32,976 nucleotides of DNA, taken from positions 1 to 32,976 of IMG/VR virus record IMGVR_UViG_3300010300_000052. One strand, given 5' to 3'. Below are positions 1-32,976 of the stretch, piece after piece; the stretch's first letter is position 1; each line of letters begins with the position of its first letter. A program made the position numbers and the translations under genes. Under the pieces are notes generated by a model. It worked only from the letters and a program-made list of their open reading frames with translations, made no database searches and had not been told where the DNA came from. Origin of the DNA: a virus.

Positions 1-258
1 AAGATTCCAGAAGGGTATGCAGGATGGGTGATCACTAGATCGACCCTTAACAGAAACGGTCTCTTCATTACTAGTGGGCTATATGATTCAGGCTACCATG
101 GAGTAATGGCTGGTGCACTTCACGTCGAAGGTGGCCCAGCTAAGATTCAGAAAGGTACAAGAGTGGCACAATTCTTAATGTTTGAAGCAGAAACACTATC
201 ATTGTATGATGGCGATTACGGACTCGGAAAGGAGCACGATAAAAAATATGGAAATTAA
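1..258 (+). CDS. dUTPase-like nucleotidohydrolase, C-terminal part (5' end outside window)
   Basis: The frame is open from base 1 with no start codon, so the N-terminal half lies upstream. The visible 85 residues look like the end of the trimeric dUTPase/dCTP deaminase superfamily. An early GWVITRS segment matches the phosphate-binding motif, SGLYDSGYHGVMAG matches the motif built around the catalytic Asp and Tyr (family form G-x-I-D-x-x-Y-x-G), and GTRVAQFLMF matches the RIAQ motif. The Gly-rich, Lys-rich end (YGLGKEHDKKYG) resembles the flexible arm that closes over the nucleotide. Such enzymes convert dUTP to dUMP, keeping uracil out of phage DNA and feeding thymidylate synthesis. The stop overlaps the next gene by 11 nt. 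A bifunctional deaminase/dUTPase remains possible because the N-terminal half is not visible. Confidence 0.75.
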   Translation, partial: KIPEGYAGWVITRSTLNRNGLFITSGLYDSGYHGVMAGALHVEGGPAKIQKGTRVAQFLMFEAETLSLYDGDYGLGKEHDKKYGN

Positions 259-1228
259 TATTAAAATAGAAGAGTTGCAAAAACGTTCGTTGTTTATTGC
301 AACACCAATGTATGGTGGACAATGCGCAGGTATGTTCACTAAATCAAGTAACGACTTATCTGCACTTTGTATGCACTACAAAATTCCTGCTAAGTTTTAC
401 TATTTGTTCAATGAGAGTTTGATTACTCGTGCACGTAACTATTGCGTTGATGAGTTCTTAAGGTCTGATTGTACACACATGATCTTTATTGATAGTGACA
501 TAGCATTCAATCCTAACGATGTTATTACTATGTTAGCAATGATGAATCATGAAGACCCTGAGTGTCCATATGACATCTTATGTGGTCCGTATCCTAAAAA
601 GTGTATTTCATGGGAAAAGATTACTCATGCAGTTAACCAAGGTGTTGCTGATGAGGATCCAGAGATCCTTTCTAAGTTTGTTGGAGATTATGTATTTAAT
701 CCTGCAGAAGGTGGAAATGAAATCAAAATCAGTGAACCTGCTGAAGTGTTAGAAGGTGGTACTGGTTTCATGATGTTCAAGAAGTCTACATTGCAAAAGT
801 TTGCAGATGCGTATCCTAATATGCTCTACAAGCCTGATCATGTAAGAACTCAACACTTTGATGGATCAAGAGAGATTACAGCATTCTTTGATGCAGTAAT
901 TGATGATAAGCAACTTAATGTTGCTAATGAACTGGAAGCATTTTACAAAGAGAATGCAGAAGCTACGCCTGAGCAGGTTTTAGAGTTTGTTAAAGACAAG
1001 ACTACATCTGCTATTGAAGGTAAGAGATACTCTAATCGATACTTGTCTGAAGACTATATGTTCTGTCAGTGGGCAAGAAACATTGGTATTAAAGTATGGC
1101 TGTGTCCTTGGATGGAACTTCAACACATGGGTTCTTTTGTATTCGGTGGATCGTTAAAAGACTTAGCGTCCATTGGAGCTCCAGCAACTGCTGATCCTGG
1201 AAAGGTAGGCAAGAACAAAGCAATGTAA
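248..1228 (+). CDS. GT-A fold glycosyltransferase-like protein
   Basis: 326 aa from the ATG at 248, chosen over an upstream in-frame ATG at 182 because AAAGGAG (228-234) precedes it and the overlap with the previous gene becomes only 11 nt. The N-terminus (SLFIATPMYGG, residues 15-24) followed by LITRARNYCVDEFL and the DSD at residues 82-84 (IFIDSDIAF) is the pattern of GT-A glycosyltransferases: a nucleotide-sugar binding strand and a DxD metal motif. A later EGGTGFMMFKKS segment resembles the acceptor-loop region of these enzymes. Marine T4-like phages often carry such genes. The donor and acceptor (virion glycan, host surface or DNA base) cannot be read from the sequence. It may work with the sugar dehydrogenase at 3121 and cytidylyltransferase at 6912. 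Confidence 0.7.
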   Translation: MEINIKIEELQKRSLFIATPMYGGQCAGMFTKSSNDLSALCMHYKIPAKFYYLFNESLITRARNYCVDEFLRSDCTHMIFIDSDIAFNPNDVITMLAMMNHEDPECPYDILCGPYPKKCISWEKITHAVNQGVADEDPEILSKFVGDYVFNPAEGGNEIKISEPAEVLEGGTGFMMFKKSTLQKFADAYPNMLYKPDHVRTQHFDGSREITAFFDAVIDDKQLNVANELEAFYKENAEATPEQVLEFVKDKTTSAIEGKRYSNRYLSEDYMFCQWARNIGIKVWLCPWMELQHMGSFVFGGSLKDLASIGAPATADPGKVGKNKAM

Positions 1229-1269
1229 GCACTAAGTTTAGTGTTTGTATATTAAATGGAAATTATATT

Positions 1270-1983
1270 ATGAAATTGAGTGAAAGTACTATTAACGTCT
1301 TAAAATCATTCTCTGTTATTAACACAGGGATTGAATTGCAACCAGGGAATGTGTTGAAGACAATCTCGCCTCAGAAGTCTATTATGGCTAGAGCTGAGTT
1401 GCCTGATACCATTCCAGCAGCTGGTTGTTTTTATGAGCTGCCTAGATTCCTAGGTGCACTAACTCTCTTTGACCAACCTCAGTTGGACTTCAATGAGAAA
1501 TATGTTACTATCAGAGATGCCAAAAGAACTCTGAACTATACGTTTGCGGATCCGCAAATGATTGTTACCCCTCCAGCTAAGGAAGTAGAACTACCTTCTG
1601 TAGATGTTGAAGTCAATCTTACTTGGACTGACATTAACAATACTATGAGAGCAGCTAGTGTTATGTCCCTACCAGAGATTGCAATCACAAGTGATGGATC
1701 CACAATCAACATTGAAGCAATCAGTAGCAAGAATCCAACAGCTGACAAGTATGCAACTGTTGTAGATAACAATGCTAGTGGCAAGGTATTCAAGGCTGTG
1801 TTCAAATTGGAGAACCTTAAGCTAATGAATATGGACTACACAGTCCAGTTGTCCAGCAAAGGTATCGCTAAGTTTACTTCCATGAACAATAAAACATGGA
1901 AGGATGAGAAAGTTGAGATTCAATCTATTCCTCAACTGACTTATTGGATTGCAACAGAACAACATAGTTCATCGTTCGAGTAG
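1270..1983 (+). CDS. 45: DNA polymerase sliding clamp, T4 gp45 family
   Basis: 237 aa (T4 gp45 is 228). The opening MKLSESTINVLKSFSVINTG aligns directly with the T4 gp45 N-terminus (KLS-x-T-x-x-L-L-K-x-F-x-x-I-N-x-G), and GCFYELPRFLGALTLF matches the T4 domain-1 segment around YDLNGFLGILSL. The protein forms a trimeric ring that tethers gp43 polymerase to DNA; in T4 it also activates late transcription at TATAAATA promoters. The start context, GGAAATTATATTATGAAATTGAG, is very like the T4 gene 45 start region recognised by RegA, so translational repression by the RegA encoded at 4224 is a reasonable inference. A short inverted repeat (CACTAAGTTTAGTG, 1230-1243) lies in the 41-nt gap upstream; it is too weak to call a terminator. 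Confidence 0.93.
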   Translation: MKLSESTINVLKSFSVINTGIELQPGNVLKTISPQKSIMARAELPDTIPAAGCFYELPRFLGALTLFDQPQLDFNEKYVTIRDAKRTLNYTFADPQMIVTPPAKEVELPSVDVEVNLTWTDINNTMRAASVMSLPEIAITSDGSTINIEAISSKNPTADKYATVVDNNASGKVFKAVFKLENLKLMNMDYTVQLSSKGIAKFTSMNNKTWKDEKVEIQSIPQLTYWIATEQHSSSFE

Positions 1984-1987
1984 GCCT

Positions 1988-2926
1988 ATGCTAGAAAATT
2001 ATCTTTGGGTGGAGAAATATCGCCCCGGTGTACTAGCAGATTGTATTTTACCAGACGAATTAAAGAATACATTCCAAAAGTTCATCGACAATAAAAACAT
2101 CCCTAACTTATTGTTATCAGGATCTGCTGGTGTTGGTAAAACGACAGTGGCAAAAGCTATGTTAGATGAACTTGACGCTGACTACATTGTAGTTAATGGT
2201 TCATTGCATGGTAACATTGATACGCTAAGAACAGAGATAATGAACTTTGCTACAACAGTATCGTTTAGTGAAGGACGTAAGTACGTAATATTGGATGAGG
2301 CTGATTACCTTAATCCACAATCCACACAACCCGCTCTTAGAAACTTTATGGAAGAGTATTCTAAAAACTGTGGATTCATACTAACATGCAATTTCAAGAA
2401 CAGAATCATTGATCCACTACATTCACGTTGTAGTGTTATTGACTTTACATTTCCAAGAAAACTAGCACCTAAACTTGCTGGTGACTTCTTTGTTAGAGTG
2501 AAATCAATACTCAACCAAGAACAGGTTAAGTATGATGAGAAAGTGTTAGCTGAGATTATTCAGAGACATTTTCCTGATTGGAGACGTGTTTTAAACGAGT
2601 TACAGCGCTATTCCGTGAATGGGATCATTGATACAGGATTACTAGCTAACTCCTCTCAGAACGCATTTAATTCGCTTCTAGCCCTGCTAAAAGAGAAGAA
2701 GTTCAGTGACATGCGAAAGTGGGTTGCACAGAACTTAGATAGTGATCCAACAAGTATTATGAGACAACTGTATGACCATGCCAGTGAGAAAATAGATCCA
2801 AAGTCTATACCTCAATTGGTCTTACTTATTGGTGAGTATCAATACAAGTCTGCCTTTGTAGCTGACCAAGAAATTAACTTAGTTGCGTTCTTAACGCAAG
2901 TGATGGCAGAAATCGAATTTAAATAG
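1988..2926 (+). CDS. 44: Clamp loader large subunit, AAA+ ATPase, T4 gp44 family
   Basis: 312 aa (T4 gp44 is 319). Start at ATG 1988, four bases after the clamp stop; this gives MLENYLWVEKYRP, the standard opening of clamp-loader AAA+ proteins. Walker A is GSAGVGKTT (45-53), Walker B is ILDEAD (101-106), and the SRC motif supplying the trans arginine finger is at about 146-148 (LHSRCSV). The C-terminal helical collar follows. Four copies join one gp62 to open the gp45 ring and load it at primer ends using ATP. The usual T4 order places gp62 immediately after gp44; here a mini-protein and a sugar dehydrogenase intervene. No strong Shine-Dalgarno precedes the start, so translation may be coupled to the clamp. 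Confidence 0.95.
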   Translation: MLENYLWVEKYRPGVLADCILPDELKNTFQKFIDNKNIPNLLLSGSAGVGKTTVAKAMLDELDADYIVVNGSLHGNIDTLRTEIMNFATTVSFSEGRKYVILDEADYLNPQSTQPALRNFMEEYSKNCGFILTCNFKNRIIDPLHSRCSVIDFTFPRKLAPKLAGDFFVRVKSILNQEQVKYDEKVLAEIIQRHFPDWRRVLNELQRYSVNGIIDTGLLANSSQNAFNSLLALLKEKKFSDMRKWVAQNLDSDPTSIMRQLYDHASEKIDPKSIPQLVLLIGEYQYKSAFVADQEINLVAFLTQVMAEIEFK

Positions 2927-2934
2927 GAGACAAT

Positions 2935-3117
2935 ATGCCTTATGTAGAGAAGGTTGGTGTCGAGGGGGTCAAGGATCAGATTGATCAATGGTATCATGTG
3001 ATGCATGATCAAAACCTCGATGGGTATACTTGTAGAGCTTGTAAGAGAAAAATTACTGAAGTACTGGAAAAAGCCAAACAAGCATTAGTAGATGCACCGG
3101 AGTATGTAGAGGACTAA
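2935..3117 (+). CDS. Small protein with a single CxxC pair, unknown function
   Basis: 60 aa, preceded by a good ribosome site (ATAGGAGACAAT). Central segment GYTCRACKRKITEVLEKAK contains one CxxC pair followed by a likely amphipathic helix. A single CxxC is half of a zinc ribbon and could bind metal as a dimer or through the nearby His residues (WYHVMHDQ). No family is recognised. It lies 8 nt after gp44 and 3 nt before the dehydrogenase, in the interval where T4 has gp62 directly, so it is co-transcribed with the clamp loader genes. It could be a small regulator or partner of either neighbour. Confidence 0.6.
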   Translation: MPYVEKVGVEGVKDQIDQWYHVMHDQNLDGYTCRACKRKITEVLEKAKQALVDAPEYVED

Positions 3118-3120
3118 GAT

Positions 3121-3852
3121 ATGAAAATCAAAGTAGCAATTATGGGATATGGGTTTGTTGGTAAAGCAACAGAATATTTCTTAAAAACTTATTGTCCTAA
3201 TGTTACAGATATTCAAATTCAAGATCCAGCAATGGACTTATGGGTTGAAGATTGGGATAGAGTAGACTACACATTCATATGCGTTCCTACTCCTCAACAA
3301 GATCGTAAACTTGATATCTCATATGTTATAGATGCATTGAATAGTTGTTCTGGTAAGCCTATTGTAAGAAGTACAGTAGGACCTGAACAAGTCAATCATT
3401 TAAATAGTATTAAACGTATTATTTTATGGCCTGAGTTTCTAAGAGAAAAGACTTGGAAAGAGGATACTGATAACAGTACGCAAATAATTCTTGGGGTTGG
3501 ATTTCACATTCCTAATGATCTGTTTGCTCTTTGTGGTAGAAGAATAAAAACTACTGATCTGATTGAAGCATCGTTATTTAAAATGTCACGTAATGCTATG
3601 TTGGCAGCTAAAGTAGCACAAGCTAATATGTTATATGATTTGTGTCAGAAGTTTGCAGGTGTTGAATATAACAATATCAAAGAACTTTTAATTTCTGATG
3701 GCACATTAGGTACAACGCACTTTGATGTTCCTGGACATCATGGTAGAGGATTTAGCGGTAAGTGTTTACCAAAAGATACGACGCACTATGAAAGCCTATT
3801 TAAAGAATTAAACCTATACACGGAAGTACTGGATTACAATGAAACCCTTTGA
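3121..3852 (+). CDS. Nucleotide-sugar (UDP-glucose/GDP-mannose type) dehydrogenase, short form
   Basis: 243 aa. The N-terminus KVAIMGYGFVGKA carries the Rossmann G-x-G-x-x-G (residues 9-14), FICVPTPQ is the conserved NAD-domain strand end, IVRSTVGP and LWPEFLREKTW match the family's STVPPG and NPEFLREG motifs, and GFSGKCLPKD holds the likely catalytic Cys215 (family GFGGSCFPKD). Full-length enzymes are about 400 aa; the C-terminal UDP-binding domain is absent, so this is a two-domain version whose substrate and dimer contacts may differ. The reaction would be NAD-dependent four-electron oxidation of a nucleotide hexose to a uronic acid. It sits between the two clamp-loader subunits and overlaps gp62 by 14 nt, so expression of gp62 is probably coupled to it. 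Confidence 0.8.
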   Translation: MKIKVAIMGYGFVGKATEYFLKTYCPNVTDIQIQDPAMDLWVEDWDRVDYTFICVPTPQQDRKLDISYVIDALNSCSGKPIVRSTVGPEQVNHLNSIKRIILWPEFLREKTWKEDTDNSTQIILGVGFHIPNDLFALCGRRIKTTDLIEASLFKMSRNAMLAAKVAQANMLYDLCQKFAGVEYNNIKELLISDGTLGTTHFDVPGHHGRGFSGKCLPKDTTHYESLFKELNLYTEVLDYNETL

Positions 3853-4240
3853 TTTTGTTAACAGCATAAACTTTACAAAGAAAAATATGATGCGAGGTAC
3901 AGAGAATGATGACCTTGCAGAGAAAAGTTATGTCCCATATTTAACAAATAAAGCGTTATCATATCACACAGACACATTATTATATGCAAATGAGATTAAC
4001 CGTCTTCACTTTTTAGACAATAAACTTCAATATGAGTTTTACCTAAATACTCTTAGAAAAAAGAAAAGGTTTGCGAAGTGGGCGAAAGCAGATAGTAATG
4101 ATGATATAGAAATGATTTCACAATATTTCAACTATTCACCATCTAAAGCTAAAATTGCTCTCACCATACTTTCGAAAGAAAACCTTGAAGAAATAAGAGA
4201 AAAGGTTACTCGCGGTATTGAAAATGATAGACATAACTAG
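3839..4240 (+). CDS. 62: Clamp loader small subunit, T4 gp62 family
   Basis: 133 aa; T4 gp62 is 187. The diagnostic stretch is YEFYLNTLRKKKRFAKWAK, which matches T4 gp62 FNYLMAAVPRGKRYGKWAK, followed by a helical region ending in ...YSPSKAKIALTILSKENLEEI, similar to the T4 segment that ends SILTKNGKLPLVLKEL. Upstream, YVPYLTNKALSYHTDT resembles T4 YSKFMVENALSQFPE. The single gp62 subunit completes the pentameric loader with four gp44. The gene overlaps the dehydrogenase upstream and RegA downstream. It is shorter than T4 gp62, mainly at the N-terminus and C-terminal tail. The family is divergent and easily left as hypothetical; the shared KRxxKWAK core and the position before regA make the call reliable. 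Confidence 0.85.
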   Translation: MKPFDFVNSINFTKKNMMRGTENDDLAEKSYVPYLTNKALSYHTDTLLYANEINRLHFLDNKLQYEFYLNTLRKKKRFAKWAKADSNDDIEMISQYFNYSPSKAKIALTILSKENLEEIREKVTRGIENDRHN

Positions 4241-4616
4241 CTTAATTGAAATTAAACTTAAGGATCCAGAAGACTTCCTTAAAGTCAAAGAAACTTTGAC
4301 ACGTATAGGTGTGGCATCTAAAAAGACAAACACCTTATATCAATCATGCCATATTTTACATAAGCAAGGACAATATTATATCGTCCACTTTAAAGAATTA
4401 TTTTCGTTAGATGGTAAAGCATCTGATTTTAATCAAGATGATATATCAAGACGAAATACGATAGCGCTTTTACTAGAAGAATGGAACCTTGTAGAAATTG
4501 TTAATAAACAAATGACACAGCCAGCTGACAGTATAAGTTCTATCAAAATTATTCCACACTCTCAAAAGGGAGATTGGAATTTGGTTGCCAAGTATAACAT
4601 TGGCAAACGAAAATAG
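4224..4616 (+). CDS. regA: RegA translational repressor
   Basis: 130 aa (T4 RegA is 122). The stretches KDPEDFLKVKETLTRIG, LYQSCHIL and YYIVHFKELF are almost identical to T4 RegA, as is the ending WNLVAKYNIG. An extra Ser-Leu-Ile-like segment at the N-terminus (MIDITSLIEIKL) accounts for part of the added length. ATG 4224 is chosen; a TTG two codons earlier is in frame. RegA binds the start regions of early T4 mRNAs (genes 44, 45, rpbA and others) and blocks ribosome loading. Here likely targets are gp45, gp44 and regA itself. The gene overlaps gp62 by 17 nt, the T4 order 62-regA. In T4 gene 43 follows; here it is about 2.7 kb downstream. Confidence 0.97.
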   Translation: MIDITSLIEIKLKDPEDFLKVKETLTRIGVASKKTNTLYQSCHILHKQGQYYIVHFKELFSLDGKASDFNQDDISRRNTIALLLEEWNLVEIVNKQMTQPADSISSIKIIPHSQKGDWNLVAKYNIGKRK

Positions 4617-4664
4617 GGTCAGGTCCATCCAACTTGGCCGGCCTGCGAGCGATGTTCCTGGCCC
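4616..4664 (+). other. GC-rich structured element after regA
   Basis: GGGTCAGG (4616-4623) can pair with CCTGGCCC (4657-4664) in an 8-bp stem with one G-U pair. The 33-nt loop contains the 8-base palindrome GGCCGGCC (4636-4643), and GGTC/GACC (4617-4620/4665-4668) gives an alternative closing helix. The block is far richer in GC than its neighbours. No run of T follows, so it is not a standard intrinsic terminator. It may be an mRNA stabiliser, processing site, attenuator or small RNA. TTGACA at 4671 follows but has no -10 partner. Confidence 0.5.
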
Positions 4665-4704
4665 GACCTATTGACATTAACACACATACACACAGGAGGA
4701 AATT

Positions 4705-4941
4705 ATGTCAACACCAAAATCTGGATTTGAAATCCGAGCAGACTTGTTAAAGCAAGCACAAGAACTTCTTCAAGATAATAAGTATAGGAAGATCGATTAC
4801 TATCACGCACAAGTATCAAGAGCAATGGATCAAAAGGATGTGAACTATCCTGACTATCCTATGGATTGCTTGAATGGTATTAACTCTGCTGATATAATCA
4901 CAGTTGCAAAACAATTTAACGAGTTTGTTAACGAAAAGTAG
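4705..4941 (+). CDS. Small hypothetical protein
   Basis: 78 aa with a very strong ribosome site (AGGAGGAAATT before ATG), suggesting high expression. The sequence is soluble, mostly helical and of mixed charge: IRADLLKQAQELLQDNKY near the N-terminus, then tyrosine- and proline-rich VNYPDYPMDCLNGI, and a final helix ADIITVAKQFNEFVN. No family is recognised with certainty and no catalytic motif is visible. It lies between the GC-rich element and the Hsp20 promoter region, so it could be read from regA transcription or a separate leader. Confidence 0.75.
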   Translation: MSTPKSGFEIRADLLKQAQELLQDNKYRKIDYYHAQVSRAMDQKDVNYPDYPMDCLNGINSADIITVAKQFNEFVNEK

Positions 4942-4971
4942 TTGATTTTAAATCTTATTGGGTGAGATAAT
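4942..4971 (+). promoter_or_regulatory. Candidate sigma70-like promoter
   Basis: TTGATT (4942-4947), 18 nt spacer, GATAAT (4966-4971). It overlaps a late element that starts at 4971, so the Hsp20 gene may be transcribed at both early and late times. Confidence 0.45.
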
Positions 4972-4978
4972 ATAAATA
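4971..4978 (+). promoter_or_regulatory. T4-type late promoter element TATAAATA
   Basis: Exact T4 late consensus in the gap before Hsp20. The expected start site is about 4984, giving a leader of about 50 nt with AAGGAGG before the ATG at 5035. The leader can form a small CGAA/TTCG hairpin (5002-5005 with 5013-5016). Confidence 0.65.
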
Positions 4979-5034
4979 ATAACGAGTGCTCATAAGAGGC
5001 TCGAAATTAAACTTCGCTTAGAAAAGGAGGAAAC

Positions 5035-5451
5035 ATGACAATCTACGAAGAACCCTTTGGTCGTTTCAGACCGTTTGGTATTGGCTTTGATGAAGCCTTT
5101 CGCCAATTAGATAAACTGCACGCAACTACAACAGGTAACTACCCGCCCTACAATATTGTAAAGGTGGATGAGGAAAACTTCCTTGTTGAAATTGCAGCTG
5201 CTGGATTCGCTAAAAGCGACTTTGATATCACTCTTAAAGATGGCTCATTAACCATCGCAGCAAAATCTGAAAAAGAGGATGCTAAAGAGTATATGCATAA
5301 AGGTATTGCAGCTCGTTCTTTTGAAAGAACATTTGCATTAGCTGAGCATGTTGATGTTAAAGGAGTATCTTATAAAGACGGTATTCTGTTGGTTGAATTA
5401 TCTAAAGTAATTCCTGAAGAGGAAAAACCCAAGAAGTTCACTATCAAGTAA
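5035..5451 (+). CDS. Small heat shock protein, Hsp20/alpha-crystallin (IbpA-like)
   Basis: 138 aa. The N-terminal arm YEEPFGRFRPFGIGFDEAF is IbpA-like. The alpha-crystallin domain follows from about residue 38: YPPYNIVKVDEENFLVEIAAAGF, then FDITLKDGSLTIAAK, GIAARSFERTFAL and YKDGILLVELSK, with the conserved A-x-x-x-x-G-L-L replaced by YKDGILLVEL. The Lys-rich C-terminal extension ends in KKFTIK. Such ATP-independent chaperones hold unfolding proteins. Marine T4-like phages commonly carry one, probably to aid virion protein folding or buffer stress during infection. Start supported by AAGGAGG seven bases upstream. The gene has its own promoters and a terminator at 5458, making it a single-gene unit. 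Confidence 0.93.
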   Translation: MTIYEEPFGRFRPFGIGFDEAFRQLDKLHATTTGNYPPYNIVKVDEENFLVEIAAAGFAKSDFDITLKDGSLTIAAKSEKEDAKEYMHKGIAARSFERTFALAEHVDVKGVSYKDGILLVELSKVIPEEEKPKKFTIK

Positions 5452-5457
5452 TCAAAA

Positions 5458-5485
5458 GGGGGGACTACAATGTCCCCCACTTTTT
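5458..5485. terminator. Bidirectional intrinsic terminator
   Basis: GGGGGAC (5459-5465), loop TACAAT, GTCCCCC (5472-5478), then ACTTTTT on the + strand. On the minus strand the same stem is followed by CCTTTT. It ends Hsp20 from the left and the exported-protein gene from the right. Confidence 0.88.
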
Positions 5486-5795
5486 ATACAATCCTTTCAG
5501 TATTGTATCTACAGGTTGTGAACCCTTCATTGTGTTCAATGATGAACGAGGAATCTAAAGATCGTTTAACCTTTATTTTGCCTCTTACTTTATTAGGGCA
5601 ATGTCTAGGATTGATTGGTACTCCCATGTAGATCCTTTGATCTTTCATGTGGAAGTATATTTTGTCATCTTTCATGATGACAATTTTATCTAAGTCTTTT
5701 GGCTTTATCTCGTTGCCAGCAAATGCTAAACTAGGTAAGATAAGCATTAATGGTGGAACAAGCCAACCGGCTAGTAAATATTGTATATGTTTCAT
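5484..5795 (-). CDS. Small exported protein, unknown function (only minus-strand gene)
   Basis: 103 aa on the minus strand, preceded by GGAGGT four bases before ATG. Residues 1-26 form a clear signal peptide (a long hydrophobic run ending LAFA, cleavage before GNE), so the mature protein of about 77 aa should be periplasmic. It contains two cysteines (RHCPNK and TTCRYN), which could form a disulfide, and many Lys/Arg residues. No family is recognised. It runs against all surrounding genes, shares a bidirectional terminator with Hsp20, and is divergent from the genes at 5849 onward. This is the layout of an independently transcribed cargo gene (moron). Superinfection exclusion or another envelope role is conceivable but not shown. 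Confidence 0.8.
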   Translation of the reverse strand: MKHIQYLLAGWLVPPLMLILPSLAFAGNEIKPKDLDKIVIMKDDKIYFHMKDQRIYMGVPINPRHCPNKVRGKIKVKRSLDSSFIIEHNEGFTTCRYNTERIV

Positions 5796-5848
5796 ATATA
5801 CCTCCTATATAAGTATATATGTGATATATATCCTTGAGGAAATAAAAA

Positions 5849-6019
5849 ATGGCAAAAAAAGAGAAAGAATCCCACTTATTGGTGAAAATAAATAGGGACG
5901 ATAAGTATGAATTCTATGCATTGTGCAAAGAACTAGATACACACGCAAGTAGAGAGATAAGACGATTCGTGCGTGAATTTATTAAGGAGCATTCCAAAAA
6001 TGGACATGAAAAAACTTAG
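5849..6019 (+). CDS. Ribbon-helix-helix (CopG/Arc-like) mini-protein
   Basis: 56 aa, start ATG 5849 with TGAGGA (5835-5840) upstream. The layout fits a ribbon-helix-helix DNA-binding protein: a Lys-rich start, one beta-strand HLLVKINRDD, then two helices, YEFYALCKELDT and ASREIRRFVREFIKEH. Such proteins act as dimers in which the strand contacts the major groove, and often repress their own promoter. It overlaps the lysozyme start by 20 nt, so lysozyme translation may be coupled to it. It faces the minus-strand gene across a 53-nt divergent AT-rich gap (TATATAAGTATATATG), a natural place for its operator. Assignment is by pattern only. Confidence 0.65.
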   Translation: MAKKEKESHLLVKINRDDKYEFYALCKELDTHASREIRRFVREFIKEHSKNGHEKT

Positions 6020-6440
6020 AGAAGAGATTGAGTATGATGAAGGCGTTGTTAGCAAAATCTATCTTGATCACCTTGGTTATCCCACATTTGGTATTGGCCA
6101 CCTCGTTAGAGAGACCGATCCCGAACATGGGCTACCCGTTGACACGCCTGTGTCTGAAAAAAGAATAGAAGAAGCATTCCAACAAGACATGAATTGGGTC
6201 GAGTCGGATTGTGTAAAAATGTTTGCAGAGTTTAGACAGTATCCTGAAGAGGTACAGAGAGTTATTGCAAACATGATGTTCAACTTAGGATTTACCAGAT
6301 TGAACAAGTTTAACAACTTCAAAGCAGCAATCAGAGATAATGATTGGAAACAAGCTGCAGTTGAAGGACGCGACAGCAAATGGCATAAACAAGTCACTAA
6401 CAGAGCTGAGCGTTTAATGGTAAGGTTGGAAAATGTCTAA
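6000..6440 (+). CDS. e: T4-type lysozyme (endolysin, glycoside hydrolase 24 type)
   Basis: 146 aa from ATG 6000 (T4 lysozyme is 164), supported by AAGGAG at 5984-5989. The catalytic arrangement is intact: Glu14 in YDEG, Asp23 in YLDHLGY and Thr29 in PTFGIGHL, with the same spacings (9 and 6) as T4 Glu11, Asp20 and Thr26. Further family marks are VIANMMFNLGFTRLNKF and a C-terminal RAERL. The enzyme cleaves peptidoglycan between MurNAc and GlcNAc. No signal peptide is present, so a holin is needed for release, or it acts after membrane damage. It overlaps the RHH gene before it and the small gene after it, giving a compact four-gene group. Confidence 0.95.
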   Translation: MDMKKLREEIEYDEGVVSKIYLDHLGYPTFGIGHLVRETDPEHGLPVDTPVSEKRIEEAFQQDMNWVESDCVKMFAEFRQYPEEVQRVIANMMFNLGFTRLNKFNNFKAAIRDNDWKQAAVEGRDSKWHKQVTNRAERLMVRLENV

Positions 6441-6660
6441 AATGTTATTACAAGCACTTAAGAAAAAATTAGAAGGTGATATGGCAGTAGCTAGAGCCAA
6501 TATAGAAGTCTACAAAAAAGATTCTGTTGGTATCGGCGAACACCCAGAAATCGTACAAGCTATTGAAATTGAACTTAGCAAGTACAGTGAAGCAGCAGAT
6601 AAGTTAGGAAACTTAAATCAGATTTTACAAGAAACTGAACCAACATTTATTCAAGAATGA
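6433..6660 (+). CDS. Conserved small marine-phage protein, helical
   Basis: 75 aa, overlapping the lysozyme end by 8 nt and the next gene by 4 nt (ATGA). It is almost entirely helical and charged: MLLQALKKKLEGDMAVARANIEVY, a short loop VGIGEHPEIVQAIE, and a coiled-coil-like tail LSKYSEAADKLGNLNQIL. I recall similar proteins with a VG-x-GEHP motif in marine T4-like phages, all without known function. A structural or chaperone role is possible. No motif indicates an enzyme. Confidence 0.75.
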   Translation: MSKMLLQALKKKLEGDMAVARANIEVYKKDSVGIGEHPEIVQAIEIELSKYSEAADKLGNLNQILQETEPTFIQE

Positions 6661-6911
6661 AAATTAAAAAAATTGAACACCATCAAATGGATATCATCCG
6701 TGAGTATGATTTAGATGAAGAATTGCTAAGTGAATGTAATCTTACAGAAGATGACGTTTATGACATAATTGCTGAAAGTGATGATGTTCCACCTGAAAAG
6801 TATGATGACTTTTATAATCTAATATCTGAAGCAGAACCAACAGACATTGAAGAGGATCTGTGGACAGATAGAAAAGGTGGTTATGATATCAGTTATATTA
6901 TAGAGGACTAA
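6657..6911 (+). CDS. Acidic hypothetical protein
   Basis: 84 aa, very acidic (repeated E/D runs such as YDLDEELLSECNLTEDDVYD and EAEPTDIEEDLW). The start is coupled to the preceding gene through an ATGA overlap and the stop abuts the next gene. Small acidic phage proteins sometimes mimic DNA or inhibit host nucleases or polymerases; that is only a possibility. No family is recognised. Confidence 0.65.
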   Translation: MKIKKIEHHQMDIIREYDLDEELLSECNLTEDDVYDIIAESDDVPPEKYDDFYNLISEAEPTDIEEDLWTDRKGGYDISYIIED

Positions 6912-7355
6912 ATGCTAAAATGGCTTAACGGTGACGTTAGCGATAAAGGTAAAATAGGCATTACGTTTGGCTGTATGGATCTGCTACATGCTGGTCATGT
7001 AGCAATGTTAGCTGAAGCAAAACAAGTATGCGATTATCTTATCGTTGGATTACAGAATGATCCCTCAGTCGATAGACCTGAGAAAAATAAACCTATACAA
7101 TCTATCTTTGAACGGCAGTTACAAATTACAGCATGTAGATTTGTTGACGAAGTCGTTGTTTATAATACAGAAGCCGATGTTCTTGACATACTAAAAACGT
7201 TACCTATTGATGTTAGAATCATAGGCAGCGATTATGTAGATAAAGATTTTACTGGAAAAGATTACTGCGTTGACAACAATATTGATATTGTGTATAATAG
7301 CAGAGATCATTCATTCAGTACAAGCAGCTTAAGGGATAGAGTTAAAAATTCATGA
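6912..7355 (+). CDS. Cytidylyltransferase-like nucleotidyltransferase (TagD/RfaE-domain type)
   Basis: 147 aa. GITFGCMDLLHAGHVAML contains the HxGH motif (HAGH) of the nucleotidyltransferase superfamily, preceded by the usual TFGCFD-like strand. The C-terminal FSTSSLRDR matches the (I/F)SSSxxR motif that binds the triphosphate, and a DVRIIGSDYVDKDFTGKD segment is typical of glycerol-3-phosphate cytidylyltransferases and the RfaE adenylyl/cytidylyl domain. The enzyme would activate a phosphorylated sugar or polyol with CTP or ATP, matching the phage's other sugar genes. Its last bases overlap gp43 (ATGA), and its 3' end carries a consensus promoter (7270-7298) pointing at gp43. Which nucleotide and acceptor are used cannot be decided here. 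Confidence 0.85.
   Translation: MLKWLNGDVSDKGKIGITFGCMDLLHAGHVAMLAEAKQVCDYLIVGLQNDPSVDRPEKNKPIQSIFERQLQITACRFVDEVVVYNTEADVLDILKTLPIDVRIIGSDYVDKDFTGKDYCVDNNIDIVYNSRDHSFSTSSLRDRVKNS
7270..7298 (+). promoter_or_regulatory. Consensus sigma70-like promoter for gp43
   Basis: TTGACA (7270-7275), 17 nt, TATAAT (7293-7298): a perfect match inside the cytidylyltransferase frame. The expected start is near 7305, giving a leader of about 47 nt before the gp43 ATG at 7352. Confidence 0.7.
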
Positions 7356-9865
7356 AGTTTTATACAAACATAGTTCAAAACAACAATGTAATTCTTGAAC
7401 GATATATTGAAGATGGTGTACAGAAACAACGTGAAGTTCCATACATGCCTACATTGTTTGTTAGTTCTGTAAAACAAACTCCATTCAAAACTATCAAAGG
7501 CGAGAACGTTGAACCAAAGATGTTCAACAGCATTAGAGAAGCTCGTAATTACATTCAAGAGCATAACAACATATCAAACAAGCCAATCTATGGTATGCAA
7601 CAATTTGCTTATGCATACATCAATGAAGAGTATCCGGAAAGAGACTTTGATGTAAATCAGCTTACCGTATTCAACTTTGATATTGAGACCAAGTCTGATG
7701 AAGGATTTCCTAACATAGCAGAAGCTGATAAAGATATTCTGTCAATTGCTGTAAGATGCAAAAATCAATCATACATTCTTGGTTTAGATGAATACAAGCC
7801 TAGCGGTGATGACATCTACATTAAATGTTCATCAGAAACCGATCTACTTCTAAAGTTCATTGAACTGTGGGTAAGATGTAACCCAGATATTATTACAGGT
7901 TGGAACATAGAGATGTTCGATATTCCTTATACCGTTAATAGAATTAGACGTAGAGTTGGCAAAGAAGCAGCAGATAGACTTTCACCTTGGGGCATGGTTA
8001 GAGATAGACATATTCCTACAGCTGCATCAAGAGCTAACAATGATGACACTCCTAATGCAAAAGATATTATTGGTGTCACGGTTCTTGATTACATGAATCT
8101 ATACAAAAAGTTTACATACTCGCAGCAAGAAAGCTACGCACTAGATTACATTGGTGAAGCAGAACTAGGTGAAAAGAAATTAGACTATAGTGAGTACGGA
8201 ACGCTCAATGAACTGTACAAACAAGACTATCAGAAGTTCCTAGACTATAACATCAAAGACGTTGTGCTTGTTGAACGACTAGATGACAAGATGAAGCTAA
8301 TTGAGCAAGCATGTACAATTGCATACGATGCTGGTGTCAACTTGGTAGACTCGTTGACGTCTGTGCGTATGTGGGACGTTATTATTCATAACTATTTGTA
8401 TGCTAAGAACATTATTGTTCCCCCTAAGGAACAAGTTGATAAAGATTTTCAAGTAGAAGGTGCTTACGTTAAGGATCCACAAACTGGATTACATAACTGG
8501 GTTGTATCGTTTGACTTAAACAGTCTGTACCCTCACTTGATTATGCAATACAATATCTCACCAGAAACGTACGTTAGAGATATTGGTCAAAGACCCACTG
8601 CAGATGAAATTATAGGTGGGCTATATAACAATGAAAACATCAGAAAGTATATGGACGACCATAACGTTACAGTATGCGGTTCAGGTGCCATGTACACAAA
8701 GGACTTCCAAGGTTTCTTACCTAAGCTGATGGAAACAATGTATAATGATCGTGTGAAATGGAAGTCACGAATGATCGAAGCAAGGAAACAATATGAAAAA
8801 CAACCTAGTAGAGAACTTGAGTACGAGATTGCAAAATGCAACAATATGCAAATGGCTAAGAAGATCCAGCTTAACTCAGCATACGGTGCTCTTGGTAACC
8901 AGTATTTTAGATTTTTTGATACAAAGTATGCTGAGTCTATTACACTATCTGGCCAGCTTTCGATTAAGTGGATGGAGACTCACCTCAACAAGTTCCTTAA
9001 TGCAAAGCTTCAGACGGAAGCAGTTGATTATGTCTTGGCGGTCGATACAGATTCGTTATATGTTACTCTCGACGAGCTGGTCAATCAATCGGGTATTGAT
9101 ACGACTGAAAATAGCAAAGTGGTGGACTTCCTCGACAGAGTGGCTACAGAGGTCCTTGAGCCGTTCATAGACAAGAGTTACTCCCAACTTGCAGATTACG
9201 TTAATGCGTATGAGCAAAAGATGGTAATGAAGCGAGAAGCAATCGCTCGTAATGGTGTATGGACTGGAAAGAAACATTACATCCTTGATGTGTATGATAA
9301 TGAGGGCGTCCGATATGCTGAACCTAAACTTAAAACAATGGGCATGGAAGCAGTACGATCGTCTACACCTAAAATCGTTCGTGAAAATTTAAAGAAAGCC
9401 TATGGCGTTTTGTTACGTGAAGGTGAGAAAGCTCTTAGAGAATTTATTGATAACTTTGAGAAAGAATTTAGACAATTGCCATTTGAGGACGTGTCTTTTC
9501 CAAGAGGATGTCGATTCATTAAAAAATGGGAAAGTGCTTCAGACATATACAAGAAAGGTACGCCGATCCATGTTCGTGGAGCATTACTATATAACAAACT
9601 AATAGAAGAAAAGAAATTAACTAAGAAATATAATAACGTATTTGAGGGAGACAAGATTAAGTTCTGTTACATGAAGTTGCCTAACCCTCTTAGAGAAAAC
9701 GTTTTTGCTGTTCCAATGGTACTTCCACCAGAACTACAATTGGATCAATATGTGGACTATGAGAAACAATTTGATAAAGCATTTAAGGAGCCATTAAATA
9801 ACATTTGTGAATGTATGGGGTGGTCATTAGAAAAGCAGTTCACTCTTGATGATTTCTTTGTATAA
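7352..9865 (+). CDS. 43: DNA polymerase, family B, T4 gp43
   Basis: 837 aa (T4 gp43 is 898), uninterrupted by introns. The 3'-5' exonuclease motifs are present: Exo I FNFDIETKSDEG (about 107-118), Exo II ITGWNIEMFDIPY (about 181-193) and Exo III YNIKDVVLVE (about 299). Polymerase motifs are A SFDLNSLYPHLIMQYN (about 386), B KIQLNSAYGALGN (about 504) and C AVDTDSLYV (about 563), followed by KKHYILDVYDNEG and KTMGMEAVRSSTP. The C-terminus LEKQFTLDDFFV is a clamp-binding peptide expected to dock on gp45. It replicates the phage genome with proofreading. The stop codon lies inside a late promoter (9861). Its start overlaps the cytidylyltransferase, but a strong internal promoter suggests independent early expression. 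Confidence 0.98.
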   Translation: MKFYTNIVQNNNVILERYIEDGVQKQREVPYMPTLFVSSVKQTPFKTIKGENVEPKMFNSIREARNYIQEHNNISNKPIYGMQQFAYAYINEEYPERDFDVNQLTVFNFDIETKSDEGFPNIAEADKDILSIAVRCKNQSYILGLDEYKPSGDDIYIKCSSETDLLLKFIELWVRCNPDIITGWNIEMFDIPYTVNRIRRRVGKEAADRLSPWGMVRDRHIPTAASRANNDDTPNAKDIIGVTVLDYMNLYKKFTYSQQESYALDYIGEAELGEKKLDYSEYGTLNELYKQDYQKFLDYNIKDVVLVERLDDKMKLIEQACTIAYDAGVNLVDSLTSVRMWDVIIHNYLYAKNIIVPPKEQVDKDFQVEGAYVKDPQTGLHNWVVSFDLNSLYPHLIMQYNISPETYVRDIGQRPTADEIIGGLYNNENIRKYMDDHNVTVCGSGAMYTKDFQGFLPKLMETMYNDRVKWKSRMIEARKQYEKQPSRELEYEIAKCNNMQMAKKIQLNSAYGALGNQYFRFFDTKYAESITLSGQLSIKWMETHLNKFLNAKLQTEAVDYVLAVDTDSLYVTLDELVNQSGIDTTENSKVVDFLDRVATEVLEPFIDKSYSQLADYVNAYEQKMVMKREAIARNGVWTGKKHYILDVYDNEGVRYAEPKLKTMGMEAVRSSTPKIVRENLKKAYGVLLREGEKALREFIDNFEKEFRQLPFEDVSFPRGCRFIKKWESASDIYKKGTPIHVRGALLYNKLIEEKKLTKKYNNVFEGDKIKFCYMKLPNPLRENVFAVPMVLPPELQLDQYVDYEKQFDKAFKEPLNNICECMGWSLEKQFTLDDFFV

Positions 9866-9868
9866 ATA
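9861..9868 (+). promoter_or_regulatory. T4-type late promoter element TATAAATA
   Basis: Exact consensus spanning the gp43 stop codon. With usual T4 spacing the start site falls at about 9874, which is the ATG of the next gene, so the mRNA would be leaderless. AGGA at 9867-9870 is too close to the ATG to be a good ribosome site. Confidence 0.6.
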
Positions 9869-9873
9869 GGACT

Positions 9874-10176
9874 ATGGCAGAAAAAAACTTACATGACTTA
9901 AGTACTTTTGATTTTGGGTTTAGTGTTGTAGACGCTGACGAGTTGGATGCTGTCCAATCTGTTAAGCAAGAAGCTGCAAGTGCAGCGTCTACATCAGCTG
10001 AATGGCAAGCACAAGCAGAAGAGTGGCAGGCAAAAGCTAATGCCATTTACGGTGCTATTGTTCCTTTGTTAAACAATCTTCAATCTAATGAAGAAAAGGA
10101 ATATATCTATTGGCCTAATCGATCTGTTAAGATTGATCAGTTTAAACTAAAACTACAACAAGTATTGAATGATTAA
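9874..10176 (+). CDS. Conserved marine T4-like phage protein, coiled coil
   Basis: 100 aa. N-terminal LSTFDFGFSVVDADE and C-terminal EKEYIYWPNRSVKIDQFK are the recognisable blocks; I recall a (I/Y)xWPNR block in homologues from marine T4-like phages. Between them is an Ala/Gln/Glu-rich helix (about residues 30-60, SAEWQAQAEEWQAKANAIY) likely to form a coiled coil. The function is unknown; position directly after gp43 and before a membrane protein is suggestive of a conserved pair. Translation starts at ATG 9874, five bases after a late promoter element. The stop overlaps the next start by 8 nt. Confidence 0.8.
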   Translation: MAEKNLHDLSTFDFGFSVVDADELDAVQSVKQEAASAASTSAEWQAQAEEWQAKANAIYGAIVPLLNNLQSNEEKEYIYWPNRSVKIDQFKLKLQQVLND

Positions 10177-11026
10177 TTACTTAGCTATATTTGCATCATT
10201 GTGTGTGGCAACAGTTGCTGCATACTATTCTATCGTTGGACTTTCAACAATATTTTCTGGTGCATTTTGGTCAGTTGTGATAATGGCATCAGTACTAGAG
10301 TTCGCAAAAATTATCACAGCAGTTTATGTTCATTTACGTTGGAGTGACATAAACAGAGCATTCAGATATTATTTAACTGCTGCAGTAATTGCTTTGATGT
10401 TAATTACGTCATTAGGTATATTTGGTTTCTTATCAAAGGCACATATAGACAGTCAAACAGCATCAGCAGACAACTCAATAGCAATTGAATTAATTGATGG
10501 TCAAATACAAAGAGAACAAAAAGTAGTAGATTACGTTGACTCTCAGTTTAATCTCTTAGATAATGCATACGAGGAATGGATATCTAAAGGATACATTACG
10601 AGGGCACTAAATGAGCGAGACAAACAATCAGAACAAAGAGAGCAACTTAGTGGACAACAAAATCAAGCTACAGAAAAAATTAATGAGCTTGTACTTAGAA
10701 GATCTGAACTCGAGCGAGAAGCTGTTAGACAGGAAGCTGAAGTTGGCCCAATCAAGTATGTTGCAGAAATTGTGTACGGTGACGATGATGATCGTATTGA
10801 TGATGCTGCTCGTGTTCTTATCTTGGTATTGATATTTGCATTTGATCCGCTAGCGCTTTTATTGTTACTAGCAAGTACATCTGTAATTTATAAAGAGAAT
10901 AACCACATTCCACCTATCATTGATGAAAGTGATATAAATGATTTAAGGGAAGGTACCGCCGTTTCTGTTAAAGAAATAAATGAGTACATTAGGAAAAAAA
11001 GAGAATACTTCCCTAAGAAAAAATAA
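10169..11026 (+). CDS. Integral membrane protein with central coiled coil
   Basis: 285 aa. Three hydrophobic helices near the N-terminus (about 3-29, 32-55 and 67-88), a long polar coiled-coil region (about 95-200, rich in Gln/Glu: QSEQREQLSGQQNQATEKIN), and a fourth hydrophobic helix (about 213-240, LILVLIFAFDPLALLLLLAS). The tail is Lys-rich (IRKKREYFPKKK). The GPIKYVAEIVYG and FDPLA segments are, from memory, conserved in marine T4-like phages. Function is unknown; roles in membrane anchoring of replication, or in superinfection exclusion, are possible. It overlaps the preceding gene and is followed 12 nt later by asparagine synthetase. Confidence 0.8.
   Translation: MINYLAIFASLCVATVAAYYSIVGLSTIFSGAFWSVVIMASVLEFAKIITAVYVHLRWSDINRAFRYYLTAAVIALMLITSLGIFGFLSKAHIDSQTASADNSIAIELIDGQIQREQKVVDYVDSQFNLLDNAYEEWISKGYITRALNERDKQSEQREQLSGQQNQATEKINELVLRRSELEREAVRQEAEVGPIKYVAEIVYGDDDDRIDDAARVLILVLIFAFDPLALLLLLASTSVIYKENNHIPPIIDESDINDLREGTAVSVKEINEYIRKKREYFPKKK
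10536..10564 (+). promoter_or_regulatory. Candidate internal sigma70-like promoter
   Basis: TTGACT (10536-10541), 17 nt, GATAAT (10559-10564), inside the membrane-protein gene. It has the same hexamers as the intergenic promoter at 17701. It could give extra transcription of the asparagine synthetase at 11039. Confidence 0.4.
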
Positions 11027-11038
11027 CTGAAGGACATT

Positions 11039-12766
11039 ATGTGTAGCGTTGAAGGCTTTACTGGTAAGCATGATTTTACCATTGAACAATTTACAAAATT
11101 TAATAAATGTAGAGGACCTGATGATACAACGTATTTTCAAGATTCGTTATTATCATTAGGGCACAATCTACTATCGATATCACCAAATTCTACTCCAAAA
11201 CGACAGCCCTGGATATGTCCAGGAGGACAAATTCTTACATGGAATGGTGAGATTTTTGGACTAGAAAATAATCAATTTGATACAGAAGTGTTTGGTGAAA
11301 TTATATCCAAGTACTCTATTGCTAAAATGAAGCATAATATTAATTGGATGGGTGCAGGAGTTATATACGACCCAGCAAAGTATCGTCTTACATTGTTTAG
11401 AGACCATTTTGGAATTAAACCTTTATACTTCATTGAGCATCAACAAAATATTTTCTTTTCTTCAACAGCAAGACCGCTATATGCAGTACTTCAAAGTAAA
11501 GGAATTCAAATCCAAAAGGACAAAGATCACTTTAGATCGTTTCAAGCTAATGACAGACATATGTTTGGCATGTATACGCCCGTAAATCGCATTCAAAGAT
11601 TGGCGCCAGGTCAAGTATTGGTATGGGATGTTAGAGAAGGTAAATTTGTAGGAGAAGACAATCTCTGGGGACAAGATCCTAAAAAATGGAATCTTCGTAT
11701 GAATATGAATTGGATCCCTGAGAAATTAGAACAAAAGTTTGTAAAAGGAATAACAGAAGTATGTAATGCGCCTGGAATAAAGAAAACTATTTCGTTAAGT
11801 GGCGGTTTGGATAGTACGTTGATAGCATCTATTGCAAAAGATTTAGATAATATAGACGTCCAGACAGTTAAATATGAAAACTTTACTCCTGAACAAGATG
11901 AAACAATCAACGAAAATATGTTCTTTGAATGGGACCTTGCTAAAAGGACAGCAAAGAAATTTAATCTTCCATTTCATACAACCAAATATCCGTATGATAA
12001 TAATAAAATAGTTAAGTATGGACAATTTGCACTGTCTATTCCTCAGTGGGACAGAAATAGATGGACAACAAGATTTGCAAACATAAGAGCAGCTGCAGAT
12101 AGAGGATCTAAAATATATATTGTTGGAGATGGTGCTGATGAACTATTGACTGGATACAACGGTGATTATGATTACTTTGTGGAAAGAAAAAGACCAAGGA
12201 TGAATAAAGAAATCATCGATGAATATGCTAACCGTGATTTTAAATGGTGGCACCTTAAAAGAGTTACGCCGCATTGGTTGTTTGGCGATGATGTAATTAA
12301 CAATCGTTTGTTTACTAGAATATTCCAGCACGTTGATTCTTTCTGTACGACAGTAGATCATATGTGTGGTAATTTTGGAATGGAAAGTAGAATGCCATTT
12401 TTACATCAAGAGCTTGCCAAATTTTTGTTAAAAATACCAGCGGTTGATAAGCTCCATGTTCCGTTTAGTTATAGTGAGAATCATAGACATATGTACAAAG
12501 GTCATTATAAAATAATGATACGTGATTACATGAAAGCATACATTCCTATGCATATTCGTAAAAGACATAGCAAGATAGGATTCTCTACTCCATGGAATGC
12601 GAGGGACGATGCAAGAAATCAAGCGTTAGCAAAAGAGGATTGGAGATTATTACAGTTACAAGCAGAGAAGTTTTTTAACTTTGATGTTGATTTTAAAAAT
12701 GAATGGGACGATAATAGCGAATCAGTTAATGACAGTAGAATTACTGTAGACCTAAGTGGAGATTAG
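11039..12766 (+). CDS. asnB: Glutamine-dependent asparagine synthetase (AsnB-like amidotransferase)
   Basis: 575 aa (bacterial AsnB about 550-640). Cys2 after the initiator Met is the glutaminase nucleophile. The N-terminal amidotransferase domain shows RGPDDT, LTWNGEIFG and FRDHFGIKPLYF. The synthetase domain has the PP-loop SLSGGLDSTLIASI (near residue 255) and GDGADELLTGY (near 363), with FGMESRMPFLHQELAKF further on. It transfers an amide nitrogen from glutamine to an adenylated carboxylate, normally aspartate. Phage homologues may instead amidate surface sugars or other carboxylates, such as the uronic acid that the enzyme at 3121 could make. The ribosome site GAAGGACATT is good. The end nearly abuts UvsX. 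Confidence 0.93.
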   Translation: MCSVEGFTGKHDFTIEQFTKFNKCRGPDDTTYFQDSLLSLGHNLLSISPNSTPKRQPWICPGGQILTWNGEIFGLENNQFDTEVFGEIISKYSIAKMKHNINWMGAGVIYDPAKYRLTLFRDHFGIKPLYFIEHQQNIFFSSTARPLYAVLQSKGIQIQKDKDHFRSFQANDRHMFGMYTPVNRIQRLAPGQVLVWDVREGKFVGEDNLWGQDPKKWNLRMNMNWIPEKLEQKFVKGITEVCNAPGIKKTISLSGGLDSTLIASIAKDLDNIDVQTVKYENFTPEQDETINENMFFEWDLAKRTAKKFNLPFHTTKYPYDNNKIVKYGQFALSIPQWDRNRWTTRFANIRAAADRGSKIYIVGDGADELLTGYNGDYDYFVERKRPRMNKEIIDEYANRDFKWWHLKRVTPHWLFGDDVINNRLFTRIFQHVDSFCTTVDHMCGNFGMESRMPFLHQELAKFLLKIPAVDKLHVPFSYSENHRHMYKGHYKIMIRDYMKAYIPMHIRKRHSKIGFSTPWNARDDARNQALAKEDWRLLQLQAEKFFNFDVDFKNEWDDNSESVNDSRITVDLSGD

Positions 12767-12767
12767 T

Positions 12768-13832
12768 ATGGGTGAATTTTTTAGAAATTTTGTTGAGGAT
12801 CTTAAGGACGAGGATACTTCTATTGCATCAGATGGTTTAGCTGCTGGTGAGTTTAGTGGCACAATAGATTCTGGTTCATATATCCTTAATGCATTGTTAA
12901 GTGGATCCTTGTTTGGTGGTATTCCTAACAATAAAGTTACTGCATTTGCAGGAGAATCAGCTACAGGTAAAACGTTCTTTGTGTTAGGATGTGTAAAGAC
13001 ATTCTTAGAATCTAATCCTGATGCTGGCGTAATGTATTATGATACTGAAGCAGCTGTTACTAAGGATATGATGGAAGCAAGAGGAATTGATACTTCTCGC
13101 GTAATCATTTCAGAACCTCAGACCATTCAAGAGTTTAGACATCATGCACTTAAGTCTATTGACCTGTATGAAAAAACTCCTAAAGATAAGAGACCTCCAT
13201 TCATGTTTGTCTTAGATTCTTTAGGGCTACTCTCTACTACAAAAGAATTAGAAGATATCTCTGAAGGTAAAGAAACTAGAGATATGACCAAAGCTCAAGT
13301 AATCAAAGCTGCATTTAGAGTACTTACACTTAAACTTGCAAGAGCTGGCATACCAATGTTAGTAACTAACCACGTATACGAAGTAATTGGAAGTTATATT
13401 CCACAGAAAGAGATGGGTGGCGGTACTGGACTTAAGTATGCTGCAAGCACGATTGTGTATCTCGGCAAGAAAAAAGAAAGAGATACCACTACAAAAGAAG
13501 TTGTTGGTAATATTATCAAAGCAACTACTTACAAATCAAGATTGTCTAAAGAAAATGCTACAGCAGAAGTTCTGTTAAGGTATGACAGTGGTCTTGATAA
13601 ACATTATGGACTTATTGAGTTAGCTATTGAAGCTGGCTTATTTGAAAAGAATGGGTCTAGGATTGTGGCTAATGGTAAAAGCGTATACGCTAAAAACATT
13701 CTTGGTAGTCCAGAAGAATATTTTACTACTGAAGTCCTCAATGAACTAGACAAATTTGCACAGGAGAAATTTAGTTATGGTTCCGGATCCCAAATGGCAT
13801 CTGAGGATATCGTTAGTGAAGAGTCTGCTTAG
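12768..13832 (+). CDS. uvsX: UvsX, RecA-like recombinase
   Basis: 354 aa from ATG 12768 (an in-frame GTG four codons earlier would overlap the AsnB stop; AAGTGGAG precedes the ATG). Walker A is GESATGKT (62-69), Walker B is FVLDS (about 147-151), and a GGGTGLKYAAS segment and LTLKLARAGIPMLVTNH are UvsX-like. The acidic tail ASEDIVSEESA matches the usual UvsX C-terminal regulatory region. It promotes strand exchange for T4-style recombination-dependent replication and repair. T4 UvsX is about 390 aa. A 51-aa membrane protein gene begins inside its last 56 bases in another frame. Confidence 0.96.
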   Translation: MGEFFRNFVEDLKDEDTSIASDGLAAGEFSGTIDSGSYILNALLSGSLFGGIPNNKVTAFAGESATGKTFFVLGCVKTFLESNPDAGVMYYDTEAAVTKDMMEARGIDTSRVIISEPQTIQEFRHHALKSIDLYEKTPKDKRPPFMFVLDSLGLLSTTKELEDISEGKETRDMTKAQVIKAAFRVLTLKLARAGIPMLVTNHVYEVIGSYIPQKEMGGGTGLKYAASTIVYLGKKKERDTTTKEVVGNIIKATTYKSRLSKENATAEVLLRYDSGLDKHYGLIELAIEAGLFEKNGSRIVANGKSVYAKNILGSPEEYFTTEVLNELDKFAQEKFSYGSGSQMASEDIVSEESA

Positions 13833-13932
13833 AATAGCAGCTGGATTTGCATTAATCGTTCACAACTTTCTTATTGCAGGCGTACTATTCATAGTCGCTG
13901 AAGCATTAGGTATCCTTGAAGAGCTTGTATGA
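13777..13932 (+). CDS. 51-aa single-pass membrane protein overlapping the uvsX 3' end
   Basis: Starts at ATG 13777 inside uvsX in another frame, with AGGAG at 13762-13766 giving a correct 10-nt spacing, and stops at 13930-13932 in an ATGA overlap with the next gene. Residues about 15-45 are strongly hydrophobic (RIAAGFALIVHNFLIAGVLF and onward), preceded by a basic segment (KWHLRISLVKSLLR), giving a positive-inside single transmembrane helix; the tail is acidic (EALGILEEL). It fills an otherwise unexplained 96-nt gap between uvsX and the oxygenase, with tight coupling on both sides. Function unknown; no lysis motif is evident. Confidence 0.75.
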   Translation: MVPDPKWHLRISLVKSLLRIAAGFALIVHNFLIAGVLFIVAEALGILEELV

Positions 13933-14519
13933 GTATAGCAGATATTAAACACAGAGGTCTTTTTAGAGTAGATTTATTACGAATAGTATTAGATTTGCCT
14001 CACAAAGAGATCTCTGAGTATCTTATTGAATCTAGCAAAGATTGGGAAAGGTATACAACATACCATGATGCTAAATTAAATAAAAAAGTGCTTGAAGGTA
14101 TGCCTGGATATCAAGATATGATTAATGATATCACAAAAGCATCGCACGAATTTGTTAAGAGAACCAAACGTAAACCATTCATAGACGATGATGACGTATT
14201 CATATCTGCATGGGTAAGTATCTATGATGAACACGATCAACATGGTTCACATTTTCACCCCAAGTCTCTTATAGCTGGAACATACTATCCACAGACAAGT
14301 TCGGAAAGTTCTGCCATTACTTTAGAATCTCCGTGGACTAATTTTACAAGTCATGATACAATACCATTTGAGGAGTTGTTGTTTGACTATAAACCTAATC
14401 CTGGCGATATGTTATTATGGCCAGCGTGGTTGAACCATAGAGTGTCACCACAAAAGAAATCAGATACAAAAAGAATAGCAATTTCATTTAACATAGATTA
14501 CCAGAGATATCATCAATGA
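13929..14519 (+). CDS. 2OG-Fe(II) oxygenase-like protein
   Basis: 196 aa. FISAWVSIYDEHDQHGSHFH followed by PKSLIAGTYYP, then a ESPW segment, and NPGDMLLWPAWLNHRVSPQ followed by KRIAISFNID, is the double-stranded beta-helix layout of the putative 2OG-Fe(II) oxygenase family related to TIGR02466. Candidate iron ligands are His108 or His110 and His170, with Arg182 binding 2-oxoglutarate. These enzymes hydroxylate proteins, small molecules or nucleobases; marine T4-like phages encode many. The substrate is unknown. Location between uvsX and gp41 would fit either a DNA-directed role or simple cargo. The start overlaps the membrane protein, the stop overlaps gp41 by 4 nt. Confidence 0.8.
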   Translation: MSIADIKHRGLFRVDLLRIVLDLPHKEISEYLIESSKDWERYTTYHDAKLNKKVLEGMPGYQDMINDITKASHEFVKRTKRKPFIDDDDVFISAWVSIYDEHDQHGSHFHPKSLIAGTYYPQTSSESSAITLESPWTNFTSHDTIPFEELLFDYKPNPGDMLLWPAWLNHRVSPQKKSDTKRIAISFNIDYQRYHQ

Positions 14520-15874
14520 TTGAGAAACAGATACTAGCAGGACTTATTAATGATGAACAATATACTCGTCAAGTTCTTCCGTTCTTAAAAGAACATTATT
14601 TTGGTCAAATAGATCAAAAGCTAGTATTCAAGATTATTACTCAATACTTTGAGAAGTACAATGCACTACCTAAGAGAGAAGCGCTATCAATTGAGATAGA
14701 ACAAGTAGCAGGGGTAGATGATAAAACCATACAAAGTGCATTACAGACTGTTAACGAATTACCTACGACGGATGTCGATGAATGGCTAGTTGATCAAACA
14801 GAGACTTTTTGTCAAGATAAAGCAATCTACAATGCAATCATGTCTGGCATTGAGATCATAGAGAAGACCCCTGATAATAAAGGACAACTTCCTGGGCTAT
14901 TGCAAGAAGCATTGCAAGTGAGTTTTGATAACAGCATTGGTCACGATTTTATTGATGACGCTGATAGACGATATGAGTTCTATCATCAAGAAGAAACTAG
15001 AGTTCCTTTTGACCTAGATATGATGAACAAAATTACTAAAGGTGGATTACCAACAAAAACGCTTAATATTATCCTAGCAGGTACTGGCGTAGGTAAGTCA
15101 TTGTTCATGTGCCATTGTGCAGCAGCTAACATTACAGAAGGCAAGAATGTATTATACATCACAATGGAGATGGCAGAAGAAAGAATTGCTGAAAGAATTG
15201 ACGCTAATTTATTAGACGTAACTATGGAAGACCTCAATGTATTACCTAAGTCAGCCTACGATAAGAAAATGGCAAGACTAAAAGAAAGGTGTACAGGTAA
15301 ATTAGTAATTAAAGAATACCCAACAGCAAGTGCAAATGCTAATCACTTTAGACATCTGATTCAAGAACTAAGAACAAAAAAGAACTTTAAACCAGATGTA
15401 ATATATATTGACTACCTCAACATATGTGCATCGTTTAGAATTAGAGGAGGCGCAAATGCAGGATCGTATGCCATTGTCAAAGCGATTGCAGAAGAATTAC
15501 GAGGACTGGCTGTGGAATGCAACGTGCCAATCATCAGTGCGACACAAACCAATAGACAAGGGTTCTCAAGCTCTGATATTGGTTTGGAAGATACGTCGGA
15601 GTCTTTCGGTCTACCGGCAACAGCTGACTTCATGGTGGCACTCTCGCAAACAGAAGAACTTGAACGATTAAACCAATACATGGTCAAGCAGCTTAAGAAT
15701 AGATTTGCTGATCCAGCTTATCATAGAAAATTTGTTGTTGGTGTAGATAAGTCTCGTATGAGACTTTATGATGTAGAGCAGAGTGCTCAGAAAGAAATTA
15801 TTGATGATACGCCTTTATTTGATAGAAGCGATTCGTCAAAGAACTTAAAAAACATATTTGACGATTTTAAATGA
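14516..15874 (+). CDS. 41: Replicative DNA helicase, DnaB-like, T4 gp41
   Basis: 452 aa (T4 gp41 is 475). N-terminal helical domain begins MIEKQILAGLINDEQYTRQV. The RecA-fold domain has Walker A LAGTGVGKSLFMCH (about 189-196 for the P-loop), a YITMEMAEERIAERID motif (H1a-like), Walker B DVIYIDYLN (about 293-299), and ISATQTNRQGF (H3/H4 region). The hexamer unwinds the fork 5'-3' on the lagging strand and carries gp61 primase, whose gene starts at 32387. The tail is acidic with LFDRSDSSKNLKNIFDDF. Translation is coupled at both ends by ATGA overlaps. Confidence 0.95.
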   Translation: MIEKQILAGLINDEQYTRQVLPFLKEHYFGQIDQKLVFKIITQYFEKYNALPKREALSIEIEQVAGVDDKTIQSALQTVNELPTTDVDEWLVDQTETFCQDKAIYNAIMSGIEIIEKTPDNKGQLPGLLQEALQVSFDNSIGHDFIDDADRRYEFYHQEETRVPFDLDMMNKITKGGLPTKTLNIILAGTGVGKSLFMCHCAAANITEGKNVLYITMEMAEERIAERIDANLLDVTMEDLNVLPKSAYDKKMARLKERCTGKLVIKEYPTASANANHFRHLIQELRTKKNFKPDVIYIDYLNICASFRIRGGANAGSYAIVKAIAEELRGLAVECNVPIISATQTNRQGFSSSDIGLEDTSESFGLPATADFMVALSQTEELERLNQYMVKQLKNRFADPAYHRKFVVGVDKSRMRLYDVEQSAQKEIIDDTPLFDRSDSSKNLKNIFDDFK

Positions 15875-17469
15875 AAATATTAACAACATACCTAGGACAT
15901 GAATCTAACATAGTAACTTACATAGATGGTAAGATTACTATCTTTGAACTAGATAAACTTTTAGGTGAAAAATGGACAAAAGTAGCTACTAAACCTGTAG
16001 TAGAAATTTGTAATATATTTGAACAGGTGTTTGATATTATTGGCACTAATTCATTTGATCTTTGGGTTAATGGATCCATTGGTGATGAAGGGAACGGTAA
16101 TGGAGACGTATGGGCTACTAAATTCAAAAAAATCATAGATTACAAGAGACATATTAACGGCCCTGGACACCACTTATGTCACGGTTTCAGTTCTTTTTAT
16201 CAATCTCCGTTTGAAAAAGCATTTATTATCTCTAGTGACGGCGGAGGTAATGATGGCGTATTTAATATGTACAGAGCAGATAGACAAAATGGCCTTCAAT
16301 TATTTCAGCGAATAGATAGGTTTGATTTTGGAACAATCTATGCTCTGTTAGGATGTTTAAGTAAAGAGATTACTGATACTACTGGACATTATTTAGATGT
16401 AGCAGGTAAAGCAATGGCATTAGCTAGCGTAGGTCATGATCGTAGTAGAGATGCAAAGTTAAGAAATTTTATTCAAGACTTATACACCGGACAACCTTTT
16501 AGTAATTTTAATGCATATGTTGGTTTAAATAAACAGGCCCACAACGTTAATGTGGCTGTAGGCAATCATGTAAAAGCTAAATTCCAATCTATAGAAGATA
16601 ACAGTTTATCAAGACAAATCTGTGAAATAAGTCAGACGCAACTTGAAAATAAGTTTAATTCAATAGTCACTGACAGATCGTATGAAATATTCTCTCGATA
16701 CGATGGTAATCTAGTTCTTACTGGCGGTGTTGCAATGAACGTTGTGAACAATCAAAAACTAAGAGATAAGCAAGGTGTTGATTTATTTGTTCCATGTAAT
16801 CCTAGTGATAGAGGTCTTGCGTTAGGACTATTGTATTGGTATCTACATTTGACTGGTATGGAAATTCCTAGAGGTTCACAACACTATGCAGGACCTCCAT
16901 TAATAGCTGATGGTCCTATTGATCCATCTAAAAGAAAGACATCAATCAAAACAATTGCAAACATGCTTAAAAAAGGTGCTATCCTTGGTGTAGCAGAAGG
17001 CAATGGTGAAATAGGAATGAGAGCTTTAGGTAGACGATCAATCATTTGTGATCCAAGCATTCCTGGAATAAAAGACAAAATTAATGCTGAGGTCAAAGGA
17101 AGAGAATGGTTTAGACCATTTGCACCGATAGTATTAGAAGAACACTTAGATGGATTCAAGTCATCCTCATTTGATAACTTAGAATATATGGCTTATGCTG
17201 TTCCAGTAACAGATGAGTTTGCTGAGAAGTATCCTGCTGTATGTCATGTGGACAATACAGCCAGAGTTCAATTGTGTGATGATGAAGATAGCACAGTATA
17301 CAAAATTATGAAAGAATTGGGAACACCATTGCTAAACACCTCTTTCAATATTCAAGGGCAACCTATAATTGCTCGAGAATCAGAGGCATTTGATATGTTA
17401 AACAGTGGCGTCTTAGACGGCATTGTCGTGAATGGTGTCCTATATAAAAAACCTAAAAGTGATAAATAA
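15871..17469 (+). CDS. Carbamoyltransferase, NodU/CmcH family
   Basis: 532 aa, near full family length (about 550-600). The N-terminal ASKHA-like Kae1-type domain shows GPGHHLCHGFSSFYQSPFEK (near residue 97) with the metal-binding HxxxH-type histidines and SSDGGGNDGVFN. LVLTGGVAMNVVNNQ and CNPSDRGLALGL mark the second lobe. The C-terminal YrdC-like domain has GEIGMRALGRRSIICDP and GREWFRPFAP, the carbamoyl-phosphate and ATP site. These enzymes move a carbamoyl group from carbamoyl phosphate to a hydroxyl of a sugar or antibiotic. In this phage a glycan or modified base is the likely acceptor. It overlaps gp41 by 4 nt and ends just before the ncRNA region. Confidence 0.93.
   Translation: MKILTTYLGHESNIVTYIDGKITIFELDKLLGEKWTKVATKPVVEICNIFEQVFDIIGTNSFDLWVNGSIGDEGNGNGDVWATKFKKIIDYKRHINGPGHHLCHGFSSFYQSPFEKAFIISSDGGGNDGVFNMYRADRQNGLQLFQRIDRFDFGTIYALLGCLSKEITDTTGHYLDVAGKAMALASVGHDRSRDAKLRNFIQDLYTGQPFSNFNAYVGLNKQAHNVNVAVGNHVKAKFQSIEDNSLSRQICEISQTQLENKFNSIVTDRSYEIFSRYDGNLVLTGGVAMNVVNNQKLRDKQGVDLFVPCNPSDRGLALGLLYWYLHLTGMEIPRGSQHYAGPPLIADGPIDPSKRKTSIKTIANMLKKGAILGVAEGNGEIGMRALGRRSIICDPSIPGIKDKINAEVKGREWFRPFAPIVLEEHLDGFKSSSFDNLEYMAYAVPVTDEFAEKYPAVCHVDNTARVQLCDDEDSTVYKIMKELGTPLLNTSFNIQGQPIIARESEAFDMLNSGVLDGIVVNGVLYKKPKSDK
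17461..17468 (+). promoter_or_regulatory. Variant late promoter element GATAAATA upstream of the candidate ncRNA
   Basis: Differs by one base from TATAAATA and overlaps the carbamoyltransferase stop. The expected start at about 17474 coincides with the first base of the outer helix of the candidate RNA (17475). Confidence 0.35.
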
Positions 17470-17474
17470 GCGTA

Positions 17475-17579
17475 GTTCTTGTGAGACTCAGTGGGGACTG
17501 GATCTAGAGGCAAGTGTTTAGTCAAACTAAGCAGATGGAATTGACGGGATTTATCGTGGGGTTCGACCCGTCCAAGAAC
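17475..17579 (+). ncRNA. Candidate structured RNA with four-way-junction fold
   Basis: A 105-nt non-coding block folds into a closed cloverleaf-like shape. P1: GTTCTTG (17475-17481) with CAAGAAC (17573-17579), 7 perfect pairs. P2: AGACTCAGT (17484-17492) with ACTGGATCT (17497-17505), one mismatch, GGGG loop. P3: GTTTAGT (17516-17522) with ACTAAGC (17526-17532), one G-U. P4: GACGGG (17543-17548) with CCCGTC (17567-17572), extended by TCG/CGA across a 5-nt bulge. P4 abuts P1. A T-loop-like GGTTCGA sits in P4. A variant late promoter precedes it and a strong terminator follows, so it looks like an independent transcript of about 150 nt. It is too long and mis-proportioned for a tRNA and too short for tmRNA. 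No Rfam family is recognised from memory. Confidence 0.65.
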
Positions 17580-17598
17580 ACTTAGAAGGTTTTTTAGA

Positions 17599-17623
17599 GG
17601 TGCCAAATTGGCACCTTTTTTTT
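17599..17623 (+). terminator. Strong intrinsic terminator
   Basis: GGTGCC (17599-17604), loop AAATT, GGCACC (17610-17615), then eight T. It ends the replication/carbamoyltransferase unit and the candidate ncRNA. Confidence 0.93.
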
Positions 17624-17646
17624 CGTTTGAAATTTGTGATAGGAGT

Positions 17647-17666
17647 GTGTTGAATAACATCAACAC
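17647..17666 (+). other. Perfect 7-bp inverted repeat
   Basis: GTGTTGA (17647-17653), loop ATAACA, TCAACAC (17660-17666), between the terminator and the 17701 promoter. No T-run follows, so it may be an operator or a second RNA hairpin. Between it and the promoter (17667-17700) I see nothing further. Confidence 0.4.
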
Positions 17667-17700
17667 TATTTACAATCCTTAACTTTTGGGGAATTAGCTG

Positions 17701-17729
17701 TTGACTTCAAATCAACAATAGGAGATAAT
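17701..17729 (+). promoter_or_regulatory. Sigma70-like promoter
   Basis: TTGACT (17701-17706), 17 nt, GATAAT (17724-17729), in intergenic DNA. It shares the 15-base segment ATAATAGTTGTATAA (17725-17739) with the promoter at 18098. The leader to the ATG at 17755 carries AAAGGAG. Confidence 0.75.
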
Positions 17730-17754
17730 AGTTGTATAAAGTAAAGGAGTAAAT

Positions 17755-18120
17755 ATGTTAGAATACAGAATCTTAGGAAACCAACCAGAACCATCATTAG
17801 TGAATGAGGGTTTAAATATCATCGACTTTGAGGTTAGATGTAAAGACGAAGAAATCTTTGCAGTAGGTAAAGATATGATTGAGCAATTTGTTGCTCTTAA
17901 TCCAGAACTTGAAGGATGTCAACTTTACATTGATGATCCAATGACTGTTGGATTATATCCATCACATGACGAAAATGGTGATATGTACCACGGAGTTGAT
18001 AACCCATCACCATATAACTTTGATACACTTGTTCAATCATTAGAAGAAGTTGGTTTTTATGGCAAGTTTGCATCATATAAACAAATTGGAAAAATTGTTG
18101 ACCTAAAATCAATAATTTAG
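17755..18120 (+). CDS. Hypothetical protein, probably early
   Basis: 121 aa, soluble and acidic, with a good ribosome site after its own promoter. Visible features are FEVRCKDEEIFAVGKDMIEQ, a proline/aspartate-rich turn IDDPMTVGLYPSHDENGD, and a C-terminal helix. No known fold or motif is recognised. The cluster of short genes each with its own sigma70-like promoter, between a terminator and late genes, is typical of phage early genes that act on the host. The last 23 bases carry the promoter of the next gene. Confidence 0.75.
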   Translation: MLEYRILGNQPEPSLVNEGLNIIDFEVRCKDEEIFAVGKDMIEQFVALNPELEGCQLYIDDPMTVGLYPSHDENGDMYHGVDNPSPYNFDTLVQSLEEVGFYGKFASYKQIGKIVDLKSII

Positions 18121-18126
18121 TATAAT
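18098..18126 (+). promoter_or_regulatory. Sigma70-like promoter
   Basis: TTGACC (18098-18103), 17 nt, TATAAT (18121-18126). The -35 and spacer lie inside the end of the upstream gene, the -10 directly after its stop. The repeat ATAATAGTTGTATAA recurs at 18122-18136. Confidence 0.75.
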
Positions 18127-18159
18127 AGTTGTATAATTTAAAATAGTAAGGAGAAAATT

Positions 18160-18531
18160 ATGAATTATAGTGAAAATGAAATAAAAAAAGTAAAAGAGAA
18201 CAGAGCTAATTTTTATAAATTGCTTAACGCTTTTATTGTTAGTAAGGTAGAAGATAACGATGGCATCTATACAAGTGCTAAGTTATTAGATGAAGTTAGA
18301 TACAGTAAAGACGCTGCTGTAAAAGAACTAAAGGACGCTTATAGAAATATAACACTTCCTTTTGGCGGTCCAATGTATAGAGACTTTGTTGACTATAGTG
18401 ACAGATATTGGAACAATGTTAACAGAGCTGCTGAGTTAGGTGGATTTGTAATTCAACAAGCTAGCAACATGAGAAAGGCTTTTGTATCTGAACAATTAGC
18501 TGAAACTGGTGTTGACGTTAATAACTATTAA
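18160..18531 (+). CDS. Hypothetical protein, probably early
   Basis: 123 aa with AAGGAG upstream. Mostly helical: basic N-terminal helix (ENEIKKVKENRANFYKLLNA), a middle YTSAKLLDEVRYSKDAAVKE segment, and a glycine/proline turn (LPFGGPMYRDFVDYSDRYW). No family is recognised. The stop overlaps the spacer of the next promoter. Codon use resembles neighbouring phage genes. Confidence 0.75.
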   Translation: MNYSENEIKKVKENRANFYKLLNAFIVSKVEDNDGIYTSAKLLDEVRYSKDAAVKELKDAYRNITLPFGGPMYRDFVDYSDRYWNNVNRAAELGGFVIQQASNMRKAFVSEQLAETGVDVNNY

Positions 18532-18540
18532 TAGGATAAT
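18512..18540 (+). promoter_or_regulatory. Sigma70-like promoter overlapping a gene end
   Basis: TTGACG (18512-18517), 17 nt, GATAAT (18535-18540). Normal spacing puts the start at about 18547, the ATG of the next gene, predicting a very short or absent leader. If read from further upstream, AGGA at 18533-18536 could serve as a ribosome site. Confidence 0.55.
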
Positions 18541-18546
18541 ATTGAT

Positions 18547-18750
18547 ATGAATGACGCATTTGAAACACTAAAAGATGGAATCTACAACCAGATGGCTTCT
18601 AATCCAGAAGCTCTGGTTGAGGCGTTTTGCAGAATGACTGACGGTCAAATTCAAAGGTTTGCTAATGCAGCTTCTGAAAAGAAGATTGCAGTAGCAATTG
18701 AACACGCTCTGCATGCTGCAGAGTTAGATTTTATGGTTGGAGAAGATTAA
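18547..18750 (+). CDS. Small hypothetical helical protein
   Basis: 67 aa, helical and mildly acidic (MNDAFETLKDGIYNQMAS; LVEAFCRMTDGQIQRFANAA; IEHALHAAELDFMVGED). It reads into the next start (TAATG overlap). No family recognised. Possibly transcribed from the promoter overlapping its start. Confidence 0.7.
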   Translation: MNDAFETLKDGIYNQMASNPEALVEAFCRMTDGQIQRFANAASEKKIAVAIEHALHAAELDFMVGED

Positions 18751-18980
18751 TGGCATTTAAACCTTATCGCAATACCAAGAACGACATGACGTTTGATCGA
18801 GCTGATGCAATGGCTCGAGGTAATAAGAAAAAGCTAGAAGAGTTTTTTCACAACTGTTTTGTTAAACTACATTATTATGGAAAAGAAGACGAAGCATTTT
18901 ACTTTGAAATGATTCGCGACCACATCAAAGATGGCGGTGATCTTGATCCAGATAATGTTTCAATGATTTTAGGATTATGA
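18750..18980 (+). CDS. Small hypothetical protein
   Basis: 76 aa, coupled to the preceding gene by a one-base overlap and to the hydrolase by ATGA. Basic N-terminal half (YRNTKNDMTFDRADAMARGN), then a helix with aromatic residues (LEEFFHNCFVKLHYYGKEDE). No domain is recognised. It may belong to the same transcription unit as the SleB-type hydrolase. Confidence 0.7.
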   Translation: MAFKPYRNTKNDMTFDRADAMARGNKKKLEEFFHNCFVKLHYYGKEDEAFYFEMIRDHIKDGGDLDPDNVSMILGL

Positions 18981-19480
18981 AGTTAGATAGACATTTCTTA
19001 CCATTGTGGATCACAATATTCTTTATGCTGTTTCTGTCAATCCATGAAGCAAAAGCATATGATGAGAATGAAGACAGGTTTTGGCTCGCTATGAATATGT
19101 ACCATGAAGCGGGTAACCAATCGGATGCTGGACGTATTGCAGTTGCGCTGGTGACGTTGAACAGAGTTAACTCTTGGGGTTGGCCTGATCAAATCGAGCA
19201 AGTAGTAACGCAAGGTCCAACATACGTTAACTGGAAAGGCAATGTATTGCCAATCAAGAACAAGTGCCAGTTCAGTTGGTACTGCGATGGTGAGCCAGAC
19301 GAACCTGAAGATAGTAAGACTTGGGAAGAATGCCTCAAACTTGCTAACATGATAATGGATGAAGGAATGTATGATTTTACTCATGGATCCACACATTATC
19401 ATAGTGATAAAGTAGACCCATATTGGAATAAGCACTTAGTGAAGGTGATGGTTATCGATAACCACATCTTCTATAAATAA
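18977..19480 (+). CDS. Secreted cell wall hydrolase, SleB-like
   Basis: 167 aa. Residues 1-27 are a signal peptide (hydrophobic WITIFFMLFL, ending EAKA before YDEN). The mature part shows the Hydrolase_2/SleB pattern: LAMNMYHEAGNQ with likely catalytic Glu44, RIAVALVTLNRV, KCQFSWYCDG, and a C-terminal DFTHGSTHYHSDKVDPYW. These enzymes cleave glycan strands, probably as lytic transglycosylases. Export makes it a holin-independent periplasmic lysin, in addition to the cytoplasmic lysozyme at 6000. The stop codon lies in a late promoter element (19472). Confidence 0.9.
   Translation: MKLDRHFLPLWITIFFMLFLSIHEAKAYDENEDRFWLAMNMYHEAGNQSDAGRIAVALVTLNRVNSWGWPDQIEQVVTQGPTYVNWKGNVLPIKNKCQFSWYCDGEPDEPEDSKTWEECLKLANMIMDEGMYDFTHGSTHYHSDKVDPYWNKHLVKVMVIDNHIFYK
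19472..19479 (+). promoter_or_regulatory. T4-type late promoter element TATAAATA
   Basis: Exact consensus overlapping the hydrolase stop, followed by AGTGC and then the ATG at 19485. The expected start site coincides with this ATG and no ribosome site is present, so leaderless translation is predicted. Confidence 0.65.
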
Positions 19481-19484
19481 GTGC

Positions 19485-20882
19485 ATGGCATATCTAAAAC
19501 TGACAGATTCAGGAAAGAATTTATCTCAACAAGTCTCCTCAAACGGAGATTACAACGGGATGAAGCGTATTGATATCATTCAGAAGAAGATAGATGATGG
19601 AAAGCATTTTACCATTGGCGATAAAGAAGGTGGTAAGAAGATTGAAGGTCTTGCATACGATACAAAAACAAACATGCTCACTTATAGAGAGCCTGGCAAG
19701 ACTGAATTCAAAGAAATAAAAATTACACAAATCTTTAAAGATCCAGATTTTGGTGGTGGTAAAGGAAGTGGCGGTGGAGCAGATGATACGAAGTATACAG
19801 AATCACTGCAATGTTACTTTTGTTCGTATGTCTACAATGTGGTTGGAAGTACGGTAACAAGTTATAGCTTTGAAGACCTTGCTAAGGGTAAGCAATATGT
19901 TAAAGCAAGTGAGACATTAGAGAATTGTTTAAAGAATGGTCCTAAGATATGGATTGAAACGGACGTTTATTTGAAGACAGCAAACGCATTGATAAAAAAA
20001 TGGAAACCAACTGGTAAGACATATTTCCACAGAGGTTCTCCATTTATGGATAAAATTTACAAAGCAAAAGCTGCTTGCCATAAATTAGACAAAAAAAGTG
20101 AAAAGTCACAAGCACCAGGATCGTTTAGTAATGACAAATGGAATCCAGGAGACATTTGGGCATCAACACTACAACCACAAACAGATCCTTTAAAGGATTA
20201 TGCAACAACTTGGGGTCATCTTAATAATAGAGTAGAGCAACTATACAAAGACAAACAGTTATTAGGAATCTCATTAAAGAAAGTTGAAAGAGATTCAGCA
20301 AAAATAGAAGAGTTCAACAAACAAGGAACAACTAAAACACCAGTCAGATTTGTTGGAATGAAGTTTGGATCTACTGGTGACTTCTTTTCATCTATGGACG
20401 GATACATAGAAACAGATAAAAGTAAAGTTCAGTTTAGATCGTTCAGTGGTGGTACTTCTAGTTGGCAGGGTGAGATTAAAGGTGGTGCAGCTGCTGGAGG
20501 AAAGATTGGCGGTGGTAACATAGACTTCTATATGAAAGAGGTGTTTGGAACTGGATTATACCCATTTGGTGATGAAAGAAGTACAGTTAGTTATATGGAT
20601 TCTGTACAATTCATGAGTGAGTTTTATGATCTGTATGCAAAAGTAAACAACAAGACACAAAACTATAAGCCTTTGAAACAACCAAAAGAGTTTTTAGCTG
20701 AGCTTAAGAAGATGAACGAAACAGATAGAGCTAAGTTTATGTTTTCAAAATACTTAGTTCTTAGAATGTATAGTGCATTAGATGATGCTACTACAGTTAA
20801 CAGAGACAAATTTGCAACCAGATTTTTCACATATGCGTTAAGCGCTACTGATCAGTCAAGTTTTTTTATTAAGGTATCATAA
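19485..20882 (+). CDS. Large late protein of unknown function, possible nuclease-like core
   Basis: 465 aa. N-terminal domain (about 1-88), then a Gly-rich linker (FGGGKGSGGGADD, about 88-100), then a CYFC pair (LQCYFCSYVYNVVG). In the middle, KWNPGDIWAS followed about 40 residues later by LLGISLKKVE resembles the D...(x)K core of PD-(D/E)xK nucleases, in which a WNPxDI strand is followed by a GxSLKK strand; this is pattern-based and weak. A second Gly-rich region (GGAAAGGKIGGGNIDFYM) follows. It is the first gene after a late promoter and overlaps the ligase-like gene at its stop (TAATG), suggesting joint action. Virion-packaged protein or DNA-processing enzyme are both possible. Confidence 0.75.
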   Translation: MAYLKLTDSGKNLSQQVSSNGDYNGMKRIDIIQKKIDDGKHFTIGDKEGGKKIEGLAYDTKTNMLTYREPGKTEFKEIKITQIFKDPDFGGGKGSGGGADDTKYTESLQCYFCSYVYNVVGSTVTSYSFEDLAKGKQYVKASETLENCLKNGPKIWIETDVYLKTANALIKKWKPTGKTYFHRGSPFMDKIYKAKAACHKLDKKSEKSQAPGSFSNDKWNPGDIWASTLQPQTDPLKDYATTWGHLNNRVEQLYKDKQLLGISLKKVERDSAKIEEFNKQGTTKTPVRFVGMKFGSTGDFFSSMDGYIETDKSKVQFRSFSGGTSSWQGEIKGGAAAGGKIGGGNIDFYMKEVFGTGLYPFGDERSTVSYMDSVQFMSEFYDLYAKVNNKTQNYKPLKQPKEFLAELKKMNETDRAKFMFSKYLVLRMYSALDDATTVNRDKFATRFFTYALSATDQSSFFIKVS

Positions 20883-22087
20883 TGGCAAAGAATACACACA
20901 TGGAACATTTAGAAGATGCTATCTTCAATCTTGGTATTGAAGGTACTCGTGAATCTGTGAACTTCTTAATCCAAATGAGAGAAACATTAAACGGTACTGC
21001 TCAAAGAGCATTACGTACATCAGTTAAGTGGGACGGTGCACCAGCTATCTTTATTGGTGAACATCCTGAAACAAAACAATTTATTGTAGCAAAGAAAAGT
21101 TTATTTAACAAGACACCACTTTACTATACAAGTATTGCTGAGATAAACAGAACTACAGATTTATCTGCTGAACTTAAAGGTAAGTTTAGAGAAGCATTCA
21201 ATGGATACAAAGATGCTGGGATCAAAGGAATCATTCAAGGAGATTTTCTATGGGAAAACAAAGACCTTAAGAAAGAGACCATTGATGGAGAAGATGTAAT
21301 TACATTCCATCCAAACACTATTGTTTATTCTGTACCAGTATCATCAGAATTAGGACAAAAAATTGCCAAGTCAAGATTTGGAATTGTATGGCATACAACT
21401 TATAGCGGATCCAGTATTGAAAAGATGCGATCATCTTTTGGTGTAAGAATGCCTAAGCAGCCAAGAAACGGTGTACAGTTTGATGCAATGTATAATGATG
21501 TATCAGGATCAGCATCTTTAACGATGAAAGAGTCAAACGAACTTGCACGAACATTGACTACTGCAGGACAGAATTTCAAAAAGGTGTCAAGAAATACATT
21601 TGATATTATAAACCAAGAAGAAATCTCAATGATATGTAAAACTTACGTTAATACATTTATTAGAGGTAATCGAATGCCTCCTGCTGGAGAATTAGCATCA
21701 GGTCTTGTACCTTACATTCAAGCTAAATTCTTAAAAGAGATGGACACTAAAAAGACGCCTAGAGGAAAGAAAACTGTCCGTGAGAGAATGATGAGAGTAG
21801 TTAAACCTCTTCAAAGCGTAGGTGGCCAACAATTACTACACGTGTTTCAATTGTATACAAGTCTCACACATGCAAAGAATTTATTAGTTAAAAAATTAAA
21901 CAGTGCTAGCTTTATTAAGACTTTCCTTAAGACTAAAGATGGTTGGAAAGTAACAGGTCAAGAGGGATTTGTTGCTATCGACCGAACAGGAACTAAAGCA
22001 GTCAAGATGGTAGACAGACTTGACTTTAGTTATGCCAACTTCAGTCCGGATATAATTAAAGGTTGGCAGACAGACTTACGGAGATAA
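20882..22087 (+). CDS. Ligase/nucleotidyltransferase-like protein (possibly DUF6267)
   Basis: 401 aa. TSVKWDGAPAIF has K49-W-D-G52, matching motif I (KxDG) of ATP-dependent DNA and RNA ligases, in which the Lys becomes adenylylated. GIIQGDFLWE (117-125) resembles motif III, FGIVWHTTYSG (166-176) a IIIa-like strand, QEGFVAID (360-367) motif IV (EGxV), and KAVKMVDRLD (372-381) motif V. The spacing between III and IV is stretched by about 180 helical residues, unusual for ligases. I recall homologues in marine phages named only as a DUF. If active it could seal nucleic acid or transfer AMP to another target. It directly follows the nuclease-like protein and shares its late operon. Confidence 0.75.
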   Translation: MAKNTHMEHLEDAIFNLGIEGTRESVNFLIQMRETLNGTAQRALRTSVKWDGAPAIFIGEHPETKQFIVAKKSLFNKTPLYYTSIAEINRTTDLSAELKGKFREAFNGYKDAGIKGIIQGDFLWENKDLKKETIDGEDVITFHPNTIVYSVPVSSELGQKIAKSRFGIVWHTTYSGSSIEKMRSSFGVRMPKQPRNGVQFDAMYNDVSGSASLTMKESNELARTLTTAGQNFKKVSRNTFDIINQEEISMICKTYVNTFIRGNRMPPAGELASGLVPYIQAKFLKEMDTKKTPRGKKTVRERMMRVVKPLQSVGGQQLLHVFQLYTSLTHAKNLLVKKLNSASFIKTFLKTKDGWKVTGQEGFVAIDRTGTKAVKMVDRLDFSYANFSPDIIKGWQTDLRR

Positions 22088-22091
22088 TTAT

Positions 22092-22099
22092 TATAAATA
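22092..22099 (+). promoter_or_regulatory. T4-type late promoter element TATAAATA
   Basis: Exact consensus directly after the ligase-like gene. Expected start near 22105, at the foot of the folded leader (22104-22160). Confidence 0.75.
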
Positions 22100-22103
22100 A
22101 AGA

Positions 22104-22160
22104 TAGGCGATATTCCAATAGAGCCTCGAAAGAGTGGAATGTTAAACACAAGTTAGCCTA
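22104..22160 (+). promoter_or_regulatory. Structured 5' leader of the head/core operon
   Basis: TAGGC (22104-22108) pairs with GCCTA (22156-22160). Inside, ATATTCCA (22110-22117) pairs with TGGAATGT (22135-22142), and the apical CTC-GAAA-GAG (22125-22134) is a GNRA-capped hairpin. The fold would begin at the very 5' end of the late transcript. The following 11 nt contain no strong ribosome site (CGGGAAACCTT). Confidence 0.5.
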
Positions 22161-22171
22161 CGGGAAACCTT

Positions 22172-25117
22172 ATGCCAATTGATAATCAACCAATAGCTGG
22201 AAAAAGTCCAGGAATACATACAGGAGCTCCAGGAGTAGTTACTCCTCCACCTCCATTAAAAAAACCTAAAAAAGATGGCCTTAAATTAGAAAAGCCATCT
22301 AAGAATCTTAAAGATATCGTCGATATCAATCCTACCATGAAAGAAGCAGCAGAGAAACATGCTGTAATGACATTTGGTAGAATGAATCCTCCTACAACAG
22401 GTCACGAGAAACTTATTCATAAAACACATAGCATTGCTCAAAAGCATGGAGCAAAAGCTCATATTGTTTTATCTCATTCTCATGATGCAAAGAACAACCC
22501 TTTACCTCAAAAAGATAAAATTAACTATGTTAAGAAAATCCACAAAGGAGTTCATGTAACAGGATCCAGTAAAGAACACCCAAACTTCTTATCACACGCT
22601 AAGAAGTTACATCAAGCAGGTCATGATCATCTACACGTTGTAGCTGGATCTGACAGAGTTGGTGAATATAAAAGAGTATTAAACAAATATAATGGTCACC
22701 CAGATCATTATAACTTTAAATCGATCACAGTACATAGTGCAGGTCAAAGAGATCCAGATAGTGAAGGCACATCTGGTATCAGTGGTACAAAGATGAGAGC
22801 TCATGCTAGAGCTGGAGACCACAATTCATTTAAAGCTGGCCTACCTAAGTCATTACATGGTGATCATAAAAAAATTATGTCACACATTAAAGAAGAAATA
22901 GAGAACGCAGAATTATTAGAACAGTTTACGGATGAAGTAATGGATCAATTGATTGCAGAAGATTATGCAGTCGAAGAGATGATCAACGAAAGAGTTATGA
23001 CGTTGTTACAAAGACGTAAAGCAGCTCTTAAGATGAGACGTCTTAGATTTAGAATTGCTCGTGCTAGAAAACTTAAAAAGAAAAGAATGGCAACGACGGA
23101 TATGTTGACAAGAAGAGCAAGACGTCAAGCAAGATCATTCATCAGAAAAAGAATTGCAGGTAAACAAGGTGGTGATTATGCAAACTTATCACCCTCCCAA
23201 AAAATTCAGATAGATAAAAGAGTAGAGAAAAAAGCAGCATTCATTACTAAGCTCGCAAAAAGATTGCTGCCTAAAGTTAAACAAGCTGAGCTAGCAAGGT
23301 TAAGAAGTGCAAGAAAACAAAAAGAATCAATCGACATCAATCTCGATTTCACAAATTACCTCGCCGAACTTCAAAATGGTGGGTCGACCAGTGTTAATGA
23401 TAGAGGGCAGCAAGAAGAAAAAGCTGTCAATAACTCTACAACAAGAACAGAAGAAGCTAATCCTAAGGTAGAACAATTAAAAGATAAGCATAAGAACGAA
23501 GCAGAAGCTATCAAAAAAAGACATGCTATTGAAAAAGAAAAGCTGAAAGCACAAATGGCTAGATCAAAACAAGCACAATTAAGAAGAGAAGCTAAAGAAG
23601 TAGCTGAGGCAGTTGATGTCATGGTAGATGCTTTGGCAGCATTAGAAGAAAAAGCATCAAAGGCTAAAGTTGATTTAGATACTATGTTCGTTGAGTTTGT
23701 TGAAGGATATACGAATCCACATGGACAACAAACACCACAGCAAGGTGGATTTGCAAACGTAAACAGACTGATTGCTGAAATGTCTCAAGCAGAAAAAGAT
23801 AAAGCAGAAGACATTGTTAAAGGCATGAAGAAGAATGCATCAGATTTTAGAAAGAGATACGGTAAAGATGCCGAGTCTGTAATGTATGCTACAGCTAATA
23901 AAATGGCTCAAGAAAACGTAAAAGAAAGTTTAAAAGATTGGTTTGGCAAAGGTAAGAAAGGCGATTGGGTTCGTGTAGATACTAAAGGCGAAATCAAAGG
24001 CGATTGTGCAAGAGAAGAAGGAGAAGGTAAGCCTAAGTGCATGCCAAGATCCAAAGCACATTCAATGAGTAAAGATGATAGAGCTTCTGCTGCAAGAAGA
24101 AAGAGAGCAGCGGATCCTCAAGCAGATAGACCAGGAACTGGCAACAAGCCTATCATGGTTAAGACTCAGAAAGAAGAATCACAGCAAGTAGACGAGATAT
24201 CAGCAAAAACATTAACCTCGTATAGAGATAAAGCTACTGCAGATAAGAGTAGATTAAGAGATAAAATGCATCAACCAATGGGAAAAGATAATTCTAATTG
24301 GGAGAAAAACTATAACAACTTACAGAGAAGAAAAAAAGGTATTGCTACTGCTAATCAAAAACTAGATAAAGCTATTAAAGAAGCAAATAAGCCTAACGAT
24401 CCCAAGTTGTGGGCATCTAAGAAAGCAGCTGCAAAAGCTAAGTTTGATGTTTATCCAAGTGCATACGCAAATGGATGGGCTGTACAACAATATAACAAAG
24501 CAGGTGGCACTTGGAGAAAAACTAACGAAAGTTTAGAAAACGTACATGAAGACAAAAGCGAAAAGACTAAGAAGCTGACCCAACTGTTCAGAATGGGTCT
24601 AGCTAAGAAAGGCGAGCTTCATACAATGCTGCGTATGTTAAAAAGAGACGAAGATGCATTAAAAGATCCAAAGTTACGTAGTAAAATGTATGAGCTTTTA
24701 GATAAACTAACAGACATAGTAACTAAGGATGGACAGATATTTGTTAAAGTCAGACAAGCTGTTCAAAAAGATAGAGATGACTTACAGGCTGTAGAAGAAA
24801 TGTTAGCACTTGAAGGTGTTATTTTAGGAGTTAACAAAGCCTTCGAACAGCTAAATATACAAGAGGATATGTCAGGAATGTCTGTGTCATCTGGTCATAA
24901 AAGATCAGTTGCGCAAGGTGCAGGAATGACTAAAAAGGGCGTGAATGCTTATAGAAGACGTAACCCCGGAAGTAAATTACAAACAGCGGTGACCACTCCT
25001 CCTAGTAAAATGGATCCAGACAGCAAGCCAGCTAAAAGAAGAAAGGCTTTCTGTTCAAGATCAAGAAGTTGGACTAGTGAGAGAGGTAAAGCAGCTAGAA
25101 AGAGATGGAATTGCTAA
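22172..25117 (+). CDS. 981-aa head/core-like protein with N-terminal nucleotidyltransferase domain
   Basis: Multi-domain. Residues 1-60 are Pro/Lys-rich. Residues about 64-235 form a nucleotidyltransferase domain: AVMTFGRMNPPTTGHEKLI (TxGH motif, His78) and GISGTKMRAHA (ISGTxxR, 203-209). Next comes a very basic helical region rich in Arg (KAALKMRRLRFRIARARKL), then long charged coiled coils (EAEAIKKRHAIEKEKLKAQM). Around 610-640 is GDWVRVDTKGEIKGDCAREE with a CMPRSKAHSMSKDD block, and near 770 YPSAYANGWAVQQY. The C-terminus has KKGVNAYRRRNPGSKLQTAV and KRRKAFCSRSRSW. These blocks recur in virion or prohead-core proteins of marine T4-like phages. The enzyme domain may act on NAD-like or sugar-phosphate substrates, or have become structural. 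Confidence 0.8.
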   Translation: MPIDNQPIAGKSPGIHTGAPGVVTPPPPLKKPKKDGLKLEKPSKNLKDIVDINPTMKEAAEKHAVMTFGRMNPPTTGHEKLIHKTHSIAQKHGAKAHIVLSHSHDAKNNPLPQKDKINYVKKIHKGVHVTGSSKEHPNFLSHAKKLHQAGHDHLHVVAGSDRVGEYKRVLNKYNGHPDHYNFKSITVHSAGQRDPDSEGTSGISGTKMRAHARAGDHNSFKAGLPKSLHGDHKKIMSHIKEEIENAELLEQFTDEVMDQLIAEDYAVEEMINERVMTLLQRRKAALKMRRLRFRIARARKLKKKRMATTDMLTRRARRQARSFIRKRIAGKQGGDYANLSPSQKIQIDKRVEKKAAFITKLAKRLLPKVKQAELARLRSARKQKESIDINLDFTNYLAELQNGGSTSVNDRGQQEEKAVNNSTTRTEEANPKVEQLKDKHKNEAEAIKKRHAIEKEKLKAQMARSKQAQLRREAKEVAEAVDVMVDALAALEEKASKAKVDLDTMFVEFVEGYTNPHGQQTPQQGGFANVNRLIAEMSQAEKDKAEDIVKGMKKNASDFRKRYGKDAESVMYATANKMAQENVKESLKDWFGKGKKGDWVRVDTKGEIKGDCAREEGEGKPKCMPRSKAHSMSKDDRASAARRKRAADPQADRPGTGNKPIMVKTQKEESQQVDEISAKTLTSYRDKATADKSRLRDKMHQPMGKDNSNWEKNYNNLQRRKKGIATANQKLDKAIKEANKPNDPKLWASKKAAAKAKFDVYPSAYANGWAVQQYNKAGGTWRKTNESLENVHEDKSEKTKKLTQLFRMGLAKKGELHTMLRMLKRDEDALKDPKLRSKMYELLDKLTDIVTKDGQIFVKVRQAVQKDRDDLQAVEEMLALEGVILGVNKAFEQLNIQEDMSGMSVSSGHKRSVAQGAGMTKKGVNAYRRRNPGSKLQTAVTTPPSKMDPDSKPAKRRKAFCSRSRSWTSERGKAARKRWNC

Positions 25118-25118
25118 T

Positions 25119-26009
25119 ATGAAAAATTTAACACATACAATTAGAGACTTGCTAGAAGGTAAAGCAGTTGTAGATCCTAACAAAGAGGATCTTGCTAAAC
25201 TTAAAGCAGTTGCTAAGGTGAAAGATGAGAAAGAAGTAGAAGAAAAATTAGATGAAGTGTTAGAGTATGGTACTCAACAAGCTGCTAATCAGTACGCTAA
25301 AGATACTCCTGGCCAGACACCTGGTCATGAGCCTAATCCTGTTCAACATCAACATAAGCCTAACCTAGCAGTTGACGGTGTTCCTGTTCCTGGCGGACAA
25401 ATCAAAAAGCCAAACTTCGATAAAGATGCTGGTATGGGTAAAGTAACAGCTAAAGAAGAAGTAGAAGTTGATGAAGGTTTTGGCGATATGGTCAACAAAG
25501 TCAAAGACAAAATTAAAAAAGCTGCTGCTGATGTAAAAAACTTCAAGAACACAGATACAGCAGCACAAATCAGAAAGAACAAAACGACTTATGGCGTGAA
25601 AGTTGAACAAAAAGAGGATGTAGTTAATGAGATTCTTGACAACTTAATTAAAAAGTATAACCTTCAAGAAGCAATGTCACAAGCACAAAGAGATGCTATG
25701 AGAGATGCAGCTAAAGAATATGGCAAGCCTAAAGTCGACCCTGCTGATATAGATCACGATCACAAGCCAGAACCTAAGAAAAGAGGAAGAGGTGAAAGAG
25801 ACCTTCCCCATATTACAACTCAGTTAAGAGGTGTTGTTGATATGGGCGATAAGCACTCTGGTGTAAAGTTTAAAGACGGTAAGACAGTTAAAGTTCATCC
25901 AGATCACGCAAAGAGTTGGTTAGCAAAACATGACAGTTCAAAACCTGCTCATAAATTAGCAATGTATAAATCACATGATTCACATAGTGAGTTCATGAAG
26001 CATAAATAG
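25119..26009 (+). CDS. Charged head/core-like protein
   Basis: 296 aa from ATG 25119, one base after the preceding stop; the longer frame would need a start inside the preceding gene. Lys/Glu/Asp-rich and mostly low-complexity: LTHTIRDLLEGKAVVDPNKE at the N-terminus, helical VNKVKDKIKKAAADVKNFKN, and EDVVNEILDNLIKKYNLQEA, which resembles the short Glu/Leu helices repeated in the neighbours. The C-terminal part is His-rich (ADIDHDHKPEPKKRGRGERD; KVHPDHAKSWLAKHD), and LPHITTQLRGVVDMGDKHSG followed by VKFKDGKTVKV looks like a small folded domain. Likely a prohead-core or internal virion protein. The stop overlaps a CATAAATA sequence (26001-26008), a possible variant late element. Confidence 0.7.
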   Translation: MKNLTHTIRDLLEGKAVVDPNKEDLAKLKAVAKVKDEKEVEEKLDEVLEYGTQQAANQYAKDTPGQTPGHEPNPVQHQHKPNLAVDGVPVPGGQIKKPNFDKDAGMGKVTAKEEVEVDEGFGDMVNKVKDKIKKAAADVKNFKNTDTAAQIRKNKTTYGVKVEQKEDVVNEILDNLIKKYNLQEAMSQAQRDAMRDAAKEYGKPKVDPADIDHDHKPEPKKRGRGERDLPHITTQLRGVVDMGDKHSGVKFKDGKTVKVHPDHAKSWLAKHDSSKPAHKLAMYKSHDSHSEFMKHK

Positions 26010-26016
26010 GATTACT

Positions 26017-27225
26017 ATGAAAAAGTTTAGAAATTTTATCGCAGAAGAAATGAGTGTTACTTTGAAGCAGCACGGAAGTACTTCGTATAAAGTGCATGCT
26101 GTTGGTTCTAAGATGAAACAGCACGGTGGTTTTAAAGTAGGTGATACTGTTCATGATCACCACATTGATGATCTTCACGACTCAGGCATCAAAGTAAGAT
26201 ACCATAAAGAATCTGTTGATGTCAAGGAAGATTACTCAAAAGGTGATCCTAAATCAAGAGCTGCTGTAGAGAAAAAAGGCTACAGTCATGGAGAAAATGA
26301 AGACGGTGATCAACATGGTCAGCATAGAGCATCCCATGATGGTCAACATCACTATGCTTCTTTTATATCTGGAAGAGAGAATGAAGTACACCACTACGTC
26401 CATGACGAGAAGAGTGGAAAGACTCATGTATTTGCAGATCACGAGAAGACTCCTTCTGGCGTAAATAGTAAAATTAGAGCATCAGTTCAAAAAGCAAACA
26501 AAGAACACATTAATGAAGCCATCGAAAGAAAGGCTGATGTCAAAATGATCATGGTCAAAGATCCTATTACAGGCAGGACAGTTCTTAAAAAAGCACCAAG
26601 AAAAGAGATTGAAATTGGTAAAGGTAAGATGGAATCTGTCGAAGTAAATGAATTGTCAAGCAAGACAATGAAGAACTATATCAGAAAAGCTGCTTCTCCT
26701 GTCGATAAAAGATCAGTTGGAAACCAAGCATCTAAAGGAGCATACAAGTTAGCTACTTCAGATGATATGGATGCTGGTGAAAAAGAAGATAGAAAATCAT
26801 TCAATAGAGGTAGAGGTATTCAGAGAGCTGCTAAGAAACTATACAGCAGAACTACTGAAGAGACTGTTAATGAATTATCAAACGACTTAGTCGATAAAGT
26901 AGCAAAGAAAAGAGCAATTAAAGTTGGAAGCTCTATGATGAAAGCAGACGGCGACAGAAGGGATCCCGAAGTTCAAAAAGCTATGGCCAAAAAGAAAGCA
27001 AATGATTCTTTAAGGTTTAATAGAGGCGCTCGTAAAATGGGCGAAGACTATTCAGACAAAGAAGTCAGAATGGGCAAGGGTGTTGCATTTGATAAGAGAT
27101 ACAAAGACGGTAATTACTCTGGTGCATATAAAACAATTAACAAAATTAAAAAAGGTTTGGCTGATCATCCAAAAGTAAAGGATGCACTCAGACGAGCTAA
27201 CGAAGAGTTTAACAAAGGAGAATAA
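26017..27225 (+). CDS. Charged head/core-like protein with repeated helical motif
   Basis: 402 aa. N-terminal segment MKKFRNFIAEEMSVTLKQHG, then a small His-rich domain (GGFKVGDTVHDHHIDDLHDS) and a second His/Asp-rich stretch around residue 95-145. Two copies of a V-N-E-L-S helix motif occur in the C-terminal half (VNELSSKTMKNYIRKAASPV; VNELSNDLVDKVAKKRAI), related to VDEISAKTLTSYRDKA in the 981-aa protein. DPITGRTVLKKAPRKEIEIG is another distinctive block. High Lys and acidic content and the absence of enzyme motifs fit a scaffold or internal head protein processed during maturation. CATAAATA lies 8 nt before its start. Confidence 0.7.
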   Translation: MKKFRNFIAEEMSVTLKQHGSTSYKVHAVGSKMKQHGGFKVGDTVHDHHIDDLHDSGIKVRYHKESVDVKEDYSKGDPKSRAAVEKKGYSHGENEDGDQHGQHRASHDGQHHYASFISGRENEVHHYVHDEKSGKTHVFADHEKTPSGVNSKIRASVQKANKEHINEAIERKADVKMIMVKDPITGRTVLKKAPRKEIEIGKGKMESVEVNELSSKTMKNYIRKAASPVDKRSVGNQASKGAYKLATSDDMDAGEKEDRKSFNRGRGIQRAAKKLYSRTTEETVNELSNDLVDKVAKKRAIKVGSSMMKADGDRRDPEVQKAMAKKKANDSLRFNRGARKMGEDYSDKEVRMGKGVAFDKRYKDGNYSGAYKTINKIKKGLADHPKVKDALRRANEEFNKGE

Positions 27226-27226
27226 C

Positions 27227-27865
27227 ATGGCTGATATTTTTGGCACACAACCGAACAAAGCTACACAAGCCATCATTGATGCAGCATCTAAAATTTTAAT
27301 GGGTGTCAAAGATGACGATACAGCTAAAGCTCAAACAGAAGAAGAGCATCCTGCAGTAGTTCATGCAGAAGGAATGTCTTCTAAAGAGAAGATGAAGAAA
27401 GGACTTTACAACAGTATGGATCCAGTCGGTAAAGAAGATGGCGACATCGATAACGACGGAGACAAAGATGAGTCTGATAAGTATCTTCACAAAAGAAGAA
27501 AAGCAATTAAGAAAGCAATGGCAAAAGAACAATTAGAACTTCCTGATTATGTCATTGAAGCAATTGAAGATGCACTAGTCGAAGACGAAACTTTTGAAGT
27601 GCAACTTGATGAAGCAGAAGACCTTGACGCTGCAGCTGCAGATAAAGCTCTACAACACGACTGTGCTAAGCACGTTGTTCATAAAGAGCATGGTGAAGGA
27701 CAATGTGTACCTGGAATGCACACATTAGAAGAAAATGAAGATGGTACCGGATACGTTACACATTACGATGTTATGTTTAAAGAAGGCATCGTAGAGAATG
27801 TTCCTGTTGAAGAACTAGAAATCGTTACTGAGATGAGCCATGGTCATCCCAGAAAAAAGAAATAA
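27227..27865 (+). CDS. Acidic head/core-like protein with EF-hand-like loop
   Basis: 212 aa from ATG 27227 with AAAGGAG upstream. Residues 71-84 (DGDIDNDGDKDESD) followed by a basic helix KYLHKRRKAIKKAM form a calcium-binding, dockerin/EF-hand-like loop with Asp at 73, 75, 77, 79 and 81. The rest is acidic and helical, e.g. VIEAIEDALVEDETFEVQLDE. A C-terminal domain contains KHVVHKEHGEGQCVPGMHTL, TGYVTHYDVMFKEGIVENVP and a VEELEIV strand, perhaps a small beta fold. Part of the head/core gene run; calcium may stabilise the particle in seawater. Confidence 0.75.
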   Translation: MADIFGTQPNKATQAIIDAASKILMGVKDDDTAKAQTEEEHPAVVHAEGMSSKEKMKKGLYNSMDPVGKEDGDIDNDGDKDESDKYLHKRRKAIKKAMAKEQLELPDYVIEAIEDALVEDETFEVQLDEAEDLDAAAADKALQHDCAKHVVHKEHGEGQCVPGMHTLEENEDGTGYVTHYDVMFKEGIVENVPVEELEIVTEMSHGHPRKKK

Positions 27866-27886
27866 ATAGAGTAAACGGAGAAAAAA

Positions 27887-28378
27887 ATGGCACTTTGGGG
27901 AAACAAAGACGACAAAACATCTGACGGTACAGTTGAAGTTGCAGCTAACGGTTTAGTTACTGGTACATCTACTGTATTTGATGATCAAGCTAAAGTTGGT
28001 GACTACTTAGTCGTAAACAGCACAGTTGGTTTTATTATCAGTTCTATCACTTCTAACACTGTAGCACAAGTTGTTTCAGCTAAGAAAGGTACATCTGTTA
28101 ATGCAATCTCTGCTGGTACTAACTACACGTTGAACGAAAAGCCTATTTCTGTTTCATTTGCTGAAGCTCCTGATACAAGCACAACTGGTGATCACACTGC
28201 TGTGTTTGGTGTGGATACCACTGAGCAAGGTGTTACTGATGCTGTACATGCTGGTTGGGTAAGAAGAACTACCAAAACCGATATGCATGGTACATCAAGA
28301 GTAATGCACGAAGTGCTCGTAGCTGGTTCATCTATTTCAGGTGACGCTGCAGACGATACAGAATTTGCTGATAGTTAA
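27887..28378 (+). CDS. Conserved virion structural protein
   Basis: 163 aa, beginning MALWGNKDDKTSDGTVEVAA, an opening I recall from many cyanomyovirus structural proteins (MALWGN...). The body is beta-rich and Thr/Val/Ser-rich (ANGLVTGTSTVFDDQAKVGD; LVVNSTVGFIISSITSNTVA), and AGWVRRTTKTDMHGTSRVMH near the end is a conserved-looking block. Good ribosome site (CGGAGAAAAAA). Probably a small capsid, neck or decoration protein. It starts the virion-protein section after the charged core proteins. Confidence 0.8.
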   Translation: MALWGNKDDKTSDGTVEVAANGLVTGTSTVFDDQAKVGDYLVVNSTVGFIISSITSNTVAQVVSAKKGTSVNAISAGTNYTLNEKPISVSFAEAPDTSTTGDHTAVFGVDTTEQGVTDAVHAGWVRRTTKTDMHGTSRVMHEVLVAGSSISGDAADDTEFADS

Positions 28379-28393
28379 TAATAGGAATACATA

Positions 28394-29308
28394 ATGCCAA
28401 AACTTACTGAGCTCACTGCAGCCAATTCACTAGCTAATAGTGACTTACTTGTTGTAACTACAAACACCACAGGAACCGCTGTTTCTAACAGCGTTAATGT
28501 GGCTACGTTATCAGCAGCTCTAAGTGCGGCAACTCCTATTATCAAAACTTTGATTGGTGACGACGGAAACGTCGTCGCATCAAACACTGCGACTGAAGTT
28601 ACGTTGGCAGGTGGTACAGGTGTTACCACTAACGTCAGTGGCAATACAATAACATTTAATGTCAACTCGGCAGCACTTTCAAACACTATAACATCTATCG
28701 TAACGGACAGCGGAACAGTAGCTTCAGATAATGGAGAAGCATTTGCTGTGTCAACAACAGGTGCTAATGGTGTTATTATATCTGCTAGTGGGAATACAAT
28801 TACATTCTCATTCAATCCAAATACCATCAACAGTTTAACAGATTTGTATTCTCCGCATTATCAAGATGCGGGGTCACTCCCCACTGAGTCGTCACTGTTT
28901 GATGGACATTTTGTTGTAGCTGGTAGAGATCTATATCATGGTGCAAATTCAGAATTCATTAGAAACATAAACGAAAATGATAGTGGTGAAGCTCTCAAAT
29001 CTCACGTTAAATTTGTTGTGTCTGCTAATGGTTCTGGTGCCTATAATTTTAGTGGCGGTGGTGCCACTGGGTCTGATAATGAGGACATTTATGTCTATAA
29101 AGGGCTAACGTATCAATTTGATGCCACAAGTCTTTATTCTCAGCATCCTATTGAACTAGAATATGCTAACGGCGATCCTTATGATGTAGGAGTCGTAGAT
29201 AATACTGACGGTTATATTTTCCTTACTGTAGGTCAAGCAGCCGCCAATTTGAAATACCAGTGTACAAGTCATTCAGCAATGAACGGAAATATTATTGTTG
29301 TAACATAG
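28394..29308 (+). CDS. Virion/tail-fibre-like protein with C-terminal cupredoxin-like domain
   Basis: 304 aa. N-terminal 130 residues are Thr/Asn/Ser/Val-rich repeats typical of tail fibre or decoration proteins (MPKLTELTAANSLANSDLLV; GGTGVTTNVSGNTITFNVNS, echoed by GANGVIISASGNTITFSFNP). The C-terminal 100 residues (FVVSANGSGAYNFSGGGATG onward) look like a cupredoxin: a His in SQHPIELEY (His251) and YQCTSHSAMNGNIIVVT with Cys290, His293 and Met296, close to the plastocyanin C-x2-H...M pattern. The ribosome site is ATAGGAA. It may bind copper, or use the fold only for stability. Confidence 0.75.
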   Translation: MPKLTELTAANSLANSDLLVVTTNTTGTAVSNSVNVATLSAALSAATPIIKTLIGDDGNVVASNTATEVTLAGGTGVTTNVSGNTITFNVNSAALSNTITSIVTDSGTVASDNGEAFAVSTTGANGVIISASGNTITFSFNPNTINSLTDLYSPHYQDAGSLPTESSLFDGHFVVAGRDLYHGANSEFIRNINENDSGEALKSHVKFVVSANGSGAYNFSGGGATGSDNEDIYVYKGLTYQFDATSLYSQHPIELEYANGDPYDVGVVDNTDGYIFLTVGQAAANLKYQCTSHSAMNGNIIVVT

Positions 29309-29320
29309 TTGTACGCTATA

Positions 29321-29328
29321 CATAAATA
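29321..29328 (+). promoter_or_regulatory. Variant late promoter element CATAAATA
   Basis: One base from TATAAATA, in a 25-nt gap, followed by TTATT and the ATG at 29334: the same 5-nt spacing seen at 9861 and 19472. No ribosome site is visible. Confidence 0.5.
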
Positions 29329-29333
29329 TTATT

Positions 29334-29720
29334 ATGGAAAAAATTGACGAATCTAATTTTATATTATACGCTGCCCAGTGTTATGATAACCCTCAATGCA
29401 TGGATGAAACCGAATTCTTCGATGATCTAAAAAGATTTAAATACCTCAAACGGTTGTTTAATAAATACCAGGAGACAGGAGAATTAAAAGAACGGTTAAT
29501 AATTAACCACTTAGTTGTTATCTACAATTTGTTTGGTGATGGTGCAACAAGAATGTTGTTCTTTAAATTAAAGGACCATCATGATATCCTTAAACCTTTT
29601 TTAATCTTACTATCAAGATTACCTGAAAGAGTTAGAGGAATTGGAATAGAAGGCAAAGAGATAATAACTAGTGACATAACAGACGATTCGTATGTTGTAG
29701 ACGTTCTTAGGAGTATCTAA
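29334..29720 (+). CDS. Conserved marine T4-like phage protein (possibly DUF7207)
   Basis: 128 aa. Recognisable core: FILYAAQCYDNPQCMDETEF, FKYLKRLFNKYQETGELKER and LIINHLVVIYNLFGDGATRM, a block widely present in T4-like phages of the sea; the DUF number is from memory. Alpha-helical, no enzyme motif. Coupled to the next gene by a TAATG overlap. Probably a structural or assembly protein of the head or neck, given its neighbours. Confidence 0.8.
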   Translation: MEKIDESNFILYAAQCYDNPQCMDETEFFDDLKRFKYLKRLFNKYQETGELKERLIINHLVVIYNLFGDGATRMLFFKLKDHHDILKPFLILLSRLPERVRGIGIEGKEIITSDITDDSYVVDVLRSI

Positions 29721-30280
29721 TGGCAAGCACAAGCGTAGTAGATTTATTTGTTGTATACCAGTTTATAAAGCGTCTAGCGACCCCTTTTAACAAATGGGAT
29801 GCATATAAGTCTGGCGTTATTGATGAACGAGGTAACATTCTAGTTAAACCTGGAATGAGAGATAAAAAACAATTAGACTCATTTAAAATCTTTGACGTGA
29901 TGATACTCAAATTGAAAAGACTATTAGAAAAAATTCCTGGTGGTAAAACAAGATTAGCAAGTTATGCAGCAGCATTGTTCCTAGTAAAAGAAGATTGGGA
30001 ACATAAAACTGAAACTCAAATCCTTACCGAAAGCAACGATACGTATATTGATTATCTCAGACTATACAAGTTAGACACGTATGCAAGAGCATTAGAAGAA
30101 ATGCCTACTAATAGCGCTGGAAGTGGAGCTATTGCTGGTATGGGCGTGAATGGTCCTAATGATGTCAAAGTATCTAAAAATAAGCAGAAAAAGTATAAAG
30201 AGCAAAACAAAATTGATGCTGCAAACTATCATGCCGGTATCAAAACATACGTTAACAGAAGATTTGGAGCAATGTTCTAA
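29720..30280 (+). CDS. Conserved virion/assembly protein
   Basis: 186 aa. FVVYQFIKRLATPFNKWDAY, GVIDERGNILVKPG and LLEKIPGGKTRLASYAAALF are the conserved blocks I associate with a marine T4-like structural protein. The C-terminal part has a Gly-rich flexible segment (NSAGSGAIAGMGVNGPNDVK) followed by a basic tail. GKTR inside IPGGKTRLASYA is not a P-loop (no GxxxxGK(S/T) context). Starts and stops overlap both neighbours by one base, in a four-gene coupled set. Confidence 0.78.
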   Translation: MASTSVVDLFVVYQFIKRLATPFNKWDAYKSGVIDERGNILVKPGMRDKKQLDSFKIFDVMILKLKRLLEKIPGGKTRLASYAAALFLVKEDWEHKTETQILTESNDTYIDYLRLYKLDTYARALEEMPTNSAGSGAIAGMGVNGPNDVKVSKNKQKKYKEQNKIDAANYHAGIKTYVNRRFGAMF

Positions 30281-30663
30281 TGGCAGCAAAACACATATTA
30301 AAAGCAACAGAGCACGAAGTTGTAATAAAAGTATATGAGACAGCATCAGCTGGTAACACTCATGATATATCACTATCAACTGATCTTAAACTATCCTCAG
30401 AAACATTTGATGCAAGTACTGCCAACGTTACTATTCAAGAAATATATTGGGGTGCTAAAAAAGACAAACAGATAGACCTCACCAGAATAGCTGACCCAGT
30501 AGCTAATACTGTTCACGGTCATTATTATTTGATAAACGGTGGTCACTATAACTTTGTAGGATTTGTTGATGACGTATACGCAAACAGCGATATAAGAGTA
30601 ACAGGTGACGGTCCATTCCATGTAATCCTCAAGCTAAGAAAGTCAGGTGGGTATACAACATAA
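30280..30663 (+). CDS. Conserved beta-rich virion-like protein
   Basis: 127 aa, beta-rich: EHEVVIKVYETASAGNTHDI, ANVTIQEIYWGAKKDKQIDL, and a His/Gly-rich NTVHGHYYLINGGHYNFVGF. The pattern suits a small neck, head-completion or tail protein. One-base overlaps on both sides. No catalytic motif is seen and no specific T4 gene number can be assigned. Confidence 0.75.
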   Translation: MAAKHILKATEHEVVIKVYETASAGNTHDISLSTDLKLSSETFDASTANVTIQEIYWGAKKDKQIDLTRIADPVANTVHGHYYLINGGHYNFVGFVDDVYANSDIRVTGDGPFHVILKLRKSGGYTT

Positions 30664-30884
30664 TGAAGAAGTTTTGGTTATGGTTAAAGTCATTATGGTC
30701 AACAACTTATACAATACAAGTGTCATACGATAACGTATGGGGCAATGAGGACGATAAGATATACAAAGGCGTCAAAAAGATTCACAAACAGAACTTTAAA
30801 GAACTCCATTTCACAGACTCAAACAAGAACTTAGTAGTCATTAGAGGATCTAGTGGCTTAAAATATATAATAGAGGTAGAATAA
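30663..30884 (+). CDS. Small conserved phage protein
   Basis: 73 aa. MKKFWLWLKSLWSTTYTIQV followed by YDNVWGNEDDK and a C-terminal RGSSGLKYIIEVE; I recall this small Trp-rich, SGLKY-ending protein from other marine T4-like phages. The N-terminal Trp/Leu/Lys helix is amphipathic and could touch the membrane. It lies between the structural genes and the spanin pair. Confidence 0.75.
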   Translation: MKKFWLWLKSLWSTTYTIQVSYDNVWGNEDDKIYKGVKKIHKQNFKELHFTDSNKNLVVIRGSSGLKYIIEVE

Positions 30885-31264
30885 TGTATCAATTTTTTAT
30901 AGGTATCATTCTTGTGTTAAGTCTCGGAAGCTATTGGCTATATGACCAAAACGTAACACTTAAAGAGAATAACGTAAAATTAGAATTTGCTGTAGAAGAA
31001 CAGCGAGCAGCATTTGATGCTATGAAAGAATCGTATGAGAAACAAGGTGAATCATTACGACAGTTATCACAAGCAAATGCAAGAATTGAAGCAGAGAAAG
31101 ATCAATACTTAGACATTTTTCGAAGACATAATTTAGATAAACTAGCTTTAGCAAAACCTGGGTTAGTTGAAACAAAAGTTAACAATGGAACTAAAGGAGT
31201 ACTGGAGGATTTAGAAAATGATAGCAAGAACATTGCTGCTATTGACGACACTGCTAACAATTAG
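30884..31264 (+). CDS. Putative inner-membrane spanin (Rz-like)
   Basis: 126 aa. One N-terminal signal-anchor helix (residues about 3-20, FFIGIILVLSLGSYWLY) followed by a long coiled coil (about 22-85, with LRQLSQANARIEAEKDQYLD) and a flexible tail. This is the Rz i-spanin layout. The next gene, a lipoprotein, overlaps its end by 47 nt in another frame, which is the classical Rz/Rz1 arrangement. Together they would fuse the inner and outer membranes in the last step of lysis of a Gram-negative cell. Confidence 0.75.
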   Translation: MYQFFIGIILVLSLGSYWLYDQNVTLKENNVKLEFAVEEQRAAFDAMKESYEKQGESLRQLSQANARIEAEKDQYLDIFRRHNLDKLALAKPGLVETKVNNGTKGVLEDLENDSKNIAAIDDTANN

Positions 31265-31718
31265 TGGTTGTTCAATATTTGGCGAAAAGAAAGTAGAGAT
31301 TGTAACAAAGCCAGTCAAAATTGATATAATTCAACCTACACTCCCAAGAGAGATGCAGCTAGGGGTTCCTAATGTATACGTTGTATCTGAGGCTATTATA
31401 ACTAATCCATGTAAAAAAGTATTACAAGAAGATGGATCCGAAAAAAGACCTAAAGCATGTGATCAATCAGAAAGAGAAAATCCTGAGTGGCCTATTGGAT
31501 ACACATACTTAGATAGATTCCTGGATGAAATGAAAACTCTTAACGATGGTAGCGTAGTATTTGTCGCAATGACTATTAAAGATTACGAAGTAATTTCAGC
31601 TAATATGCAAGAGATTAGACGCTATGTTAAAGAGTTAGGTGAGGTGATAGTTTATTATAGAAATGTTACAATTAATGACAAACCAGCCGTAGCTATCGAA
31701 TCGGAAATCAATAAATAG
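31218..31718 (+). CDS. Putative outer-membrane lipoprotein spanin (Rz1-like)
   Basis: 166 aa; ATG 31218 lies inside the preceding gene with GGAGG nine bases upstream. Residues 1-17 are a lipoprotein signal with lipobox I-S-G-C18, so Cys18 would be lipidated. The mature part has Pro-rich segments early (KPVKIDIIQPTLPREMQLGV) and then a folded domain, making it longer than typical Rz1 (about 60 aa). A unique feature is KVLQEDGSEKRPKACDQSER with two extra cysteines (NPC and KAC). The overlap with an Rz-like gene supports the spanin role. Confidence 0.75.
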   Translation: MIARTLLLLTTLLTISGCSIFGEKKVEIVTKPVKIDIIQPTLPREMQLGVPNVYVVSEAIITNPCKKVLQEDGSEKRPKACDQSERENPEWPIGYTYLDRFLDEMKTLNDGSVVFVAMTIKDYEVISANMQEIRRYVKELGEVIVYYRNVTINDKPAVAIESEINK

Positions 31719-31732
31719 ATCCAGGAGGATCT

Positions 31733-32017
31733 ATGATTTCATTCATACTTACAATACTTAAAAATATTGTTCTTAAGCTAGCAACTACGGGAGCATTCTC
31801 GTTTCTACAACCATGGTTACTAAAGGTAGATAAGTGGTGTGAAGATAAGCTAGGTATTGATATCATAGTGCAAGACCAAAAGTTCCAAGATAAATATCCT
31901 CTAATCGCAGAAAGGATTAGACACCTTGAAGCAGATAGTCATCCACCTATTTGTTTAGAACAATTTGATGGATATGCAGACCTTGTTAAACGAATAGAAA
32001 AACTAGAGGGTAAGTAA
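31733..32017 (+). CDS. Small protein with hydrophobic N-terminus, lysis-region
   Basis: 94 aa with a strong ribosome site (CCAGGAGGATCT). A hydrophobic or amphipathic helix at residues about 1-30 (ISFILTILKNIVLKLATTGA, FSFLQPWLL) is followed by a soluble helical region. It could associate with the membrane; holin-like function is possible because of its position between the spanins and a TM protein, but the single helix is not diagnostic. No family recognised. Confidence 0.7.
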   Translation: MISFILTILKNIVLKLATTGAFSFLQPWLLKVDKWCEDKLGIDIIVQDQKFQDKYPLIAERIRHLEADSHPPICLEQFDGYADLVKRIEKLEGK

Positions 32018-32353
32018 ATGGCACAGGACATAGATCACTTATATAAAGTCATTGATAAGTTAGATACAGCAATAGAAAAATTGTCCGATGTGTCTACCGA
32101 CATTAAATCTATACTAGCAGTTCACGAACAAAGACTTGATCAAACTGAAACAATTATGGAAAGACATTTTGTTCAAATGGATGCAGTTCACAATAGAGTA
32201 TCATCTCTAAGAGACGATATGAATGCAACTCAAAAAGAACTTATTGAGAAGATTAACGACATCAATAAATGGCGCTGGCAGATGATGGGTGCAGCAGCTG
32301 TTATTGCTGCTTTAATTTCTATGATTAGTGAGATAATGCCTGCATTGAGTTGA
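32018..32353 (+). CDS. Coiled-coil protein with C-terminal transmembrane helix (possibly DUF7201; holin candidate)
   Basis: 111 aa. A coiled coil (about 5-80, IDHLYKVIDKLDTAIEKLSD; IMERHFVQMDAVHNRVSSLR) is followed by one C-terminal hydrophobic helix (about 87-108, MMGAAAVIAALISMISEIMP). This resembles XhlA-like haemolysin/holin-associated proteins; DUF7201 is from memory. It starts directly after the preceding stop, adjacent to spanins, so a role in lysis is plausible. Its last bases carry the -35 of the primase promoter. Confidence 0.75.
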   Translation: MAQDIDHLYKVIDKLDTAIEKLSDVSTDIKSILAVHEQRLDQTETIMERHFVQMDAVHNRVSSLRDDMNATQKELIEKINDINKWRWQMMGAAAVIAALISMISEIMPALS

Positions 32354-32378
32354 CCTGTAACGCACGTTACTGTATAAT
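32350..32378 (+). promoter_or_regulatory. Sigma70-like promoter with palindrome in the spacer
   Basis: TTGACC (32350-32355), 17 nt, TATAAT (32373-32378). The spacer holds the inverted repeat GTAACG-CA-CGTTAC (32357-32370). Predicted start near 32385 lies only a base or two before the primase ATG (32387). Confidence 0.7.
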
Positions 32379-32386
32379 TGTTCGTT

Positions 32387-32976
32387 ATGGAGTGGTTACA
32401 GCGTAAGTATATTTTATTATTATCTAGTCAGCTAGAGATGTTTAAAGAGAGGAACGGTGCGTTCAACTTTAGATGTCCTATCTGTGGTGACAGTAAGAAA
32501 AACAAATCAAAAGCTAGAGGATACTTTCTTAAAAGGGATGGAAAGTATCACTATCATTGTCACAACTGTGAAGCAAATAGAACAGTTGAGAATTTTATTA
32601 AAGATGTTAACCCATCATTACTTCATGAGTACAAGTTAGAATTACTAAAAGAAACTAACGATAGTACTAGATCCCTTCCATCAGCTGCAGACGATGCTGC
32701 AGACGTGATGAGTAAATTTCAGAGTAAACCAACTTTCTCGTTAGGAAGTAAACCTCTGAGACAATTGAAGGCCATTTCTCAATTGCACTACGATCATCCG
32801 GCAGTTAGGTATATCAAGTCAAGAGGGATTCCTTCTAAATTACATTATAAAATATTCTATGTCCCTAATGGGTATCAATGGGCAAAGGAATGGTTACCAG
32901 AGAAGTTTACGTTGGATTGGAAAGGAAAGGATCCAAGAGTAGTACTTCCATTGGTAGGTAAAGATAAAAAATGCTA
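32387..32976 (+). CDS. 61: DNA primase, T4 gp61 family, N-terminal part (3' end outside window)
   Basis: The frame runs from ATG 32387 past the window end (about 196 residues visible). FRCPICGDSKKNKSKARGYF and YHYHCHNCEANRTVENFI form the zinc-binding domain (CPxCGDS...CHNC), matching T4 gp61 CPVCGDSKTDQNKARG and CYNC. YDHPAVRYIKSRGIPS matches T4 gp61 DHPIIKYVKARCIP. A later ATG (32438) is in frame, but the first start gives the family's usual N-terminal helix. gp61 makes RNA primers on the lagging strand with gp41. A sigma70-like promoter overlaps the start, giving an almost leaderless transcript unless read from upstream. Confidence 0.93.
   Translation, partial: MEWLQRKYILLLSSQLEMFKERNGAFNFRCPICGDSKKNKSKARGYFLKRDGKYHYHCHNCEANRTVENFIKDVNPSLLHEYKLELLKETNDSTRSLPSAADDAADVMSKFQSKPTFSLGSKPLRQLKAISQLHYDHPAVRYIKSRGIPSKLHYKIFYVPNGYQWAKEWLPEKFTLDWKGKDPRVVLPLVGKDKKC

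Follow-up and report, generated by a model that had tools for sequence, protein, structure and literature searches.

Do T4-like cyanophages carry a DNA ligase of their own? Homologues of the gp30 DNA ligase have not been found in cyanomyoviruses, and the review that reports this prefers the use of host ligase, allowing at the same time that distant, unidentified homologues are possible (PMC2984593). The question is raised here by a gene on a 32,976-base fragment of an IMG/VR virus, referred to below as the window. A preliminary description of this gene had pointed to motifs of the kind found in DNA and RNA ligases and capping enzymes. We followed that observation through sequence alignments, a structural model, the genomic setting of the gene and its interruptions in related phages.

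A widespread family without an assigned function

The open reading frame starts with ATG and encodes a full-length member of a Pfam family:

20882-22087, plus strand: DUF6267 protein (PF19782; phrog_455; T4-GC 71 in cyanophage records), 401 residues, assigned from Pfam, PHROG and homologues

The Pfam match runs from residue 4 to residue 388 (E 1.6e-90) and covers positions 1-373 of the 376 in the profile, with 304.6 bits against a gathering cut-off of 27; the match to phrog_455 has an E value of 2.3e-76. Neither Pfam nor PHROG gives a function for these families, and a literature search for the name DUF6267 found no paper using it. The fold and catalytic roles proposed below, drawn from a model and from alignments, are new here. 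With a diverged member as query, homologues are found in 471 of 50,697 phage records. Almost all of the carriers are T4-like phages of Synechococcus and Prochlorococcus, and a few are phages of Pelagibacter, Methylophilales, Stenotrophomonas, Vibrio and Pseudoalteromonas. When records are sorted by the first word of the organism name, DUF6267 and the helicase gp41 occur in 371 and 376 Synechococcus records, respectively, and in 61 each of those named “Cyanophage”. Going by these set totals, the family is about as widespread as gp41 in cyanophage records.

Invariant residues in the order of nucleotidyltransferase motifs

Conservation was read from two alignments, one of 23 homologues from diverse phages (22-67% identical to the window protein) and one of 76 rows, made up of the window protein and 75 IMG/VR homologues. 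Residues K49, D51, G52, K72, Q119, D121, E361, G362, K375 and R379 are invariant in both (23/23 and 76/76), as are H171 and Y174. V364 is kept in 23/23 phage rows and 75/76 IMG/VR rows. The corresponding features of the gene are as follows:

20897-20917, plus strand: N-terminal HxxHxED (H6, H9, E11, D12), nearly invariant in the alignments
21026-21037, plus strand: motif I, K49-x-D51-G52, with the predicted AMP-accepting lysine
21095-21097, plus strand: K72, invariant, at a position that corresponds to the second conserved lysine in T4 Rnl1-type enzymes, about 20 residues past motif I
21236-21244, plus strand: motif III-like Q119-G-D121, part of a modelled strand (117-125)
21962-21973, plus strand: motif IV, E361-G-x-V364 (V in 98/99 rows)
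22004-22018, plus strand: motif V, K375-[LIM]-V-x-R379

The motif order proposed in the preliminary description (KxDG, a motif III-like stretch, EGxV and a motif V lysine) is thus present, with its key residues invariant. This includes K49 of KWDG (residues 49-52), whose conservation in relatives it had named as a check. EGFVA occupies residues 361-365. We take these invariant positions to be those expected for motifs I, III, IV and V of a covalent nucleotidyltransferase. Two of the proposed motifs look different in the alignments. The stretch GIIQGDFLWE, likened to motif III, does lie at residues 116-125 with an acidic residue on a strand, and to that extent the likeness holds; the acid belongs to Q-G-D and is an aspartate, whereas in ligases it is a glutamate. 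The proposed K-x-x-K (K372/K375) does not survive, as position 372 is a lysine in only 4/23 and 1/76 rows and the conserved motif is the one that starts at K375. It holds one lysine, whereas motif V of most ligases has two, the second being absent here.

The description had also supposed that ordinary homology searches may miss a kinship with ligases, and they do. Among the Pfam ligase families, the window protein matches none of PF01068, PF09511 and PF09414 at E values up to 1, and neither single-sequence nor profile searches of PDB sequences return a match. Aligned by hhalign with an Rnl1 alignment, EGFVA...K is set against EGYVA...K (P 0.09, not significant, motifs IV-V only) with K375 opposite the first motif V lysine of Rnl1, and motif I comes to lie on motif I only in the fifth alternative, which is not significant either. 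A search for related loci with an Rnl1 protein led to only one further locus. No ligase family is tied to DUF6267 by sequence search.

A ligase-like core in the predicted structure

An AlphaFold2 model was built from the 76-row alignment (pLDDT 85.9, pTM 0.79). It contains the large helical insertion between motifs III and IV that had been anticipated from the sequence:

21524-21904, plus strand: helical insertion, residues ~215-341, between motifs III/IIIa and IV (model and alignment)

The insertion is shorter in some cyanophage members of the 23-row alignment. Searched against the PDB with Foldseek, the model finds nothing significant (best E 0.1), human DNA ligase IV being second in the list with a non-significant E of 0.18. 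When the Foldseek candidates are aligned by VIA-align, ligases make up 47 of the 50 rows listed, representing about 12 distinct enzymes, and their alignments cover nearly the whole chain around the insertion. The top row listed is Naegleria RNA ligase (Z 7.8, rmsd 4.1 over 184 residues). The three enzymes that the description had suggested for comparison are also aligned, T4 Rnl1 at Z 7.0, T4 Rnl2 at 6.7 and T4 DNA ligase (6dt1) at 5.3; an archaeal DNA ligase reaches 6.3, LIG1 ~6 and LIG4 ~5.6. All of these values lie below 8, where a match may reflect merely a common arrangement. We judge the likeness to be more than that because the list is almost purely one of ligases and agrees with the invariant residues. 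In a search of predicted viral structures (BFVD), a phage RNA ligase (prob 0.85) heads the matches that do not belong to DUF6267. Since Foldseek alone is not significant, the fold call rests on VIA-align and the predicted model. The features of the nucleotidyltransferase superfamily are found together in the predicted protein, namely the motif I lysine, an acid of motif III on a strand, motifs IV and V, and the core fold. It is very likely that DUF6267 has the covalent-nucleotidyltransferase fold, and we consider it probably a polynucleotide ligase of some kind. An unrelated fold, the other outcome that the preliminary description had named as a refutation, is not what the model shows.

T4 Rnl1 (PF09511), T4 Rnl2 (RNA_ligase, PF09414) and Naegleria RNA ligase share with the modelled protein the core fold, KxDG, EGxV and the motif V lysine, and also a second conserved lysine ~20 residues past motif I, at the place of K72. 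DUF6267 differs from them by its helical insertion between motifs III and IV, by QGD, and by a single motif V lysine followed by an arginine; it has no matching C-terminal domain and no significant sequence match to them. It is possible, if doubtful, that DUF6267 is an RNA ligase like these three, repairing RNA such as tRNAs cut by host defence nucleases. They are its top structural matches listed, its EGFVA...K and KxDG are most like those of Rnl1, no OB domain follows motif V, as in Rnl1 and Rnl2, and 20 of 21 DUF6267 phages have no recognisable RNA ligase. However, neither a polynucleotide kinase nor another RNA-repair gene was recognised beside DUF6267, its neighbours being replication genes, phrog_1462 and a cytidylyltransferase, and near-universality in cyanophages would be expected of a gene with a core function more than of an anti-defence gene.

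The likeness to T4 gp30 and other ATP-dependent DNA ligases (PF01068) consists in the same core fold, at the lower Z values of 6dt1 and LIG1, and in a possible role in replication. Unlike them, DUF6267 has no OB domain, motif VI or sequence match: the model contains no OB strands, the chain stops 22 residues past motif V, and motif VI is absent from the protein. The mRNA capping guanylyltransferases have the superfamily motif order I, III, IV, V in common with it, but a capping complex (8p4a) appears only low in the Foldseek list, with an E value of 1.8, and here too DUF6267 differs in having no OB domain.

A setting among replication genes

The gene had been described as expressed late, with structural genes. 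In the window, it instead follows genes for polymerase B, UvsX and a helicase, and two conserved neighbours enclose it:

7352-9865, plus strand: DNA polymerase family B (domain match)
12756-13832, plus strand: UvsX-like recombinase (PHROG)
14516-15874, plus strand: DnaB-like replicative helicase, gp41 (PHROG)
19485-20882, plus strand: upstream neighbour phrog_1462 / T4-GC 533, conserved, with invariant KWxPxDI, SLK and E residues (PHROG, alignment)
22172-25117, plus strand: downstream neighbour, conserved, with a cytidylyltransferase-like N-terminal domain (TTGH motif) and other phage modules (domain matches)

The order gp43-uvsX-gp41-...-DUF6267-cytidylyltransferase recurs in records of cyanophages, pelagiphages and methylophages. 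The T4-type late motif ATAAATA occurs 12 times in the window against 14.8 expected from shuffles, and with no enrichment it provides no promoter argument for late expression. All 12 copies are on the plus strand, many of them at gene junctions, in a number not above chance. The setting of the DUF6267 gene looks more like a replication cluster. The replicative helicase itself is flanked by genes for a NolO-like carbamoyltransferase (15871-17469) and a 2OG-Fe(II) oxygenase (13929-14519).

Baseplate-like and spanin genes are found 6-9 kb downstream of the DUF6267 gene. The distance of 6 kb to the baseplate-like genes could be read as favouring a part in virion structure or assembly, played by a protein whose ligase fold has degenerated and comparable to that of T4 gp63 (Rnl1) in tail-fibre attachment. 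The annotation of T4 Rnl1 homologues as “RNA ligase and tail fiber protein attachment catalyst” offers a precedent for a ligase fold tied to structural proteins. We consider such a role very improbable for DUF6267, as its invariant catalytic residues speak against a dead enzyme and its nearest conserved neighbours are not virion genes.

The upstream neighbour, phrog_1462, overlaps the DUF6267 gene by one base and is often found immediately 5' of it in other phages. Its invariant residues recall PD-(D/E)xK nucleases, a putative likeness for which Pfam and PDB profile searches return nothing reliable and the databases no support. The downstream gene encodes 981 residues, in which several recurrent phage modules follow the cytidylyltransferase-like N-terminus and a DUF6321 forms the C-terminus. 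In S-PM2 and in phrog_455, DUF6267 is fused directly to the cytidylyltransferase domain. The record of an S-PM2 deletion mutant carries this fusion as a single protein of 591 residues (L010:3992-5764).

This conserved pairing and fusion is one point in favour of a nucleotidyltransferase other than a ligase. Its acceptor of AMP or GMP would be a protein, the 5' end of an RNA or a small molecule, and it might act together with the adjacent cytidylyltransferase. The unusual motif III (QGD) and motif V (KxVxR) would also fit, as would the additional conserved residues H6, H9, E11, D12, H171 and Y174, which are atypical of ligases. The pairing nevertheless says little about chemistry, and every listed structural neighbour with the same core is a polynucleotide ligase. 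On balance, we hold a non-ligase activity to be unlikely.

Interruptions of the gene in related phages

In some relatives, the DUF6267 gene is interrupted. The loci concerned lie outside the window and are designated by L-numbers, of which L105 and L103, L106 and L108, L110 and L111, and L112 and L114 are pairs counted as one phage each. In L113 the gene is split past KWDG, and the locus reads 2474-2106, 2074-1424 and 1446-280, all on the minus strand. The first part ends ...VKWDG|CLEKTTKV... followed by a stop, an unrelated open reading frame comes next, and the gene resumes with ...VLAHN|SPAVFAG.... There is a weak intein match in the first part and a DUF6267 match in the last. To judge from the sequence, the layout is probably that of a split intein interrupting motif I; inteins often sit at active sites.

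A second kind of interruption came to light through four IMG/VR homologues with stops, two of them terminal and two in frame near codon 24; pattern scans then added more. In nine phages (L105, L076, L106, L107, L109, L110, L112, L113 and L126), an in-frame stop is found at about codon 24 of the DUF6267 gene. At HMTH[LI]ED or HMEHLED, one codon is replaced by NTN-stop-NTN, in the form CTT TGA CTT in five phages and CTG TGA CTT, CTT TGA CTA, ATT TGA ATT or CTT TAG CTT in the others. The codons flanking the stop specify the same amino acid in 9/9 cases (both are ATT in L109). The frame is otherwise open, save in one contig that ends inside the gene and in the intein-bearing L113, and the stop is bridged by ~80 homologues in each contig piece. 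In a tree made from the downstream part, well-supported branches require a change of its own for each of eight stop alleles. The pN/pS ratios among stop alleles are low on the two sides of the stop (0.12 and 0.27), which is weak evidence only, as they mostly reflect the history before insertion. An alternative genetic code was considered as the cause and rejected, since all three stops end open reading frames of ordinary length on the same contigs. No suppressor tRNA was found in the contig pieces examined, no stop allele in the genome-contig collection, and no obvious shared structure in local RNA folding around the stop.

The stop goes together with changes 5' of the gene. A signature AGGAGG...(GCCGATT or CCGCTCC)-start precedes it in 9/9 distinct TGA sequences (eight phages) and in 0/116 intact ones, and L126 has it likewise, by eye. 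In L109, a complete GIY-YIG endonuclease gene (L109:944-1639, minus strand; Pfam E 5e-6) lies just 5' of DUF6267. C-terminal relics of endonucleases are found directly upstream of DUF6267 in L103/L105, L106/L108, L107, L110/L111 and L126, and the likely original N-terminus is kept upstream of the relic in L105 and L110. A related endonuclease upstream of an intact gene occurs in L055 only (L055:4417-4959; 1/114). Given the signature, the endonuclease and its relics, and the leftover N-termini, it seems that a homing cassette introduced the stop insert, along with a new start, on several occasions. It resembles the bypass cassette of T4 mobA/gene 60, reportedly described by Bonocora et al. in 2011.

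These alleles are candidates for a natural “stop-hop”. A ribosome that hops over the stop would make the normal protein, and one that reads through it a protein longer by two residues. Readthrough is possible instead, as is loss of the gene, and the matching of the codons might be a side effect of the way in which the insert formed. Stop-hops between matched codons are known from synthetic constructs, with no natural in-frame case known as of 2016 (PMC5009743). The DUF6267 stop alleles may be the first natural instance of in-frame stop-hopping by ribosomes, one tied to a homing-endonuclease cassette.

A candidate for the missing ligase

Other ligases are scarce in the 21 records of DUF6267 phages: PF01068 is present in 3/21, PF09414 and PF09511 in 1/21 each, and NAD-dependent ligase (PF01653) in 0/21. 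Thus 18 of the 21 phages have no other recognisable DNA ligase, and three have both kinds. As gp30 is missing from cyanomyoviruses according to the review cited above, carriers of DUF6267 have few other recognisable ligases, and the family is about as prevalent as gp41, a replacement of gp30 is the most economical reading. We give slightly less than an even chance to DUF6267 being a divergent ATP-dependent polynucleotide ligase of phage DNA metabolism that stands in for T4 gp30; of the two substrates, DNA is predicted to be slightly likelier than RNA. More tentatively, it might be the ligase that seals nicks during replication in T4-like cyanophages, pelagiphages and their relatives, with a new architecture in which the core lacks an OB domain and carries a helical insert between motifs III and IV.

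In such an enzyme, K49 would attack the alpha phosphate of ATP to form lysyl-AMP, while K72, D121, E361 and K375 would hold the nucleotide and metal. The AMP would then be transferred to the 5' phosphate at a nick, and attack by the 3' OH would release it. Clamping of the duplex, for which other ligases have an OB or C-terminal domain, would fall to the helical insertion.

A ligase of phage DNA metabolism is favoured by the likeness in fold, the invariant residues, the replication neighbours, the scarcity of other ligases in carriers, and the probable split intein directly past KWDG in L113. Against it count the Z values below 8, the missing sequence link, the lack of an OB domain and motif VI, the one lysine in motif V, and D in place of E in motif III. 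That the closest structures are RNA ligases and not DNA ligases, and that three of 21 phages have both DUF6267 and a recognisable DNA ligase, also counts against it. The host ligase could serve these phages instead.

T4-like cyanophages are abundant marine viruses which, on paper, are without a ligase for their Okazaki fragments (PMC2984593). DUF6267 provides a single candidate: as a near-universal cyanophage protein predicted to combine a ligase fold with the catalytic residues, it may be the “missing” ligase. If this is true, a function would be assigned to a so far uncharacterised Pfam domain that several hundred sequenced phages carry, and an OB-less design would be added to those of the ligases.
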